Positions 1-64,000 of a stretch of DNA of 64,000 nucleotides are shown piece by piece. The stretch covers positions 868,001 through 932,000 of the forward strand of contig NZ_CP050954.1 in the NCBI RefSeq assembly GCF_012273015.1, read 5' to 3'. Each line of letters starts with the position of its first letter. Position 1 is the stretch's first letter. Below the pieces are notes generated by a model. It was given only the letters and a program-made list of their open reading frames with translations, was not told the DNA's origin and did no database searches. A program made the position numbers and the translations under genes. The DNA comes from Hymenobacter sp. BT18 (lineage in GTDB: Bacteria; Bacteroidota; Bacteroidia; Cytophagales; Hymenobacteraceae).

Positions 1-2
1 CC

Positions 3-350
3 GCTACTCCCGCCGGGCAGCTGCGCCGCGCCATCGAAAACCACGTGCGCGTGCTGATTCAGGATACGGCGGCGTCGACGGTCTTTCTGCACGAGTGGCG
101 CCACCTCAGCGAGCCGGCCCTCACGGAGTTTCAGCACCTGCGGCAGCAGTACGAGGCCGAGTTTCGGGAGCTGATTGCCCAGGGTGTACAAACCGGCGCC
201 CTGTACACCCCCGACCCCGCGTTTGCGGCACTGACCTTGCTGGCCAGCTTGAACTGGTTGCCCAGCTGGTACCGCCCCGATGGCCCTCTCACGGCCGACC
301 AGATTGCTCAGCGTTTAACCGATCAGCTTCTCGACGGTTTAGCTTATTAG
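3..350 (+). CDS. TetR-type transcriptional regulator, C-terminal part (5' truncated by window)
   Basis: The reading frame is open from the window edge, so only the last ~115 residues are visible and the DNA-binding helix-turn-helix is missing. What remains is a helical ligand/dimer domain with a Trp-rich segment ([12 protein letters not shown]) near the end, a pattern common at the C-terminus of TetR/AcrR regulators. The stop is 36 bases before paaA. TetR-type repressors that sense phenylacetyl-CoA (PaaR) often sit beside paa genes, so a paa regulator is a reasonable inference. The family call rests on the C-terminal look and the context, not on a seen DNA-binding domain. Confidence 0.6.
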
Positions 351-385
351 TTTCCTTTCTCTCACGCTTCCATCCCCACCCAGTT

Positions 386-1384
386 ATGTACGGCTCCGTC
401 AGCACCCACGACATTCCCGCCCAGGCATCTACCGGCCTCGAAAACGAAGACCCGCAGCTGCTGGCCGAATTTGAAGCCCGCATAGCCCGGGGCGAGAAGA
501 TTGAGCCCGACGACTACATGCCGGCGCTCTACCGCAAGCAGCTCATTCGCATGATTGAGCAGCACGCGCACTCCGAAATCATCGGGTCGCTGCCGGAGGG
601 CACCTGGATTACCCGGGCGCCGGGCTTCCGCCGCAAAATGGCCCAGATGGCCAAGGTGCAGGACGAAGTAGGCCACGCGCAGCTGCTGTACTCGGCGGCC
701 GAGACGCTGGGCAAGTCGCGGGAGGAAATGCTTACGGACCTCATCACGGGGAAAAGCAAGTACTCCAACGTCTTCAACTACCCCACGCCTACCTGGGCCG
801 ACTCCAACGTCATTTCCTGGCTGATCGACGCTGGCGCCATTGTCAACCAAATGGCCAATGCCCGGGGGTCTTATGGTCCCTATTGCCGGGCCCTGGAGCG
901 GATTTGCGCCGAGGAAAGCTTCCACCTGAAGTATGGTCACGATGCCGTAGTGCACATGGCGACCGGCACGCCTGTTCAGCGCCGCATGATGCAGGAGGCT
1001 TTGAACCGCTGGTGGCCCCCGATCATGACGTTTTTTGGCCCCGCCGACAAAGCCAGCCAGCACACCGAGATTTTGATGCGCTGGAAGGTGAAAATGGCGT
1101 CGAACGACGACTGCCGCCAGCAGTTCCTGGACATGTACGTGCCCAAGATCCTGGAAATCGGGCTGACCATTCCGGACCCCAACCTGCGCAAAAACGAAGA
1201 AACCGGAAAGTGGGAATACACGGAGCCCGACTGGGAAGAGCTGCGCCGCGTCATCAACGGCGACGGGCCCTGCAACCAGGAGCGCCTGGCCGTGCGCCGG
1301 GCCGCCGAGGAAAACGGGGCCTGGGTGCGCCGGGCTCTGCAAGCCAAGCGCCAGGCGCCCAAGGCTGTACGCCCGCTGGCTTAA
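386..1384 (+). CDS. paaA: 1,2-phenylacetyl-CoA epoxidase, catalytic subunit PaaA
   Basis: PaaA carries the di-iron centre that epoxidises the ring of phenylacetyl-CoA in the cytoplasm, the committed step of aerobic phenylacetate breakdown. The 332-residue protein has the usual length and family look: a ferritin-like helical fold with EEDLARR-like helices, the segment [18 protein letters not shown] near residue 90 and [15 protein letters not shown] near residue 175, which supply Glu/His metal ligands. The start chosen is the ATG at 386 (MYGSVSTHD). The frame is open further upstream to 95, but that stretch overlaps the TetR gene and is not protein-like. It is first in a paaABCD run; paaE lies apart at 6426-7529. 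Confidence 0.95.
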
Positions 1385-1491
1385 TTTAATTAAGAATGAA
1401 GAATTAAGAATTAGGAATGGGGAGGTAGGCCGGCGTATTGCGCTGGGCGAAATTTCTCAATTCTTAATTCTTAATTCTTAATTACTCCCCG
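1385..1491. repeat. AT-rich foldback repeat between paaA and paaB
   Basis: The gap holds tandem copies of a short AAGAATTA-type unit on the left (about 1388-1420) and the complementary TTAATTC units on the right (about 1455-1484), so the transcript could fold back on itself. Such a 107-base gap is long for an operon. It resembles in architecture the foldbacks in the isc gene gaps of this window. Confidence 0.7.
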
Positions 1492-2115
1492 ATGCTTTCT
1501 TCCCTCGACCCGCGCATTGCCCGCCTGGCCCTCCCCGATGCGCCCGCTGCCCTGCAGCCCAAAGCAGCCTTCGACCAGTTTGAAACCTACGAAGTCTTTC
1601 ACCAGAAGAAGGACGGAGCCCCTTTCAGCTACGTAGGCCCGGTGCACGCCCCTTCGGCCGATGTAGCCTTTCTCTTTGCCAAAGAGCAGTACAGCCGCCG
1701 CGCGGCCTGCTCCGGCATGTGGGTAGTGCCCACCAGTGCCATCAGCCTTACCCGCTACGTGGGCGACCAGGAATCGGTGTACGACGTGGTGCCGACTCCC
1801 GCCCCGGAGGCTCCCGGTGTCCCGGCCGAGTCGGAAGACTACCTGATCTTTCACCTTAAGAAACGCGGAAAAGCGCACACGCACGTAGGAGCAGTGCAGG
1901 CCACGTCGGCAGCTGACGCCCTGGAGCAGGCGAAACGGGCTTTCGGCGAGCAGCGCCCCGTGGTGAATGTGTGGGTAATGCGCCGCGCCGACGTACTCAC
2001 CTCGGAGCTGGAAGACCGCGACATCTGGAGCACTACCCCGGAGAAAAAGTACCGCGACGCCATTGCTTATAAAGTGCAGGACCGCATTGACCGGTTCAAG
2101 CAGGAGCATTCCTGA
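1492..2115 (+). CDS. paaB: Phenylacetyl-CoA epoxidase subunit PaaB, tandem-domain form
   Basis: PaaB is a small bridging subunit that holds together the PaaAC heterodimers of the epoxidase. Typical PaaB is about 95 residues; this one is 207. It contains two PaaB-like units: residues ~24-85 (FETYEVFHQKKDG...SYVGPVHA...) and ~116-170 (DYLIFHLKKRGK...HVGAVQA...NVWVMRRADV). Both keep the F-H-x-K-K strand, the V-G-x-V-x-A strand and an Ala-rich helix. The second copy is closer to classic PaaB, including the VWVMRR strand and the downstream DREIW-like segment. It is translated from the ATG at 1492, right after the foldback repeat. The duplicated layout may be a lineage trait. Confidence 0.88.
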   Translation: MLSSLDPRIARLALPDAPAALQPKAAFDQFETYEVFHQKKDGAPFSYVGPVHAPSADVAFLFAKEQYSRRAACSGMWVVPTSAISLTRYVGDQESVYDVVPTPAPEAPGVPAESEDYLIFHLKKRGKAHTHVGAVQATSAADALEQAKRAFGEQRPVVNVWVMRRADVLTSELEDRDIWSTTPEKKYRDAIAYKVQDRIDRFKQEHS

Positions 2116-2176
2116 GTTCGTATTCTCTTCCCGGCTTCTGCTTCCTTTAAAAAGTTAGGCTCCGCTGCTACCATCC

Positions 2177-2929
2177 ATGATTGACCCCAAAAAAGACCTG
2201 CTTTACCGGCTGGCCGACGACCAGCTGATCCTGGGCCACCGCAACTCTGAGTGGAATGGCTTAGGCCCTATTCTGGAAGAGGACATTGCCTTTTCTTCCA
2301 TGGCCCAGGACAAGCTTGGCCACGCCCTGCAACTGTATTCCTTGCTCCACGAACTGGGCGAAGCCGAGCCCGACACGGTGGCCTTCACCCGCAATGCGGG
2401 CCAGTTTCACTGCTGCCAGCTGGTGGAGCTGCCGATTGGGGATTACGCCTTTTCGCTGATGCGGCACTTTCTCTTCGACCATGCCGAGCTGTTACGCTTC
2501 GAAGCCCTCACGGCTAGTTCTTACGAACCGTTGGCCCAGGTGGCGCGCAAGCTGAAAGGCGAGCTGAAATACCACGTGCTGCACGCCAATACCTGGATCC
2601 GGCAGCTGGGCACCAGCACCGACGAGGCTATTGAAAAGCTGCAGGCTGCCCTCGACCTGACGCTGCCCTACGCCTTGGCTTTGTTTGAGAAAACGGAAGC
2701 GGAACCGGCAATTATTGCCGAAGGCATTTTCATTGGCGAAGATGCGCTGCGGCAGCAATGGCTGGAGAACATCAGCCGCGTGCTCAGCCAGACGGCTCTG
2801 GAGTTGCCCGACGTTACGACCATCAGCCCCGTAGAAGGCGGCCGCCACGGAGTACACACGGAGTTTTTGCAGCCCCTGCTGGATGAAATGGCTGAAGTAT
2901 TCCGGCTCGACCCCACCGCCGACTGGTAG
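2177..2929 (+). CDS. paaC: Phenylacetyl-CoA epoxidase structural subunit PaaC
   Basis: PaaC is the non-catalytic ferritin-like partner of PaaA in the epoxidase core. The 250-residue protein has the expected length and family segments: LADDQLILGHRNSEW near the N-terminus, EEDIAFSSMAQDKLGHA around residue 36, and a late helix ending HTEFLQPLLDEMAEVFR. It follows paaB with a 61-base gap and precedes paaD by 60 bases, consistent with one transcript. The ATG at 2177 is the first in-frame start and gives the normal N-terminus. Confidence 0.95.
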   Translation: MIDPKKDLLYRLADDQLILGHRNSEWNGLGPILEEDIAFSSMAQDKLGHALQLYSLLHELGEAEPDTVAFTRNAGQFHCCQLVELPIGDYAFSLMRHFLFDHAELLRFEALTASSYEPLAQVARKLKGELKYHVLHANTWIRQLGTSTDEAIEKLQAALDLTLPYALALFEKTEAEPAIIAEGIFIGEDALRQQWLENISRVLSQTALELPDVTTISPVEGGRHGVHTEFLQPLLDEMAEVFRLDPTADW

Positions 2930-2989
2930 GTTGGCTTGCAAGCATCGTCTTTCATCTCTCCTACTCATCCCGAACCGCCTTTGCTCCGC

Positions 2990-3469
2990 ATGACTGAAGC
3001 TACCATTCTCTCCTGGCTTGATGAGGTAAAGGACCCCGAGATTCCCGTGGTTTCGCTAGTGGACCTGGGCGTAATCCGGCGCGTGCAGATTGCACCGGAT
3101 GGGCACGTATCGGTTTGGATGACGCCTACCTTTTCGGGGTGCCCGGCGATGGACTACATGCGGCGAGACGTGGAACGCGTGTTGCGCGAGCATGGCGTGG
3201 CAAACCACACCGTTTCCATGTCCTTGGAGGAAGCCTGGAGCAGCAACGACGTGACGGAGCGCGGCCGGCAGGCCCTGCGGGAGTTTCGTCTTTCGCCCCC
3301 TCCCCCGCACCAGGGCATCATCGACCTGGATATCCTGGAGTACGCCGAGTGCCCCCACTGCGGCTCGCACAATACGGAGCTTCGTTCGCCGTTTGGCCCT
3401 ACGTTGTGCCGGGCCCTGCACTACTGCCTCGACTGCCGGCAGGGGTTCGAGCAATTTAAGCCGGTATAG
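2990..3469 (+). CDS. paaD: Phenylacetate degradation protein PaaD (MIP18/DUF59 family)
   Basis: PaaD is needed for epoxidase activity, probably in assembly of the metal centre, and is related to SufT/MIP18 Fe-S assembly factors. The N-terminal ~95 residues are the DUF59 domain with the signature DEVKDPEIPVVSLVDLGVI and TFSGCPAMDYM carrying the conserved cysteine. The C-terminal part has a four-cysteine zinc-ribbon pattern (CPHCGS ... CLDCRQ), typical of PaaD. The ATG at 2990 is preferred over a TTG at 2936, since the extra 18 residues are not conserved-looking. A hairpin at 3478-3504 follows the stop. Confidence 0.94.
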   Translation: MTEATILSWLDEVKDPEIPVVSLVDLGVIRRVQIAPDGHVSVWMTPTFSGCPAMDYMRRDVERVLREHGVANHTVSMSLEEAWSSNDVTERGRQALREFRLSPPPPHQGIIDLDILEYAECPHCGSHNTELRSPFGPTLCRALHYCLDCRQGFEQFKPV

Positions 3470-3477
3470 CGCAACTC

Positions 3478-3504
3478 CCGGCGAGCAAGGCTTGTTTTCG
3501 CCGG
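3478..3504 (+). terminator. Hairpin after paaD, likely terminator
   Basis: A 7-bp stem (CCGGCGA at 3478-3484 with TCGCCGG at 3498-3504) encloses a second short pairing (CAAG/CTTG). It lies 9 bases after the paaD stop and is followed by a T-containing stretch, so it probably ends the paaABCD transcript. Confidence 0.55.
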
Positions 3505-3541
3505 AATTGTTGTTAGTTAGCGCACTCCTATTTCTTGTCGT

Positions 3542-4132
3542 ATGACCTCTAAATATTCTTTTTGGCTAGCCTTTCTGCTGGTAGTCGTAGCCGCCGCCTG
3601 CAACCGCACGCCCAAGCCCCTGGATCCGGCTTCTGCCAAAGCTGTCAAGCTGCAGCTTGATGTGCTGCAGGACACCGTAGCCAGCCGCTGGAGCGAAATG
3701 ATAGCCAGTGACGATGCCAAGCTTAGCGCCACGCGCCAGGTGCTGCGGGCTCTGGCCGAGCAGCCGGGCACCAACCGCCCCCAGGTACAACAGCTTAGTC
3801 AGGCCAATGACCGCCTGGTTCGGCGGCGCTACAACCAGCAGAGCATGCGGGAATCGGCGCTTATCGATGCCTATGATGCCGCGCAGGACTCGGTTCTCCG
3901 GGCCGTATACGCCGTAGCTTCGCCCGCCGCCGGCCAGCCCGATGAGTTCATCCGCAACCTCACGGAAGGCATCCAGCAGTACGACGATGCCGTATTGGGC
4001 TACCGTGTACGCTACGACCAGGCAGCCAAGCATTTCAACGACTACCTCCAGCTACACCGGGCAGAGCTTGCCGAACTGGGTGGCAAATACGCCAAGTTGG
4101 AGCCACTACCGCTCTTTACTATTCAACTGTAA
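3542..4132 (+). CDS. Putative lipoprotein, unknown function
   Basis: The 196-residue product begins with a lipoprotein signal (MTSKYSFWLAFLLVVVAAAC), with the lipobox cysteine at residue 20. The rest is predicted helical, with heptad-like runs of Leu/Ala, Gln and charged residues and no recognised enzyme motif. It could be an envelope-anchored helical protein. It follows the paaD terminator and is likely its own transcript; a 12-bp hairpin at 4162-4190 ends it. I do not recognise the family. Confidence 0.75.
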   Translation: MTSKYSFWLAFLLVVVAAACNRTPKPLDPASAKAVKLQLDVLQDTVASRWSEMIASDDAKLSATRQVLRALAEQPGTNRPQVQQLSQANDRLVRRRYNQQSMRESALIDAYDAAQDSVLRAVYAVASPAAGQPDEFIRNLTEGIQQYDDAVLGYRVRYDQAAKHFNDYLQLHRAELAELGGKYAKLEPLPLFTIQL

Positions 4133-4161
4133 GCAAACTGTTCTGCGGTCGGAATAGATAA

Positions 4162-4190
4162 GCTGCTTTGCGTATGCAACGCAAAGCAGC
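4162..4190 (+). terminator. Perfect 12-bp hairpin after the lipoprotein gene
   Basis: GCTGCTTTGCGT (4162-4173) pairs exactly with ACGCAAAGCAGC (4179-4190) around a 5-base loop. There is no clear T-run, so it may be a weak terminator or a 3'-end stabilising hairpin. Confidence 0.55.
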
Positions 4191-4234
4191 CCGCACGGCT
4201 CTTCATTTCAAGAGCCCATCTATTTTAACTGCTT

Positions 4235-4573
4235 ATGCGCTTCTTCAATACCCTTCGCCTTACGCCGGGCGTGCTGGTAGCCGCCGGGGCTATGCTGGTT
4301 TTGCCCGGCTGTGCCCACGACACTGTGACGCCTGAGTGCACTACTCTCGCCACCGCCCGCGACTTAACCGGCTTGGATGGCTGCCGAATGGTTCTGGAGT
4401 TGGCCGATGGCTCCCGCCTGGAGCCATCAGGAGAAATCTGGCAGAACTTCCCCGCGAAAGATGGGGAGCAGGTGTTCGTCAGTTACGAAACAGAGTCCCG
4501 CGTGAGCATCTGCATGGTAGGCCCATCGGTCCGGGTTACCTGCATCCGAGCCGCTGCGGCTACTACCAATTAA
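4235..4573 (+). CDS. Small putative lipoprotein, unknown function
   Basis: This is a 112-residue protein with a signal sequence and a lipobox ending at cysteine 26 (MLVLPGCAHD), so it is likely lipid-anchored in the envelope. The mature part is short and contains four further cysteines (CTTL, DGCRMV, ISICMVG, VRVTCIRA), which could form disulfides outside the cytoplasm. The middle reads like a small beta-barrel (LELADGSRLEPSGEIWQNF). No family was recognised. A strong bidirectional terminator follows. Confidence 0.7.
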   Translation: MRFFNTLRLTPGVLVAAGAMLVLPGCAHDTVTPECTTLATARDLTGLDGCRMVLELADGSRLEPSGEIWQNFPAKDGEQVFVSYETESRVSICMVGPSVRVTCIRAAAATTN

Positions 4574-4602
4574 TTACCTGCGCTTTTTCTCACTCACTCA
4601 CC

Positions 4603-4637
4603 AAAAAAGCCCCATGCATTGCATGGGGCTTTCTTTT
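4603..4637. terminator. Bidirectional rho-independent terminator
   Basis: An 11-bp palindrome (AGCCCCATGCA at 4608-4618 with 4620-4630) is flanked by an A-run on the left and a T-rich run on the right. It sits between the small lipoprotein gene and the convergent M3 peptidase gene and can stop transcription from both sides. Confidence 0.85.
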
Positions 4638-4657
4638 ACTGGTTAACCGCAGCCTCG

Positions 4658-6394
4658 TTACAGCTTGGCCATTTCGTCGCGCACGAAGTCGGCCAGGGTG
4701 CGCAGGTAGTCGGTGCTAAAGTCGAAGCGGATGCCAGCGGCGGCATAAATCTCGCCGATGGGAGCCGTGTAGCCCAGGGCCAGGGCGCGCTTATAGGCCT
4801 CCAGTGCTTGCCCCGGGTTCTGGCGGAAGTTCCGCCACACGGCAATAGCACCCAGTTGGGCCATAGCGTATTCGATGTAGTAAAAGGGCACTTCGTAGAG
4901 GTGCAGCTGCTTTTGCCACAAGTAAGGCTTGTATCCCTCCAGTCCTTTCCAGCTCACGGTGCGCTGGTTGAACTCATCGAAGATGTCGGTCCAGCACTGG
5001 TGGCGCTCCGCCTCGGTATGCTGCGGGTTTTCGTACACCCAATGCTGAAACTTATCAATGGTGGCAACCCAGGGAAATGTTTCGAGCACACTTTCCAGGT
5101 GGGTCTTTTTGGCCCGGCGTAGCTCTTCGGCATCGGGAAAGAACACGTCCCAGTGGTCCATGCTCATCAGCTCCATGCTCATTGAAGCCAGCTCGGCTAC
5201 TTCGGACGGGGGGTGCTTATCGGCGGAAAGCGGCAGGCGGCGGGTAAGAAAACTATGCACCGCGTGGCCGCCCTCGTGCAGCATGGTTACCACGTCGCGC
5301 AAGGAGCTGGTGGCATTCATAAAAATGAACGGCACCCCGGTTTCATCCAAGGGGTAGTTATAGCCCCCGGGTGCCTTGCCTTTCCGGCTTTCCAGGTCCA
5401 GGTTGCCCATTTGCCGCATAGTGCGCAGGCAGTCGGCCAGGAAAGGGTCGAGGCGCTCAAACACCGTCACGGTTTTTTCCAGCAGCTCCTCGCCCGTAGC
5501 AAAGGGCCGCAGCGGCGCTTTCCCCGATACGTCTACATCCAAGTCCCAGGGGCGCAGCTCCGCTAAGGCCAGGTCCTGCCGCCGCTCCAGGTCGAGGTCA
5601 TCGATGAGCGGCACTACCGTTTCGCGAATGGCCTGGTGAAAGTCGCGGCAATCCTGCGGGCTGTAGTCGAAGCGGCCCAACGCGGCAAACATGTAGTCGC
5701 GGAAGTTGGGGAAGCCGGCATTCCGGGCCATCTGATGACGCAGCTGCACGAGTTCGGTAAACAGTGCGTCCAGGTGCTGGGCATCCTGCAGGCGGCGCTC
5801 CTGAATAGCGCGGTAGGCTTCTTCCCGCAGGGCCCGGTTCGGGTTTTTCAGCTGGTCGGCCGCCCGGGGTAAGGTCATTTCCTCGCCGTGCAGCGTTACC
5901 GTCATGGCCCCCACGGTGGCGGCGTACTGCTGCTGCTTGGTGCTGATTTCGGTTTTCACCGGAATGTTAGCCTCCCGGTAAATCTCGAGGGCTTGGCGGA
6001 CCGAGCGCACAAATACCCGGTAGCGGGCCGCATCGAGTTCGGGCAGAAACTCCGACGCCATCATTTTCTCGTTGAGAGCGTGGTCGTAGGGCGCTACCTG
6101 GGGCTCAATTTCACTTACAAAGAACTGAAAGGCCTCGGCGCGCTCCTGATCCTGAGTATCACAGGTCATGCGGATATAGCGCCAAGCCATATCCTCGCTA
6201 AGCACACTTTCCAGCTCGGAGCGGTCGAGCAGCCAGCGTTCCAGCTCGGCGGCGGAATGAATAGCCCGGTCACGTAACTCGATAAAATAAGCTTCCAGCC
6301 CTGCCCAGTCCCCTACTTGAAAATCTTCGGGCAAATAATGGCGGGGCGGGCGCTGCGTGTCGGTAGCCAGCGCAGTTTCGACGAAAGTATCCAT
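4658..6394 (-). CDS. M3 family oligoendopeptidase (PepF-like)
   Basis: This is a cytoplasmic zinc metallopeptidase of 578 residues that would trim short peptides. The zinc-binding motif HEGGH is at residues 373-377 (MLHEGGHAVHSF), followed by the expected downstream glutamate helix (PSEVAELASMSMEL), where the third ligand lies. The N-terminal half is helical as in M3 peptidases. There is no signal peptide. M3 peptidases are commonly 560-700 residues, so this is full length. It is convergent with the upstream lipoproteins and lies 31 bases downstream of the paaE stop on the other side, so it is read toward 4658 in the same direction as paaE and may be co-transcribed with it. Confidence 0.92.
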   Translation of the reverse strand: MDTFVETALATDTQRPPRHYLPEDFQVGDWAGLEAYFIELRDRAIHSAAELERWLLDRSELESVLSEDMAWRYIRMTCDTQDQERAEAFQFFVSEIEPQVAPYDHALNEKMMASEFLPELDAARYRVFVRSVRQALEIYREANIPVKTEISTKQQQYAATVGAMTVTLHGEEMTLPRAADQLKNPNRALREEAYRAIQERRLQDAQHLDALFTELVQLRHQMARNAGFPNFRDYMFAALGRFDYSPQDCRDFHQAIRETVVPLIDDLDLERRQDLALAELRPWDLDVDVSGKAPLRPFATGEELLEKTVTVFERLDPFLADCLRTMRQMGNLDLESRKGKAPGGYNYPLDETGVPFIFMNATSSLRDVVTMLHEGGHAVHSFLTRRLPLSADKHPPSEVAELASMSMELMSMDHWDVFFPDAEELRRAKKTHLESVLETFPWVATIDKFQHWVYENPQHTEAERHQCWTDIFDEFNQRTVSWKGLEGYKPYLWQKQLHLYEVPFYYIEYAMAQLGAIAVWRNFRQNPGQALEAYKRALALGYTAPIGEIYAAAGIRFDFSTDYLRTLADFVRDEMAKL

Positions 6395-6425
6395 CTAGAA
6401 AAGTACTAAAAATGCTAAGCTCGGC

Positions 6426-7529
6426 CTAGCCGATTTCAATTACGACGTCGCTGGTGAGGGGATGACCAACGCATACCAAGACATAACCTTGCTTCATTTC
6501 GGCGTCGGACAGCCCTTCCCGCTCATCTAAATGAACTTTCCCGCTTAGGCATTTGCCGCGGCAGGCGGTGCACAATCCGGCCTGGCAGCTATACGGCAAA
6601 TCGATGTCGAGGTCCAGGGCAGCTTCCAGAATTGTTTGCTGCGGGGTTACTTCAAACTGGTATTCCGAGCCCTCGTAGTTGATGGTGACGTTGCGCGTGA
6701 CAATTTTGCCGTCGTCGTCAGAAGAGACGTCGCCGTGGCCATTGGGCTGAGCGGCGGCGGCTTCCATGGTTTCGGCCGCGGCCACGAAGCTTTCCCGGCG
6801 AATTCGCTCGGCGGGCACGCCCAACAGCTCCAGCGCCGCCTTGGCCTCGGCCATCATACCCTCGGGCCCGCAGAGGAAATACTCGGCCTGCGCGGCCGGA
6901 ATCTGGCGCTGCTCCAGGATGCGCAGCAAAGTAGTGCGGTTGAGGCGGCCGGTGTGCTGGTGGGCGGCCGGTCCCTGCGTGGGTTGGCTGTACACGTGCT
7001 CTACCTGCAGGCGGCCGGCATACTGCTGCTCCAGCTGGCGCAGCTGCTGGCCAAAAATGACGGACGCCTCGTTGCGGTTACCGTACACCAGCAGCACCTG
7101 GCTTTGGGGTTCTTCCCGCAGCACCGCTTTCAGGATGCTCATGAGGGGGGTGATGCCGCTGCCGGCCCCCACCAAGACAATAGAGCGGGCCAACTGGGGC
7201 TGGGGCTGCAGGGTGAAGTTGCCGAGGGGCGCCATCACCTCCAGCTGTTGCCCGACGCGCACGGTGTCGAGCAAGTAGTTGCTCACCAGCCCACCCGAAA
7301 CCCGTTTCACCGTCACAGCCAGCCGGGGCGCTTCCCCGGGGGTGCTGCTGAGCGAGTAGGCCCGCCGCTCCTTTTTACCTCCCGGGCCGCAGGGTAGAAT
7401 CAGCGTCAGAAACTGACCGGGCTGACAGGCTACCGGCTGCCGGTCGGCGCGTTCGAAGTGAATGGTAGCGGCATCGGAGGTTTCCTGGGTGATTTCAACG
7501 ACGTTGAGCGTGAGGTATGGGGAGCTCAT
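6426..7529 (-). CDS. paaE: Phenylacetyl-CoA epoxidase reductase subunit PaaE
   Basis: PaaE passes electrons from NADPH through FAD and a 2Fe-2S cluster to the PaaABC oxygenase. The 367-residue protein shows the FAD domain (RAYSLSS near residue 56), the NAD(P) domain (GAGSGITPLMSIL near 121, FLCGPEGMM near 218) and a C-terminal plant-type ferredoxin domain. The cluster ligands are C315, C320, C323 and C353, spaced CX4CX2CX29C. A short acidic linker (SSDDDGK, ~255-270) joins the modules. It is split from paaABCD by three genes and points the other way, so it needs its own promoter in the 7530-7682 gap. Confidence 0.93.
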   Translation of the reverse strand: MSSPYLTLNVVEITQETSDAATIHFERADRQPVACQPGQFLTLILPCGPGGKKERRAYSLSSTPGEAPRLAVTVKRVSGGLVSNYLLDTVRVGQQLEVMAPLGNFTLQPQPQLARSIVLVGAGSGITPLMSILKAVLREEPQSQVLLVYGNRNEASVIFGQQLRQLEQQYAGRLQVEHVYSQPTQGPAAHQHTGRLNRTTLLRILEQRQIPAAQAEYFLCGPEGMMAEAKAALELLGVPAERIRRESFVAAAETMEAAAAQPNGHGDVSSDDDGKIVTRNVTINYEGSEYQFEVTPQQTILEAALDLDIDLPYSCQAGLCTACRGKCLSGKVHLDEREGLSDAEMKQGYVLVCVGHPLTSDVVIEIG

Positions 7530-7682
7530 TCAGGCAAGTAAACGGGTGGTAAATGGAAATTTAGCTGATTGCTCCGGGGAGCATTACGGGGTGCAAATTA
7601 CGTGAATCCGGCGGGTACGTTTTAGCTTGCGTACACCTTTCGGGTATACGATTTTCCCTCTCCCTCCGGTTTACTGCTTTTC

Positions 7683-8375
7683 ATGACTTCGCTTGCTTTA
7701 GTACTGCGCCAGCACCAGGCCGAATTTGCCCCCGTGCTGCCCGTTGATTTAAGTGCCCCAACCGTAGCCCGGCTGGATTTTTCGGCTGCTAACCCCCGGC
7801 TTACAACGGCCGATTTGGGAGATACCGCTGCCTTTGAAGCGCTGGTAGAACAGCTTCTGGAACAGCAGCAGGCCGCTATCGGGGTAGGCGGTTATTTGGA
7901 GCACCGGGTAATCTACCGGCGAAGTCCCGGTTTGTTTGGCGATGCAACCCAACCTGCCCGTTCCCTGCACCTGGGCGTAGACGTATGGCTGCGGGCCGGC
8001 ACGCCCGTGATGGCGCCGTTGGCAGCCGTAGTGCATAGTGCCCAGGACAATGCCGGCTTCGGCGACTATGGCCCCACCGTAATACTGGAGCATGAGCTGG
8101 CCGGTACCACCTTTTACACCCTGTATGGTCACCTTACGCGCCGCGAAACCGCCCTGCTGCGGCCCGGTATGGTGATTGAGAAGGGCGGCACCTTCGCCGA
8201 AGTAGGCCCAGCCCCCGAAAATGGCGACTGGCCCCCGCACCTGCACTTCCAGATTATTGCCGACCTGCAAGGCCGCGTAGGCGACTTCCCTGGGGTGGCC
8301 GCACCGGAAGAGAAAGCGCAGTGGGCCGCCCTCTGCCCCGACCCTAACCTGATTTTGCAGAGTAGCCACCTGTAG
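7683..8375 (+). CDS. M23-fold peptidase-like protein without a signal peptide
   Basis: The 230-residue protein has an M23 (LytM-type) core: the first metal motif HLGVD (H96, D100) and the second HLH pair (H184, H186), with YTLYGHLT and a Gly-rich strand between. M23 enzymes usually cleave peptidoglycan cross-links outside the membrane. Here the N-terminus (MTSLALVLRQHQAEF) is not a convincing secretion signal, so the location is unclear. Cytoplasmic M23-like domains also occur in fusion proteins with class III aminotransferases. All four expected metal residues are present, so metal binding is likely. The substrate cannot be named from sequence. Confidence 0.8.
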   Translation: MTSLALVLRQHQAEFAPVLPVDLSAPTVARLDFSAANPRLTTADLGDTAAFEALVEQLLEQQQAAIGVGGYLEHRVIYRRSPGLFGDATQPARSLHLGVDVWLRAGTPVMAPLAAVVHSAQDNAGFGDYGPTVILEHELAGTTFYTLYGHLTRRETALLRPGMVIEKGGTFAEVGPAPENGDWPPHLHFQIIADLQGRVGDFPGVAAPEEKAQWAALCPDPNLILQSSHL

Positions 8376-8379
8376 GCTA

Positions 8380-8534
8380 AACCACGGATTCGGGCGGATT
8401 TATCGGATGACCCGGATTTTGTAATTGGCGTGAATAAGCTCGGGTTGAAAAATAAAAGGGCTTGCCTTTCGGCAAGCCCTTTTTAATCGTCTCCATAATC
8501 CGGATTAACCAAAAAATCCGCCCGAACCCGTGGT
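8380..8534. repeat. Long inverted repeat abutting two convergent stop codons
   Basis: The 22-base arm ending in CGGGCGGATTT (about 8380-8401) is matched by its inverted copy at about 8513-8534 with one mismatch. The terminator 8458-8484 lies between the arms. The left arm starts about 5 bases after the M23 gene stop, and the right arm ends just before the permease stop. A related arm pair occurs at 38048-38243. Confidence 0.75.
8458..8484. terminator. Rho-independent terminator
   Basis: GGGCTTGCC (8458-8466) pairs with GGCAAGCCC (8471-8479) around TTTC, with five T after it and A-rich sequence before it. It serves the convergent M23-like and permease genes. Confidence 0.88.
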
Positions 8535-8535
8535 T

Positions 8536-9750
8536 CTAGTCGAACTTGATGGCTACTACGGGCTTGATGCGCGAAATGAGGTAGGTAGGCAGCAACACGG
8601 CCAGCAACGACATCAGGAAGGTGGCCACATTCAGCAGGACAATGATGAGCGGGTCCCAATGAATGGGTACCCGGTCCATGTAGTAATTCTCGGGGTCCAG
8701 CGGGATAAGGTGAAAGAAGTACTGAATGGCACAGAAGCCTAGCCCGGCCAGGTTGCCGTAGAAAATGCCGCGGAGTGCCAGATTCAGCCCCCGGAAGAAA
8801 AACATGCTCCGAATCTGGTTGTCGGTGGCCCCAATAGCCTTGAGGACGCCAATCATGTTGGTGCGCTCCAGAATCATAATGAAGATGGTAGCGACCATGT
8901 TGAAGGTGGCCACGAATACAATCAGCAGCAGGAAGATGACCACGTTGCGGTTGAGTAGCTGCAGCCAGTCGAACAGCTGGGCGTATTCATCCGTGATTTT
9001 GTCAAGCTTGAGGTCATAGCGCAGGTTTTCGTACAAGTCGTCGGCTACGGGGTCGAGCTGCTTGAAGTCCTTGAGTACTACTTCCATGCCACCCACCAGC
9101 GTATCGGGCCAGGCATTCAGCTCCCGAATCTGGCGGATGTCGCCGATGATGTACACCTCGTCAAATTCGTCAAGGCCGGTCTGGTAGATGCCGCTGACCA
9201 CAAACCGCCGCACGCGGGGCGGGTTCTGAATAAAGTAGAACAGCGCGTCGTCGCCCACTTTCAGGCGCAGCTTGTCGGCCACCTTGCGCGAAAGCAGCAC
9301 CTGGTCGGAGGCGGCTGTATCGGGAAACGAGATAAACTTCCCTTCCACCAGGTTCTGGCGCATCAGCGAGGGGCTTTGCCGCTCGTCAATGCCTTTCAGC
9401 ACCACACCCAGCACTTCTTCGCGGGTTTTGATGATGGCCGTTTTGCGCGCAAAGGGCTGCGTCGACTGTACCTGCGGAAACCGCTTCAGGTCGTTGAGCA
9501 GCTGCACGTTGCCGATGGGCTCCACCTCCAGGGAGTTGTTGTTGTCGTACTTGCTGATGGTCAGGTGCGACCCGAACGAAAAGATCTTGCTTTGGATTTC
9601 GTTGCGGAAGCCTTCCAGGATAGCAAACGACACAATCATGACGGCAACCCCCAGCGCTATGCTGACAATGGCTATTTTTGTCACCGTCGAGGTAAAAGAC
9701 CCCGCGTCGGCGCCATCAATTTTGTGGGATATATACCTGGAGACGTTCAC
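8536..9750 (-). CDS. ABC transporter permease, LolC/E-like (FtsX family)
   Basis: This is an inner-membrane subunit of the MacB/FtsX superfamily, 404 residues. One N-terminal membrane helix (~24-48, VTKIAIVSIALGVAVMIVSF) is followed by a periplasmic core (~50-270) and three C-terminal helices (~275-300, ~325-350 and ~375-395). This matches LolC/LolE, which pull lipoproteins out of the inner membrane for transfer to the outer membrane. LolC/E proteins are about 400 residues. No ATPase (LolD) gene is adjacent. Starts of this gene and the divergent NamZ gene are only 47 bases apart. A general FtsX-type permease is the safe call. Confidence 0.88.
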   Translation of the reverse strand: MNVSRYISHKIDGADAGSFTSTVTKIAIVSIALGVAVMIVSFAILEGFRNEIQSKIFSFGSHLTISKYDNNNSLEVEPIGNVQLLNDLKRFPQVQSTQPFARKTAIIKTREEVLGVVLKGIDERQSPSLMRQNLVEGKFISFPDTAASDQVLLSRKVADKLRLKVGDDALFYFIQNPPRVRRFVVSGIYQTGLDEFDEVYIIGDIRQIRELNAWPDTLVGGMEVVLKDFKQLDPVADDLYENLRYDLKLDKITDEYAQLFDWLQLLNRNVVIFLLLIVFVATFNMVATIFIMILERTNMIGVLKAIGATDNQIRSMFFFRGLNLALRGIFYGNLAGLGFCAIQYFFHLIPLDPENYYMDRVPIHWDPLIIVLLNVATFLMSLLAVLLPTYLISRIKPVVAIKFD

Positions 9751-9797
9751 TGGCGTAAAGCTACACGTCTACGTTCAGTTTTCTAGCTTCGTTGTGC

Positions 9798-11066
9798 ATG
9801 CCTCTCGCCCTTTTTGCTGGACTCCTCGGCTTTACTTTCCTGCTTACCGACTGCAGCCGCACGGCTACTTCTGCAAGCACCTCTTCCTCAACCGTTAGCT
9901 CCCCCGCTACTGTCGCCCCCCAGGTTCGTACTTCGCCCCCACAAATACTTACTGACGAGCCGGTAAAGGCCCCAGTGGTGGTAGGCGCGGGCCAATTCGA
10001 CAAGTACCTGCCTTTGCTGAAAGGCAAGCGCGTGGGCTTGGTTGTGAACCAGACGGCGCGCGTTGGCCGGGCCTACCTGGTTGATACGCTCCTCACTAAA
10101 GGAGTTGACGTAACCGTGATTTTTGCCCCGGAGCATGGGTTCCGCGGAGAAGCAGCGGATGGCGCTACCATCAAAGACGGCAAGGACGCCCGCAGCGGCC
10201 GGCCGGTTCGCAGCCTCTACGGCGCCACCAAGAAGCCCACGGCGGAAATGCTGCAGAACGTAGACGTGCTGGTCTTTGATATTCAGGACGTAGGCACGCG
10301 CTTCTACACGTTTATCAGCACCATGCACTATGTGATGGAAGCGGCGGCCGAACAAAACAAAGAAGTGCTGGTGCTGGACCGCCCCAACCCCAACGGCTGG
10401 TACGTGGACGGGCCGGTGCTGGAGCCCCAGCACAAATCCTTCGTGGGCATGCACCCCATCCCCATCGTCCACGGCCTGACGGTAGGTGAGCTAGCCCAGA
10501 TGATCAACGGAGAAAAGTGGTTGGCGGGTGGCCGCCAGTGCCGCCTCACGGTGGTACCGGTGCAGGGCTACACCCACGCCACGCGCTACGAGCTGCCAGT
10601 GCGCCCCTCTCCCAACCTGCCCAATGCCCACGCCGTGGCCTTGTACCCCACGATCTGCCTGTTCGAGGGTACCGATGTGAGCGTGGGCCGCGGTACGGAC
10701 TCCCCGTTTGAAGTAATTGGGGCACCCACCCAGCCCGCTACGCGCCCCTTCAGCTTCACACCCCGGCCCAACGCCGGCTCGCCCACCCCGCCACAGAACG
10801 GCCAGCTGTGCTACGGCGAAGACCTGCGCCAGACCGGCAATGACGTAGGGTTTACCCTGAAGTACCTGCTTGACTATTACCGCCAGAGCACGGCCAAGGA
10901 CAAGTTTTTCGGCAAGTATTTCGAGCAGCTCAGCGGCACCAGCACTCTACGCCAGCAGGTTGTAGCCGGCAAGTCGGAGCAGGAAATCCGGGCTTCTTGG
11001 GAGCCTGCGCTGGGCCAGTACAAGGCCTTACGCAAGAAGTATCTGTTATATCCTGATTTCAACTGA
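9798..11066 (+). CDS. NamZ-type exo-beta-N-acetylmuramidase (DUF1343)
   Basis: The DUF1343 family includes NamZ, which releases N-acetylmuramic acid from the end of peptidoglycan fragments, feeding cell-wall recycling. The 422-residue protein has the family signatures: KGKRVGLVVNQTA (~75-87), IFAPEHGFRG with the putative catalytic glutamate (E112), VFDIQDVGTRFYT, LDRPNPNG, and FEGTDVSVGRGTDSPFEVIG. The N-terminus is a signal sequence with a Cys at residue 19 (FTFLLTDCS) and a Ser/Thr-rich linker. The Asp before the Cys is unusual for a lipobox, so lipidation is uncertain. The ATG at 9798 is preferred to a TTG two codons earlier. Confidence 0.92.
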   Translation: MPLALFAGLLGFTFLLTDCSRTATSASTSSSTVSSPATVAPQVRTSPPQILTDEPVKAPVVVGAGQFDKYLPLLKGKRVGLVVNQTARVGRAYLVDTLLTKGVDVTVIFAPEHGFRGEAADGATIKDGKDARSGRPVRSLYGATKKPTAEMLQNVDVLVFDIQDVGTRFYTFISTMHYVMEAAAEQNKEVLVLDRPNPNGWYVDGPVLEPQHKSFVGMHPIPIVHGLTVGELAQMINGEKWLAGGRQCRLTVVPVQGYTHATRYELPVRPSPNLPNAHAVALYPTICLFEGTDVSVGRGTDSPFEVIGAPTQPATRPFSFTPRPNAGSPTPPQNGQLCYGEDLRQTGNDVGFTLKYLLDYYRQSTAKDKFFGKYFEQLSGTSTLRQQVVAGKSEQEIRASWEPALGQYKALRKKYLLYPDFN

Positions 11067-11140
11067 ACCGTGAATGCCTTTAGCCAGCAGCAGCCCTATC
11101 CTTGTTGCATCTACAGGCGCCTTACTTTTTGACCTACTCT

Positions 11141-12091
11141 ATGCTTCGAATTGTTTTTATGGGTACGCCCGAGTTTGCGGTGCCCACGCTCGAAACTCTG
11201 CTCGCGTGGCCGGGTTGCCAGGTGGTGGCCGTCATTACGGCGCCGGATAAGCCAGCGGGCCGGGGTCGGCAGCTCCAGGAGTCGGCGGTGAAGCAGACGG
11301 CGGTGCGCCACGCCCTGCCCGTGCTCCAGCCTACCAACCTAAAGTCCCCGGAGTTTCAGGCGGAGCTGCGCAGCTACGCGGCCGATTTGCAGGTGGTGGT
11401 AGCCTTTCGGATGCTGCCCGAAGCGGTTTGGAATATGCCGCGCCTGGGCTCCATCAACATTCACGCTTCGCTGCTGCCCCAGTACCGCGGCGCGGCTCCT
11501 ATCAACTGGGCCCTTATTCACGGCGATACGCAGACGGGCGTGACGAGCTTTTTCCTGCAGCACGAAATTGATACCGGCAACCTCATCTACCAGGATGCCG
11601 TGGACATTGCCGCGGAAGATGACTTCGGCACCTTATATGAAAAGCTGAAGGCGGCTGGCGCGGCGCTGGCCCTGCGCTCAGTGCAGGCCATAGCAGCCGG
11701 CCAGGCGCCCAGCATTCCCCAACCGGCACTGGCGGAATTGCGGCCAGCGCCAAAGCTGCAAAAAGAAACCGGTCGGCTGGATTTTCAGCAGTCGGCGCCG
11801 GCGCTGGCCAACCTGGTACGGGGACTTTCCCCGGTGCCCACGGCCTTTACCCAGCTGCCCGACGGCCGCACGCTGAAGGTGTTCAAGGCCCAACCCCTCG
11901 ACGATGAGGAAGCCAGCGGGCCCGATGCCAGCCAGCCCGGCCGCTGGTATACCGATGGCCGCACCTACCTCCGCCTCCAAACCGCCAATGGCCTGCTCGA
12001 CTTGCTGGATGTGCAGCTGGAAGGCAAAAAGCGGATGCCGGTGCCGGACTTCCTGCGTGGTATCAACACCTCGCAGGTTTTTGGAGTATGA
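11141..12091 (+). CDS. fmt: Methionyl-tRNA formyltransferase
   Basis: Fmt formylates the methionine on initiator tRNA using 10-formyltetrahydrofolate, so translation can start. The 316-residue protein begins MLRIVFMGTPEFAVPTLE, the classic N-terminus. The catalytic set is visible: NIHASLLPQYRGAAPINWAL carries the Asn and His, and DTGNLIYQ the Asp. One oddity is AFRMLPEAVWNMP where many Fmt have AYGxxLPxxVL. The C-terminal OB-like domain is present (~205-310). The start is set at 11141 and not at the upstream TTG, which would add 13 non-conserved residues. It is followed by folA 60 bases on, fitting a folate/one-carbon pair. Confidence 0.94.
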   Translation: MLRIVFMGTPEFAVPTLETLLAWPGCQVVAVITAPDKPAGRGRQLQESAVKQTAVRHALPVLQPTNLKSPEFQAELRSYAADLQVVVAFRMLPEAVWNMPRLGSINIHASLLPQYRGAAPINWALIHGDTQTGVTSFFLQHEIDTGNLIYQDAVDIAAEDDFGTLYEKLKAAGAALALRSVQAIAAGQAPSIPQPALAELRPAPKLQKETGRLDFQQSAPALANLVRGLSPVPTAFTQLPDGRTLKVFKAQPLDDEEASGPDASQPGRWYTDGRTYLRLQTANGLLDLLDVQLEGKKRMPVPDFLRGINTSQVFGV

Positions 12092-12151
12092 CTATTACGC
12101 CGTCTTGGTTTATGCTCGGCCGGCGCACCTCATTTTTTCTTTTCTAGCCTG

Positions 12152-12637
12152 ATGACTGCACTCGTAGTAGCCGTGGCGGACAATGGCGTGATAGGCGGCG
12201 ATAACCGTCTGCTCTGGCATTTGCCCCTGGATTTAAAGCATTTCAAACAGCTCACCCAGGGCCACCCCGTGGTCATGGGGCGCCGCACGTTTGAAAGCAT
12301 TGGCAAGCCCTTGCCCAACCGCACCAACATCGTTATTACGCGCCAGGCCGGCTGGCAGGCCACAGGCTGCGAAACCGCCAACTCGGTGCTGGAAGCCCTG
12401 GAAATGGCCTCGAAGCTCGATGAAGAGGTGTTTGTAATCGGGGGCGGCGAGATATACCGGCAGGCCCTGCCCGCCGCCGATGTGGTTTACCTCACGGAAG
12501 TGCACCACGAGGTAGAAGGCGACGTAACCTTCCCCGACCTCACGCCCGGCGAGTGGCGGGAAGAAAACCGGGAGCGGCACGAGCCCGACGAAAAGCACGC
12601 CTACGCATTCAGCTTCGTCACGCTGCGCCGCCGCTAG
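12152..12637 (+). CDS. folA: Dihydrofolate reductase
   Basis: This 161-residue protein reduces dihydrofolate to tetrahydrofolate with NADPH. The signatures are VAVADNGVIGGDNRLLWHLPLDL with the catalytic acid at the LDL site, VVMGRRTFESIGKPLPNRTNIVITR, and the NADPH loop VFVIGGGEIYRQAL. The length is normal for chromosomal DHFR. It follows fmt, whose substrate also comes from the folate pool, and the two are probably co-transcribed. Transcription likely ends at the 31-bp hairpin at 12677-12743. Confidence 0.96.
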   Translation: MTALVVAVADNGVIGGDNRLLWHLPLDLKHFKQLTQGHPVVMGRRTFESIGKPLPNRTNIVITRQAGWQATGCETANSVLEALEMASKLDEEVFVIGGGEIYRQALPAADVVYLTEVHHEVEGDVTFPDLTPGEWREENRERHEPDEKHAYAFSFVTLRRR

Positions 12638-12676
12638 CTGAGCTACGCTGCTGGCTACCACTGCACCTTTCCTTTT

Positions 12677-12743
12677 CTGAGTCCGGTAGAAACAAACAAC
12701 GGCCGCTTATTCAGCGGCCGTTGTTTGTTTCTACCGGACTCAG
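12677..12743. terminator. Perfect 31-bp hairpin between convergent genes
   Basis: The 31 bases 12677-12707 are exactly complementary to 12713-12743 around the loop TATTC. It lies between the stops of folA and the PorU2-like gene. The inner stem is GC-rich (CGGCCGCT) and the outer part A/T-rich, so either strand could give a terminator, though the length is exceptional. Confidence 0.8.
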
Positions 12744-12750
12744 TGGTTGC

Positions 12751-15700
12751 CTAGCGCAGCAGCACCAGCTTACCCCAGTCCTTCTTGAAGGCCTTGTCGC
12801 CGTCGGTACGGCGGTGGTCAAACTGAGTGGTCTTATCCATTAGTACGCGGTAGAGGTAGGTACCATTGGCCAGTTTGTCGCCAAACTCATCGGTGCCATC
12901 CCAGGCGTACTCGGTCACGTTGTTGCCGATGTGCAAGGGCCCGAGCTCCGCCATAGATATTTCCCGGACCACTTTGCCGGTCAGGGACATGATCTGGATT
13001 TTCATGTCCCGGGGCATTTCGGCACCCGTCATCGTGAACACGAAGCGCGTCTTGCTGGTCACTGGGTTCGGGAAGGGGTACACGTTGGTGATGGTTGAGG
13101 CATTTACTACCTCAAACGTCACTTCGTACCGCTCCGTGGAGGCCTTGGTGCCCGTTACGTCCTTGCCCTGCACCTGCAGCTTGTAGATGCCATCATCCAG
13201 CTTTTCGGGGCGGTAATCAATCTGCGCCTGTCCTTTGGCGGCATCGGCCTTGAACGTAATGGCCGGGCTGTTCATGTCGATTGGCTCGGCAAAGGTTCCG
13301 CCCGGGCGCAGCAGCAGCACCTCGAAGTTGCTGGCCTGCATGGTGCGGCGCGTATCATCATCGTGCAATACGGCTGTGATGATGGGCGTCGGCGACACGA
13401 TGTCTCCGTTCAGAATGTGCTGGCCATCGAAGGCCACATCAAGCGTAGGCGGCAGGTTTTTGTCGGGGGCGTTGAAAGCCACCTCCAGCTCATTGTTGAA
13501 GTAATACAGCTCCGGCTGCAACTGGGGGTTTACCACCACCTTCACCGTGGTAGCCCCGGTAAAGTCGGCCACATCTACTTTGAACAGGTAGGTTACCGTG
13601 GCGTCGGCCTTCAACGCCGCTTCCGACTCCAACTCCATGGTGCGCACCACGCTGCCATTCTTAATGGTCGCCACGGCTTTTACCTTCTCGGCGAAGTCCA
13701 CCATCGACGCATTCTGGAACACGACGGGTAGCTGCACCAGGCCGGTTTCAGCCTGCTTATCCAGGTTGTCGTAGCTGCCCGCGGCGGCCAGGTCCCGGCG
13801 CACAATACCTTCGGGAATACCTGTGTAGGTGAGCAGCCATTGCTTGAGCTGGGGCGCCTGGCGGTTGGCCTCATCCTTCAGCTCCATCTGCAGCTGCAGG
13901 TAAGGGTACTGCTCAGCCGAAATAGTGCTCAGGTCGGTGGCGCTGGCTGTTACGCCGCTGCGCACCACTTCCGTGGTGCCGTCCTTTTTCAGGCCAATAA
14001 CATTGAAGGTGGCGCTGCTGGTCTCGGTTTGCTTGAGCGTGTAGTAGAGTGTGCCCCAGGTTTTGGCCGGGCCGATGCGGGTAGAGGTAATCTGCCCGGC
14101 GCTGCCGTTGGTTTGCAGGTTTTTGGTGATGACCAGCACCTGATTGGTACGAGGCGTGGTGCTGGCCAGATCGGGGCCGGCTTCCTGGGCCTGCCCGGCC
14201 GTCAGGCCCTGCTGCCCAATCAGCACGAATGGGTCCCCATCTTTGAGGTCATCGATAACCTTGGAGCCCAAGCGGTTGAAGGCCGCTTTCAGATCAGCCG
14301 AAAACGTGGAGAACCGCACCCGATTCAGCGACACCACGGCCACGTAGTAGCCCTTAGGCACGTTGTTGAGCAGCGTCAGGAGCTGCGCCTGCTTGGCCGC
14401 GGCATTGATGTTGACGGAAGCATTCTGCGCGAAATGGTAGTAGCGCGACGACTCCAGCCCGCACGTCTGGTAAGGGCCGCCGGCTATGTCGCTCACGAAG
14501 GACAATGTACGGGGGTTATACACCACCACCAGCAGGTTCGGTAGGTTGGTACCGCAGTCCGCACTCGACACTGGGTCGTTGCCCAGCTGCGCGCCGTAGG
14601 CCGCGTTGTAGGTAATGCCGTTGCCGGTGCCCCCGCCAGCGGTGCGCAGCGTCAACGGTAGCTGGCTGCTCTCAAACTTCCACTCCATGCCGGGGCGCGA
14701 AAGACTCAGGCCAGTAATATCGTCGCGGTCGAACTGCCCGTAGTGACTTTGCGACCAGCCCCCGGGACTGTCCGGAATCACCCGGAACGAGCTGGTAGAC
14801 CAGCCCCCTTCTTCATCGACGGCGGGCGTCTGGAAGCGCATGCGCCAGTAGTACACCACGCTGTCCTGGCCAGCGGCGGGAGCCGGCAGCGTGGGCCGCC
14901 AATCGGGCGTGACGCTGGCCGTAACCGTCGCCTGCAGGCGGGCCGGGCTGTTAAACGTGGGCACCGTGTCCAGCTCCATTTCGTAGACGCGGCTGGTCGC
15001 CAACGGATTGTTGTTCTGTCCGATCAGGTGTACACTCTGCGAAGACACAATGGCAAACTCGCCCGGCGAAAGCAGCGTGATACCGCCCTGCAGGAAGTTG
15101 TAAGTCAGCGTAGCCTGGTTGTTGTTCTCGTTGAGCTCGGCCAGTTGGTTGGCGGCATCCACGGCCACCGTGAAGGTGTTTTGCCCGAAGACGTTGCCCG
15201 TATTGTCGAAGTTGAACGTGAGCAGCGTATCCCGGCCGATGGAAGGCGCAGTGATAGTAAGTACGTCGTTGGGGCGGCTGCTGGAAGCCGGATAGGCCCG
15301 CGTTACGGTTACGGTCACCGGGTCGGTCGTCCACTTGCCCAGGTTACCCGTGCCCACCTGCACGCGGAAGCTGGCGGAGTTGGCATCTACCTTGGTTTGC
15401 CCGGCTCCGGGCAGCAGCTTCACCTGCGTATCACTGGTGTAGTAATCGGGCTTTTCCGGGGCGTAGAGGTGTACCAGCGGGTCGCCCTGCCAGATGGTAT
15501 TCATCACCAGGGACGTGGAGTGCGGGTCGTTGGGGAACTTGGCCAGCACGCGTTCAGCCACTTCCCGGAACACCACCGGTACGGGTTTACCATACCACTT
15601 GGGGTCGTTGAACAAAGCCCGGTACATGTTATTGCAGTAGTAGTCGAGCTGGTTTTCGTAGCCAAAATCCGAGTCAGCCAGGAAGCCGATGGCGCCTTTC

Positions 15701-17841
15701 TGCGGGGCCAGCAACCAGTTTTCGCCCACGGAAGTAGTGCCGGCAATAAAGGAATTGCCCCCGGCGCACCCATTGATGAGAAACACCGGATACTTGCCCT
15801 GGTTGTTGTAGCCATTCACCGGGTCGTTGGGGTTGCCCAGGTTCAGGTCGTACTCCGTGGGGGAGCCGTGGCCAAAGTAGGTAATCAGCGAGAGGCCAGC
15901 ATTCAGCTCATCGGCAATGTTGACGTTCACCGGGGTTTTGCCAATGGTCGTGCGAGTGATGGTGCGCACCACTTTCCCCCCGAACAGGGGACGTTCCGCC
16001 AGCGCCTTGTAGTCGTCTACGTAGCCCCGAAACTGCAGAAACTGCGCTTCGTCCTCGCCCCCGGAGAGGTGCAGGATGTTCTTGCGCCAGGGCTCATTGC
16101 CCAGTTGCTCGTACTCTTTCAGCTTAGCCAGGTAGTTGGCCACTTCCTGGGACGTGCGCGCCGGTATGCGGCCCGTGGGTATTTCAGCCAGGTAAGAGCC
16201 GGTTTCCCAGTTAGCAGAAAAGAAGATATCAGAGGCAGCCCGCGTAGAAGCTGGCACCAGGTTTTTTTCGGGCAAGCGGGCCTCGTACTGGCGGTACTGC
16301 ACGTTGCCGGGGCCGTTAGGCACGTTGCCCCGCTCCCCGGTTTGCAGGCCACGGCCGAGCAGCAGCAGGTTGCGGTCGGCGCGGGGAGCTTCGGCCAGCA
16401 GCCACTTCACAAAACGCCGAACACCCAGCGGCGAGCTTTCACCATAGTGGTGCAGGTCGTAGAGCTGCTGGGCCGTGACCACCAGCGTATCCTGCTTGCC
16501 ACCGGCCACCGAGGCCCGGTACTCAGCGTAGGCCCGCACGGGGTTGGTTACGTCGGTAGCCGCTTTCATTAGCGTGGGGTGGCTGATGATGATAAAGCCA
16601 GCCTTAGCTGCTTCGATGGCCCGGAAGGAAACCTGGCGGGCCGGCAGCGGAACCTGGGGGCGGTTACTATCGGCAATCAGGAGCTTGCGCGTCTGACCAT
16701 CGGCCGAGGGAAATACGAACCCACGCTTGTTCTCGCCCAGCGACACGCCCGTGATGCGCTGCACGGCGTAGGGGTCGGTGATATCGTAGCCCCGGGCTGT
16801 GGCCGGAATGGAGTCCAGGGCGTAGTACGCCGGGCCGGCCAGAGTGGAGTCGTTCTGAAAGGTAATGGCGCGGGCCTTGCCCCAGCGCGAAACCTGCGGG
16901 TAGCGCAACCGGAAATAAGCAATGCGGAACCGGTCACTGGGCTCAGCCACGATATCGTGGATGGCAAAGTTCACATCGAGCTTGCCATTGGTCCCTATCT
17001 CACTGGAGTTGATATCGTAGGTGGTGCCGGCCGTAGCAAAGGCCTTGTACGACAAGGAGCCCAGGGCCCGGGGCGTAGTGCCCTTGCCCTGCGGAATTAC
17101 CGTAAAATCGGTAACGTGATTGTAGCGGGAGCTGCCCACTACCACAATATCCAGCTGCGGTAAGGGCCCCGTGCGCACCAAGTTCCGGATGCTGTCCATG
17201 GTCTGGGTTTCCTTGGGGTAGCCCGCGTGGAACTGGCCCGAGAGGTAGGCTTCGCCGGTTTCGGCCCAGGCCTGGAAGGACAGGACGCTGTTGTCGCCCG
17301 CCAGGTAATCGTGCGTGTACATCGTCATCCGCGTCTGGATGCGGTACGGATGCGCGGCCACGGTTGCCTCCACGGCGGGCTCGGCCATGCGCTTGCCCAG
17401 GGTGCCGGCCTTCCAGGTCAGGAAGTAAGCCGCCGTATCCGTAAACATGCTGTAGAGAGCGTGGGGCTGGTCGCCTTTCTTTTTATACAGGGGCCGGTCG
17501 AGCTGGCCGTCGTTGCGCTGGCCGAAGAACTCGATGAAGGTGGTAGCATCGAGCGTAGTCTGGCTACCACCTACGTAGATGGGCACCTCCTTGCCCCGGC
17601 GCCAGAGCTGAAACTCCTCGGGCTTTACCCCGGAGATGCCCGCCTTGGTTAGGTAATCGTTGTCGAGCCGGTAGATACCGTCGCGGGCAATCCTGATTTT
17701 ATAGTAAGGCTGCCCACTGACAATCCACTCGTTGCCGTAGGTCCCGGACTGAGCCAGCAGTGGCCCCGCCGGCAGCAGCAGGCACAGCAGCAGCAGCCAG
17801 GAGCCCCAGTTTAGCCGGGCTTTTGTGTAGGAGTTATCCAT
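12751..17841 (-). CDS. porU2: Type IX secretion sortase, PorU2-like (C25 peptidase family)
   Basis: PorU cuts off the C-terminal sorting domain of type IX cargo at the cell surface and attaches the cargo to lipopolysaccharide. This 1696-residue version has a signal peptide (LLLLCLLLPAGPLLAQ), an N-terminal beta-rich region, and a gingipain-type C25 domain with catalytic H658 (TYFGHGSPTEY) and C692 (LINGCAGGNSF). Long beta-sandwich modules follow: a CARDB-like repeat (~880-960, LAELNENNNQATL) and a second copy (~1480-1530). A FlgD/CTD-like end (VYPFPNPVTSKTRF ... NGTYLYRV) completes it. It is longer than classic PorU (about 1160 in Porphyromonas), matching the PorU2 group. It sits directly downstream of a PorV2-like gene, 58 bases away. 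Confidence 0.88.
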   Translation of the reverse strand: MDNSYTKARLNWGSWLLLLCLLLPAGPLLAQSGTYGNEWIVSGQPYYKIRIARDGIYRLDNDYLTKAGISGVKPEEFQLWRRGKEVPIYVGGSQTTLDATTFIEFFGQRNDGQLDRPLYKKKGDQPHALYSMFTDTAAYFLTWKAGTLGKRMAEPAVEATVAAHPYRIQTRMTMYTHDYLAGDNSVLSFQAWAETGEAYLSGQFHAGYPKETQTMDSIRNLVRTGPLPQLDIVVVGSSRYNHVTDFTVIPQGKGTTPRALGSLSYKAFATAGTTYDINSSEIGTNGKLDVNFAIHDIVAEPSDRFRIAYFRLRYPQVSRWGKARAITFQNDSTLAGPAYYALDSIPATARGYDITDPYAVQRITGVSLGENKRGFVFPSADGQTRKLLIADSNRPQVPLPARQVSFRAIEAAKAGFIIISHPTLMKAATDVTNPVRAYAEYRASVAGGKQDTLVVTAQQLYDLHHYGESSPLGVRRFVKWLLAEAPRADRNLLLLGRGLQTGERGNVPNGPGNVQYRQYEARLPEKNLVPASTRAASDIFFSANWETGSYLAEIPTGRIPARTSQEVANYLAKLKEYEQLGNEPWRKNILHLSGGEDEAQFLQFRGYVDDYKALAERPLFGGKVVRTITRTTIGKTPVNVNIADELNAGLSLITYFGHGSPTEYDLNLGNPNDPVNGYNNQGKYPVFLINGCAGGNSFIAGTTSVGENWLLAPQKGAIGFLADSDFGYENQLDYYCNNMYRALFNDPKWYGKPVPVVFREVAERVLAKFPNDPHSTSLVMNTIWQGDPLVHLYAPEKPDYYTSDTQVKLLPGAGQTKVDANSASFRVQVGTGNLGKWTTDPVTVTVTRAYPASSSRPNDVLTITAPSIGRDTLLTFNFDNTGNVFGQNTFTVAVDAANQLAELNENNNQATLTYNFLQGGITLLSPGEFAIVSSQSVHLIGQNNNPLATSRVYEMELDTVPTFNSPARLQATVTASVTPDWRPTLPAPAAGQDSVVYYWRMRFQTPAVDEEGGWSTSSFRVIPDSPGGWSQSHYGQFDRDDITGLSLSRPGMEWKFESSQLPLTLRTAGGGTGNGITYNAAYGAQLGNDPVSSADCGTNLPNLLVVVYNPRTLSFVSDIAGGPYQTCGLESSRYYHFAQNASVNINAAAKQAQLLTLLNNVPKGYYVAVVSLNRVRFSTFSADLKAAFNRLGSKVIDDLKDGDPFVLIGQQGLTAGQAQEAGPDLASTTPRTNQVLVITKNLQTNGSAGQITSTRIGPAKTWGTLYYTLKQTETSSATFNVIGLKKDGTTEVVRSGVTASATDLSTISAEQYPYLQLQMELKDEANRQAPQLKQWLLTYTGIPEGIVRRDLAAAGSYDNLDKQAETGLVQLPVVFQNASMVDFAEKVKAVATIKNGSVVRTMELESEAALKADATVTYLFKVDVADFTGATTVKVVVNPQLQPELYYFNNELEVAFNAPDKNLPPTLDVAFDGQHILNGDIVSPTPIITAVLHDDDTRRTMQASNFEVLLLRPGGTFAEPIDMNSPAITFKADAAKGQAQIDYRPEKLDDGIYKLQVQGKDVTGTKASTERYEVTFEVVNASTITNVYPFPNPVTSKTRFVFTMTGAEMPRDMKIQIMSLTGKVVREISMAELGPLHIGNNVTEYAWDGTDEFGDKLANGTYLYRVLMDKTTQFDHRRTDGDKAFKKDWGKLVLLR

Positions 17842-17899
17842 CGTATAAAACGTTGTCGTTTACTTAAAAAGAAAATGCCGCGGCCCTTGGTTTTAGCAC

Positions 17900-18991
17900 T
17901 TAGTGAAACCCGTAGCCCAGCGACACAATAATGGAGTTGGTTTTGGCCTGCTCCACCGCCAGGCGCGACAAGGCCACGTCCAGGCGCAGGCCGCTGGCCG
18001 TGAAGCCCACGCCCAGGCTGGGCTGGGCCCGCCAGCTTTCTTTGGTAGAAGTGGTTCCTTCTATTTTCTGAAAGTTGCTGACCCCGGCCCGGAGAAACGC
18101 CACGTTGTTGTAGCCGATTTCCAGCCCCAGCTTGGGGTCGATGCTCACAAAGCTGGTGGAAACGGCCGTGTTGCGCTGCCCGTCGGTGGTCATTTCCAGG
18201 TCGGTGGCCACCAGGGCCGTGAACTGCCCCGGCAGCTTCACGTTGTAGGCGGCCCCCAGCACAAAACGGGGCAGGGTAATTTCCGAGCTGCTTTTCGGAA
18301 TCGATAGGGTGTCGTTGGTGCTTTCCCGAAACTTGTCGGAGTTGATAGACCAAGCGGTGATGGTGGTGGTAATGTCGCGGGCCATCAGCCCTAGGCGCCA
18401 GTTGCCGCGCTGGTACTGGGCCCCGGCATCAAAGCCAAACCCCCAGGCCGTGGCAAAGCTGCCCACGTTGCGGTACACAATTTTGCCGCTGCCACCCAGC
18501 GTAAGGCCTTCAGGACCCAGCTTGCGGGCGTAGGAAAGCAGCAAGGCGTAGTCGGCCACCGAGAAGTAACTGATGCGGCTGTAATCGATTTGCCCGTATT
18601 CATTCACCAAAGCCCGGGTGTCGGCAATGTCGTCTACCCCCAGGCGGATGATGCTGGCCCCGATAGCGCTTTTCTCGTCCAGAGGCATGGCAAAGGCCGC
18701 GTAGTCGTTTTTGACGATGCCGGAAAACAGCTCCGAGTGCATGAGCACGGCATCATACTTGGCCTTCTGATTCAGGAGGCCCGCCGGGTTCCAGTAGCCG
18801 GCCGTGGCATCCTGGGCCAGGCTCACCTGGGTATTGCCCATGCCCAGGGCGCGGCCTCCCACCCCAATGTTCAAAAACTCATTGGCGTATTTGGGCGTGT
18901 TGTCGGTGCTCTGGGCCAGGGCAGCCGACGTGAGGCCCAAACCCAGGCCCATGGCTCCCAGCAAGCGGGAAAAACGGAAGAAGTGCTTCAT
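17900..18991 (-). CDS. porV2: PorV/PorQ family outer-membrane protein, PorV2-like
   Basis: PorV is an outer-membrane barrel that shuttles type IX cargo to the PorU sortase. The 363-residue protein starts with a signal peptide ending in SAALAQ, then the family hallmark FLNIGVGGRALGMGNTQVSLAQDATAGYWNPAGL (residues ~40-75), which is shared by PorV/PorQ. Alternating beta strands run to the end, finishing IIVSLGYGFH with an aromatic region typical of barrels. The start at 18991 (MKHFFRFSRLL) gives the signal peptide; the frame is open upstream but that part is not signal-like. It is transcribed before the PorU2-like gene, and the two make a likely sortase/shuttle pair. Confidence 0.87.
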   Translation of the reverse strand: MKHFFRFSRLLGAMGLGLGLTSAALAQSTDNTPKYANEFLNIGVGGRALGMGNTQVSLAQDATAGYWNPAGLLNQKAKYDAVLMHSELFSGIVKNDYAAFAMPLDEKSAIGASIIRLGVDDIADTRALVNEYGQIDYSRISYFSVADYALLLSYARKLGPEGLTLGGSGKIVYRNVGSFATAWGFGFDAGAQYQRGNWRLGLMARDITTTITAWSINSDKFRESTNDTLSIPKSSSEITLPRFVLGAAYNVKLPGQFTALVATDLEMTTDGQRNTAVSTSFVSIDPKLGLEIGYNNVAFLRAGVSNFQKIEGTTSTKESWRAQPSLGVGFTASGLRLDVALSRLAVEQAKTNSIIVSLGYGFH

Positions 18992-19208
18992 ACGCGGAAT
19001 AACAATTCGGGGAACGGAGTGGCTGGCTAACGCAAAGGTCCACTGAATAGTGCACGGAATATATCGGTTTTCGACCAAGTATCCTCCGGGCTCGACCAGC
19101 CGGAAATACCTACGCGCCAGCCCTGCCAATCAGACTTCAAAGCTCCGCAAAAAGTGCCAATTCTGGCCAGAAAAAGGCCCCACCGAAAAACATAAAAATA
19201 TTTTCACC

Positions 19209-19234
19209 TAGTACCTTGCGTTGCATAGTACCTT
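19209..19234 (+). promoter_or_regulatory. Direct repeat TAGTACCTT in the PadR promoter
   Basis: Two exact copies of TAGTACCTT, at 19209-19217 and 19226-19234, are 17 bases apart. The first overlaps the -33 region and the second lies in the spacer of the PadR gene promoter. Each contains the palindromic core GTAC. They could be the operator for autoregulation. Confidence 0.4.
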
Positions 19235-19246
19235 TCAATATCTTTG
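19216..19246 (+). promoter_or_regulatory. Bacteroidota-type promoter of the padR-pspC operon
   Basis: TATCTTTG at 19239-19246 fits the TAnnTTTG -7 element. TTG at 19216-19218 sits 20 bases upstream, as expected for the -33 element. Transcription would begin near 19253, about 28 bases before the PadR start. Confidence 0.65.
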
Positions 19247-19280
19247 TCTCATTCTTCATCCACTACCACGCATCCCTCCT

Positions 19281-19634
19281 ATGAAAGTAGAGAACACCCA
19301 AGTGCAGATGCGGAAGGGCATTCTAGAGTTTTGCATTCTGGAAATCATTGCCCGGGGCGAGGTCTACGCTTCCGACATGCTAGAAGAGCTGACGGCAGCC
19401 CGTATGATTGTGGTAGAGGGCACCCTCTATCCCTTGCTCACCCGCCTTAAGAACGCCGGCTTGCTGGATTATACCTGGAAGGAGTCGGTTTCCGGCCCGC
19501 CCCGCAAGTACTACACCCTCACGGACGTAGGGCAGGAATTCCTGCACCAGCTGCGCCTCACCTGGGAGGAAATCGAGGAGTCCATCCAGATCATCCGCTC
19601 CCAGCCTTCCACCCCTACCCCCGCCGCCGAGTAA
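19281..19634 (+). CDS. PadR-family transcriptional regulator
   Basis: This 117-residue protein has the winged helix of PadR regulators: KGILEFCILEIIARGEVYASDMLEELT (helices 1-3), then the wing TLYPLLTRLKNAGLLDYTW and SGPPRKYYTLTDVGQEFL, the family signature. The ATG at 19281 is chosen because it follows the promoter and gives the usual N-terminus. In Bacteroidota this small PadR type is commonly the first gene of a pair with a PspC-domain membrane protein, as here with a 44-base gap. It probably represses its own operon. Confidence 0.93.
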   Translation: MKVENTQVQMRKGILEFCILEIIARGEVYASDMLEELTAARMIVVEGTLYPLLTRLKNAGLLDYTWKESVSGPPRKYYTLTDVGQEFLHQLRLTWEEIEESIQIIRSQPSTPTPAAE

Positions 19635-19678
19635 CGGCCGGCAGTTTCTGACCAGTACTTCCTGAACCGCAGCACCAG

Positions 19679-22276
19679 ATGAAAAAGAACATCAGTATCA
19701 ACCTGCAGGGCCTGATCTTCCACATTGAAGAAGATGGCTACGAAGTCCTCGGCCGCTACCTGGCCGAAGTACGGGCGCACTTCTCCGGCTACCCCGGCCA
19801 CGAGGAAATTGTGGCCGACATTGAGGGCCGCATTGCCGAGCTGTTCGCCGCCCGCCTTTCTGCCACCAAGCAAGTCATTACGCTCAGCGACGTGGAAGAA
19901 ATGACCGCCAAGATGGGCCGCGTCAGCGAGTTTCAGTCGGCCGATGAGCTAGACGAGGATGAACTGGAGCAGGCCGTAGCCACGGGCCGCATGCCCCAGG
20001 CCGCGCCGGCAGCCGGCACGGGTACCACTACCGCTGATGCCGAGCCCCGCCGCCTCTACCGCGACATGGCCAATCGCAAAATTGCCGGGGTAGCCGCCGG
20101 TATTGCCCGCTACTTCAGCGTGAACCCGCTGTGGGTGCGCCTGGGTTTCCTGGCCCTGCTCTTCATCAAGCCGCTGGTAGGCAGTGTTATCGATTTCGAC
20201 GACAACATTGTGCGCTTCGAAGGCTTCGACCTCGGCGGGCTGTCAGTCCTCACCTACATTATCCTTTGGATTGCCCTGCCGAAAAAGTACGACGGCACCC
20301 CAGCCGAAGAAGACCCAACTTTCAAGAAGCTGTACCGCGACACCGATACGGGCAAAATAGGCGGGGTATCGGCCGGTCTGGCCGCCTACTTCAAAACGGA
20401 CGTGGTGGTGTTCCGCCTGCTGTTCGTGCTAGGTGTCTTCGCCGGAGGCTTCGCCATTCCGCTCTATATCGTGCTCTGGATTCTACTGCCGGAGGCCAAA
20501 ACGGCCTCCGACAGACTCCGGATGCGGGGCGACGCCGTTACCCTCTCGGGCATCGACTCTTCTGTACGCAACCAGGCCGCTGATGGCAGCTCGACGCGCC
20601 CGGTAGGCACTTTCCTGGAAGAGTTTTTCCGCAACCTGCGCCCCCTGTTCAGCGTGCTGGGTACCCTGCTGCGCGTTGCCGCCGCCTTTTTCCTGATCCT
20701 CATTGGCTTCTCCCTGCTTATCGGCACCATCATCATGCTGGGTGCCGGCCTGGGCATCTTCACCTCCGAGCAGTTTGAAATAGACGGCGTAGCGGCGGCC
20801 ACGGTCCTGGGCGACCTGCCCGGCTGGTTCCTGCTCAGCGCCTTTCTCTCAGCCTTTATTCCGGCCCTGGCCATGCTGCTGGCGGGCGTTGGCCTGCTGC
20901 TGCGACGGTCCATCCTGAGCCGCACGGCTTCGCTTACCCTGCTGGGCCTCTGGCTGCTAGGCGTGGTTGGCTCGGTAATGGGTGGCGTGCACATCAGCCG
21001 CAACTTCCAGCGCGAAGGCGAGCAAACCCAGGATGTATCGTTTCCGCAGCTGAATGCCCGCACGGTGCGGCTGGAACTGCGCGACCTGGAAGAAGGCAAG
21101 TGGACGGGCTCGGTGCTGCAAGTGGCCGATAGCGGCCAGGTAATCAGTGTGCTACGTGAAGCCAGCGCCCGGGGCGTGACGGAGGAAGAAGCGGCCCGCA
21201 CGGCTGGTTCCAGCGTCTCGTACCAGATGCGCAGCCTCAACGACTCTACCCTGATATTCGACAACCACTTCCGCATTGCGGCTGGCTCGCCCCTGCGCGA
21301 CCAAGAGTTGATGCTGACCCTACGCCTGCCCCGCGACCGGCGCTACCGCATGAGCCGCGACTTTGCTCACTGGCTGGGCAGCGAGTTTTTCGTGGGTGAC
21401 GACATCCCCGAGGATGTGGAGAACCGCACTTTCCAGCTGCGCGGCAACAAACTGGAGTGCATTGGCTGCCCGCCCGGCACCAAAACCGACGAGGATAATG
21501 ACAACGATGACGACTTCGACATCGATGTGGACTCAGACGGCGAATCCATCAACATCGACCTGGGCAGCCCCGATTTCGACACCGACCTGGACGCCTACGG
21601 CGACGGCCGCCGGACCTTCAACGTGGATGATTTCAACAGCATTGAAGCCAGCGGAGCCTACCGCATTGTAGTACGCCGCGGCGACAGCTACCAGATTGAA
21701 GCCGCCGGGGAGGAGCGCGACCTGCGCCAGCTGCGCATCGAAACCGTGGGCGACGGGCTGCGCATCCGGTCCGAGCGCGACGGATTGTTCGGATTTTCCG
21801 GCACTAAGGAGCCTATCCTGGTGCGGGTGCAGCTGCCGGAGCTCGTCCACCTCGACCTTAGCGGCGCCTGCCGCGCCGATGTGTCGGGCTTCCAGGGCAA
21901 AGCCTTGCAGGTAGAGCAGAGCGGGGCCAGCATGGTGAAGCTGGATGTGAACGTGCCGCGACTGGAGCTGGATCTGAGCGGGGCCTGCAATACGGCGGTG
22001 CGCGGAGAAGCGTCGGAGCTGGATGTTGAAGGCTCGGGCGTGTGCAAAATTGAAGCCCTGCGCCTGCAAACCAACCGCGCCACCATCGACCTGTCGGGCG
22101 CCAGCCGGGCCCGGGTGCGGGTAGCCGAGAAACTCCGCGCCGAGGTAACGGGCTCCAGCCACGTCGACTACGCCGGCAACCCTACCAGCGTGCAGAAAGA
22201 CGAGTCGGGCGGCTCCCGGGTGCGGGCCATCAGCTCCGCCAGCAGCGAGGAAACATCGGACTCAGACGAGGAATAA
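19679..22276 (+). CDS. Large PspC-domain membrane protein with C-terminal DUF2807 adhesin-like domain
   Basis: This 865-residue protein combines several modules. Residues 1-~90 form a small helical domain (INLQGLIFHIEEDGYEVLG). Two PspC domains follow, at ~122-200 (RRLYRDMANRKIAGVAAGIARYF) and ~217-275 (KKLYRDTDTGKIGGVSAGLAAYF), each with membrane helices. Three more hydrophobic segments lie at ~325-360, ~380-410 and ~420-440. The outward part contains a strongly acidic run (~605-625, mostly D/N/E) and a C-terminal right-handed repeat domain of the DUF2807 type (~645-840; recurring LDLSGAC-like turns). It may sense envelope stress through PspC and display the repeat domain outside. Its exact role is unknown. 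It is paired with the PadR gene. Confidence 0.88.
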   Translation: MKKNISINLQGLIFHIEEDGYEVLGRYLAEVRAHFSGYPGHEEIVADIEGRIAELFAARLSATKQVITLSDVEEMTAKMGRVSEFQSADELDEDELEQAVATGRMPQAAPAAGTGTTTADAEPRRLYRDMANRKIAGVAAGIARYFSVNPLWVRLGFLALLFIKPLVGSVIDFDDNIVRFEGFDLGGLSVLTYIILWIALPKKYDGTPAEEDPTFKKLYRDTDTGKIGGVSAGLAAYFKTDVVVFRLLFVLGVFAGGFAIPLYIVLWILLPEAKTASDRLRMRGDAVTLSGIDSSVRNQAADGSSTRPVGTFLEEFFRNLRPLFSVLGTLLRVAAAFFLILIGFSLLIGTIIMLGAGLGIFTSEQFEIDGVAAATVLGDLPGWFLLSAFLSAFIPALAMLLAGVGLLLRRSILSRTASLTLLGLWLLGVVGSVMGGVHISRNFQREGEQTQDVSFPQLNARTVRLELRDLEEGKWTGSVLQVADSGQVISVLREASARGVTEEEAARTAGSSVSYQMRSLNDSTLIFDNHFRIAAGSPLRDQELMLTLRLPRDRRYRMSRDFAHWLGSEFFVGDDIPEDVENRTFQLRGNKLECIGCPPGTKTDEDNDNDDDFDIDVDSDGESINIDLGSPDFDTDLDAYGDGRRTFNVDDFNSIEASGAYRIVVRRGDSYQIEAAGEERDLRQLRIETVGDGLRIRSERDGLFGFSGTKEPILVRVQLPELVHLDLSGACRADVSGFQGKALQVEQSGASMVKLDVNVPRLELDLSGACNTAVRGEASELDVEGSGVCKIEALRLQTNRATIDLSGASRARVRVAEKLRAEVTGSSHVDYAGNPTSVQKDESGGSRVRAISSASSEETSDSDEE

Positions 22277-22362
22277 CATCGAGCACACTTACTGGTTTAC
22301 CAGATAAGCAGCTGACGTTCCGCTCTTTCGGGCACGTATAAATCAGCTGCGACGGGGCTTTG

Positions 22363-22405
22363 AAAAAAAAGAAGCGGGACAGGCAACTAACCGTACCTGT
22401 CCCGC
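22363..22405 (-). terminator. Terminator of the CCA-adding enzyme gene
   Basis: GCGGGACAGG (22374-22383) pairs with CCTGTCCCGC (22396-22405). The A-run at 22363-22370 becomes a U-run when read on the minus strand, just after the stop at 22441. Confidence 0.85.
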
Positions 22406-22440
22406 CTCTATACAAGCGGTGAATATGAGGTAAGAGGGGT

Positions 22441-23871
22441 TTATTTGGTGAGTGAGTGATGCCCCTGAGGAAGCCCTTTGGCCTGACCCTGCTGCAACAG
22501 GAAGGCAAAGGCTTCCTCATACTCGTTTCGAATCTTGCCATCCAGAATGGCTTCCAGCACGGCTTCCTTCAGCTCGCCCACTTCCCGGGAAGGCTTCAGC
22601 CCAAACGTCTGCATAATCACTTCCCCGGTAATCACGGGCTTGAAGTTGCGTAGGTGGTCTTTCTCCTCTACCTCCTTCAGCTTTTCCTCCACCCGCTCGA
22701 AGTTGCGCAGGTAGCGCGCCACGCGCTGGTGGTCTTTGCTGGTGATATCAGCCTTGCAGAGGAGCATCAGCCGATCTATTTCGTCGCCGGCCTCGAAGAG
22801 CAGACGGCGCACGGCGGAGTCCGTTACGGTTTCCTTTACCAGGGCAATGGGCCGCAGGTGCAGGCGCACCAGCTTCTGTACCTGGCGCATTTCTTCCCCC
22901 AGCGGCAATTTCAAATCGGTGAAGATGGCAGGCGTCCAGCGGGCGCCTTTGTCTTCGTGGCCGTGGAAGGTCCAGCCTACCCGGGGGTCGAAGCGCTTGG
23001 TGGCGGGCTTAGCAATGTCGTGCAGAATAGCAGCCCAGCGCAGCCACAGGTCGCCGCCAGCTTCGGCCACGTTGTCGAGCACCTGCAGGGTGTGGTAGAA
23101 ATTGTCTTTGTGGGCGTGCTGCCCGCGCTTTTCCACGCCCTGCAGCTGGGCCATGCGCGGAAAAATCAGCTGAAGCAGCCCCGAGCTAAACAGCAGCTTG
23201 AAGCCGTAGCTAGGCTTGGGAGCCAGAATCAGCTTGTTCAGCTCGTCGGTTATCCGCTCCTGCGACACAATCTTGATGCGCTCCTTGTTGCGGGCAATGG
23301 CATCGAAGGTATCGGGCTCGATATCGAAGTTGAGCTGGGCGGCAAAGCGCACGGCCCGCATCATGCGCAGCGGGTCGTCGGAAAAAGTAATGTCGGGGTC
23401 GAGGGGCGTGCGGATGATTTTACGGCGCAGGTCGCCTATGCCGTCGTAGCGGTCTACGAGGGCCCCAAAGTCTTCGGGATTGAGGCTCAGGCCCAGGGCG
23501 TTGATGGTAAAGTCGCGGCGGGCCAGGTCTTCTTCCAGGGTGCCGGCTTCCACCTCAGGCTTGCGGCTCTCGGCCCGGTAGCTTTCTTTGCGGGCGCCCA
23601 CAAACTCAATTTCCACCTCCGGGGTGGGGAGCATGGCCGTGCCGAAGTTCTTGAATACCGTCACGCGGGGCCGGGAAGGCAGCCGCTGCCCCACGGCCTG
23701 GGCCAGCCGGATACCGTCGCCCACGCACACCACGTCCACATCTTTGCTGGGGCGCTCCAGGGCCAGGTCGCGCACGAAGCCCCCAATCACGTAGGCGGGG
23801 TAGCCCAGCGCACCGGCCGCGTCGGCAATGGTATGGAACAAGGGTAACTCGGGAAGCTGGGGAAGTTTCAT
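22441..23871 (-). CDS. cca: tRNA nucleotidyltransferase (CCA-adding enzyme) with HD domain
   Basis: This enzyme adds or repairs the 3' CCA of tRNAs. The 476-residue protein has the class II polymerase-beta-type head: YVIGGFVRD and SKDVDVVC with the two metal Asp, then RRDFTINALGLSL and the B/A region (DDPLRMMRAVRFAAQLNF). A C-terminal HD phosphohydrolase domain follows (QHAHKDNFYHTLQVLD, AAILHDIAKP). The start at 23871 (MKLPQLPELPLF) is preferred to the further upstream in-frame codon, because it lies 28 bases after a TACCTTTG -7 element (23899-23906). Confidence 0.94.
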   Translation of the reverse strand: MKLPQLPELPLFHTIADAAGALGYPAYVIGGFVRDLALERPSKDVDVVCVGDGIRLAQAVGQRLPSRPRVTVFKNFGTAMLPTPEVEIEFVGARKESYRAESRKPEVEAGTLEEDLARRDFTINALGLSLNPEDFGALVDRYDGIGDLRRKIIRTPLDPDITFSDDPLRMMRAVRFAAQLNFDIEPDTFDAIARNKERIKIVSQERITDELNKLILAPKPSYGFKLLFSSGLLQLIFPRMAQLQGVEKRGQHAHKDNFYHTLQVLDNVAEAGGDLWLRWAAILHDIAKPATKRFDPRVGWTFHGHEDKGARWTPAIFTDLKLPLGEEMRQVQKLVRLHLRPIALVKETVTDSAVRRLLFEAGDEIDRLMLLCKADITSKDHQRVARYLRNFERVEEKLKEVEEKDHLRNFKPVITGEVIMQTFGLKPSREVGELKEAVLEAILDGKIRNEYEEAFAFLLQQGQAKGLPQGHHSLTK

Positions 23872-23898
23872 GCGCGGTGCCGTAAGCCAAACAAGCTG

Positions 23899-23906
23899 CA
23901 AAGGTA
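23899..23906 (-). promoter_or_regulatory. Candidate -7 element of cca
   Basis: Read on the minus strand the site is TACCTTTG, matching TAnnTTTG. It lies 28 bases upstream of the chosen cca start. No clear TTG is seen at the -33 position. Confidence 0.45.
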
Positions 23907-23956
23907 ACGGCTGCCCAGGTACTTCCACTGCTCTGCCACGCCTTCTGGCTACCGGC

Positions 23957-24532
23957 CTAGTCGCGCAGCACCGTCAGGGTGCCATCGGCTTCTACCCGCA
24001 CCACGCGCGAAGGCGCAGCCGACTTCGTATCATCCTGCCGCCAGTTTGCCACGTAATCCACGGCCCGCACCAGCTCCGGGCTCACCTCCTTATACATAGC
24101 AGCGGCGGGCTCCCCACTGAAGTTGGCCGAAGTAGCGACCAGTCCGTGGCCCAGGCGCCGCACAATTTTGTGGGTAAACTCGTCCTGGGAGATGCGCAGG
24201 CCAATGGTGCCGTCGGGGGCCTGCAGGCTGGGGGCTACCTGGGAGCTGGCCGGCACCACGTAGGTAGTGGGGCGGGTTTCGGCGGCCAGCAGCTCCGGCA
24301 GGTTGGCCGGCACCACGGCCGCGTAGCGGGCAAACATCTGCTCGTCGGCCACCAGAATCAGGCAGGGCTTACCGGACGGCCGTTTTTTCAGCGCATACAG
24401 CCGGTCTATCACCCGCGGGAGCTCGGCGTCGCAGCCCAGGCCCCACACGGTGTCGGTGGGATACAGAATGATTTGCTGCAGCAACAAGGCATCCACGGCC
24501 GCGTCTACTTCCTGGCGAAAAAAATTACTCAT
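23957..24532 (-). CDS. tsaC: L-threonylcarbamoyladenylate synthase (Sua5/YciO/YrdC family)
   Basis: This 191-residue enzyme makes threonylcarbamoyl-AMP from threonine, bicarbonate and ATP, the first step of the t6A modification at tRNA position 37. Family motifs are YPTDTVWGLGCDA, the KKRPSGKPCLILV substrate loop, TTYVVPAS, GTIGLRIS and VATSANFSGEPAA. The length is that of the short TsaC/YwlC form without a Sua5 tail. It lies between cca and the epimerase on the same strand, so two tRNA-maturation genes (cca and tsaC) are adjacent. Confidence 0.93.
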   Translation of the reverse strand: MSNFFRQEVDAAVDALLLQQIILYPTDTVWGLGCDAELPRVIDRLYALKKRPSGKPCLILVADEQMFARYAAVVPANLPELLAAETRPTTYVVPASSQVAPSLQAPDGTIGLRISQDEFTHKIVRRLGHGLVATSANFSGEPAAAMYKEVSPELVRAVDYVANWRQDDTKSAAPSRVVRVEADGTLTVLRD

Positions 24533-24589
24533 GGTGGGCTGTTAGTTTATGAGAAAGGTAGGCCAGAATATCCCCGGTACCGCGGCTGT

Positions 24590-24625
24590 AGCAGACCTCA
24601 GCCGGCTACGGCTGCAGTGTCTGCT
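24590..24625 (-). terminator. Two-part hairpin between mce and tsaC
   Basis: AGCAGAC (24590-24596) pairs with GTCTGCT (24619-24625). Within it CAGCCG (24599-24604) pairs with CGGCTG (24609-24614). It overlaps the epimerase stop codon. There is no T-run, so it may attenuate transcription or protect the 3' end. Confidence 0.4.
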
Positions 24626-25040
24626 AGGCGGCCGACTCCGGAATACTCTGGCACAGCTCTACCAGTACGCCCGCGGCCGACTTCGGGTGCACAAAACACA
24701 CCAGCTTATTGTCGGCCCCGCGCTTGGGCTCCTCGTTCAGGAGGGTAAAGCCCTCTGCCCGGAGCCGCGCCATTTCCGCCCGAATGTCGTCTACCTCAAA
24801 CGCCACGTGGTGAATTCCTTCGGGTTTCTTTTCCAGAAAACGGGTGATGGCGCTGCTCGGGCTGGTGCCGGCCAGCAGCTCAATCTTGGAGCCGCCCACC
24901 TGGAAAAATACTGTATCCACGGCTTCGCTGGCCACGTGTTCCCGCTTATATGGCGCTACGCCCAGCAGGCGCGTGTACAGCTCGGTGGCGGCGGCCAGGT
25001 CGTGAACGGCCAGGCCCAGGTGTTCCAGATTGGTGAGCAT
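24624..25040 (-). CDS. mce: Methylmalonyl-CoA epimerase
   Basis: This enzyme interconverts the (R) and (S) forms of methylmalonyl-CoA, linking propionyl-CoA metabolism and succinyl-CoA. The 138-residue protein is a glyoxalase-fold monomer: LEHLGLAVHDL supplies the first metal His, KIELLAG a Glu, GIHHVAFEVDDI the next His, and the terminal LVELCQ the last Glu. Length and motifs are typical. The mutase genes are not in this window. Confidence 0.93.
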   Translation of the reverse strand: MLTNLEHLGLAVHDLAAATELYTRLLGVAPYKREHVASEAVDTVFFQVGGSKIELLAGTSPSSAITRFLEKKPEGIHHVAFEVDDIRAEMARLRAEGFTLLNEEPKRGADNKLVCFVHPKSAAGVLVELCQSIPESAA

Positions 25041-25168
25041 AAGCAGGGTGCGAAAAATGAGGTGGCGCTAGGTAGCCAACCTTGTTTGGATTGTGTCTAT
25101 TTTTGTAGCGTAAAAGTAAACCTCCTTCCCGGTTTGGCTGTTTCAATGGAGAATAATTCTCCACTGGC

Positions 25169-25176
25169 TACCTTTG
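25169..25176 (+). promoter_or_regulatory. Candidate -7 element of iscS
   Basis: TACCTTTG, matching TAnnTTTG, lies 31 bases before the iscS start codon. A second match (TATTTTTG) is at 25098-25105. A hairpin-like AGAATAATTCT palindrome is just upstream at 25150-25160 and could bind a regulator. Which element is used cannot be told from sequence. Confidence 0.45.
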
Positions 25177-25207
25177 CCGGTGAATTTCATCCGACGCCCC
25201 AAGCACC

Positions 25208-26422
25208 ATGCTGAAGCTGCCAATTTACCTTGATAACAACGCGACTACGCCGCTGGACCCGCGCGTGTTGGAAGCCATGCTCCCGTACTTCACCGAGCAT
25301 TTCGGCAACGCGGCCTCCCGCAACCACCCCTTTGGCTGGCAGGCGGAGGAAGCCGTAGACTATGCCCGCGAGCAGATTGCCGCCCTCATCAACTGCGACC
25401 CCAAGGAAATTATCTTCACTTCGGGCGCTACGGAGTCGGATAACTTGGCCATTAAGGGCGTATATGAGATGTATGCCCAGAAAGGCAACCACATCATCAC
25501 AGCCACCACGGAGCACAAAGCCGTGCTGGATACGTGCAAGCACCTCGAGAAGCAGGGTGCCCGCGTAACCTATCTGCCCGTGGACGCGGAAGGCCTCATC
25601 AGCTTGGCCGAGCTGGAAGCCGCCATGACGCCCCAGACCATTCTGGTGGCCATCATGTACGGCAACAATGAAACCGGCACGATTCAGCCCATCCGCGAAA
25701 TTGCCGCCATTGCCCACAAGCACGGCGCCCTGTTCATGACCGATGGCACCCAAGCCGTGGGCAAAATCCCGGTAGACGTGCTGGCCGATGGCATCGACCT
25801 GATGGCCTTTACCGGCCACAAGTTCTACGGCCCCAAGGGCATTGGCGCCCTGTACGTGCGCCGCAAGAACCCCCGCGTGAAAGTTACCGCCCAGATGGAC
25901 GGTGGCGGCCACGAGCGGGGCATGCGCTCCGGCACGCTCAACGTACCCGGCATTGTGGGCCTGGGCAAGGCTTGCGAGCTGGCCCGCCTGGAAATGGCTG
26001 CCGACACCGCCCGTCTCAGCGCCATGCGCGACCGGCTGGAAAAAGAGTTGCTCACGCTGGAAGAAAGCTACGTGAACGGCTCGGTTACGCACCGTCTGCC
26101 CCACGTCACCAACATCTCCTTCAAGTACGTGGAAGGCGAAGGCCTGATGATGGGCGTGAAGGACTTGGCGGTATCGTCGGGCTCGGCCTGTACGTCGGCC
26201 TCGCTGGAGCCTTCGTACGTACTCAAGGCCCTGGGCCTGAGCGACGACCTGGCGCACTCTTCCCTACGCTTCGGCCTGAGCCGCTTTACCACCGATGAGC
26301 AGATCGACTACGCCATCGGCCACGTAAAAGAAGCGGTAACCAAGCTCCGTGAAATGTCTCCCCTGTGGGAAATGTTCAAGGAAGGCATCGACCTCAACTC
26401 TATTGAGTGGGCTGAACATTAA
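25208..26422 (+). CDS. iscS: Cysteine desulfurase IscS
   Basis: IscS takes sulfur from cysteine and passes it as a persulfide to IscU for Fe-S cluster building. The 404-residue PLP enzyme has the start [14 protein letters not shown], the PLP lysine K205 in [10 protein letters not shown], and the mobile catalytic loop with C328 in [10 protein letters not shown], the long-loop form of the IscS group. The C-terminus ([20 protein letters not shown]) matches the IscU-interacting tail. It is the first gene of iscS-iscU-unknown-iscA, with no iscR, hscAB or fdx seen nearby. Confidence 0.96.
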
Positions 26423-26516
26423 TTTTTAGCGCTTAGAATTGAAAACCAGGAATGTTACCTTGGTTTTCGCTCTAGGTTCTGAGTTCTAAAATCTGACTTC
26501 TAATTTCATCAAAGCC
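26423..26516. repeat. Foldback repeat between iscS and iscU
   Basis: Left-hand purine-rich units (TTAGAATTGAAAACCA) are countered on the right by pyrimidine-rich units (GGTTTTCGC, AGTTCTAAAATCTGACTTCTAATT). The arrangement is an imperfect inverted repeat filling nearly the whole 94-base gap inside the isc operon. Confidence 0.6.
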
Positions 26517-26933
26517 ATGGCTTACTCCGATAAGGTAATCGACCATTACAGCAACCCCCGCAACGTGGGCACGCTGGACAAAAGCAAGAAGAACGTAGGC
26601 ACCGGCCTCGTAGGCGCCCCTGAGTGCGGCGACGTGATGCGCCTGCAGATTGAGGTAGACGAAGCTACCAACACCATCACCGACGCCAAATTCAAAACCT
26701 TCGGCTGCGGCTCGGCCATTGCGTCGTCGTCGCTGGCGACAGAGTGGCTGAAAGGCAAGACGGTAGATGAGGCGCTGGCCATCGATAACATGGAGATTGT
26801 GGAAGAACTGGCGCTGCCGCCCGTGAAAATCCACTGCTCGGTACTGGCCGAAGACGCCATTAAGTCGGCCATCAACGACTACCGCGTGAAAAACGGCCTG
26901 CCGGAGCTGGAAATAGCCAAGTCGCACCACTAA
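26517..26933 (+). CDS. iscU: Fe-S cluster scaffold IscU
   Basis: IscU is the platform on which 2Fe-2S clusters are first built. The 138-residue protein has all three conserved cysteines: C37 (GAPECGDVM), C64 (TFGCGSAIAS) and C107 (KIHCSVLAE), plus the LPPVKIHC motif recognised by HscA in other species. The N-terminus MAYSDKVIDHYSNPRNVG is classic. It is read in the same direction as iscS. Confidence 0.96.
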   Translation: MAYSDKVIDHYSNPRNVGTLDKSKKNVGTGLVGAPECGDVMRLQIEVDEATNTITDAKFKTFGCGSAIASSSLATEWLKGKTVDEALAIDNMEIVEELALPPVKIHCSVLAEDAIKSAINDYRVKNGLPELEIAKSHH

Positions 26934-27023
26934 TAGAACTGAGAAACTAGAAGTGAGAAGTTAGCCTCCATGTATCGGGGTTGACTTCTCACTTCTCAGT
27001 TCGAACCTCTCACTTCTACATAA
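26934..27023. repeat. Foldback repeat between iscU and the next gene
   Basis: AGAAGTGAGAAGTTAG-type units on the left (about 26937-26965) are matched by inverted copies TTGACTTCTCACTTCTCAG and CTCTCACTTCTA on the right (about 26980-27019). It fills the 90-base gap and could form a long RNA hairpin. Confidence 0.7.
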
Positions 27024-27434
27024 ATGGAAGTTTCCCAGGACGTGCACGTCGAGAGTGCGCGCATTCAGCGGCAGATTGAAGAGCATCTGGGTTTGGGTCC
27101 CGGCGGCTTGCTGTTTGAATTCCGGCAGCTGGAGCGGGGGCAGGTACGGCTGGATCTGATTACCGTGAATCCGCGCCACCACCAGAGCTTCCTGTTTCGC
27201 TACGAGGTAGGCTACGACCGGCTCGATGCCCTGCGCAAAATGCTGGCCTACGTGCAAAGTGCCCGCGACGTGGAAAGCTCCTACACTATTCAGTGGCGGG
27301 CCCGCGGCGACAAGGAACTGCACACCTCCTACTTCCGCGCCCACAACCCCTACGAAGCGCTGGACAAGCTGTACTACGGCCGCGACCAAACCACGCTTAC
27401 CGTATTCAGCGTAGTACTGAATCCAAGTAGTTAG
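27024..27434 (+). CDS. Unknown protein encoded inside the isc cluster
   Basis: This 136-residue protein lies between iscU and iscA on the same strand. It has no signal peptide, membrane helix or cysteine, so it is not a cluster carrier. It has a mixed alpha/beta look, with strand-rich parts (GQVRLDLITVNP, SSYTIQWRARGD, TLTVFSVVLNP) around a helix (YDRLDALRKMLAYVQSA). The aromatic-rich ending SYFRAHNPYEALDKLYYGRD is distinctive. No family was recognised. Its position suggests a role tied to Fe-S assembly or to the operon's regulation, but that is inference from location only. Confidence 0.75.
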   Translation: MEVSQDVHVESARIQRQIEEHLGLGPGGLLFEFRQLERGQVRLDLITVNPRHHQSFLFRYEVGYDRLDALRKMLAYVQSARDVESSYTIQWRARGDKELHTSYFRAHNPYEALDKLYYGRDQTTLTVFSVVLNPSS

Positions 27435-27533
27435 GAGTTAGAAGCGTAGGAGCCAGCATAGATGAACTGTTGTTCAACTCGAAGCTAGCTCCTTTCTCCT
27501 CCCTCCTTTCTTCTCTCTCCTTCCCCAAATGCC
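27435..27533. repeat. Foldback repeat before iscA
   Basis: The left part reads AGGAGTTAGAAGCGTAGGAG and the right part is a long pyrimidine run (CTAGCTCCTTTCTCCTCCCT and on to 27530) whose complement repeats the same GGAG/AGAAG units. It fills the 99-base gap before iscA. Confidence 0.6.
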
Positions 27534-27860
27534 ATGATTACCGTTTCTGATAAAGCCAAAGAAAAAGTAGCGCACCTGATGGCCGATGCCCAGCTCGACG
27601 ACACCTATCGTCTGCGGGCTTCCGTGGCCGGGGGCGGCTGCTCGGGCCTGAGCTACAAGCTCGACTTCGACAACGAAGTGAAGCCCATGGACCAGGAGTT
27701 TGAAGACAAGGGCGTACGCGTGGTAGTGGACATGAAAAGCTTCCTCTACCTGGCGGGCACCCAGCTTGACTTCTCCGATGGCCTCAACGGCAAAGGCTTC
27801 TTCTTCGACAACCCCAACGCCTCCCGCACCTGCGGCTGCGGTGAGAGTTTCTCGGTCTAG
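27534..27860 (+). CDS. iscA: Fe-S assembly A-type carrier (IscA/HesB family)
   Basis: A-type carriers receive clusters or iron and deliver them to target proteins. The 108-residue protein has the three cysteine ligands: C36 (GGGCSGLSYKL), C100 and C102 (RTCGCGESFSV). The start MITVSDKAKEKV is the usual N-terminus. ErpA and SufA look alike; the isc context favours IscA. A strong hairpin at 27881-27921 ends the transcript. Confidence 0.92.
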   Translation: MITVSDKAKEKVAHLMADAQLDDTYRLRASVAGGGCSGLSYKLDFDNEVKPMDQEFEDKGVRVVVDMKSFLYLAGTQLDFSDGLNGKGFFFDNPNASRTCGCGESFSV

Positions 27861-27880
27861 ACTGCCGACGTTTCCCGTTT

Positions 27881-27921
27881 GCAACGAAAAAGCTACCCCA
27901 AAAGGGTGGCTTTTTCGTTGC
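27881..27921 (+). terminator. Terminator of the isc operon
   Basis: An 18-bp stem, GCAACGAAAAAGCTACCC (27881-27898) with 27904-27921 and one G-T pair, encloses a 5-base loop. The distal arm contains a five-T run. Confidence 0.8.
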
Positions 27922-28085
27922 CCCCGAACTACCCTCTCCCCCTGTTCAACGCTTGAGTAGCTGGATAAGTAGTGCCTGGGAAATTGCGCCGTCATGTTGA
28001 GCCTGTGGAAGTATGACTACACGATTACCTATTCTCCACTAGGTGCCCACACCATAGAAGACCACTTCTCAAACCAACACCCAAC

Positions 28086-28120
28086 AAAAAAGGCCTCCCG
28101 AAAACCGGGAGGCCTTTTTT
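28086..28120 (-). terminator. Terminator after the first type IX cargo gene
   Basis: AAAAAAGGCCTCCCG (28086-28100) pairs exactly with 28106-28120. Flanking A and T runs make it active for both directions. The same stem recurs at 33400-33434. Confidence 0.9.
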
Positions 28121-28138
28121 ATTTGATGGCACGTAGCG

Positions 28139-31100
28139 CTAGTTGGTTTTGACCAGCTTGTGCGTGGAGCGAAGCTGAGCGCCCTGAAGCACCAGCACGT
28201 AGCTACCCTGGGGCAGCTGCCGCAGATCCAGCTGCTGCGAAGCCGGTACCATGGCGCGGTACACCTCACGGCCGGCCAGGTCCGTTACAATGGCTTGTAC
28301 TGCGCCAGCGTGTTCAGGCAGCTGCAGGTAGAGTGTGCTGGCTACCGGGTTGGGATAGATACCCGCCAACAGCTTACCGCCCTGTACCGTGCGTACTTCG
28401 GAAAGGTGCGCGGTACCATCCTGGTCTACCTGACGCAAGCGGTAGTACGATACCCCTGACAACGGCTTGGCATCGGCAAAGCGGTAGGTGCTGCGAGCAG
28501 TGGTGCTACCCTGACCGTTCACGCGGCCTACCTGAGTAAAGTGCACCCCATCGGCGGAGCGCTCTACTTCGAACCGGGCGCTGTTGCGCTCAGAAGCCGT
28601 AGCCCACTGCACTTGTACCTGGGCTCCCTCCCGGGCGGCCGAGAAGGCCGTCAGCTGAACGGGCAGGGGATTGACGTTGATGGATGCATCCGTGCTGGCC
28701 AGCACAAAGTCGCTGAAGGACGTGAATGGATCCGAGGTAACGGTAGTAGCCGTAGTCTCCGACTGCCCAATGTTTTCCCAGGCCCCACCGTTGTGGGATT
28801 TGCCAATCACGAGCGAGGTAGCATTGGGGGTGTTTACCCCGTCCTCCTGCGCTTCATAGGACAACTTGATAGTTCCTTCAAACTCCCCGGCAAGCGGCTC
28901 CGTGGCGGGCGTAACCGTGAAATAACGCTCCTTCGAAACCCGCGTCAGCCCCCCGCTCAACGTCTGGTTGCTGGGCGCACCATCGTGTTGGGTAGCGGTG
29001 TAGATGGCAGCGTTAGTCTGCGTGGAAATGTTGAGCGTCAGCGGACGATACTCTGCGGCCATACCGATAGGGAAGCTAACCGATTTGGGAGTGCCGGGTA
29101 CAACCGCTGCCACTTCGCGCTTCAGGGGGCCTTCCACAAAGCTGGCGGAGCTGGCATCGTTTACCGTTGCCGTCGGTGCCAGGGTAAGCGGGTTGGTCTC
29201 ACTCGTCAGGAGGTTGCCTTTGAGCAGGCTAAGCGTACCGTTGATCCGAACCGGCGTTTGCAGCAGAACGCTAGCTGTTGTGTTCACCTGTAGGGTAGAG
29301 CTAGAGCCCAGGAACGAAGTCCCAGCCGTTGTACCCAGTTCTGTACCGCTGATGGTCTGTTGAACAGGCCCGGTAAAGACAAGCTTTGCGGTGCTGTTCA
29401 ACGTGAAGCCCCCGTTAATAACCAGATTACCGCTCAGATTCAGTTCTGCCAGACTATTGGCAAAAGAAGTACCCGTTTCAATAGTCAGATTGCCGTTCAC
29501 GGCTATGGGCGTACCTCCCGATGCACTGTATCCTCCATTAGTGGATACAGCAAATGTGAGGTTACCAAACTTACGTCCCTGCAGAGCCGGCGTGTACGCA
29601 ATGTTACCGCCCACCGATGGTGACTTAAAGATGAAGGTACCACTCTCGGTACCGGGTACCCCAGCGAGGTTCTCTGTAAACACGCCACTACTTGCCGTCG
29701 TGCCATGCAGGTACGTACCGCCATTGTAGATGAAAACGGTTTCATTGCTCCCGTTTGGTTCCAGGTTTGCGGCTGAGCCTCCCCCACCTTTGTTGGAAAA
29801 GGTGCCGTTGTTGAAAATGGCTAATGCCGTCTCACCCGAAGTGGAGCGCTGCAACGTCAGGGCTGACGTCAGCGTGTTGCTGGCGGGAATTTCAAACTCA
29901 ATGGCGGCTCCGCTGCCTGGGTTGATAATCAACGACTGTAGGGTAACGGCAGCAGCGGTGAAGCCCGGGGTGGTACCAAGACTAACAGTGTAAGCACCCG
30001 ATACCGAACTGTGGTCGAGCAGCACGTCGCTCGAGCTGCCGGGCACTGTATTCGTCGACCAGTTAGCGGGGTTAAAGAAACCACCATCGTTGCCCAGGCC
30101 CGTCCAGGTAACGAACGTACGCGTTACGGCAGTGCCCGTTACGTTGAGCACATACGGATTCTCGTCGCTGTCATCGTTGACGATGCTGATAGCACCCGTG
30201 AAGGTACCGGTGGCCGTGGGGGTGAAAGCAACCCCGAGCGTAGCTGAGCTGAACGGCGCAATAGAAGTGGGCAGAACGCCTACTGGGCTAAATACCCCAC
30301 CCGAAGAAGTGATACTCCCAATAGTCAGGGTAGTACCGCCCTTGTTTTCAATCGTAAACGACACCGTGTTCCGGGTGCTTACCGGCGTATTCGCAAAGGT
30401 GTAGGGCGTGGGGTTATTGCTGACGATGGACGTAGTCCCATCGGTAAGGTTGATTTCAGCCGGAGACACATTCAGCGTACCCGTTACGGCCACCAGTTGC
30501 TGGGGCGAGGTACCGCTGCTGTTGACCACGTTGCCCGTAAGCAGCCCAACGGTGCCGCTACCACTTAGCCGTACGTAGATGGGCGTTGGGTTTACGGTTC
30601 CTCCTACCGGTACCAGTGAAATGCTATTGGCATCAGCAGTGACATTCGTGAAAGCTACATCATCGGAAACCTGAAAACCGGCCGGGGCCTGCACTTTTAA
30701 AGGAATATTCCCCAGGCTCGTTCCGCTCACTGAATAAGTGGCGTAGGTGGCTGAGGGCGTATTCTGAATAGTAGTGCCAACGGCAAGTGGACCATTTGTG
30801 GTTACGTTGACGGTGCCGGGCACAGGAGTAGGGGCGCAGATAACGGCTACATTATCCAGCCGCCAGGGAGACGTGGTGGCACTGGTTTTCTCGAAGCGAA
30901 TCCACACCTGTGCCTCCGTAGAGTAGGCAGATAGGTCAACCGTGTACTTGATATAACTGGTACTCGTGTTATCCAGGGTGAACGTCCCGCCCGTTGCCAC
31001 TGCATACGTCCCGTTCTGACCAGTGGTCGACACCTTCACTTCGAAGGTTTTGGGGGTTGCATTCGTCGTCCGGGTCAGGTAGAAGCTCACGGATGCTGGG

Positions 31101-33274
31101 TAGTTCAGCTCCGGGGTCGTGAGGGTGCCATTGTTGGAGTTGAATTCTGCTGCCCCGGCCGAACCGTTATAGGTGCTTGACGTAGTGCGCGTAACGCCGG
31201 TAGCCAACCAGCCGGTCGGCGGGAAAGGCGTAGTATCAAATCCTTGTGACAAGCAGGAAGAATAGCCGGCGGGCAACACGCTTCCGGTCACCGTCACACT
31301 GGCCGACTTAGCCCCCGACACGTTAGTCAGGGTTTCCATCACGTCCCCGTTGGTGGCGGTAGCGGCCGCCTTAATCCGGACGTAAATGGTAGATGCGCCC
31401 GTCTGGGGTGCCTCTACCGTGTTACTGAACCCGCTGCCGGAAGTCAAGGAAACCTCGTAGTTGGAGTTAACCGGTACCGATACCGTAATGGGCGCCGATA
31501 GGTTGGTGGGCGTGAGCGTATAGCTCTGCTCAGCTGAAACAACGCCTACGGACGTAGCAAACCCCGTGAGCGAGGTAGGCGAGGCCACCAGGTTAGGAGG
31601 CAGAGCCGTTGTCGTGAACGTCGTTGAGCCCAGCGGGGTTTGCAGGTAGTTTTCGAAACCGGCGGTGCTGCTTTCGTTGTAGGCATACACCTCGGCTACG
31701 TAGTTGGTACCAGCCGTCAGGCCGGTTACGGCGGCGCTAGTGCCGGTGCCGTTCAGCACCACAAAGTTACCGGTGCCGGTGGTAGCACCGCTCCCGAAGG
31801 CCAGGTTGGCGGTGTAAGCGGTTTTATCGGTGGGCGCCACGGCCGTGGTCGTAGCGGCCCGCACCACCAGGAGGCGCTTGGCGCCGTTGCCGCTGCCTAC
31901 CGTCAGGGTTACGGCTACTTGTGTGGGCGTGCCGGCGCTTACCGTCGGGGCCGTGGTAGGCTCAGCTACCACGGTGCCGGTTACGGCTTTCGTTTGCTCC
32001 GCAGCGCCCGTGGAGTTCAGCGTCACGTTGCCGGCTACGGTACCGCTGCCGGCGCCGCTCAGGCGCACGTACACCGGCACGCTGGTGAGGGTACCGCTGC
32101 CAAAGGCAATGCTCGTGGAAGAGCCAAAGCCCGAGCCGCTCGACTGGGAAACCTCGTAGCCCGTGGGGGCTTGCACCGCTACGTTGGCCGTGAGGTTGGT
32201 GGCACTTACCGTGAACGACTGTTCAGCCGAAGGTGAGCTGGCTACCGTGTTAAAAGCTGTGAGAGCAGCCGCCGAAACAGTAATGGCGGGAGTAGCGGCC
32301 CCCGAGCCAGTGGTTACGTCCAGCTTCACGGGTGAGGCCTGCAGGTTGGGTACATTGTCTTCGGCTACCACGTACACATCGTAAGCCGTACTGGCCGAGA
32401 GGCCCCCAACTACCGTAGTGGCAGCCGTGTTGGCCGTGGGATTGATGAAGTTGCCGCTGGCCAGGGGCGTACCACCGGCCGCTTTTACCTGGGCCGCCGT
32501 GGGAGCCGTAGCACCGTCGGCCAGCACCAGGTAATAGGTCTTGCCTACTTCGTTGATGGTTGAGCTAAGCGTAAAACCCGTGCCCGTAGGAGCACTCGTT
32601 GATGGGGAGCCTGTGGCGAAAGAGGGTGGAGTAGTATCGGAACCGCCACAAGGATTGGCCGTCGTACCTGAGTTGCGGGGCCCCGCAGCAGCAGCTGTGA
32701 AGTCTACAGAGTTTTTGTCCGTGTCCGTGCAGCCTCCACTCCCCCTAAAAATTGCATTTGTTGCGCTAGGAGCAGGTGCAGCGGCAGTACCTTCAAAGGT
32801 AGTTGCTGTCCCAAATCCTACTCGATCTATGAGTGTAGTACCATTTAACAAGTCAACACGGCCATTTGCCGCGGCCATACTTACACTGCCTGTTCCAGAT
32901 GCGGGTGTCGTTTTATCTGGGGTTGGAAGGGCTGTGAAGCCAGAGGTAGCCCCAGCAAGCTGAATCAGATAATACTTTCCAGCTGAAATAGTACCTGATA
33001 AGGTAACTGTCCCCCCTGCTCCCCCTGCAGAAGAGAAATAGGCTATGCTGTAGTTTGTCAGGTCTATATCACTTGTACTCTTGTTGAACAATTCTACATA
33101 ATCGTTTCTGTAAGTGGCCCCACTATTTCCACCCGCGCCATATACTTGGCTGATAACAACTGTAGTACTCTGCGCCCACCCCAACAATGGAAGCAGTAGC
33201 AGCACAAGGGCCATAAAGAAGCCCCGGCCATAGGGTGGCGGGGCTACCCTGGGATGAGTAGAGGGTGTCATCAT
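28139..33274 (-). CDS. Very large type IX secreted surface protein with lamin-tail domain
   Basis: This 1711-residue protein begins with a signal peptide ending near LLGWAQS. Next comes a lamin-tail (LTD) domain (~36-210: VVISQVYGAGGNSG ... NDYVELFNKS). Several ~100-residue Ig-like units follow (~320-440, ~565-670, ~830-930), each with SAEQSFTVSATNL or PIYVRLSGSG-type strands. A choice-of-anchor D-like module (~945-1050, SIVNDDSDENPYVLNV), a central beta-rich region, and a C-terminal type A sorting domain (~1635-1711: GIYPNPVASTLYLQL ... LPQGSYVLVLQG) complete it. The sorting domain directs export by the type IX system. No catalytic motif was found; adhesion or matrix roles are possible. Confidence 0.88.
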   Translation of the reverse strand: MMTPSTHPRVAPPPYGRGFFMALVLLLLPLLGWAQSTTVVISQVYGAGGNSGATYRNDYVELFNKSTSDIDLTNYSIAYFSSAGGAGGTVTLSGTISAGKYYLIQLAGATSGFTALPTPDKTTPASGTGSVSMAAANGRVDLLNGTTLIDRVGFGTATTFEGTAAAPAPSATNAIFRGSGGCTDTDKNSVDFTAAAAGPRNSGTTANPCGGSDTTPPSFATGSPSTSAPTGTGFTLSSTINEVGKTYYLVLADGATAPTAAQVKAAGGTPLASGNFINPTANTAATTVVGGLSASTAYDVYVVAEDNVPNLQASPVKLDVTTGSGAATPAITVSAAALTAFNTVASSPSAEQSFTVSATNLTANVAVQAPTGYEVSQSSGSGFGSSTSIAFGSGTLTSVPVYVRLSGAGSGTVAGNVTLNSTGAAEQTKAVTGTVVAEPTTAPTVSAGTPTQVAVTLTVGSGNGAKRLLVVRAATTTAVAPTDKTAYTANLAFGSGATTGTGNFVVLNGTGTSAAVTGLTAGTNYVAEVYAYNESSTAGFENYLQTPLGSTTFTTTALPPNLVASPTSLTGFATSVGVVSAEQSYTLTPTNLSAPITVSVPVNSNYEVSLTSGSGFSNTVEAPQTGASTIYVRIKAAATATNGDVMETLTNVSGAKSASVTVTGSVLPAGYSSCLSQGFDTTPFPPTGWLATGVTRTTSSTYNGSAGAAEFNSNNGTLTTPELNYPASVSFYLTRTTNATPKTFEVKVSTTGQNGTYAVATGGTFTLDNTSTSYIKYTVDLSAYSTEAQVWIRFEKTSATTSPWRLDNVAVICAPTPVPGTVNVTTNGPLAVGTTIQNTPSATYATYSVSGTSLGNIPLKVQAPAGFQVSDDVAFTNVTADANSISLVPVGGTVNPTPIYVRLSGSGTVGLLTGNVVNSSGTSPQQLVAVTGTLNVSPAEINLTDGTTSIVSNNPTPYTFANTPVSTRNTVSFTIENKGGTTLTIGSITSSGGVFSPVGVLPTSIAPFSSATLGVAFTPTATGTFTGAISIVNDDSDENPYVLNVTGTAVTRTFVTWTGLGNDGGFFNPANWSTNTVPGSSSDVLLDHSSVSGAYTVSLGTTPGFTAAAVTLQSLIINPGSGAAIEFEIPASNTLTSALTLQRSTSGETALAIFNNGTFSNKGGGGSAANLEPNGSNETVFIYNGGTYLHGTTASSGVFTENLAGVPGTESGTFIFKSPSVGGNIAYTPALQGRKFGNLTFAVSTNGGYSASGGTPIAVNGNLTIETGTSFANSLAELNLSGNLVINGGFTLNSTAKLVFTGPVQQTISGTELGTTAGTSFLGSSSTLQVNTTASVLLQTPVRINGTLSLLKGNLLTSETNPLTLAPTATVNDASSASFVEGPLKREVAAVVPGTPKSVSFPIGMAAEYRPLTLNISTQTNAAIYTATQHDGAPSNQTLSGGLTRVSKERYFTVTPATEPLAGEFEGTIKLSYEAQEDGVNTPNATSLVIGKSHNGGAWENIGQSETTATTVTSDPFTSFSDFVLASTDASINVNPLPVQLTAFSAAREGAQVQVQWATASERNSARFEVERSADGVHFTQVGRVNGQGSTTARSTYRFADAKPLSGVSYYRLRQVDQDGTAHLSEVRTVQGGKLLAGIYPNPVASTLYLQLPEHAGAVQAIVTDLAGREVYRAMVPASQQLDLRQLPQGSYVLVLQGAQLRSTHKLVKTN

Positions 33275-33322
33275 GAGGAGGTGTGTATGAGAGGTTTAGG
33301 AAATGCGCACAATCGGAGAGTC

Positions 33323-33330
33323 CAAATATA
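33323..33330 (-). promoter_or_regulatory. Candidate -7 element of the lamin-tail protein gene
   Basis: Minus-strand TATATTTG matches TAnnTTTG and lies 49 bases upstream of the start codon. No good -33 TTG is visible. Confidence 0.4.
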
Positions 33331-33399
33331 CAGGTCCCCGGGTACTTCTGGTACTTTTGCCAGGGTTACTGAATTATTACCAGATTAAGCTAATTTAAT

Positions 33400-33434
33400 A
33401 AAAAAGGCCTCCCGAATACCGGGAGGCCTTTTTT
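33400..33434 (-). terminator. Terminator after the second type IX cargo gene
   Basis: AAAAAAGGCCTCCCG (33400-33414) pairs with 33420-33434. Stem and tails are identical to the element at 28086-28120; only the loop differs (AATAC versus AAAAC). Confidence 0.9.
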
Positions 33435-33454
33435 AGGGCAGAAAAAATCTGGGC

Positions 33455-36301
33455 TTATTGTTTCACCACCTTCTGGGTCCACTGCTGGCCACCTTGCTCC
33501 ACGCGCACCAGGTAGGTGCCCCGCTGCAGGCTGCTCAACTCCAGGTTGCCATCTACCCCCAGGGTGCGGGTCAGCAGCACGCGGCCGGTTAGGTCCAGTA
33601 CCTGCACTTTGGCGTTTTGCATGGGCACCGGCAGCTTCACCGTGAGGTTGTTCTGGGCCGGGTTGGGGTACACGCTCAGGGAGCCACCGCCATTCACTAC
33701 CGATTTCACGTCGGAGTAAGCAGTTTGGCCATCGAAGTCAACTTGCTTGAGGCGGTAGTACGAGGTACCCGTCAGCGGATTGGCATCCGTAGCCGCGTAC
33801 TCGTGGCGGCTCGACGTGGTGCCGTTGCCCTCTACCGTCGTAAACGTCTGGAAGTTCACCCCGTCGGCCGAGCGCTGCACTTCGAAGCCTTTGTTGTTTT
33901 TCTCCGAAGCCGTTACCCAGGTCAGTTTCACCTGCTTGCCCTGCAGCTTAGCCGAGAAGGCCGTCAGCGTTACGGGCAGCGGCTGGCCATCAATGCCTAC
34001 CCCTTCAATTTCTTCCGCCGTGGTGGGCGTCAGGTAGTTTTCCGAGGTCTGCGTGATGAAGCCCGTGGTGGGGTCGATGTTGTTGAACTCGAACACGTAG
34101 AAGTAGTAAGCTTTTGTGGGCTCAAAGTTTTCAACGGTTACCGAGTTGTTAGCGCCGGCATACACGGAGAAGTAACCCGGTGCCAACTGCGGACCCGTAC
34201 CATAAATGGAGTTGTTGGTCTGGTAAGACGTACCATCTACCGGCTGGCGGTTAGCGGGCAACAGCGGGTTTTCGCTGGCAACCACCAGGTGGCCTTCGCC
34301 CTGCCCGGCTACATTACCGGTGAAGGTAATGGTGATGTTTCGGCCACTGCGCGTCAGCAGGAAGGGGCGCTCGGCCGTGGGCTGCACGTCGATGGAGCGG
34401 CCCGCCAGCGTACCGTTGTTGGCGAAGTTCTGCGCAGTGGTAATTTCGAAGTCCGTGCTCTGGTAGCGCAACGTGTTGGAAGCCTGGCCCAAGTACGTAG
34501 GCGAGTAGCGCACATACAGGGTAGCATTTACACTGTACGTGGTGCTGCTAGGCGTGAACACTACGCTGCTGGAGAAGTTAATGCCGTCGGTGGATACCTG
34601 GAACTGAGGCGTAGCCGAAGGGTTCTGGGGCGAAGGCGTAGGTGCCGAAATCGTGATGGTAATGGGCTGACGCACCCGGTCGGCTACGAGGTTCAGTGCC
34701 TGCGTGGGCGAGTTTTCGTAGATCACCACGATGCCGGAAGTATTGTAGGCATTGGCCAGCTGCACCTGCGGACGGCTGGTGCCCGATACCGGGAAGGTCA
34801 CAGGGTTGGCCGGGTCGCTGGTGTGAGTAATTACCGTGGCATCTTCGCGGGCGGAGGGCGGCAGGTAGCGAATGTACACCGTCGTTACCGTCAGGTCGTT
34901 GCCGGAGTTGCGCGGAATCAGCAGCGAGTTGCCCGTTGCGCCGTTCAGTGCATCAAGGCCAGCAGCCGAGAGGGCCACCTGGAAGTAGATCGGAGCATTT
35001 ACCGTTACGCCTTCCAGCAGGTTAGTACCCGAGAGCTGGTAGGTCTGAATGGCCGAAGGCACACCCGGCACGGTAGAGAACAAGCTCAGTACGCCCGAAG
35101 CGTTGATAGCCGAGTTGCCACCCAAACCATTGGCCGTGATGTTAAGCGTACCGGTAATGGTGGTATTGGTGCCGCTTACACCCGAGCCCACAATGCTCCC
35201 GCTGAAGGCACCAGCGTTAGTGCCCACCAGGCGCACCTGGATTTCCTGGGTTACGTTGCCGCTGGCATCCGTAGTCAGGGTGATAGGCGTGTTGTTGTAC
35301 GTGCCTACGCCCGTCAGGCGGAAGCGAATGTTCGTAGCCGAAGGCGTCAGCGTTACCGTGGAGTTAGGTGCCAAACCCGTAGCCGTTACAATGGTCGTCA
35401 GCGTAGCCGAGCCGTTGGTAGAGACCGTGCCAAAGTTCAGCGGGTTTACGCTAAAGCTAATAGCCGTTACAGCTGCTGCCTGGCCGTTGCCACTCACTGC
35501 CACGTTCTCCGTTACCGTGCCCGAGCCATTAGGCGTAGAAACAACAATGTTCTCCGAAATATTGGTCTGCTGAGTAGGGGCAAACTGTACGTAGATGGTT
35601 ACCGGGTCATTTACCAGCGTGCTTCCCGTACGGCTAAGCGTAATAGGCGTGCTGGTGAACGTAGTCCCGTTGACGCTGATGCGGAAGTTAGTCGAGGGCG
35701 TAACCGTAACGTTGCCCGTGAGGTTGGCGGCTGAGATGTTGAACGACTGCGTGGCCGAGGTTTCGCCGATACGGGTAGGGCTAAACGACAGAGCGGTTGG
35801 GTTGATAGTCAGCCGGGGCGTAGCGGCAATGCCCGTGCCCGTCAGCCCAAACGTGCGGGTAAGTGAGCCAGCAGTAAGCACTAGGTTGGCAGCACGGGAG
35901 CCCACTGCACTAGGTGCAAAGCGTACGTATACTGGAAAACCGCCTGTAGCCTTAGCTTCGGCAGCCGTCACGGTCACCGTGTTGGTAAAGGTCACATTGT
36001 CGCGGCTAACCTGAAAGTCGCCGTTGTTGGTGCCCGTCAGCGAAACCACTACGTTAGCCGTCAGGCTGTTGCTGCCCTTTACCGTAAGGATTACAATGTC
36101 CTCCGGATCGGTAGTATCATAAATACGCTGGGTGGTCTGCCCAACTTCGGTATCAACAAAGTCAGGGTTGTCTGAATTAATGCCGGAGCCAGCAATGCTC
36201 TGCGCAAAGCTCAGGGAAGGCAAAACGAACAGCGCCAGCATGAACACCCAAATAACCGACCAGGCAGTGCGGCGTTGGGGGCGAGTGTATGAATTTTTCA
36301 T
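33455..36301 (-). CDS. Type IX secreted protein with Ig-like repeats and type A sorting domain
   Basis: The 948-residue product has a signal peptide (IWVFMLALFVLPSLSFAQS). It carries repeated beta-sandwich units of the choice-of-anchor kind (~60-160, ~165-275, ~280-390, ~395-510), with the recurring SATQSFNISAANLTGNV-type strand and a closing SGNGQ/GTG turn. A segment at ~730-800 (APGYFSVYAGANNSVTVENF) reads like a fibronectin-type region. The end (~870-948) is a type A sorting domain: LSVYPNPAQNNLTVKL, VLDLTGRVLL, LQRGTYLVRVEQ. It is a cargo of the type IX system and is presumably processed by a PorU-type sortase. No enzyme motif was seen. It is next to, and related in layout to, the 1711-residue protein. 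Confidence 0.88.
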   Translation of the reverse strand: MKNSYTRPQRRTAWSVIWVFMLALFVLPSLSFAQSIAGSGINSDNPDFVDTEVGQTTQRIYDTTDPEDIVILTVKGSNSLTANVVVSLTGTNNGDFQVSRDNVTFTNTVTVTAAEAKATGGFPVYVRFAPSAVGSRAANLVLTAGSLTRTFGLTGTGIAATPRLTINPTALSFSPTRIGETSATQSFNISAANLTGNVTVTPSTNFRISVNGTTFTSTPITLSRTGSTLVNDPVTIYVQFAPTQQTNISENIVVSTPNGSGTVTENVAVSGNGQAAAVTAISFSVNPLNFGTVSTNGSATLTTIVTATGLAPNSTVTLTPSATNIRFRLTGVGTYNNTPITLTTDASGNVTQEIQVRLVGTNAGAFSGSIVGSGVSGTNTTITGTLNITANGLGGNSAINASGVLSLFSTVPGVPSAIQTYQLSGTNLLEGVTVNAPIYFQVALSAAGLDALNGATGNSLLIPRNSGNDLTVTTVYIRYLPPSAREDATVITHTSDPANPVTFPVSGTSRPQVQLANAYNTSGIVVIYENSPTQALNLVADRVRQPITITISAPTPSPQNPSATPQFQVSTDGINFSSSVVFTPSSTTYSVNATLYVRYSPTYLGQASNTLRYQSTDFEITTAQNFANNGTLAGRSIDVQPTAERPFLLTRSGRNITITFTGNVAGQGEGHLVVASENPLLPANRQPVDGTSYQTNNSIYGTGPQLAPGYFSVYAGANNSVTVENFEPTKAYYFYVFEFNNIDPTTGFITQTSENYLTPTTAEEIEGVGIDGQPLPVTLTAFSAKLQGKQVKLTWVTASEKNNKGFEVQRSADGVNFQTFTTVEGNGTTSSRHEYAATDANPLTGTSYYRLKQVDFDGQTAYSDVKSVVNGGGSLSVYPNPAQNNLTVKLPVPMQNAKVQVLDLTGRVLLTRTLGVDGNLELSSLQRGTYLVRVEQGGQQWTQKVVKQ

Positions 36302-36838
36302 ATGAGTAAGTAAAAAGTTTTACGGTGAAAAGACAACCAATTGATTGTCAGTGTTTAGCAAGCCAGGTTGATGTTCATCAAACCTGCTCCTTGTACGCAG
36401 TAGCTAAGGGTCAGTTCAATAATTTTTTTGACATTGCATATAATTTTTCTATACATCTATTTGTTCGCATATTTATTTGATTTATGTTAGTAGGTCTGTT
36501 CTTTAGGGAAAGCCGGACCGATAATTTGGCCCTGCCCGGGTCTACAGATTTCGTGCCCAAATGATTCCCAGGATCATTCAACTATACGAATTGTTATCTT
36601 TTCCGGATTTCAGGCTGCTTTGCTTCCGGATGCCTGCCTCTGCGGCTCTCCGGTGAACTTATGCTTGTTATTCAGTTAGCGCCATGTGAATGAAAACGGC
36701 TACTCTGGTGCTTTGTACCTCACTCCGGGTAGCTTTTGCTTTTCATAAAGCGGAATGTTTTCTTGGTTTTCTACAACCATAACCCAAATTGTCGTTGCAG
36801 GTTGCAAACCGGTGGCTGGGTGAAATAATATGGGCTGC
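36302..36838. other. AT-rich non-coding gap
   Basis: This 537-base stretch between a type IX cargo gene and murI has no convincing gene; the short frames in it lack start context or overlap murI. About 36415-36490 is strikingly A/T-rich against a GC-rich background. A near-palindrome (CAGGTTGATGTTCATCAAACCTG-like, 36364-36386) lies 63 bases upstream of the cargo gene start and could be an operator. No TAnnTTTG element was found on the minus strand here. Confidence 0.6.
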
Positions 36839-37672
36839 TTATTCCCAGAGTGGATAGTGCTCCAGTTGTACTTCCTGCTCGAAAAAGATACGGGTGCTTT
36901 CCTCGAAAGAGCGGGTGAAGTCGGACACATAAAAATGATGGGCCGGGACGCCTTCTTTGGCTGGGGCCGCCAGCTGCTGCGCATTCAGGTACTGGCGCAC
37001 GTGCTCGGCTACTACGTCGGAGGCATCTAACACTTCTACCCTTCCCTGATAAAAGGCCGCAATCTGCTGCTTGATTAACGGGTAGTGGGTGCAGGCCAGC
37101 ACCAACGCCTCAATGCCCTCGAGTACGGGACTCGATAGGTAGGTTTCAATGATGTTGCGGGAAATAGAGTTGTTGAAGAAGCCCTCCTCCACCATCGGGG
37201 CCAGCAGCGGCGTAGCCAGGCTGCGCAGCTCTACGCCCGCGTCCAGGTCGTCTATCTTTTTGCGGTACACGTTGCTGTTCACCGTTTGCTTGGTGCCAAT
37301 GAGGCCCACGGTGCGCCCGGCATACGCCTTTCCCACGTAGGCCACAATGGGGTCAATTACGTTCAGGACCCGGGCTTTGGAGCCTACGTATTCCTTCACC
37401 AGCTCATAAGCCGCCGCCGAGGCCGAGTTGCAGGCAATAAGAATCACCTTGCACTGTTGCTTGAGCAGCAGGTCGCAGATCTTCACGGAGTAGGCCTGAA
37501 TGGCGGCCGTGCTTTTGTCACCATAGGGCAGGTGGGCCGTGTCGCCGAAGTACACCAGCCTTTCCTGCGGGAGCAGCTTGTTGACGGCCCGGGCCACGGT
37601 GAGGCCCCCAATGCCACTATCGAAAACCCCAATGGGGCGAGAAGCCAGGGAGGAAGAAGCTGCTGTACCCAT
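36839..37672 (-). CDS. murI: Glutamate racemase
   Basis: MurI makes D-glutamate for peptidoglycan in the cytoplasm. The 277-residue protein has both catalytic cysteines, C81 (IACNSASA) and C194 (LACTHYPLI), plus the substrate motif GVFDSGIGGLTV with D18. The length is usual. The ATG at 37672 is chosen; a TACCTTTG promoter element ends only 8 bases before it. Confidence 0.95.
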   Translation of the reverse strand: MGTAASSSLASRPIGVFDSGIGGLTVARAVNKLLPQERLVYFGDTAHLPYGDKSTAAIQAYSVKICDLLLKQQCKVILIACNSASAAAYELVKEYVGSKARVLNVIDPIVAYVGKAYAGRTVGLIGTKQTVNSNVYRKKIDDLDAGVELRSLATPLLAPMVEEGFFNNSISRNIIETYLSSPVLEGIEALVLACTHYPLIKQQIAAFYQGRVEVLDASDVVAEHVRQYLNAQQLAAPAKEGVPAHHFYVSDFTRSFEESTRIFFEQEVQLEHYPLWE

Positions 37673-37680
37673 ATTGAGCG

Positions 37681-37688
37681 CAAAGGTA
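37681..37688 (-). promoter_or_regulatory. Candidate -7 element of murI
   Basis: Minus-strand TACCTTTG lies 8 bases from the murI ATG, so the transcript would have almost no leader. No -33 TTG is evident. Confidence 0.45.
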
Positions 37689-37816
37689 AATCGTTTTTAC
37701 TGGGTTATGGCGCTGTGGTGCGGTATTCCCCTGTGGGCCTTCCCTACTCCGGGTAGGCAGGTCAGAAATATTCTTCCTATATAGTAGGCTCTAACTGCCG
37801 CTTTCCCCTGATTCCT

Positions 37817-38050
37817 ATGAGTACGGTTTTGCATGAAATCGACCAGGCCCTGGCTTCTTTCGATGCTACCCGCGGCCGGCCCGTAGCCATTGAGCTGGGC
37901 GAACGGAAATACACCCAGCTAATTCTCGACGTGGCCCACCTGCACCAGGCTGGCGGCGACCTGACCACTAATACGGGCCGCCCCCTGGCGTACCGGGGCC
38001 TCGAAATCCTGCGCGACGAGCTGAACGTGGACCGGGTGCGGGTTATCTAG
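37817..38050 (+). CDS. Small protein of unknown function
   Basis: This 77-residue protein starts MSTVLHEIDQALASFDATR and ends in NVDRVRVI. It is compact alpha/beta, with a possible helix-strand-helix (KYTQLILDVAHLHQAG) and no signal, membrane helix or cysteine. The sequence looks protein-coding: balanced composition, normal codon use, and an ATG after a gap from the divergent murI. Its stop codon forms part of the left arm of the inverted repeat that follows. No family was recognised. Confidence 0.65.
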   Translation: MSTVLHEIDQALASFDATRGRPVAIELGERKYTQLILDVAHLHQAGGDLTTNTGRPLAYRGLEILRDELNVDRVRVI

Positions 38051-38243
38051 ACCGCAGATAGCACCGATTTTTCGAATAAGACAGTCGGCTCCATACTCAA
38101 AGCAGGAAGTTGCGTCTTAGTCTGTACGTTTATCTGGAGCGCCATTTTTCTGACCGTTTCTTCGGGTTGCTAGCTGGTTATTCTTCCGTGCCAACTACAA
38201 AATCCGCGGAATCCGTTAAAATCCGTGCCCATCCGTGGTCTAC
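38048..38243. repeat. Inverted-repeat element between the small gene and the ABC-F gene
   Basis: The left arm (38048-38072) reads TAGACCGCAGATAGCACCGA and onward. The right arm (about 38207-38243) is its imperfect inverse, with tandem ATCCGTG/ATCCGCG units ending in GTGGTCTA. The arms include the upstream stop codon and touch the TACCTTTG element of the next gene. The consensus resembles the arms at 8380-8534. Confidence 0.65.
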
Positions 38244-38248
38244 CTTTG
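38241..38248 (+). promoter_or_regulatory. Candidate -7 element of the ABC-F gene
   Basis: TACCTTTG ends 4 bases before the ATG at 38253. If used, the mRNA would be leaderless or nearly so. It overlaps the end of the inverted repeat. Confidence 0.4.
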
Positions 38249-38252
38249 CGGT

Positions 38253-40178
38253 ATGAACCTGCTTTCCGCTGAAAACCTTTCGAAGAATTATGCCGACCGG
38301 TGGCTTTTCCGGGACCTGAACTTTGGTTTGCAGCAAGGCCAGCGCGTGGCCTTCGTGGGCATCAACGGTACCGGCAAAACCACGCTCATGAAAATCCTAG
38401 CTGGCCTGGAGCAGCCCGATACCGGCCTGGTGAGCACGCGCAAAGGCATTCGGGTTACCTATCTGGGCCAGCAGCCCGTGTTCGATGAAAGCCTGACGGT
38501 GGAGGAAACCATCTTCGCCAGCCAGAACGACACGCTGCGCGCCATTCAGGAGTACGAGCACGTCGTCAACGACCCCGACCACAAAGCCGACGACCTGCAG
38601 CGCGTGCTGGAACGCATGGATTCCCTGAACGCCTGGGACTACGAGGCCCAGGTGCAGCAGATTCTGGGCCGCCTGGGCATCCTGGGCGAGCTGCTCACGC
38701 GCAACGTGAGCATGCTCTCGGGTGGGCAGCGCAAGCGCGTGGCCTTGGCCCGGGTGCTCATTGAGGAGCCCGACGTGCTGCTGCTCGACGAGCCCACCAA
38801 CCACTTGGACCTGGCTACTATTGAGTGGCTGGAAAACCGCCTCTCCTCCCCCAGCCTCACCCTGCTGATGGTGACCCACGACCGGTATTTCCTCGACAGT
38901 GTGGCCAACGAAATTGTGGAGCTGGACAAGGGCCAGGTGTACCGCTACCAGGGCAACTACGCCTACTTCGTGGAGAAGAAAGCCGACCGCGAAATGCGGG
39001 AGTCGGTGGAAGTGGAAAAGGCGCGGCAGCTGTTCAAGAAAGAGCTGGAGTGGATGCGCCGTATGCCCCAGGCCCGCGGCACCAAGCAGAAAGCCCGTAT
39101 CGACGCGTTTTACGTAACCAAGGAAAAGGCCAGCACCAACCTGAGCAAGCAGCAGGTGGAGCTGAGCGTGAAAACCACCCGCCAGGGCGGTAAAATCATT
39201 GAAGCCAGCCACCTCAACAAGAAGTTCGGCGACAACGTGGTGCTGGATGACTTCAGCTACGTATTCAAGAAAAAGGACCGGATTGGCCTTGTTGGGCCCA
39301 ACGGCGCCGGCAAGTCTACCCTGCTGAACATGCTCACGGGCAAGCTTCAGCCCGACTCTGGCACCATTGAGGTGGGCCAGACCACCGTGTTTGGCTACTA
39401 CACCCAGACGGAGCTGGAATTCGACCCCTCACAGCGCGTTATCGACATTGTGAAAGAAGTAGCCGAGGTAGTGGAGCTGGCCAACGGCGACGTGCTGACG
39501 GCCAGCCAGTTTCTGAGCTTGTTTCTGTTTCCGCCGGCCCAGCAGTATACGCTGGTAAGCAAGCTGAGTGGGGGCGAGAAGCGCCGCCTGCAGTTGCTGC
39601 GCGTGCTCATCAAAAACCCCAACTTCCTGATTCTTGACGAGCCCACCAACGACCTGGACCTGGGCACGCTTAACATTCTGGAAGATTTCCTGCTGCACTT
39701 CAGCGGCTGCCTGCTCATCGTCAGCCACGACCGGTACTTCCTGGACCAGCTGGCCGAGCACCTGTTTGTGCTGGAACCTGGCGGGGCCGTGCTCAACTTC
39801 CCCGGCAACTACACCGACTACCGCGGCTACCTGGCCGAGCGGGAAACGGAAGCGGCGCTGGAAGCTGCCGAGCAGGAAGCCAAAGCCGCCCGGGCTGCGG
39901 CCAAGGTGGCGGTAGCCGCCCCGGCCACCCCAGCCCCCGCGCCCAAGCCCGCCGAGGTGCCCAAGCGCAAGGCCACGTTTGCCGAGAAGAAGGAATACGA
40001 AACCCTGGAAAAGGAAATCGGGCAACTGGAAGTTCGCAAGCAGGAGCTGATTGAGAAGCTCAACTCCGGCTCCGGCTCCCACCAGGAGCTGGCCGACTGG
40101 GCCGCCGAGCTCAAGCGCACCGAAAACACCATCGACGACAAGGGCATGCGCTGGCTGGAACTGGCCGAGCTGGTGTAG
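38253..40178 (+). CDS. ABC-F family ATPase (Uup/EttA type)
   Basis: ABC-F proteins lack membrane parts and act on the ribosome, for example to rescue stalls. The 641-residue protein has two ATPase cassettes. The first has Walker A GINGTGKTT (~36-44), signature LSGGQRKR and Walker B VLLLDEPTNHLD. The second has GPNGAGKST (~350), LSGGEKRR and FLILDEPTNDLD. The linker between them contains the ABC-F helix (ELEWMRRMPQARGTKQKARI). An Ala/Pro-rich stretch and a C-terminal coiled coil (~565-641) follow, as in Uup. ATG 38253 is chosen since it opens MNLLSAENLSKNYADRWLF. No resistance function can be inferred. Confidence 0.93.
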   Translation: MNLLSAENLSKNYADRWLFRDLNFGLQQGQRVAFVGINGTGKTTLMKILAGLEQPDTGLVSTRKGIRVTYLGQQPVFDESLTVEETIFASQNDTLRAIQEYEHVVNDPDHKADDLQRVLERMDSLNAWDYEAQVQQILGRLGILGELLTRNVSMLSGGQRKRVALARVLIEEPDVLLLDEPTNHLDLATIEWLENRLSSPSLTLLMVTHDRYFLDSVANEIVELDKGQVYRYQGNYAYFVEKKADREMRESVEVEKARQLFKKELEWMRRMPQARGTKQKARIDAFYVTKEKASTNLSKQQVELSVKTTRQGGKIIEASHLNKKFGDNVVLDDFSYVFKKKDRIGLVGPNGAGKSTLLNMLTGKLQPDSGTIEVGQTTVFGYYTQTELEFDPSQRVIDIVKEVAEVVELANGDVLTASQFLSLFLFPPAQQYTLVSKLSGGEKRRLQLLRVLIKNPNFLILDEPTNDLDLGTLNILEDFLLHFSGCLLIVSHDRYFLDQLAEHLFVLEPGGAVLNFPGNYTDYRGYLAERETEAALEAAEQEAKAARAAAKVAVAAPATPAPAPKPAEVPKRKATFAEKKEYETLEKEIGQLEVRKQELIEKLNSGSGSHQELADWAAELKRTENTIDDKGMRWLELAELV

Positions 40179-40200
40179 CCCGCGAACTGCCTCATACAGC

Positions 40201-40236
40201 AAAGAAGCCTCCTCTGCGCGCAGGGGAGGCTTCTTT
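40201..40236. terminator. Bidirectional terminator after the ABC-F gene
   Basis: AAAGAAGCCTCC (40201-40212) pairs with GGAGGCTTCTTT (40225-40236). The apex contains CTGCGCGCAG. It separates the ABC-F gene from the convergent DUF952 gene. Confidence 0.8.
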
Positions 40237-40241
40237 GTTGG

Positions 40242-40598
40242 TTATTGGTCTTGTTGTAAAGCGGCCGGCAGAGTGGCCTGGCCTAGTTCATCTACCGGGA
40301 AAGGCCAGCTGCGGACCACGGCGCTTACCGGAATAGGCGCGAAGATGTGCGGAAAGTATGCCTGTCGGCCCGCTGCCCACTCACGCTCTACCCGTACCTG
40401 GGCGACTGTTAGCGCGGCTTCGTCTATTTCCAGCAGCACCGCTTCCGGGCTGTTCCGGTAATGGCGGCGGGCAGTTTCCAACACCTGGCTTAGTTCCGAA
40501 GCGTGGATAAAGCCCTCCGCCGCTAGGTCGGGGCTGGCAAAGAAGCCGGTGCGTTGCGCGGCCGCCCAATCGGTGGGCTGGGCTATGCGGTAGAGCAT
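40242..40598 (-). CDS. DUF952 family protein
   Basis: This 118-residue protein has the DUF952 layout: an opening MLYRIAQPTDW, the segment DLAAEGFIHASELSQV around residue 28, and FPHIFAPIPVSAVVRSWPFP near 90. DUF952 is a small cytoplasmic fold often found alone or fused to glutathione S-transferase-like proteins; its reaction is not established. The ATG at 40598 is chosen over the upstream frame, which runs through an intergenic repeat. Confidence 0.88.
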   Translation of the reverse strand: MLYRIAQPTDWAAAQRTGFFASPDLAAEGFIHASELSQVLETARRHYRNSPEAVLLEIDEAALTVAQVRVEREWAAGRQAYFPHIFAPIPVSAVVRSWPFPVDELGQATLPAALQQDQ

Positions 40599-40713
40599 GG
40601 TTGACTTGTTAAATGGTTTAGTTGTTGAATGACTAACTGGCTGAACCGTCGGGTCGTTTCTGGCCCTAATACAACCAGTCAGCCATGCAACAAGCCAACC
40701 ATGCAACCATTTT
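40599..40713. repeat. Foldback repeat between two minus-strand genes
   Basis: The left half has degenerate GTTGACTTGTTAAATGGTTT-type units and the right half has inverted copies (CAACAAGCCAACCATGCAACC). It is built like the isc gap foldbacks, but with a different unit sequence. Confidence 0.6.
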
Positions 40714-41100
40714 CTAAGCCTGCCACACTTCCTGCTGCACGGCTTTGCCCACCGTCAGCACCAGGCGGGTGGGGTTGGGCACGAGCGTGAGGCGGGCTTC
40801 CTTGCCGGAATACTTTTCCGAATCAATCCAGACGCCCTCTTTGGGCGAGGGCGTAGCGCTGGTAGAGGCGGGCAGGTAAGCGGTGGGCAGCAGCACATCC
40901 GTATCCGAAACGAGGTCGGTGTGTACTTTTTCCAGGGCCGCTTCCAGGAAGGCCCCGTATTCATCGTTGAAGTCGTCTTCCAGGTCGTGCAGCTCCTCTT
41001 CTACGTCGTCGTAGCGGGCGTCGTCGTAGGTGAGCTTTTGCAGTTCTTGCTTTTTCTCAATCAGGGCCACCAGGGCACGGTTGAGGTCCTCCTTATTCAT
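40714..41100 (-). CDS. Conserved-looking acidic protein, unknown function
   Basis: This 128-residue protein has an N-terminal coiled coil (~5-60; DLNRALVALIEKKQELQKL, then the very acidic YDDVEEELHDLEDDFNDEYG). A beta-rich C-terminal half follows (WIDSEKYSGKEARLTLVPNPTRLVLTV). It has no signal or membrane part. It is downstream of the HPPD start region on the opposite strand and shares direction with the DUF952 gene. No family was recognised. Confidence 0.7.
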   Translation of the reverse strand: MNKEDLNRALVALIEKKQELQKLTYDDARYDDVEEELHDLEDDFNDEYGAFLEAALEKVHTDLVSDTDVLLPTAYLPASTSATPSPKEGVWIDSEKYSGKEARLTLVPNPTRLVLTVGKAVQQEVWQA

Positions 41101-41275
41101 ATCTCCTCAGGGGTAATAGGTGATGCAGTGGGGTAAAGGTGCGCAGGATTCAGGAATTTCTGAATCCGGGAAGGTGCAAAATAGCCCGCTCCCCGGTACG
41201 ATTCAACCGAATCCCGTATTTTTACTCCTAATCTACCCTTCCATTATCCACCCGACCTTACCCCCACCCTTCCTG

Positions 41276-42409
41276 ATGGAAACCATGACTTCGCCTGCAG
41301 TGCAGGCTCACCCCGCCCACGATTTTTTGCCCCTGAATGGCACCGACCACCTGGAGTTTTACGTGGGCAACGCCAAGCAGTCGGCCTACTACTACCAGGC
41401 GGCTTTCGGCTTCGAGCTCGTGGCTTACTCCGGTCCCGAAACCGGGGTGCGCGACCGGGCTTCCTACGTACTGCAGCAAAACAAAATCCGCCTCGTCCTC
41501 ACCACCTCCCTCCTCCCCGACTCCGACATTACCCGCCACGTGGCCAAGCACGGCGACGGCGTGAAGGTGATGGCCCTGTGGGTGGACGATGCCCGCAAAT
41601 CCTTCGAGGAAACCACCAAGCGCGGCGCCCGGCCCGCTTTCGAGCCCTACACCATTGAAGACGCCCATGGCTCTGTGACCCTGGCCGGCATCTACACTTA
41701 CGGCGAAACCATCCACACCTTCGTGGAGCGTAGCAACTATACCGGCCCCTTTCTGCCCGGCTACGTCGCCAAAACCAGCAATGTGCCCCAGGGTACGCCC
41801 GTGGGGTTGCAGTACGTGGACCACTGCGTGGGCAACGTAGGCTGGGGCCAGATGAATGAGTGGGTGAAGTTCTACGAGGACGTGATGGGATTCAAGCTGC
41901 TCATCACCTTCGACGACGACGACATCAGCACCGAGTACTCGGCTTTGATGAGCAAGGTGGTGAGCAACGGCAACGGCTACGTGAAGTTTCCCATCAACGA
42001 GCCCGCCGAAGGCAAGAAGAAAAGCCAGATTGAAGAGTACCTCGACTTCTACCACGATGCCGGTGTGCAGCACATTGCCATCATCACCCACGACATCCGC
42101 ACCACGGTAGCCGAGCTGCGCCGTCGCGGCGTGGAGTTCCTCACCGTGCCCGGCACCTACTACGATGATCTGCTGGAGCGCGTGGGCGCCATCGACGAGG
42201 AGCTGGAAAGCATCAAGGAGCTGAACCTGCTGGTGGACCGCGACGAAGAAGGCTACCTCCTGCAGATTTTCACCAAGCCGGTGGAAGACCGCCCCACCGT
42301 GTTCTTTGAAATCATCCAGCGCAAAGGCGCCAAGTCGTTCGGCAAAGGCAACTTCAAAGCTTTATTCGAAGCCATTGAGCGGGAGCAGGCTCTGCGCGGT
42401 AACCTGTAA
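41276..42409 (+). CDS. hppD: 4-hydroxyphenylpyruvate dioxygenase
   Basis: HPPD converts 4-hydroxyphenylpyruvate to homogentisate in tyrosine breakdown using Fe(II). The 377-residue protein has two glyoxalase-type halves. The iron ligands are H183 (YVDHCVGNV), H266 (GVQHIAIITHDI) and E345 (FFEIIQRKG), with the C-terminal helix segment KSFGKGNFKALFEAIEREQ. The start is METMTSPAV at 41276; an ATG three codons later is also possible. The longer frame to 41120 runs through non-coding sequence. Homogentisate dioxygenase is not in the window. Confidence 0.95.
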   Translation: METMTSPAVQAHPAHDFLPLNGTDHLEFYVGNAKQSAYYYQAAFGFELVAYSGPETGVRDRASYVLQQNKIRLVLTTSLLPDSDITRHVAKHGDGVKVMALWVDDARKSFEETTKRGARPAFEPYTIEDAHGSVTLAGIYTYGETIHTFVERSNYTGPFLPGYVAKTSNVPQGTPVGLQYVDHCVGNVGWGQMNEWVKFYEDVMGFKLLITFDDDDISTEYSALMSKVVSNGNGYVKFPINEPAEGKKKSQIEEYLDFYHDAGVQHIAIITHDIRTTVAELRRRGVEFLTVPGTYYDDLLERVGAIDEELESIKELNLLVDRDEEGYLLQIFTKPVEDRPTVFFEIIQRKGAKSFGKGNFKALFEAIEREQALRGNL

Positions 42410-42435
42410 GCACCCAACTTTTTGTGGGCTTGCTT

Positions 42436-42486
42436 CTAAAACCAGAAAAGCCCCAGCCATAACGGCTGGGGCTTTTCTGGTTTTAG
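42436..42486. terminator. Perfect 23-bp hairpin, bidirectional terminator
   Basis: The 23 bases 42436-42458 are exactly complementary to 42464-42486 with the loop ATAAC. It contains A- and T-rich outer parts and lies between the convergent HPPD gene and the Hint-domain protein gene. Confidence 0.85.
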
Positions 42487-42498
42487 GTGTTCATGGCT

Positions 42499-44193
42499 TT
42501 ACTTAGAACCAACCAGAATGCCCTGCACAAAATAGTTGCCGGTTTCGGTGCGCAGGTTATACACGGCGGGAGCTGTTCCGGCCGGCTGGCGGTCGGTGAG
42601 GGCGGTTACCGCCAGCGCATCCGGCCGCAGTTGCAGCAGCTCATCGGTGGTTTGCAGGGCGTCGGCGCGGCGGGTTTCCCGATTTGCCAATACCAGAGGA
42701 TGGTTTGGGGTGAGCACCAGCTCTACGGAAGCAGGCGCAGGCATCGGCTCGGCACTCGTGCTGGCATAAATAGCCGGAGTACCAATGGTGAGCTGGACCA
42801 GGGGATAAGCCGCCTCCGTGTGTTCATCGAGGCGTAGTACGCGCGTAGGGGCTACCTTTCCAATTGTGGCATCGTAGCCCAGCACCACGTCGCCGGGGCG
42901 AATGGAGGCTATGGGTGCCTGTTTTCCGTTGGGCAGTGTTACCGCTGCCATAGCCGGAAAACAGGTGGCCAGCTCGCATTGGAAGGGCTTGTCGTAGGCC
43001 TGCTGCAGCTGGCAGTACTCCTGGTTCAGGTCGTACACAGAGCTCGTGAATTCGAGCAGGTTCTGTACCATGAGCAGCATCTGCTGCTGACCGCCGGCCA
43101 GGGGCACAATGTTTACTTTCTCGTCTTCCCGCTTAATAGCATCGGTGTAGTGAATGGCGGCCAGCTCTTTCTGGAAGGGGGCCGCCTGCGCTTTCAGCTG
43201 GGTTTTCGTTGCAGCCCACGCCGAGGCAAACTGCGGCAGATACTTGCGCATCAACTCCTGACGTCGTAGAATAAACTGACGGTTTTGCTCGTACACCCGC
43301 TTTTGGCCGCTGCAGTCCCCTTCTTTGGCCGCTGGCAGCCGCTGGGCCTGCTGGCTATTCTTCAGCACTTCCATTTCCGTATACAAAGCGGTGCTGAGGT
43401 GCTGCAGGGAAGACGGCTTCTGCATACCCGTGGCAAAGGTTTCATTCATGGCGCTGAAGGCTTCCATAGCCGCCGCCGTAACGAGCGGCGCTGGCGGCGC
43501 GGTGTTCGAAGAGCCGGCAATGGTTTTCATTTTGGCTTCGTTTACCCCGTGCTTGCGCATGAGCTGCTCCGTGTAGGCATCTTGCTCGGCTTGCGACTTT
43601 TTCTGCCAGGCTTTCTGAAAAGCGGGGTCGCGCATCTGCTGCATGAACTCGGCCTGGGCTGCCTGAAATCCGGGGTCGGCGGTCATGCGCTGCTGCACCG
43701 AGCCGGGGGCGGCCATTTGCTGCTGCAGAAACTGCGCCTTTTCCGCGTCACTCATGCTCGCCAGCTTGGCCTGAAAGGCGGGGTCCTGCATGCGCTGGGC
43801 TAGCTGCACAGCCTGGGCATTGTGGCCGGGCATGGCCCCACCCTGCTGCTGCAGGTACGCCAGCTTCTGCTGGTCGGTCATTTTCTCGATGCCATCGGCA
43901 GCTGCCTGGGCCCCGAAGTTCTGCATGGCCGCTTCGTCGCGGCTCTGGCCGGCGGTGCGGGCCGAGGTGATGGCGACGTTGAACTGGCCCAACTGCTTTT
44001 CCAAAGCCGCCAGCTCCGCCGGGCGTTTCAGTGCGCAGCTGAAGGCCGCCGGCGGGGCCGGCACTTTATCGAATAAGGTGGTTACATCGGTCTTGATGGG
44101 CTTCTGAGCCAGCGCTACGCCGGCCGCCAGCAGGAATACCGACAGCAAAACCAGAAACATCAGAAGATTGATAGCGCGGTGGGCAGACTGCAT
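42499..44193 (-). CDS. Secreted protein with a C-terminal Hint (hedgehog/intein-type) domain
   Basis: The 564-residue product has a signal peptide (LLMFLVLLSVFLLAAGVALAQ, ending ~30). A helical Gln/Ala/Met-rich body (~60-400) has repeated DPAFQ/DPGFQ-type units (MQDPAFQAKLASM, MTADPGFQAAQ, MRDPAFQKAWQ). The last 154 residues form a Hint domain: nucleophile C411 in ATCFPAMA, a strand motif GDVVLGYDAT, the TxxH motif TPNH with H498, and the ending AVYNLRTETGNYFVQGIL. It stops at VGSK, without the terminal HN and without an extein or toxin downstream, so splicing is not expected; N-terminal cleavage or acyl transfer is possible. The start at 44193 gives the signal peptide. No neighbour explains its role. 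Confidence 0.8.
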   Translation of the reverse strand: MQSAHRAINLLMFLVLLSVFLLAAGVALAQKPIKTDVTTLFDKVPAPPAAFSCALKRPAELAALEKQLGQFNVAITSARTAGQSRDEAAMQNFGAQAAADGIEKMTDQQKLAYLQQQGGAMPGHNAQAVQLAQRMQDPAFQAKLASMSDAEKAQFLQQQMAAPGSVQQRMTADPGFQAAQAEFMQQMRDPAFQKAWQKKSQAEQDAYTEQLMRKHGVNEAKMKTIAGSSNTAPPAPLVTAAAMEAFSAMNETFATGMQKPSSLQHLSTALYTEMEVLKNSQQAQRLPAAKEGDCSGQKRVYEQNRQFILRRQELMRKYLPQFASAWAATKTQLKAQAAPFQKELAAIHYTDAIKREDEKVNIVPLAGGQQQMLLMVQNLLEFTSSVYDLNQEYCQLQQAYDKPFQCELATCFPAMAAVTLPNGKQAPIASIRPGDVVLGYDATIGKVAPTRVLRLDEHTEAAYPLVQLTIGTPAIYASTSAEPMPAPASVELVLTPNHPLVLANRETRRADALQTTDELLQLRPDALAVTALTDRQPAGTAPAVYNLRTETGNYFVQGILVGSK

Positions 44194-44464
44194 GGTGGCG
44201 GTAACTGGTAAAAAAGTGATGGGAATACTGCACCCGCACCTAGAAGCAGGGAGTAGCGTTTGCGGCTGCAAGTGCGCCAAAAAACCGCCGCTGGTCAATC
44301 ACATCATTGAGGAGAAACCCTCGCATATTGATGTGAAAGCGGGCAACACTGCCAATTATTTCCCACTTTGCCGGCCTTAGCGGCGGCACCGGCCGTGCAG
44401 GCTTTTGCACAACTTCTTTTTCCTTTGGCTCGTCAATAGCGTTTTTGCAAGCTCCCACCAGTTT

Positions 44465-46201
44465 ATGGCCCTCTCAACCGAACTCCAACACAAAATCAAC
44501 ACCTGGCTGACCGGTAATTACGACGCCGAAACCAAAGCCAACATTCAGCAGCTGCTCGACGCCGACCAGGAAGAAGCCCTGAGCGACGCTTTTTACCGCA
44601 ATCTGGAGTTTGGCACCGGCGGCCTGCGCGGCATTATGGGTGCGGGCTCCAACCGCATGAACCGCTACACTCTGGGCATGGCGGCGCAGGGCCTCAGCAA
44701 CTACCTCGTGCAGCAGTTTCCCGGCCAGGAAATCAAGGTGGCCGTAGCCCACGACTCGCGCAACAACAGCCCCGAGTTTGCCCGACTCGTGTCGGATATT
44801 TTCTCGGCCAATGGCATCACCGTATACCTATTTGAGGCGTTGCGGCCCACGCCGGAGCTGTCATTTGCCATTCGTCACCTGGGCTGCCAGAGCGGCTGCG
44901 TGGTGACGGCCTCCCACAACCCCAAAGAGTACAACGGCTTTAAAGTGTACTGGAACGATGGGGCCCAGGTAGTAGCCCCACACGACAAGAACATTATTAC
45001 CGAAGTCAACGCCATTCAGAGCGTCGATGATGTGCGCTTCCAGGCCGATGCTTCCCGCATTCACCACATCGGGGCGGAGCTGGATGCCGCCTACCTGGCC
45101 AAGGTAAAAGAGCTGAGCATCAACCCCGAGGCCATTCAGCGCCAGCACGACCTGAAAATTGTGTACACGCCCCTGCACGGCACGGGCATCACCTTGGTGC
45201 CCCAGGCACTGGCCCAGCTGGGCTTCACCAACGTGCATATTGTGCAGGAGCAGGCCACGCCCGATGGCAACTTCCCCACGGTGCTGTCGCCCAACCCCGA
45301 GGAAAAAGTAGCCATGCAGCTGGCCCTCGACCAAGCCAAAACCCTGGATGCCGACTTGGTGCTGGCCACCGACCCCGACTCTGACCGCGTAGGCATGGCC
45401 GTGAAAGACAACCACGGCGAGTGGGTGCTGGTGAACGGCAACCAAACGGCGGCGCTGCTCACCCACTACCTGCTCTCGGCCCGCGCCCGCGCCGGCAAAA
45501 TGACCGAGCAGGACTTCATCGTGTACACCATCGTAACCAGCGACGTGCTGGGTGATATTGCCAGCCGCCACGGCGTGAAGGCCTACCAGACGCTGACGGG
45601 CTTCAAGTACATTGCCGGCATCATCCGGGACCTGGAAGGCCAGCAAACCTACATCGGCGGCGGCGAGGAAAGCTACGGCTACATGATTGGTGACTTCGTG
45701 CGCGACAAGGATGCTATATCGGCCTGCGCCCTCATCGCCGAAATGGCGGCTGTAGCCAAAGACCAGGGCCACACCCTTTACCAGGAAATGCAGCGCATGT
45801 ACGCCACTTACGGCCTCTACAAAGAGCACCTGATTTCGCTGACCAAGAAGGGCCAGCGCGGAGCCGAGGAAATCCAGGAAATGATGCGCGAGCTGCGGGC
45901 CAACCCGCCCCGCACCATTGCCGGCTTGCCCGTAACGGAGCTGCGCGACTACGGCCAAGGCATCATTCGCAACCTGCACACCGGCGAGCAGCTGCCTACT
46001 GGCCTGGAAAGCTCCAACGTGCTCCAATTTATCCTCGAAGATGGCAGCAAGATTTCGGCCCGCCCCTCCGGCACTGAGCCCAAAATCAAGTTCTATTTCA
46101 GCGTAAAGCAGCCCTTGGCTTCCGTGGTGGATTTCGACCTGGCCAACCGCCGCGCCGACGAGAAGATTCAAGCCATCATTGCGGACATGCAGCTGCAGTA
46201 A
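44465..46201 (+). CDS. Phosphoglucomutase/phosphomannomutase
   Basis: This alpha-D-phosphohexomutase of 578 residues moves phosphate between C1 and C6 of glucose (or mannose), feeding glycogen and polysaccharide synthesis. Catalytic S150 is in VVTASHNPKEYNG, the Mg loop is DPDSDRVG (D303, D305, D307), the sugar loop is GGGEESYGYM, and the phosphate site is SARPSGTEPKIKF. The length and the early GTGGLRGIMGAG motif fit the PgcA/long-form group. The ATG at 44465 is used; the upstream frame is not protein-like. It is divergent from the Hint gene. Confidence 0.95.
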   Translation: MALSTELQHKINTWLTGNYDAETKANIQQLLDADQEEALSDAFYRNLEFGTGGLRGIMGAGSNRMNRYTLGMAAQGLSNYLVQQFPGQEIKVAVAHDSRNNSPEFARLVSDIFSANGITVYLFEALRPTPELSFAIRHLGCQSGCVVTASHNPKEYNGFKVYWNDGAQVVAPHDKNIITEVNAIQSVDDVRFQADASRIHHIGAELDAAYLAKVKELSINPEAIQRQHDLKIVYTPLHGTGITLVPQALAQLGFTNVHIVQEQATPDGNFPTVLSPNPEEKVAMQLALDQAKTLDADLVLATDPDSDRVGMAVKDNHGEWVLVNGNQTAALLTHYLLSARARAGKMTEQDFIVYTIVTSDVLGDIASRHGVKAYQTLTGFKYIAGIIRDLEGQQTYIGGGEESYGYMIGDFVRDKDAISACALIAEMAAVAKDQGHTLYQEMQRMYATYGLYKEHLISLTKKGQRGAEEIQEMMRELRANPPRTIAGLPVTELRDYGQGIIRNLHTGEQLPTGLESSNVLQFILEDGSKISARPSGTEPKIKFYFSVKQPLASVVDFDLANRRADEKIQAIIADMQLQ

Positions 46202-46226
46202 TTCCGCTGATTCACTTAACATTACG

Positions 46227-46256
46227 AAAGCCGCCGCACGAGTTGTGGCGGCTTTT
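46227..46256 (+). terminator. Terminator after the phosphohexomutase gene
   Basis: AAAGCCGCC (46227-46235) pairs with GGCGGCTTT (46247-46255), followed by a short T-rich stretch. Confidence 0.7.
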
Positions 46257-46310
46257 GTCGTTGTAAGGCAACGCTATATCTACCCCTATTCCAGCCTCTT
46301 TAATCAGCGA

Positions 46311-46829
46311 ATGAACCGTAAGAAGCCCGCCACCTTTACCTTAACGTCGCCCAACTACTTTTCCATGGCCCTGTTTCTGGGCATGGGGGTTTTCTGTTTT
46401 TATCACCAACTGACGCCCCTGGCAATAGGCAGCGTACTGCTGGCGGTAGTGGCTGGCACCAGCGCTAAAACACTGACCTTGGATAGCCACCACCGGCACT
46501 ACCGGGTGGGGAGCCAGCTGCTCGGCCTCAATTTCGGGGCGTGGCAGGTACTGCCGCCCACGCAACGCATGGTCGTGCGGTATTTCTCCGACTTCATTGT
46601 TTCTTCCGGCGAAGGTGGCGGGCTGGAATACGACCAAGACAGCCGATACACTATTCTTCTATCGGTACCCGGCAGTCAGCAGGCTGCCATTGTCACAAGC
46701 ACCCGTAAGTACGACCATGCGGTCCGAATCGGCTGCTTTCTGGGCCGGGCGCTGGGCGTGGAAGTAGTCGGCTTCAACCAACACAAACAGCAGAAGGTGC
46801 TACTGGAAGCCGAATCACAGGACGCTTAA
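46311..46829 (+). CDS. Small membrane protein, unknown function
   Basis: This 172-residue protein has two close hydrophobic segments (~16-33 and ~35-48: MALFLGMGVFCFY, LAIGSVLLAVVAG). Together they form a membrane hairpin, followed by a soluble beta-rich domain (HHRHYRVGSQLLGLNFGAWQ ... YTILLSVPG). The layout resembles PH-like domains found in small membrane proteins, but no family was assigned. The ATG at 46311 is chosen, as the longer frame starts inside the phosphohexomutase gene. It is downstream of that gene after a terminator-like hairpin. Confidence 0.75.
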   Translation: MNRKKPATFTLTSPNYFSMALFLGMGVFCFYHQLTPLAIGSVLLAVVAGTSAKTLTLDSHHRHYRVGSQLLGLNFGAWQVLPPTQRMVVRYFSDFIVSSGEGGGLEYDQDSRYTILLSVPGSQQAAIVTSTRKYDHAVRIGCFLGRALGVEVVGFNQHKQQKVLLEAESQDA

Positions 46830-46833
46830 TTTT

Positions 46834-47892
46834 CTAGAACACGAAACTAAACGACGCCTGATAAAGCAGTCCGCGCAGGTCGCGGCTGCGCTTGTAGAGC
46901 GGAATAAAGTAGCTGGCTTTGTTATCGAGCAGTACGTGGCGCGTTTTGAGCAGCTCCAGGCCCAGGCCCAAGTTTAGGTTTGGAATAAACTCGTTGCGCT
47001 GGTCGTCATTGCGGTTGAGGATGAAGCCCCCCACCTGGTAACTGGTGTACAGGTTGAGGTAACGCCGGCGCCCCCGCCCGAAGTTGTGGGGATAAAAGTC
47101 CTGGCCAAAATTGATGACAAACAGCTCATTCACGAAAGCTGAGTCGGTTTTATTGGAAGTAGTGGGCTTATACACGCCCAGGTTGAAGTAGCTTTTCCCG
47201 CGCGTGAAGTGGTATTTGATGGCGTAGCCGCGGTAAGCCGTGCTGGTGAGGCCCGGCTTCGGGTTGTCGAGGCGCAGGTAGCCGTACTCAACGCCCGGCA
47301 TGTTCACGAAGGAAATCTTGTGGTTGCCATTGGGGAAGCTTACCTCATCATAGAGACGCACCACCACATAGGCCAGCGAGTCGTGGGCCTGGTAGCTGGT
47401 TATCTCGCGGCGCAACGTGCGCAGGCGAGTTTCGGCGGCCGTTGCCTGTTGCTGTAAGGCCGGGCGGTCGGCGGCGGCTAAGGTGCCAGCCAGCTGGTCT
47501 TCCAGCCGGCGCAGGAGCGCAGCCTCAGTGGCCACCTCGTCGGCAAGCTGCTGGCGGTGCGCCGTCAGGTCCTGGGCATTCAGGTTGTTCTCATGCTGGT
47601 AGCCCAGCCGATCTGCCACTGAGTCCAGGGCAGGGAGCAGCTGGCGGGGCAAAGTAAACTCGGCCTGCAGCTGGCTGGGGCTTTCTTCTTGCTTGATTAC
47701 CTGCCGGGCCCGGCGCCGGATGAAGTCGCGAAGCTGAGCTTTGCTTTCTGGCAAGCGGGTAGTAGCCAGTGTGAGGCGTTTTTGAACCGGATATGAACCG
47801 TTTTCCTGGCTCTGTGCCCGTAAGGGAGTCATGGCCAGTAGCCCCAGCAGGAGCGTAAGCAGGCCAACGAAGAAAGTAGTGGTTGCTTGCAT
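46834..47892 (-). CDS. Envelope protein with DUF4349-like helical part and barrel-like C-terminus
   Basis: This 352-residue protein has a signal peptide ending near PLRAQS. Residues ~65-185 read like DUF4349: a strand-turn region (QAEFTLPRQLLPALDSVADRLGYQ) then a long coiled coil (DEVATEAALLRRLEDQLAGT). From ~195 it becomes beta-rich with many Tyr/Phe (VEYGYLRLDNP, RGYAIKYHFTRG, RYLNLYTSYQVGG) and ends in the aromatic ASFSFVF. This is typical of an outer-membrane barrel. So a periplasmic coiled coil joined to a barrel is likely. Function unknown. It is convergent with the membrane protein upstream, only 4 bases apart. Confidence 0.7.
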   Translation of the reverse strand: MQATTTFFVGLLTLLLGLLAMTPLRAQSQENGSYPVQKRLTLATTRLPESKAQLRDFIRRRARQVIKQEESPSQLQAEFTLPRQLLPALDSVADRLGYQHENNLNAQDLTAHRQQLADEVATEAALLRRLEDQLAGTLAAADRPALQQQATAAETRLRTLRREITSYQAHDSLAYVVVRLYDEVSFPNGNHKISFVNMPGVEYGYLRLDNPKPGLTSTAYRGYAIKYHFTRGKSYFNLGVYKPTTSNKTDSAFVNELFVINFGQDFYPHNFGRGRRRYLNLYTSYQVGGFILNRNDDQRNEFIPNLNLGLGLELLKTRHVLLDNKASYFIPLYKRSRDLRGLLYQASFSFVF

Positions 47893-48177
47893 GGCAGCGC
47901 AGTAAGGATATCAACTGAGGCTGATGATCAGCATCTAGCCCGCAAATTGGCAGTAGCCGCCAGCAGCAACCATCCCAGAATTAGTTGCCGCAGGACATTA
48001 CAACCCCATGTTTAGCGCTACCAACCGCAATCAATTATCTTTAAATAAGCAGATTACCGAATATTCCATTAGACTTCTGATTTCCTTCCTTATGATACGG
48101 CAAAAGCACACCAGGCGCATTGGCTCAAGCCAGCAAACAGCTATTCCGGCCAGATGTGGGCAGTCGGTCCGGGTGGT

Positions 48178-49473
48178 TTATACATCAGTCCGGGGATTAT
48201 CCTGCTCCCGCGCCATCCGCCGGTGCTTCCCCACCCCAATAATCTGGGCCGAGTAAATGCCCCGATGACCGGAGAACAGGTAGGCTACCACGCAGGCCAG
48301 CCCCAGGTACGCAGCGGCGCCGGCCCCAAACAGCTCCAGGCCCATAAGGGTGCAAGCCAGCGGTGTATTAGCCGCGCCCGCGAAAACGGCTACGAAGCCC
48401 ATAGCCGTGAGCAGGGCCACTGGCAGCGGTAGCACCAGGGCCAGCGCGCTGCCCAGAGTAGCCCCGATGAAAAACAGCGGCGTTACCTCCCCGCCTTTAA
48501 AGCCGCTGCCCAGCGTGAGGGCCGTGAGAGCGAGCTTCCAGGCGAAATCGGTGAGGGCAGCGGGCGCACGGAATGCCTCTACAATAACCGGAATACCTAA
48601 CCCCTGGTAGCGGGTTGTGCCAAAGGCCCAGAGGATGAGCAGCAACAGCCCCCCGCCTACTACGGGCCGCAACGGCGCATACTGAAGGCGGGCAAACTGC
48701 TGACTTATCCAATGCGTGAATGTAGCGAAGGAGCGGGCCGCCAGGCCAAACAGGACCCCAACCAGCAGCGTGCAACCGAAGCCCAGCGGCGTGAGGGGTA
48801 GATTAGTCAGCTGCGGATAGGCCGTGTGCCCCACGCCCCAGCCGCGGGTTACCAAGTCAGCGCTGACGGCGGCCAGAAAGGCTGGCAGCACGGCATCGTA
48901 GCGCATGGAGCCCAGCAGAAATACTTCCAGCCCGAAGACGGCCCCGGCCAGAGGTGTGCCAAACACAGAAGCAAAGCCCGCGCTCATGCCGGCAATTAGC
49001 AGCAGGCGTCGCTCCGGGGGTGGCAGCCGGAGTAGCTTGGTAAGCTGATCGGCCAAGGCCCCACCCATCTGCACGGCCGTGCCCTCCCGCCCCGCCGACC
49101 CGCCCACCAGGTGCGTCAGTAGGGTGCTGCCCAGCACCAGGGGCACCATGCGTAGGGGCAAGACAGTGCGGGGCGAATGGATTTCTTCGAGGATGAGGTT
49201 GTTGCCGCGCCCGGCCCTTTCTCCCCAGTAATGATATGCCAACCCAATTACCAAGCCTGCTACGGGCAGCAGCCCGATTACCCACGGATGCGTTTCCCGC
49301 CAGTGCGTAACCCAATCCAACGACACCAGGAAGAACGCCGATGCCGAGCCCGCCAGCACGCCTACCCCCCCCCCAATCAGGACCCAGCGCAGCAACAGAA
49401 TAGCTACCGCTGAGGCACCAGCCAAGCGCATAGAAGCCAAATATCGGCGAAAAGCAAAAAGGAAACGGGCCAT
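48178..49473 (-). CDS. CLC-family ion transporter, probably a fluoride-type antiporter
   Basis: This 431-residue membrane protein with about 10-12 hydrophobic helices has the CLC core: GGSAGREGTAVQMG with gating E130, and late GSGFKGGEVTPLFFIGA and GFVAVFAGAANTPLACT. At the site where chloride-type CLCs have GSGIP there is GRGNNLILEE (N91, N92), a replacement seen in fluoride/proton CLC-F proteins. The longer frame to 49548 would read through a fluoride-riboswitch-like RNA, so the ATG at 49473 is used. The match between a fluoride-type sequence and a fluoride sensor makes fluoride export the best call, removing toxic fluoride from the cytoplasm. Confidence 0.85.
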   Translation of the reverse strand: MARFLFAFRRYLASMRLAGASAVAILLLRWVLIGGGVGVLAGSASAFFLVSLDWVTHWRETHPWVIGLLPVAGLVIGLAYHYWGERAGRGNNLILEEIHSPRTVLPLRMVPLVLGSTLLTHLVGGSAGREGTAVQMGGALADQLTKLLRLPPPERRLLLIAGMSAGFASVFGTPLAGAVFGLEVFLLGSMRYDAVLPAFLAAVSADLVTRGWGVGHTAYPQLTNLPLTPLGFGCTLLVGVLFGLAARSFATFTHWISQQFARLQYAPLRPVVGGGLLLLILWAFGTTRYQGLGIPVIVEAFRAPAALTDFAWKLALTALTLGSGFKGGEVTPLFFIGATLGSALALVLPLPVALLTAMGFVAVFAGAANTPLACTLMGLELFGAGAAAYLGLACVVAYLFSGHRGIYSAQIIGVGKHRRMAREQDNPRTDV

Positions 49474-49498
49474 AGTGCGCAGTGTAGGATGAAGCACT

Positions 49499-49520
49499 CC
49501 GGCCAGGTTTGCCTGGCCGG
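49499..49520 (-). promoter_or_regulatory. Hairpin of the riboswitch expression platform
   Basis: A perfect 9-bp stem (CCGGCCAGG with CCTGGCCGG, loop of four) lies between the riboswitch core and the CLC start codon. It has no U-run, so it may act on ribosome access or through pairing with the aptamer, not as a simple terminator. Confidence 0.55.
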
Positions 49521-49523
49521 TTT

Positions 49524-49585
49524 CGTAGGAATCATCAGCGCAGAGCAACTGGCCCCGGCGGTTCGCGGTGGAAATCCATCACCGT
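49524..49585 (-). ncRNA. Fluoride riboswitch (crcB motif)
   Basis: Read on the minus strand, the 5' part GGTGATGGATTTCCACC matches the riboswitch pattern GGnGATGGnnTTCnCC, with the 4-bp stem GGTG/CACC closing it. Then come GAACCGCC and, 16 bases on, GCTGATGATTCCTACG, matching the conserved CTGATGnnnCCTAC. GGA of the first part can pair with TCC of the last. It lies 51 bases upstream of a CLC-type transporter start, a known fluoride riboswitch target. A covariance search would confirm it. Confidence 0.85.
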
Positions 49586-49663
49586 ACGCGGGGCGAAGAT
49601 ACGCAGCCGGCCCAACTCCTATACAAGGCTTGTGCCTTACGGAGCGTCCGGGGTGGGTATTGG

Positions 49664-51349
49664 CTAGGCTTTTCGCTCCCGCCGGGTACCTAAAATGAGG
49701 AGAACCAGCAGCAGAAATGCCGTGATGCCCAGCCCCCACCACGTGATGCCGGGTAGGCCGCGGTAGTAGGGCATGGTAGTCGGGTAGCGCCCCAGCAAGC
49801 TTAGCCCCGAAAACAGCAGAAACGCCACGGCTAACAGGGCAATAATCGTTCTGGAGACCAGCTGGTCGGCCTTGCGCAAAAGCAACAGGTAGCCGCTCAG
49901 CTCCACCTTCACGCGCAAATCACCCCGGGAGACCTTGCGCATGATCTGGCGGATGTCGGCCGGAAAGGTCTGCAGCAAGGCCAGCAACTGGGTGCCGGTG
50001 TACTCGGCTTCGCTGAGGATGTTCTCGGGCGAGTACTGCTCGGCAATGATGCGCGCCCCGTAGGGCCGCACAAACTCAAAGGTATTGAACCGGGGGTGCA
50101 GCACTTTGCCAATGCCTTCCAGAATCACTAGCGCCCGCAGAATCAGGAACACCGCGCCGGGCACCTGCAGCTTGTACTTGTAGATGACTTCTTGCAAGGC
50201 ATCGGCCAGGTCGCTCATGCTCATGTCCTGCACATCGAGTGTGGAGAAGTCCTCAATCAGGTCGCTTAGGTCCGACTCGAAGGCGCGCATGTCGGGAATG
50301 TCGCTGGTCAGGGCCAGGCGACGGAAGCTTAGGGCCATGCCCCGGGCATCTTGCCGGGCCATGCCAATGAACACGCCCGCAAAAGCATATTTCTGCTGCT
50401 TAGTGAGCTTGCCCACCATGCCAAAGTCGATGAGCACGATGGTGCCATCGGGGCGCACCAGCACGTTGCCGGGGTGAGGGTCGGCGTGAAAGCGGCCAAA
50501 CTCGAATATCTGGGTGAGGTAGATATCCATGCCGGTTTCGGCCACTTTTTCCGAGTTCAAGCCCCAGGCCTGCAGCTGGGCCTTGTCGGTAATCTTGCAG
50601 CCGGCCACAAACTCAATCACCAGCACTTTGGTGGTGCTGACTTCCCGGAAGGGCTTGGGAATGTAGAAGCTTTCGTACTGCTCATAGAGCTTGCGAAACT
50701 GCTCCAAGTTGCGGGCCTCGGAGGTGTAGTCCATTTCCCGGGTCATGCTCCGCTCAAAAGCATCCACGATGTCTTCGGGGTTGGCCAAGCCCTGCTTGCG
50801 CAGGAAGCCGCTGGTCAGGCGCACCAGCTCGTGCAGCAAGCTAAGGTCAGTGCGCACTTTTTCCTGCACATCGGGGCGCTGTACTTTCACTACCACTTCT
50901 TCCCCGGTAAGCAGCTTGGCTTTGTGCACCTGCCCAATGCTGGCCGAGCCCAGGGGCACTTCCTCAAAATCACTGAACAGGTTTTCCAAGGGCTGCCCCA
51001 GCTCCTGCTCGATGATCTGCCGGGCCAGCGCCACCGGGAAGGGGGGCACATTGCTTTGCAGCTTCTCAAACTCGTCAATCAGCGGCTGCGGCAACAGGTC
51101 GGCGCGGTTGCTCAGGGCCTGGGCCAGCTTGATGAAGGTGGGTCCCAGCTCCTCGATGATCATCCGAATCCGCTCCCAGCGCGTGGTTTCAAACACGGGG
51201 CGCTCGGCGTGTTGCCAGGTCAGGCGACGCTTGCTGGATACCAGGCGCCGCAGGGCCGTACTGGTTACTACGTCTTCGAAGCCGTAGCGCACCAGCACTT
51301 CCACTACCTGCCGGATGCGGCCCAGATTGGATATCGTATTTTTAAACAT
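49664..51349 (-). CDS. ABC1/AarF/UbiB-family atypical kinase
   Basis: The 561-residue protein has the UbiB fold: ELGPTFIKLAQALSNRADLLP (KxGQ-type, here KLAQ), SIGQVHKAKLLTGEEVVVKVQRP with the ATP-binding Lys, REMDYTSEARNLEQF, and HADPHPGNVLV followed by VLIDFGM. Two C-terminal membrane helices (~500-522 and ~533-553) anchor it. In bacteria the family supports quinone biosynthesis. This species probably uses menaquinone (menC lies at 55.9 kb), so the exact target is open. It is upstream of the riboswitch and transcribed on the same strand; the two genes are probably separate units. Confidence 0.92.
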   Translation of the reverse strand: MFKNTISNLGRIRQVVEVLVRYGFEDVVTSTALRRLVSSKRRLTWQHAERPVFETTRWERIRMIIEELGPTFIKLAQALSNRADLLPQPLIDEFEKLQSNVPPFPVALARQIIEQELGQPLENLFSDFEEVPLGSASIGQVHKAKLLTGEEVVVKVQRPDVQEKVRTDLSLLHELVRLTSGFLRKQGLANPEDIVDAFERSMTREMDYTSEARNLEQFRKLYEQYESFYIPKPFREVSTTKVLVIEFVAGCKITDKAQLQAWGLNSEKVAETGMDIYLTQIFEFGRFHADPHPGNVLVRPDGTIVLIDFGMVGKLTKQQKYAFAGVFIGMARQDARGMALSFRRLALTSDIPDMRAFESDLSDLIEDFSTLDVQDMSMSDLADALQEVIYKYKLQVPGAVFLILRALVILEGIGKVLHPRFNTFEFVRPYGARIIAEQYSPENILSEAEYTGTQLLALLQTFPADIRQIMRKVSRGDLRVKVELSGYLLLLRKADQLVSRTIIALLAVAFLLFSGLSLLGRYPTTMPYYRGLPGITWWGLGITAFLLLVLLILGTRRERKA

Positions 51350-51412
51350 GCCAGGAGGAAGGGCAGAAGAGAATCAGAACTGCAAAGTACGGCGTTGGCC
51401 CGACCCCACAAC

Positions 51413-51448
51413 AGCAAAGCCAGCACCACTAGGGGCGCTGGCTTTGCT
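51413..51448 (-). terminator. Hairpin after the phasin-like gene
   Basis: AGCAAAGCCAGC (51413-51424) pairs exactly with GCTGGCTTTGCT (51437-51448) around a 12-base loop. It lies between the phasin-like gene and the kinase gene on the minus strand. The T-run is poor. Confidence 0.55.
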
Positions 51449-51482
51449 TAGGTTTCTCCCACCCCAGGCGGGAGGCTTAAAA

Positions 51483-51965
51483 CTACGAGGCCGACGACGT
51501 GCTGTCGGCTTCGCTCTTGGCGGCACCGGCTTTGGCAGCGGCTGATTTCTGCGTTTTGCCAGCGGCGGCGCTGGTTTTGTCGGCGGCTTTTTTCACCGTG
51601 CCAGCCGCTTTGCTGGTAGCGCTGCTGGCGGCGGGCTTGGCCGGAGTTGCTTTCTTGCTGGCCGGAGCCGCCGGAGCCGAAGCAGCCTTGGTGCCTTTCA
51701 CGCTGCGCTTCAGGTCTTCCAGGTCGGCGTTGGGAGCTACGCCCACGCCTTTCAGCACCTTGGCGGCTACGCCCGAAATCTGCTTTTCAAACTCCTTGCG
51801 CTTGGTATCGGCGTTTTTCTTCAGGTCGTCCATGATTTTGCGGCCTTCCTGTTCCGACAGCTTGCTGTCCTGCACCAGCTTGTCGATAGTGGTTTGCACC
51901 CGGTCGGTGGTGAGCGAAACAAAGCCAACGCCAGCGTTGATGACTTTTTTAAACAGGTCTTCCAT
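51483..51965 (-). CDS. Phasin-like protein with Lys/Ala-rich histone H1-like tail
   Basis: This is a 160-residue protein. The first ~75 residues are a helical domain (MEDLFKKVINAGVGFVSLTTDRVQTTIDKLVQ ... EGRKIMDDLKKNADTKRKEFEKQI), like phasins or PhaF/PhaI that coat polyhydroxyalkanoate granules. The tail (~95-160) is low-complexity Ala/Lys/Pro/Ser, resembling histone H1 or the DNA-binding tail of PhaF. Such a protein could tie granules to the chromosome, or simply bind DNA. No PHA synthase gene is visible here, so the granule link is inference. Confidence 0.75.
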   Translation of the reverse strand: MEDLFKKVINAGVGFVSLTTDRVQTTIDKLVQDSKLSEQEGRKIMDDLKKNADTKRKEFEKQISGVAAKVLKGVGVAPNADLEDLKRSVKGTKAASAPAAPASKKATPAKPAASSATSKAAGTVKKAADKTSAAAGKTQKSAAAKAGAAKSEADSTSSAS

Positions 51966-52134
51966 GGGACTGAAGGGTTAGGGAAAGAGGAAAATGAACA
52001 ACCACGGCAGCGGCCAGGCACATCCGAAATAGTATGCAAGCCTACTACTTTGCAAACCTACGAAAAGAAGGCTATATAGTTGGAAGTGAGTAGAAAGATT
52101 TTTTCTGCTACAACTTAAATCCTCAATCCTTCTC

Positions 52135-53130
52135 TTAGGATTGGGCCCGCATGCGCCCCAGCTGGGCCGCTCCCCTGCGGCTGGCGGTGCGGCGGGCAGC
52201 TTGCAGCGTAGCCCCCGCCGCCGCCTGCGCCGCCCAGATACCGCGCACAAAGCCGGCCGCATCGTCGAGGGCCTGGCGCGCCTCGGGCAGCACGCGCCAG
52301 AACAAATGCCACCAGTGCACCAAGCCCTGGAAAGCCTGTAGCGTGACGGGCACGCCGGCCCGGCGGGCTTTTTCCACAAAATTTAAACCGTCATCGCAGA
52401 GTACTTCGGCATCGGAGAGCTGAATAAGCAAGGGGGGCAAACCGTGCAGCTCGGCCTGGCCTGGCGAAACCAAGGGGTGCGTAAGGGGCGTAGCGCCGGC
52501 GTAGTGCGTGCCCCAGTCGCGGATCTGCAGGGCTTCCAGCAACTGGGTTTCCTCCTGGCACACCTCGCGCAAGACCCGCTCCGGCAATACCAGATCCGTC
52601 CAGGGCGAAAGGCCAATAATGGCGGCGGGCTGAGCTTCGCCGGCTTCGCGCAAGCTCAATGCCAGGGCCAGGGCCAGCCCGCCCCCGGCGGAGTCTCCTG
52701 CCACGATGATGTTTTCGGCGGGGTATCCTTGGCCGCGCAGCCAGCGGTAGGCCACCAGGGCATCTTCCAGGGCGGCTGGGAACGGGTATTCCGGGGCTTT
52801 GCGGTAATCAATGGTGAAAGCCGGCAGGCCACAGCGCTGGGCCAAGGTTCCAATCAAACTGCGGTGCGTGTTTAACGACCCCAGCACGTAGCCGCCCCCG
52901 TGCAGGTACAGGAGTGCCCGGCTGTTATCGGCCTGGGCCGGGCGCAGCCACTCCGCGGCCATACCATCCACGTCGACGTCCTCCAGAAAAACGTTCCAGG
53001 GCATAAACTGCAGCAGCGAGCTGAACTCAGCAGCCAGGCGGACGTTGGCCAGCCGCGGGCGTGAAGTGGCCAGCGCCGGCGTAGCCGCGGCTAGCAGCTG
53101 CTTGAGCAGCAAGTGTTGGGGGGAAGGCAT
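52135..53130 (-). CDS. Alpha/beta hydrolase, hormone-sensitive lipase (family IV esterase) type
   Basis: This cytoplasmic esterase of 331 residues has oxyanion-hole HGGG (H77-G80), nucleophile S147 in AGDSAGGGLAL, acid Asp in QLSDAEVLCDDG and catalytic His in FQGLVHWWHLF. These fit bacterial family IV, which acts on short acyl esters. The tail (~295-331; AAQAAAGATLQAARRTAS) is Ala/Arg-rich and not usual for the family. Substrate unknown. Confidence 0.9.
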   Translation of the reverse strand: MPSPQHLLLKQLLAAATPALATSRPRLANVRLAAEFSSLLQFMPWNVFLEDVDVDGMAAEWLRPAQADNSRALLYLHGGGYVLGSLNTHRSLIGTLAQRCGLPAFTIDYRKAPEYPFPAALEDALVAYRWLRGQGYPAENIIVAGDSAGGGLALALALSLREAGEAQPAAIIGLSPWTDLVLPERVLREVCQEETQLLEALQIRDWGTHYAGATPLTHPLVSPGQAELHGLPPLLIQLSDAEVLCDDGLNFVEKARRAGVPVTLQAFQGLVHWWHLFWRVLPEARQALDDAAGFVRGIWAAQAAAGATLQAARRTASRRGAAQLGRMRAQS

Positions 53131-53294
53131 GCAAACGGGGAATTTTGCCGGGCGAAGCGGGCAGCTGCCGGGCTGGAAAAGCAGAAGAAGGGCGGAAGCA
53201 GCGCGGGCTGCGTCAAAAAATACGCATTTACCGGCAGTTTCTGGTTGCTATACGCAATCAGATCTTTTGGGTATGGCCACCAAGGCCGTTGTGG

Positions 53295-54485
53295 CTAAGG
53301 CTTCGTGCCCAGCGGTGCTTTTTTGGGGGCTTTTTTTCCGAGCTGATGCCCGCGGTAACCGCGAATGGCAATGGGAATCCAACCCAGAATAGGAATGAAA
53401 AACGCCAGCGTGAATGGATTCCGCCAAACCATGCGCCACCACGCTCCCGGGGCGCTGAGGTTCAGGCGGAAGTCGCGGCGGCCGTGGCGCACGTACTGCC
53501 GCTCAAACTCCTGAAACAGCGCCGGCCAGGCCCAGGGCAGGAAAAACGGAAAGTACTGGCGGTTTTCTTTCATACGCTGCCACAGCTCCCGCCACTGGTA
53601 GGGCTGCTGGCCATGGGCCTGTACGGCGGCATCCAGCTCTACCTGCATGCGTTGGCGCACTTGCTCGCTCAAAGCCAAGTAGTCTTCCCGGGTAAGGTCT
53701 TCCGGAGCTTTGTCCGTAAGCTCGTAGGGGCGGATGCGCTGGCCCAGGACAAAGGTGAGCTTGGCCGGAAACGCCATGTAGAAGCACCAGGGCTGCAGCA
53801 GCACTAGTAGGATGATGGGCCCGAGGGGCAGGAAGGGAATACCAATCTTCTTGCTCAGGTTGTTGATCCAGTCCCAGCTATAGGCGTACGGATTCAGGTA
53901 TTCGCCGTTGATGGTGTAGAACGGCACGATATCGGTGCGGTGCTGGATGCCTAGGCGCACGATACTGGTAGCCAGGCGCTGCAGCTGGTACTTCCGGTTG
54001 AACCCTTTCCCGATGCCGGGCACCCCTTCGGGGTAGAGCATCAGGTTGTGGTCCTGGTAGTACATCATGGTTTCGAAGTTGAGCGTGGTGGCGTCTACGC
54101 ACCCGCACTTCTTCCAGAAGTCCTTTACTAGGAAGGGGTTCATGAGCACCGACTGCGAGAGCAAGGGCGCCGACAGGGGCCGGGGCAGGTCGCTGGGCAC
54201 GCGCAGCTCGCGCAACAGGTGCGCCAGGGCCACCATGGCATCCCAGGGAAAGGCCATACCCGAGTGGTTGGAGGCAAAGATGAGCGGCCGCTCGGGGTTA
54301 TTAGGCTGCGGAAAATCCTCGAAGCCCACCAGCTTGGAACGAAACCACACCCGGTCGAGCAGTTGTAGAATGTTTTCGTCCAGGGTACGGGCAAACTCCT
54401 CGTCGAAATAATCGGAGTAAATGTGCTGATTAGCCTGAATGGCGGGCGGCGGCTGGGGCAGCGTAGTAGAAGAGGCCGTGGGCAT
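53295..54485 (-). CDS. Membrane-associated acyltransferase (PlsC/LPLAT type)
   Basis: This 396-residue protein has the acyl-acceptor motif FASNHSGMAFPWDAM (catalytic His and Asp spaced as in NHSG-type acyltransferases), then LYPEGVPGIGKGF for phosphate recognition. One hydrophobic stretch near ~245-265 (FLPLGPIILLVLLQPWCFYMAF) and another near the end (~355-375) suggest membrane association. It may acylate a lipid or a glycerol backbone. The start is uncertain: ATG 54485 (MPTASSTT) is used, but an ATG at 54554 overlaps the stop of the upstream gene (TAATG) and could be used by coupled translation. Confidence 0.82.
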   Translation of the reverse strand: MPTASSTTLPQPPPAIQANQHIYSDYFDEEFARTLDENILQLLDRVWFRSKLVGFEDFPQPNNPERPLIFASNHSGMAFPWDAMVALAHLLRELRVPSDLPRPLSAPLLSQSVLMNPFLVKDFWKKCGCVDATTLNFETMMYYQDHNLMLYPEGVPGIGKGFNRKYQLQRLATSIVRLGIQHRTDIVPFYTINGEYLNPYAYSWDWINNLSKKIGIPFLPLGPIILLVLLQPWCFYMAFPAKLTFVLGQRIRPYELTDKAPEDLTREDYLALSEQVRQRMQVELDAAVQAHGQQPYQWRELWQRMKENRQYFPFFLPWAWPALFQEFERQYVRHGRRDFRLNLSAPGAWWRMVWRNPFTLAFFIPILGWIPIAIRGYRGHQLGKKAPKKAPLGTKP

Positions 54486-54553
54486 CGGGCAGTCAGGGGC
54501 AGACGAAGGTGGGCAGGTAAGGTAGCGAAATTGCCGAAAGCGGCCTAGCGCCA

Positions 54554-55837
54554 TTAGATCTGCCGCTTGAGCCGGATAGTGGCCGTGTATAGCTCTCCAT
54601 CGGGGCGGCGCACCACTAGCAGGAGCTGACGGCCATCCGAAGAATGCAGCATGCGGCTGATCTGAGTTAGCGAAAAGACGCTGGCCGGCAGCAGATTGAT
54701 GGACACAAGCTGGTCGCCGGGCACCAGCTTGGCCTGCGCAGCGGGCGAATTGGGCTGCACTTTCAGCACAATATAATTGCGGTAGTCCTCGCCGGTGGCC
54801 AGCAGCTCCAGGCCACACATGTCGTGCTCAAACGGGTCCTTAAACAGCTCGTTCGGCTTCAGCAGCAAGCGGTTGTGCGGATAGTCGATTACCACCGTGA
54901 AGCGTTTGAGCAGTTCAAACCCCAGGTTACCGTTGCGTTCAGAGTTGGTTCGCTGATGCACCTCGGCGTTATCGGGGAATGACGTGAGCAGGTTGGCAAT
55001 CCGGTACCGCCCAAGTTCCAGGGTTTGCACCCGTCCCAGGTAGCCGTTGATGAAGCCACTGAGCCCCCGCCCCAGTTGGGAGCGAAGCCGTTGCGCGGGT
55101 AGCTGCAAGCGGGCATCTGAGCCAGTTTCCACGGACAAGGCGTGCCCGGCCCCAGTGTCGAGCACCAGCTTCAGGGGCAGCTGTAGGGAATCGGCGAAGG
55201 TGACGGCTGTTGTCACGTACGATTTGCTGCCTTCCATGGACAACGGCAGCATGGCCCACCGACGGCTCCGCGGGGCCCGGTAGCGCGTGGGCTCATAGGC
55301 TATCAGTCGCGACTCCGTCGGGCGTACTTCTACTACGAGGCTATGAAAGATATCGGCGCCCAGAATACCGTGTATGGGCATGCCTACGTAGCTGGAGAGG
55401 TCCAGCACATCATCCGACAGCACCATCAGCGACATGCTCGGCGCTACAATACCGTCCAGTTCCGCCCGCACATCGTTAGAAATATAGGCTTCCAGGGCGG
55501 CTTCCTCCCCTACACCTACTACCCGAAACCGCTGCCCGACTTTTAAGCCTAGCTCGGCCTGCAGGCCGGGGTCGGTAAGCAGACTCACGCCCACCCCGGT
55601 ATCGAGCATAAAGTTGAAAGGACCTTTGCCGTTTAAGCGCACTTTCACAATCATCAGATTGCGCTGCATCTCAAATGGCACTATAACGTGGCGAGCCCGG
55701 GGATTAACCAGCTTAAACAAATTGGCCTGCTGCCCAACCACAGGGACGGTCAGAACCCCGGATAAAAGCACGCAGGCCAGCAGGCGGGAAAGCCATGCTT
55801 GCCAGAACAGTGGGCGAAGCAACCAACAGGTGAACAT
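54554..55837 (-). CDS. Aspartyl protease family protein with PDZ domain
   Basis: This 427-residue protein has an N-terminal signal or anchor (WLSRLLACVLLSGVLTVPVVG, ~16-36). Two retropepsin-like halves each carry a catalytic loop, FMLDTGVGVS (~76-85) and LVLDTGAGHA (~235-244). A C-terminal PDZ domain (~345-425: IVLKVQPNSPAAQAKLVPGDQLVSI) completes it. Such proteins act in the periplasm or envelope. Both Asp-Thr-Gly sites are intact, so proteolytic activity is likely. Target unknown. It is followed by the acyltransferase on the same strand, probably co-transcribed. Confidence 0.88.
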   Translation of the reverse strand: MFTCWLLRPLFWQAWLSRLLACVLLSGVLTVPVVGQQANLFKLVNPRARHVIVPFEMQRNLMIVKVRLNGKGPFNFMLDTGVGVSLLTDPGLQAELGLKVGQRFRVVGVGEEAALEAYISNDVRAELDGIVAPSMSLMVLSDDVLDLSSYVGMPIHGILGADIFHSLVVEVRPTESRLIAYEPTRYRAPRSRRWAMLPLSMEGSKSYVTTAVTFADSLQLPLKLVLDTGAGHALSVETGSDARLQLPAQRLRSQLGRGLSGFINGYLGRVQTLELGRYRIANLLTSFPDNAEVHQRTNSERNGNLGFELLKRFTVVIDYPHNRLLLKPNELFKDPFEHDMCGLELLATGEDYRNYIVLKVQPNSPAAQAKLVPGDQLVSINLLPASVFSLTQISRMLHSSDGRQLLLVVRRPDGELYTATIRLKRQI

Positions 55838-55906
55838 TTCGGAGGGGACATGCGGGTCGGGTAATATAGCAAAAAAAGCAGTTCCGCGCAGCCCTCTCCC
55901 CTCGAA

Positions 55907-56980
55907 TTATTCAGGCAGTACCCATTGATTCTCTGGATCGTACCAGAGCTGGCCGGCCTCAATGCGCAGGGGAGCCGGCACGTTGTTGTGGTACAGCTGC
56001 CCGGTACCCAGGCCCTGGGGCATACCCTGCGTGGGTTGCTGGGCGGTGTACTGGCTGATGGCATTTAGGCCCACGTTTGATTCCAGGGCGGAAGTAAGCC
56101 ACCAGCCCAGCTCCTGTTGCCGGGCCAAGGCTATCCAGTGACTAGTGGCAGCTAAGCCTCCCAGCAGAGTTGGCTTCAGAACCAGATAAGCCGGGCGCAC
56201 CGTTTCCAGAAGCTCGGTTTGCCGGATTTTGTCGGTAAGGTTGATCAGTTCCTCGTCGAGGGCAATGGGTACGGGCGAGCTTTGGCAGAGGGAAGCCATC
56301 GCCGGCCATTGGCCGGGCTGAATGGGCTGCTCAATGGAATGCAGGGAGAATTCAGCCAACTGCTGCAGCTTGCTCAGGGCCTCTGCCGGGCGGAACGCGC
56401 CGTTAGCATCTACCCGCAGCGTAAGCTCTGCGGGGCTGGCCTCCCGCCGAATCAGCCGGAGCAGCTCCAGCTCCGTGGCGAAGTCGATGCCCCCGATTTT
56501 CAGCTTTAGGCAGGTGTACCCCTCCGTCAGTTTCTTCCGGATCTGCGCGCGCATAAACTCCGCATCCCCCATCCAGACCAGCCCGTTGATGGAAATACCC
56601 GCTTCGCCCCGGCTAAAGGGGGTATCGAACAGCTGGCGCTGCCCACCCTGCTGCCAGTCCAGCAGGGCGGTTTCCAGGCCAAAGCGCAGGGCCGGCCATT
56701 CGGGCTCCACCAGCTTTTCTACCACCGCTTCCAGCGCGGCTCCAAAGGACTGCGCGTTGAACTCCTGGCAGAGCTGCTGCAGACGAGCTTCGAAACCGGG
56801 GCCATAATCGGGGCTCAGGCCGGCCAGCGGAGCAGCCTCTCCTAGCCCCGTGCGCCCGGGCTGCGCGTCATCGGAGAGGTGCAGGTACCAGGCCAAGTGC
56901 TCGGTGAGGGCGCCCCGGGAGGTGCGGGCCGGAAAGTTGAAGCGCAGGGCGCGCTGGGAGTAATGCAGGTACAGAGCCAT
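55907..56980 (-). CDS. menC: o-Succinylbenzoate synthase (menaquinone pathway)
   Basis: MenC dehydrates SHCHC to o-succinylbenzoate in menaquinone synthesis. The 357-residue enolase-superfamily protein has the barrel motifs LKLKIGGIDF (first catalytic Lys pair), LRVDANGAF with the metal Asp, SIEQPIQPG with the Glu, and IALDEELI with the next Asp. VLKPTLLGG supplies the second Lys. The short N-terminal capping domain includes RTGLGEAAPLAGLSPDY. ATG 56980 gives MALYLHYSQRALRFNF and lies 34 bases after a TACCTTTG element. Confidence 0.92.
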   Translation of the reverse strand: MALYLHYSQRALRFNFPARTSRGALTEHLAWYLHLSDDAQPGRTGLGEAAPLAGLSPDYGPGFEARLQQLCQEFNAQSFGAALEAVVEKLVEPEWPALRFGLETALLDWQQGGQRQLFDTPFSRGEAGISINGLVWMGDAEFMRAQIRKKLTEGYTCLKLKIGGIDFATELELLRLIRREASPAELTLRVDANGAFRPAEALSKLQQLAEFSLHSIEQPIQPGQWPAMASLCQSSPVPIALDEELINLTDKIRQTELLETVRPAYLVLKPTLLGGLAATSHWIALARQQELGWWLTSALESNVGLNAISQYTAQQPTQGMPQGLGTGQLYHNNVPAPLRIEAGQLWYDPENQWVLPE

Positions 56981-57014
56981 AAACAGCAAAACAAAAACCG
57001 GAAACCAAGAGGCG

Positions 57015-57022
57015 CAAAGGTA
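57015..57022 (-). promoter_or_regulatory. Candidate -7 element of menC
   Basis: Minus-strand TACCTTTG is 34 bases upstream of the chosen menC start. It supports that start over an in-frame codon farther upstream. No clear -33 TTG is placed correctly. Confidence 0.45.
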
Positions 57023-57101
57023 GCCCGCCAAGCTGGGCCGCAGCGGCAGTAAAACCCCGGCTGGCGTTTCTGAGTTAGACCACCGTACTTACGGCCTTTC
57101 C

Positions 57102-58400
57102 ATGCCTGCTGCCATGCCCGAGCTTGCTTTCTCTTCTGCCTTGTCGTCGGCTGCCCTGGCCACCCGCTATACCCAGGTGCGGCAGCAAACCGAGGCCATC
57201 TGCCGCCCCCTCTTGCCCGAGGACACTGTGGTACAGCCCATGCTCGATGTGAGTCCGCCGAAGTGGCACCTGGCTCACACTACCTGGTTTTTCGAGACAT
57301 TTCTGCTGCAGGAATACCAGCCCGGCTACGTGGTGCACCACCCCGATTACGCCTTCCTGTTCAACTCCTACTATAACTCCCTGGGGTCCCGGGTAAACCG
57401 GGCCGACCGGGGTACCCTCTCCCGCCCTGCGCTGGCCGATGTGTATGCCTACCGCGCCGCCGTGGATGCCGCTGTGCAGTTGCTGCTCGATGCCCAGGCC
57501 GATGCGCTGCCAGCTTCTTTCTACGAGCTTTTTGAGCTGGGCCTCCAGCACGAGCAGCAGCACCAGGAGCTCCTGCTTACCGACATCAAATACATCCTCA
57601 GCACCAGCCCGCTGGCACCTGCCTACCAGCCGGCCAAGGCCGCTGCGGCTGCCCCGGCTCCACCAGTCACGTGGCTGGCCGTGCCGGGCGGCGTGCATAC
57701 CCTGGGCCTGCAGGAGGAAGGCTTCAGCTTCGACAATGAGCTGCCCGCCCACCCGGTGTACGTAGCCGACTTTGAGCTGCAGAATCGACTCGTAACCAAT
57801 GCCGAGTACCTGGAGTTTGTGGAGGCCGGCGGCTACCAGGATTTCCGGTTCTGGATGGGCGAGGGCTGGGACCTGGCGCAGCGGGAGAAGTGGCAGGCGC
57901 CGCTCTACTGGGTGTCGGGCCCGGCTGGCTGGCAGCGCTTCACGCTCCAGGGGCTGCATCCCTTGGAACTGGCGGCTCCCGTTACACACCTCAGCTTTTA
58001 CGAGGCCGATGCCTACGCCCAGTGGGCCGGGGCCCGCCTGCCCACGGAGGCCGAGTGGGAAATTGCCGCCCGGTATTTTCAGCCCGATGTAGCCGAGGGC
58101 AACTTCCAGGAATCCGGCCTGTATGATACCCGCCCGCTGGCACCCACCGCCGACCCTATCCGCTGTCACCAGCTGCTGGGCGACGCCTGGGAGTGGACGT
58201 ACTCGGCCTATCACGCCTACCCCGGCTACGTGCGGGCCGCCGGGGCCCTGGGCGAGTACAACGGCAAGTTTATGGTGAACCAGCTGGTGCTGCGCGGGGG
58301 CTCCTGCGCCACCCCGGCCAGCCATATTCGCCTGAGCTACCGCAACTTTTTTCACGCCGACAAGCGCTGGCAGTTCACGGGGCTGCGTCTGGCCCGTTAG
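57102..58400 (+). CDS. egtB: Ergothioneine biosynthesis sulfoxide synthase EgtB
   Basis: EgtB is an iron enzyme that joins a thiol (gamma-glutamylcysteine or cysteine) to trimethylated histidine (hercynine). The 432-residue protein has a DinB-like N-terminal domain with iron ligands H59 (WHLAHTTWFFE), H150 and H154 (LQHEQQHQELL). A C-terminal FGE-sulfatase-type domain follows (~185-432; VPGGVHTLG, LPTEAEWEIAAR, LRGGSCATPASHIRLSYRNFF). It is followed 44 bases later by egtD. EgtC and EgtE were not seen; the short Bacteroidota version may manage with other enzymes. Confidence 0.93.
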   Translation: MPAAMPELAFSSALSSAALATRYTQVRQQTEAICRPLLPEDTVVQPMLDVSPPKWHLAHTTWFFETFLLQEYQPGYVVHHPDYAFLFNSYYNSLGSRVNRADRGTLSRPALADVYAYRAAVDAAVQLLLDAQADALPASFYELFELGLQHEQQHQELLLTDIKYILSTSPLAPAYQPAKAAAAAPAPPVTWLAVPGGVHTLGLQEEGFSFDNELPAHPVYVADFELQNRLVTNAEYLEFVEAGGYQDFRFWMGEGWDLAQREKWQAPLYWVSGPAGWQRFTLQGLHPLELAAPVTHLSFYEADAYAQWAGARLPTEAEWEIAARYFQPDVAEGNFQESGLYDTRPLAPTADPIRCHQLLGDAWEWTYSAYHAYPGYVRAAGALGEYNGKFMVNQLVLRGGSCATPASHIRLSYRNFFHADKRWQFTGLRLAR

Positions 58401-58444
58401 CCGCGTAGTTTCTTTTCTTTCTCGCCCCTCCCCTGCTTTCCTTT

Positions 58445-59455
58445 ATGCCTACTTCTGTTTCTGCTCCTTCTACTGCTCTTTCCGCATCTGCCCAGGCCCC
58501 AAGCGCAACGACGGCCCTGGCCGCGCACGTGCGGGAAGGGCTGAGCCGCCAACCCAAAACGCTGTCTTCGATGTACTTCTACGACGACGAGGGTAGTCGG
58601 CTTTTTCAGCAGATTATGCAGCTGCCTGAATATTACCCCACTCGCACCGAAATGGCCATTTTTACTGGCCAGGGGGCAGCTATAGGCAAGACATTGGCTT
58701 CCCGTCCGGGACAGCCGTTCCGGCTGGTAGAACTGGGGGCCGGCGACGGCAGCAAAACCAAGGTGCTGCTGCAGGAGCTGTTGGCCCAGGGTGCCGAATT
58801 TACCTATGCGCCCGTGGATATTTCGGGCGGGGCCCTGGCGGGACTGGCCCAAAGCCTCAGCCAGGAGCTGCCCCAGCTGCGCGTGGAGCCCATTGAGGCC
58901 GACTATTTTTCGGCGCTGTCGGGCCTGCAGACCCACGAGCCCAAAGTAGTGCTGTTTCTGGGCTCCAACATTGGCAACTTCCTGCCCGCCGACCGCCAAG
59001 ACTTCCTGCAGCAGCTGGCCAGCCACCTCACCCCCGCGGACCGCCTCCTCATCGGGTTTGACCTGCAGAAGGACCCGCGCATCATCCGGGCGGCCTACGA
59101 CGACAGCCAGGGCGTGACGGCGGCGTTTAACCTGAACCTGCTGCACCGCTTCAACCGGGAGCTGGGCGCCGACTTCGACCTGACGGCCTGGGAGCATTAC
59201 ACCGACTACGACCCGCTGAGCGGAGCCGTGCGCTCCTTCCTGGTGAGCCGCCGCGCCCAAACCGTGCAGTTTCCGGAAGCAGATTTCGCCTGTCGTTTCG
59301 CAGCCTGGGAGGTTATTCACACCGAGAATTCCTACAAGTTTTCCCGGCCCCAGATTGAGGCAATGGCCCGGGCGGCTGGTTTGCGAGTGCAGCATTTTTT
59401 CACCGACGAGCGGCAGTACTTTGCAGATGTGGTGCTGGCGCCAGCTGCTGAATAG
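58445..59455 (+). CDS. egtD: Histidine N-alpha-methyltransferase EgtD
   Basis: EgtD trimethylates histidine with S-adenosylmethionine to give hercynine, the substrate of EgtB. The 336-residue protein has SSMYFYDDEGSRLFQQI, LPEYYPTRTE, the SAM loop LVELGAGDGSKTKVLL, FLGSNIGNF and the histidine-binding end HTENSYKFS. The first ~25 residues are a Ser/Ala-rich extension. It overlaps no gene, and the aminotransferase starts within 26-35 bases of its stop. Confidence 0.94.
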   Translation: MPTSVSAPSTALSASAQAPSATTALAAHVREGLSRQPKTLSSMYFYDDEGSRLFQQIMQLPEYYPTRTEMAIFTGQGAAIGKTLASRPGQPFRLVELGAGDGSKTKVLLQELLAQGAEFTYAPVDISGGALAGLAQSLSQELPQLRVEPIEADYFSALSGLQTHEPKVVLFLGSNIGNFLPADRQDFLQQLASHLTPADRLLIGFDLQKDPRIIRAAYDDSQGVTAAFNLNLLHRFNRELGADFDLTAWEHYTDYDPLSGAVRSFLVSRRAQTVQFPEADFACRFAAWEVIHTENSYKFSRPQIEAMARAAGLRVQHFFTDERQYFADVVLAPAAE

Positions 59456-59480
59456 CTACTTTTCGGCGGTAACGCTAACC

Positions 59481-60578
59481 TTGCTCGTCTTGTCTTCTTC
59501 CCTTATCAGCCTTGCCTCGGGCTACGTGCCTTTTCCGGCTCCGGCAACCGTAGCACAACAACTGCCCGGCCTTCTCGCCCAGCCGGGGGCTTATGCCAGT
59601 CCCGTAGCCGGCCTGCCGGAGCTGCGCGCTGCCCTGGTTCAGCGCTTTCCTGCGGTTTCGCCGGAGCAGGTCGTCATTACGCCCGGTGCCAAAGCGGCGT
59701 TGTTTTCCCTTTTTTGCACAACGTTGCAGCCTGGCGACGAGGTGCTACTGCTCACGCCCAGCTGGTTTGGCTTCGACGAGCTGGTGCGGCTGGCCGGCGG
59801 CACTCTTCGCACGCTGGCGCTATCGGCCGAGGATGGATACGCCCTGGACCCTGCGGCCTTGGCCGCAACCCTCACGCCCCGCACGCGCGTTGTTCTGTTC
59901 TCCAACCCCAACAACCCCACGGGCCGCATCTACTCCGCTCCTGAGTTGGCTACCCTGCTGGCCGTGCTGGCTGCGCGGCCCGACGTGCTGGTGGTGAGCG
60001 ACGAAATCTACGAGCGGGTATCGTTTGGGCAGCCGGTGCCCTCTCTGCTTGGTTTTCCGGACCCCGCCCAACGGCACGTCGTCATCCATGGCTTTTCGAA
60101 GTCGTTGGCGCTGGTGGGCTGGGGCATTGGCTACCTCGTTGCGCCCTTGGCAATTGCCCAGGCCTGCGCGCAGTGGCAGGGTAAGACAGCCGCCGCCCCA
60201 GCCGTGCCCAGCCAACTGGCGGCCCTAGTTGCTACCCAAGCTGCCGATACCATCGGGGCAGAGCTGCTCCGCTTGCTAACCCCGCGTCGTGAGCAGCTCC
60301 AGCAGGGCCTCACGCGACTGGGCCTGCCTTACGTGCCCACGGCGGGCACGTACTATATATTCGCTGATTTTCGGGCTTTCCTGCGCCCTGGCCTGACCCT
60401 AACCGAAGCCTCGGGCATGCTGGTAGAGCAACTCCGCGCCGGCGGGGTAGAAGTAGTAGACGGGGCCACCTGCCACGCCCCGGGCTATGCCCGATTGTCC
60501 TTCGCAGCCTCGGAGGCGGAGCTTACCGAAGCCTTAGCCAGGATCGGCACCGTACTTGAGCAGATTCGGCAGAGCTGA
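59481..60578 (+). CDS. PLP-dependent class I/II aminotransferase
   Basis: This fold-type I aminotransferase of about 365 residues has the PLP lysine in VIHGFSKSLALVGWGIGY, plus SNPNNPTGRIYS, VVSDEIYERVSF and LSFAASEAELTEAL. The frame is open upstream into egtD, where no ATG is suitable. TTG at 59481 (or 59490) is the likely start, giving LSSSLISLASGYVPFP, typical of the N-terminal cap. The amino acid substrate cannot be named. Its closeness to egtBD hints at a link to cysteine or histidine metabolism, without proof. Confidence 0.85.
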   Translation: MLVLSSSLISLASGYVPFPAPATVAQQLPGLLAQPGAYASPVAGLPELRAALVQRFPAVSPEQVVITPGAKAALFSLFCTTLQPGDEVLLLTPSWFGFDELVRLAGGTLRTLALSAEDGYALDPAALAATLTPRTRVVLFSNPNNPTGRIYSAPELATLLAVLAARPDVLVVSDEIYERVSFGQPVPSLLGFPDPAQRHVVIHGFSKSLALVGWGIGYLVAPLAIAQACAQWQGKTAAAPAVPSQLAALVATQAADTIGAELLRLLTPRREQLQQGLTRLGLPYVPTAGTYYIFADFRAFLRPGLTLTEASGMLVEQLRAGGVEVVDGATCHAPGYARLSFAASEAELTEALARIGTVLEQIRQS

Positions 60579-60600
60579 GGGCCGGGGCAGTTGCGGGTTG

Positions 60601-60608
60601 TACCTTTG
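60601..60608 (+). promoter_or_regulatory. Candidate -7 element of the MATE gene
   Basis: TACCTTTG fits TAnnTTTG and lies 21 bases before the MATE start at 60630. The upstream TTG at 60598-60600 directly adjoins it and is too close to serve as -33. Confidence 0.45.
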
Positions 60609-60629
60609 CCCCTGCTTTTCCCGCTTCCC

Positions 60630-61985
60630 ATGTCCTTTGCCTCCCTCCGCCCGCATTTCAAACCTACGCTTTTACTAGCTTACCCGGTGGTTATCAGCCA
60701 ACTGGGCCACGTCCTGGTAAACGTGTGCGACAGCGTGGTGGTAGGCCAGCTAGGCACCATTCCGCTGGCGGCCGTATCCCTGGGCGTAAGCGTCAGCACT
60801 GTCGTGCTGGTGTTTGGCCTAGGCTTGTCGATGGGCATTACGCCGCTGGTAGCTGCCGCCGACGGGCAGCGCAACGTGGCCCGTATTGGTCAACTGCTGG
60901 TCAATGGTGTACTGCTGTGTACTCTCACGGGCGTGCTCCTGGCGCTATTTGGCTTGGTAGTTCCCTGGCTGCTTCAGTTTCTGCAGCAGCCGGCAGCCGT
61001 GGTGGCGCTGGCTGCCCCCTGGGTACGCATCATGTTTTTGTCGCTGCTGCCGCTCATGGTCTTTCAGGGGTTCCGCCAGTTTGCGGAAGGTCTGGGGCTT
61101 ACCCGGCAGGCCATGTACCTTTCCGTGCTGGCCAACGTGCTCAACGCCCTGCTTTGCTACGCTTTGGTTTTCGGCAACTGGGGCGCGCCCAAAATGGGCA
61201 TGATCGGCTCGGCCTGGGCTACTCTGATTGCCCGCATCCTCATGGCTACACTGATGGGCGTGTATGTGCTGCGGGCTCCCCGGCTGCAGCAGTACCGCAC
61301 CGGGGCCTGGCGCGCCTCCCAGGAAGTACTTGGCAAACTTGCAAACCTCGGCGCACCCATCGGCGTGCAGATGATGTTTGAGGTAGGCGCATTTAGCATG
61401 TCGGCTATTATGATTGGCTGGCTGGGCGCTACGGCGCTGGCCGCGCACCAGATTGCCATCAACGTTGCCTCCGTCACGTATATGGCGGCCAGCGGCATTG
61501 CGGCGGCGGCCACCATTCGGGTAGGGCGGCAGCGGGGACTGGGCCAGGCCTTGGGCAGCCGGCAGGCCGGGTACACAGCGTACCTGCTCACGTTTGCCTT
61601 TATGTGCAGCATGGGCCTGATGCTTATTCTGGGCCGCTCGTTTATTCCTACGCTCTACAACCACAACCCGGCCGTGGTAAGTCAGGCGGCTACGCTGCTG
61701 TTCATTGCGGCCCTGTTTCAGGTGTCGGATGGGCTGCAGGTAGTGGGGCTGGGGGCGCTGCGGGGGCTGGAAGATGTGAAGTGGCCTTCGGTGGTGGCCC
61801 TGTTGGCTTACTGGGCGGTGGCCCTACCTCTGGGCTATGTCCTGGGTTTTGTATTTAATCTAGGTGCAATAGGTGTATGGACGGGACTACTCACGGGCCT
61901 TACCTTGGTTGCGGGGGTATTGCTGTGGCGTTTCAACCGCTTTAGCGCCGTACCAATGAACGAACCAGCGCCCGTGTTGCGTTAG
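60630..61985 (+). CDS. MATE-family multidrug/cation exporter
   Basis: This inner-membrane exporter of 451 residues has 12 predicted helices in two six-helix bundles. Early motifs are PVVISQLGHVLVNVCDSVVVGQLGTIPLAAVSLG; the repeat half has GAPIGVQMMFEVGAFSMSAIMIGWLGATALAAHQIAINV. MATE proteins expel cationic compounds using sodium or proton gradients. The start ATG 60630 (MSFASLRPHF) is used. The substrate is unknown. The ergothioneine genes nearby are probably a coincidence of position. Confidence 0.92.
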   Translation: MSFASLRPHFKPTLLLAYPVVISQLGHVLVNVCDSVVVGQLGTIPLAAVSLGVSVSTVVLVFGLGLSMGITPLVAAADGQRNVARIGQLLVNGVLLCTLTGVLLALFGLVVPWLLQFLQQPAAVVALAAPWVRIMFLSLLPLMVFQGFRQFAEGLGLTRQAMYLSVLANVLNALLCYALVFGNWGAPKMGMIGSAWATLIARILMATLMGVYVLRAPRLQQYRTGAWRASQEVLGKLANLGAPIGVQMMFEVGAFSMSAIMIGWLGATALAAHQIAINVASVTYMAASGIAAAATIRVGRQRGLGQALGSRQAGYTAYLLTFAFMCSMGLMLILGRSFIPTLYNHNPAVVSQAATLLFIAALFQVSDGLQVVGLGALRGLEDVKWPSVVALLAYWAVALPLGYVLGFVFNLGAIGVWTGLLTGLTLVAGVLLWRFNRFSAVPMNEPAPVLR

Positions 61986-62017
61986 CCCGGAAACAGACTT
62001 ATTCCGCTGTTCCTGCT

Positions 62018-62581
62018 ATGGTGCTTTCCTTGATTTCTTTGCTGCCGCTGTGGCTGGGCTTGCCCAGCCCAGTCACAGCGGTACCCGTGCACTCTCCCCC
62101 CGCCCCTGTCCTGGCTTGGTCGGCGAGCCGGCCGCTGAGTTGGGCCGACTTCCAAGCCCGGCCTGGTGCGCCGGTCACCCTCGCGGCCCTCACCTCTGCC
62201 AACATCGACGTGAAAGTGGGCTGCTCGGATTTCAAGTTTTCTGCTGCCGTGAAGGCCGTGTTTACCCCCACTGAGTCCTGGGTGCGCGAGCCGGGTAAGG
62301 CTAGCGCCCAGTTGCTCCGCCACGAGCAGGTGCACTTCGACCTGACCGAAGTACACGCCCGGCAGATGCGCCAGAAGCTGGCCTTAATGCAATTCGACTG
62401 CGACAAGCTCCAACCTGCGCTGAATAACTACACCAAAGTGGCTTTCCTGGCCTGGCAGCGCGAAGAGGCCCGCTACGATCAGGAAACCAACCACGGCCTG
62501 AATGCCGCCCGCCAACAGCAATGGGAAACTGCCGTGCAGCAGCGCCTCGAGAAGCTCAGTGCCTACGCGTTGCCGGAATAA
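62018..62581 (+). CDS. DUF922-type secreted putative metalloprotease
   Basis: The 187-residue protein has a hydrophobic N-terminus (MVLSLISLLPLWLGLPSPVTAV) that can be a signal peptide. The domain LSWADFQARPGA ... NIDVKVGCSDFKFSAAVKAVFTPTESWV leads to HEQVHFDLTEVHARQM, an HExxH zinc motif (~108-112). A paired late Cys (QFDCDK) matches the early one. DUF922 proteins are thought to be Zn proteases, but activity is not established. The beginning of the gene lies in a long hairpin (62045-62081). Confidence 0.78.
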   Translation: MVLSLISLLPLWLGLPSPVTAVPVHSPPAPVLAWSASRPLSWADFQARPGAPVTLAALTSANIDVKVGCSDFKFSAAVKAVFTPTESWVREPGKASAQLLRHEQVHFDLTEVHARQMRQKLALMQFDCDKLQPALNNYTKVAFLAWQREEARYDQETNHGLNAARQQQWETAVQQRLEKLSAYALPE

Positions 62582-62634
62582 GCGCTTGGCATGGCCCGGC
62601 TCCAGCGTGTAGCTTGCGGTCAAAAGTTAGGAAT

Positions 62635-62985
62635 ATGGCAGATGCAGCACCGCCCCTGAGTTGGGCTGAGTTTGAGCGCGTGGACCTGCGCGTAGGCACC
62701 ATCCTCGAAGCGCGGGAGTTTCCGCAGGCCCGCAAGCCCGCGTATCAGCTCCTGATAGACTTAGGGCCCGAAATAGGCCAGAAGCGCTCCAGCGCCCAGA
62801 TTACCCTGCGTTATCAACCCCACGAGTTAGTGGGTCGCCAGGTGGTGTGCGTAGTGAACTTTCCACCCCGGCAGATTGGGCCATTTATGTCGGAGGTGCT
62901 CGTAACGGGCTTCTCTGCTGCTGATGGGGCCATTGTGCTCATCAGCCCCGATGCCCCCGTGCCCAACGGGCAGCGCCTGCACTAG
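62635..62985 (+). CDS. csaA: tRNA-binding protein CsaA
   Basis: This small OB-fold protein of 116 residues binds tRNA or nucleic acid and has chaperone-like activity in Bacillus. Signatures are ERVDLRVGTILEAREF, RKPAYQLLIDLG, KRSSAQIT and PPRQIGPFMSEVLVTGF. The ATG at 62635 is used since it gives the standard N-terminus; the longer frame starts inside the DUF922 gene. Its last 4 bases overlap the end of the convergent lipoprotein gene. Confidence 0.93.
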   Translation: MADAAPPLSWAEFERVDLRVGTILEAREFPQARKPAYQLLIDLGPEIGQKRSSAQITLRYQPHELVGRQVVCVVNFPPRQIGPFMSEVLVTGFSAADGAIVLISPDAPVPNGQRLH

Positions 62986-63374
62986 CGCCGGCGGTAGGCC
63001 GGAGAAGCCTGATTTGGGGCACTAAGCGGGCCGTAGCGGGCGCGGCGGACCTCCAGCGAATCCAGCACCAGCTTGTACACTTCCTCCAGATCCTTGTCGT
63101 GGATGGTGTAGTAGCGGTAGCTTTTGGCGAATGCCGAGTCGCTCACCCCCTGTCGGCGCAAAAGGCTGTCCTTGTACTGCAGAAACAACGCCTGCGCCGA
63201 GTCGCTGGTCAGCCGCGACGCATCTACCCGCACCTCTGCCAGGTGAATCTCCGTCAGCAGGTGGGCCATTTCAGGTTTGGGCACCAACGGCGTAGGAGGC
63301 GCTATTTCTTCGGGACGCTGGCAGGCAGCCAGCAGCGTGAGGGCCACGCCAGCACAAGCGGAAATCAGTTTCAC
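62982..63374 (-). CDS. DUF4296 lipoprotein
   Basis: This 130-residue lipoprotein starts at a GTG with MKLISACAGVALTLLAACQ, with lipobox Cys18. The body is helical and charged, with HLLTEIHLAEVRVD and FAKSYRYYTIHDKDLEEVYKLVLDSL, the DUF4296 pattern common in Bacteroidota. Its function is unknown. A TAACTTTG element ends 4 bases before the GTG, and the gene is divergent from the DUF58 gene. Confidence 0.85.
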   Translation of the reverse strand: MKLISACAGVALTLLAACQRPEEIAPPTPLVPKPEMAHLLTEIHLAEVRVDASRLTSDSAQALFLQYKDSLLRRQGVSDSAFAKSYRYYTIHDKDLEEVYKLVLDSLEVRRARYGPLSAPNQASPAYRRR

Positions 63375-63378
63375 GCGG

Positions 63379-63386
63379 CAAAGTTA
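63379..63386 (-). promoter_or_regulatory. Candidate -7 element of the DUF4296 gene
   Basis: Minus-strand TAACTTTG fits TAnnTTTG and ends 4 bases before the GTG start. As for the ABC-F gene, it implies a leaderless transcript or a later true start. Confidence 0.4.
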
Positions 63387-63410
63387 GGAAGATGCGTTAG
63401 TTTAGCCGGA

Positions 63411-64000
63411 ATGAAGGCCCCAGAAGCCACTCCCTTGCAGCAGCTCATCCGTAAGCTGCGTCACTTCGAGATTCGCATTCGGCACGCCGTGGACGCGCAG
63501 CTGCAGGGCAACTTCCATTCCGTTTTCAAGGGCACGGGGCTGGAATTCGACGACGTGCGCCTCTACCAGTACGGCGACGAGGTGCGCGCCATCGACTGGG
63601 CCGTGTCGAGCAAAGGCCACGGCACCTTCGTCAAAACCTACAAAGAAGAGCGCGAACAGCAGGTGTTGCTGCTCCTGGACGTGAGTGCCTCGCAGCGGGT
63701 GGGCGCGGTGGGCCGGCAGAAGCTGGACGTGGGCCGCGAAATCTGCGGGCTGCTGGCCCTCACGGCCACCCGTCAGGATGCCCAGCTCGGCATCTTGGCC
63801 TTTTCCGACCAGAAAGAGCTGTACCTGCCCCCCGGCAAGGGCATCCGCCACGCCTACGCCCTCATCAAGGGCCTGTTCGACCTCACGCCCCGCTCCCCCC
63901 ATACGGCCGTGGCGGCGGGCATCAAGCAGGCGCTGTCCCTGGTAAAGCGCCGCAGCCTCGTCATTCTGCTTTCCGATTTTATTGACACCGGCTACGAGCG
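63411..64000 (+). CDS. DUF58 domain protein (3' end cut by window)
   Basis: The visible 196 residues show the DUF58 hallmark GTGLEFDDVRLYQYGDEVRAIDWAVSSKGHGTFVKTYKEER. A von Willebrand A-like fold follows, with the metal motif DVSASQ (VLLLLDVSASQRVG). DUF58 proteins are usually partners of MoxR AAA ATPases in envelope or enzyme-maturation roles. A MoxR gene would be expected upstream or nearby in many genomes, but none is seen in this window. The gene continues beyond base 64000. Confidence 0.9.
   Translation, partial: MKAPEATPLQQLIRKLRHFEIRIRHAVDAQLQGNFHSVFKGTGLEFDDVRLYQYGDEVRAIDWAVSSKGHGTFVKTYKEEREQQVLLLLDVSASQRVGAVGRQKLDVGREICGLLALTATRQDAQLGILAFSDQKELYLPPGKGIRHAYALIKGLFDLTPRSPHTAVAAGIKQALSLVKRRSLVILLSDFIDTGYE

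Follow-up and report, generated by a model that had tools for sequence, protein, structure and literature searches.

At this locus a gene of the CLC family stands directly behind a stretch of minus-strand sequence that resembles the crcB fluoride riboswitch, which raises the question of whether a fluoride exporter is controlled here by fluoride itself and, if so, through what kind of expression platform. The window referred to throughout is the whole stretch of 64,000 nucleotides that was analyzed, and its features are collected in Table 1. An earlier note on this DNA had read the locus as a fluoride riboswitch ahead of a CLC-F-like transporter, and that reading is supported by the RF01734 match, the CLC-F scores, and the sequence motifs described below. 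It is very probable that the locus constitutes a fluoride ON-switch controlling a CLC-F fluoride exporter, an assessment which covers the switch and the exporter and excludes the step of start-site sequestration.

Table 1. Features of the riboswitch–transporter locus, in window coordinates
Feature	Position	Strand	Basis
CLC-F fluoride/proton antiporter gene, 431 aa	48178..49473	-	Pfam, structure-database scores, motifs
GCGCA, ending 2 nt ahead of the ATG, predicted partner UGCGC 49538-49542	49476..49480	-	MFE fold
TCATC, complement of aptamer GATGA	49488..49492	-	MFE fold
Upstream in-frame TTG (49548) and GTG (49497), which would yield false N-termini	49497..49548	-	
Post-aptamer hairpin CCGGCCAGG-CAAA-CCTGGCCGG, no T-run after	49499..49520	-	predicted fold
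Fluoride riboswitch aptamer (RF01734)	49519..49592	-	cmscan, over gathering score
GATGA, aptamer 3'-strand, predicted partner TCATC 49488-49492 in unbound form	49532..49536	-	MFE fold
UGCGC, aptamer P2 region, predicted partner GCGCA 49476-49480	49538..49542	-	single-sequence MFE fold
GGGCCA, aptamer P2 region, predicted partner UGGCCC 49467-49472	49550..49555	-	single-sequence MFE fold
Putative promoter -7 box TATCTTCG	49594..49601	-	sequence; one base off TAnnTTTG
Possible -33 TTG, 22 nt ahead of -7 box	49624..49626	-	sequence alone

The Aptamer and the Transporter Gene

The covariance search that the earlier note had proposed returned a significant match to RF01734 at 49592-49519 of the minus strand, with a score of 41.8 bits (E 3.4e-8; cmscan of the 64 kb window) against a gathering score of 34 and an alignment that spans all 64 model positions. 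RF01734 alone exceeds its gathering score among the Rfam matches in the window, and no second fluoride riboswitch was found anywhere in the genome of 4.69 Mb. The conserved core (GAUGG, AACCGC, and UGAUGA..CCUAC) is present and intact in the cmscan alignment, and the four motifs that had been reported in order, GGTGATGG, TTCCACC, AACCGCC, and CTGATGATTCCTACG, are indeed found on the minus strand. The interval given for the element at that time, 49473-49585, reaches the start codon of the gene and begins 7 bases inside the RF01734 match. With 45 nt between the aptamer match and the start codon of a fluoride-related gene, the window copy shares with the crcB motif its full-length match, its conserved core, and its position directly before a fluoride exporter gene, and it differs in that its leader carries no T-run terminator. 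A second difference concerns the pseudoknot strands, which are GGAGUU/GACUCC in the RF01734 model, whereas among the 85 unique leaders (those left after removing duplicates and L111, which contains an N) GGAUUU/GAUUCC is found in 48 and GGAUUG/GAUUCC in 5, so that the window aptamer and 52 of the other 84 share one or the other combination (53/85). On the pairing scheme that we assume, these strands would set U against U at a pseudoknot position for which the Rfam consensus allows a G-C pair.

By its sequence, the gene behind the aptamer is a CLC-F and not a chloride CLC. The protein contains a Voltage_CLC domain (PF00654; 234.8 bits in Pfam), and its top match among solved structures is the CLC-F antiporter 6D0J with 211.9 bits, against 38.6 bits for the best chloride exchanger, ClcA; the clear clustering with chloride-type CLCs, which the earlier note had named as the outcome that would speak against its reading, is thus not seen in this bit-score comparison. 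Two further CLC genes were found in the genome, and for the one of these paralogues that was compared against solved structures the order is reversed, the top chloride-type chain reaching 102.8 bits and 6D0J 56.7. GNNLI at residue 90, GREGT at 128, and GEVTP at 328 are all three present in the window protein, the CLC-F signatures named in the available part of a review being GNNLI/GMGLI, GREGT/V, and GEVTP (PMC11139923), and counting from the ATG at 49473 places N91 and N92 (in GNNLI) and E130 (in GREGT) just where they had been assigned before. The window protein likewise has the GREGT/V and GEVTP motifs and the gating glutamate of 6D0J, which comes from Enterococcus casseliflavus, and differs from it in being of the GNNLI type, 6D0J having Met at the first of the two selectivity positions (GMNL in the alignment). 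Both N-type and M-type selectivity motifs are recorded for CLC-F in the text available of the same review (PMC11139923); a literature search on CLC-F with methionine found nothing.

The alternative that the gene encodes a chloride-type CLC, with the RNA match being due to chance or serving another gene, draws on the fact that NCBIfam offers ClcA/ClcB-type models alone, although the window protein falls far below the cut-offs of all of these. It is contradicted by the CLC-F signatures and the structure-database scores, and also by the co-occurrence of aptamer and CLC-F in relatives (85 of 91 cases, as detailed below), and with the RF01734 and 6D0J scores given above it was rejected for the window as exceedingly improbable. 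No match to CrcB/Fluc was found in the genome, which agrees with the near-exclusivity of the two exporter types, CrcB and CLC-F exporters being usually mutually exclusive according to the part of the review available (PMC11139923). With one CLC-F and no CrcB, the sole dedicated fluoride exporter found in this genome thus sits under a fluoride riboswitch.

Start Codon and Promoter

The ATG at 49473 is likely, on comparison with related sequences, to be the true start of the gene, because an in-frame stop lies between aptamer and start in 44 of the 75 relatives with an assigned start and because the distance from aptamer match to start is 43-53 nt in 67 of these 75, their starts having been picked near the site extrapolated from the protein match. 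In the window, the CLC-F frame stays open upstream as far as 49578 and no further, and the longest reading frame with a start codon, of 456 aa, begins at the TTG at 49548 within the aptamer. The statement that the longest frame would translate the riboswitch therefore holds for the last 30 nt of the aptamer and not for the whole of it, and the accompanying warning about a false N-terminus in automated calls was a fair one. The start at 49473 and the assignment to CLC-F rather than ClcB are results that can be used directly in annotation.

The -7 box consensus of the Bacteroidota is TAnnTTTG. It was found no more than 35 nt upstream of P1 in 42/85 unique leaders as compared with 1/85 control windows taken further upstream, and the variant TAnnTTYG, which fits the window box, in 53/85. 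Judging by this promoter-like box, the transcript probably begins at or near the 5' edge of the aptamer. The upstream neighbor on the same strand is an ABC1/UbiB-type kinase gene (49664-51349, minus strand; Pfam ABC1, 267.8 bits), and since the terminator scan found no terminator-like site between this gene and the riboswitch, read-through from it into the riboswitch is possible.

Occurrence in Related Genomes

RF01734 was matched at E 0.001 in 84 of the 200 family genomes sampled (over cut-off in 78), and among 120 genomes of the genus the corresponding numbers are 55 and 52. Seven of the 98 aptamer matches listed were left out as weak or second matches (G172, G194, the plus-strand match of G013, G105, G099, G101, and G181), and a CLC-F match was found at most 2,200 nt downstream of 85 of the 91 whose surroundings were read, the CLC-F being distant from the aptamer in three of them (about 200 nt in L065 and L082 and about 1,700 nt in L083). 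Scanning the contigs of genomes turned up 47 loci encoding relatives, of which 30 have an aptamer over cut-off, with L008 just under it at 32.0 bits; GNNL/GMGL is present in 45 of the 47 (absent from L041 and L048) and GREG together with GEVTP in 46 (absent from L048). For the paralogues L079 and L080, the pattern search gave neither CLC-F nor GSGIP motifs, a result which says little about either. Those relatives of the gene that carry a name are for the most part Hymenobacter, which points to this genus for the window as well. What the sequences themselves show is an aptamer match right beside a gene identified as CLC-F, in an arrangement that is conserved.

Riboswitch-controlled CLC antiporters were reportedly the subject of Stockbridge et al. 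2012, to judge by its title. By that title and the review, their system has the same RNA–protein arrangement as the one described here, the difference being that the platform here has no T-run terminator. The pairing of riboswitch and CLC-F is already published, as the available part of the review indicates (PMC11139923), and it is common in the family.

Five aptamers with the same leader design, spread over four genomes of the genus, have no CLC-F match in the 1,500-2,200 nt downstream (L068, L069, and L077, for each of which the stretch covered was 1,500 nt, and L087 and L093). Behind L087 come genes for a small protein that has no match in Pfam, for a protein with an SdiA-regulated domain, and for a PAP2 phosphatase, and L093 is followed by a gene for a PAP2 phosphatase and by one whose product matches S1/P1 nuclease below cut-off; a literature search combining fluoride riboswitch and PAP2 found no paper. 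In another genus of the family, the gene that follows the L070 aptamer is of the Major Facilitator type, and no CLC-F match was found within 1,500 nt downstream of this aptamer. Sub-cut-off matches to AaHKsRNA41 were seen just after CLC-F genes in L022 (3346-3439), L035 (3319-3412), and L036 (3217-3392), on both strands in the latter two, and perhaps represent a repeated palindromic element.

L012, whose protein at 79% identity is the closest of the 47 relatives to that of the window gene, carries an aptamer with substitutions in P1 and the core. In L014 as in L012 a degenerate fluoride aptamer can still be made out ahead of an open CLC-F gene, neither copy being matched at E 0.1. These two cases, along with the missing GUUCGC box of the window leader (see below), could be taken to mean that the window aptamer is itself decaying and the gene expressed constitutively; that is very unlikely, given an aptamer which scores over cut-off with its core bases intact.

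Expression Platform of the Window Copy

While the pairing of RNA and gene is known, what is less familiar is the expression platform in this group. A literature search on the fluoride riboswitch in Bacteroidetes or Hymenobacter, limited to titles and abstract openings, found no paper on this platform. As stated in the accessible part of another source, the fluoride model was built from terminator-bearing sequences and a search with all variants added nothing new (PMC13273304).

The predicted fold of 49592-49455 has an energy of -49.9 kcal/mol (z -2.05), with 7 of 200 shuffles being as good. In this minimum-energy structure, three strands of the aptamer would be borrowed by the sequence downstream (Table 1), and the UGGCCC at 49467-49472 includes two bases of the AUG, both of them paired. 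The probability that GATGA pairs downstream is 0.84 in the window as against 0.28 in shuffles, a value reached by 1 of 40 of these. Computed as free duplex energy, pairing of the aptamer 3' strand with the sequence behind it is no better than in shuffles (91/200 as good), forcing the aptamer to form lowers the accessibility of the window start region from 0.46 to 0.26, and the GUUCGC box seen in related leaders is absent.

A transcriptional explanation has to be weighed at this point, in which the hairpin extended by the GATGA/TCATC pairing would act as a terminator or pause in the absence of fluoride, making the element an ON-switch like the characterized riboswitches of B. cereus and T. petrophila. 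The long predicted stem borrows the aptamer 3' strand just as published terminators do, according to the part of the source available (PMC13273304), and within the genus nine unique leaders (L073, L084, L085, L095, L096, L099, L107, L108, and L125) show, immediately downstream of the same aptamer, a G+C hairpin with a T-run behind it, with at least 5 T in seven of the nine by pattern. The strong hairpin of the window leader, however, has no T-run after it, the terminator scan of 49300-49800 gave 0 sites, on which ground a T-run terminator was rejected for the window, and the paired flank TCATC ends 14 nt short of the start codon. Termination is accordingly considered unlikely here, though far from negligible.

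Complementarity and Accessibility across Leaders

The other reading, that the start-codon region would be sequestered by aptamer strands, was compared across leaders. No T-run follows the post-aptamer hairpin in 47 of the 57 unique leaders of the genus, the window included, and the 47-leader set comprises unique leaders that have the aptamer end TTCC[TC][AG]C and no GGTTTT within 70 nt, T-run types being excluded by design. Since seven or more rows of the MAFFT alignment had the GUUCGC box in the wrong place, complements were counted on unaligned sequences. The hexamer at aptamer offset 14, which is GCGAAC in 43 of the 47, has a perfect downstream complement in 30 leaders (14 of 20 clusters), where mononucleotide shuffles predict 1.5, and with G-U pairs allowed in 37 leaders (18 of 20 clusters) versus 4.6 expected. 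When the hexamer is slid along the aptamer, this offset forms the one dominant peak of perfect complements, with smaller peaks at the neighboring offset (CGCGAA, 9 vs 1.5 expected) and at TGATGA (8 vs 0.1; 23 vs 7.4 with G-U). GATGGA also has complements with G-U in 25/47 leaders versus 8.3 expected, which we attribute to the one TCATC box being matched by a second, similar strand; exact TCATC occurs in 36/47 leaders and, with G-U, in 43/47, a pentamer count made without a shuffle control. One leader, L139, is changed on both sides, having GCGAGC in the aptamer and a GCTCGC box, and is a single case.

Energy-based tests gave a mixed picture. Downstream pairing of GATGA has a mean probability of 0.76 versus 0.39 in shuffles over 64 of the 85 leaders, the other 21 being skipped because their aptamer-end pattern did not fit. 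Over all leaders, duplex formation between the aptamer 3' strand and the downstream sequence is only slightly more favorable than in shuffles (mean z -0.61 over 85 leaders, with at most 10/200 shuffles as good in 15 of them; mean z -0.54 over 43 cluster representatives, 5 of them at that level), in a free duplex test that ignores the intervening hairpin, and this near-flat result counts against pairing of the aptamer 3' strand. Forcing the aptamer raises the mean accessibility of the start region from 0.42 to 0.49, with a gain in 51 of 76 leaders and, by cluster, in 28 of 37 (Wilcoxon p 0.0007), both without a shuffled control, and that of the start codon itself is unchanged (0.39 to 0.38; 76 leaders). 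The 76 are what is left of the unique leaders once five that have no CLC-F and four whose offsets are odd (L055, L065, L082, and L083) are taken out, and they include L124 with its misassigned start at 251.

It has to be noted that the box is also found where the aptamer is not. Of the 14 CLC-F loci listed without an Rfam aptamer, 8 have TTCGC immediately ahead of the start codon (L022, L023, L024, L027, L028, L033, L035, and L036, none with an aptamer at E 0.1), and L014, with its degenerate aptamer, is a ninth locus that has it; because those eight keep it, the box may have another, aptamer-independent role. ATCATC is also retained before the start in L023 and L036, which suggests, as far as sequence can tell, a recent loss of the aptamer. 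The GTTCGC box occurs moreover in L068, L077, L087, and L093, leaders before genes other than CLC-F, and is therefore not limited to a CLC-F context. Among the 38 leaders of other types, of which other genera contribute 28, there is no excess at the GCGAAC position (1 observed, 0.8 expected; with G-U, 2 versus 4.7) and a mild excess for the 3' strand (CTGATG with G-U in 18/38 versus 7.5). Eight leaders from another genus or genera of the family (L050, L051, L052, L060, L063, L071, L072, and L138) have a -7-like TATATTTG between aptamer and start, and directly after it comes a complement, complete or nearly so, of the aptamer strand GCTGATGAC or GCTGATAAC.

Model of Control and Its Meaning

By analogy with known families, the aptamer would bind fluoride, the switch would act in the ON direction, and the protein would transport fluoride. 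A rise in cytoplasmic fluoride would lead the aptamer to fold around a Mg-fluoride cluster, the folded aptamer would permit expression of the CLC-F antiporter gene downstream, and the antiporter would expel fluoride in exchange for protons. Without fluoride, the leader would refold, its aptamer strands pairing with the flank of the hairpin and with the region of the start codon, and in this form it would block the initiation of translation. The phylum is described, in the available part of the source, as one without Shine-Dalgarno sequences in which initiation is tuned by structure (PMC6847099), and the downstream complements of aptamer strands near the start codon suggest, on predicted pairing, a sequestration of the start site that would operate without a Shine-Dalgarno sequence.

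The evidence for such sequestration is mixed overall and weak for the window copy. Because of the counter-results, namely the window leader without GUUCGC, the nearly flat duplex energies, the mixed accessibility, the TTCGC boxes of loci without an aptamer, and the leaders of other types, the refolding onto hairpin flank and start region that would block initiation is put at roughly even odds for the group, with the window copy rated lower. All of this counter-evidence concerns the platform and not the switch or the exporter.

A fuller and more tentative proposal, which we hold to be rather more doubtful than probable, is that the Hymenobacter switch is translational without a Shine-Dalgarno sequence, that two core strands of the unbound aptamer, GCGAAC (between P1 and P2) and GAUGA, would be borrowed by the start-adjacent GUUCGC and UCAUC, and that, within one genus, intrinsic terminators have come to replace this platform while aptamer and kind of gene stayed the same. 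Given the nine leaders with a T-run, sequestration and terminator platforms may exist side by side in the genus. If sequestration proves true, the genus would offer a natural comparison of translational and transcriptional platforms on one aptamer, in bacteria that do without the Shine-Dalgarno sequence.
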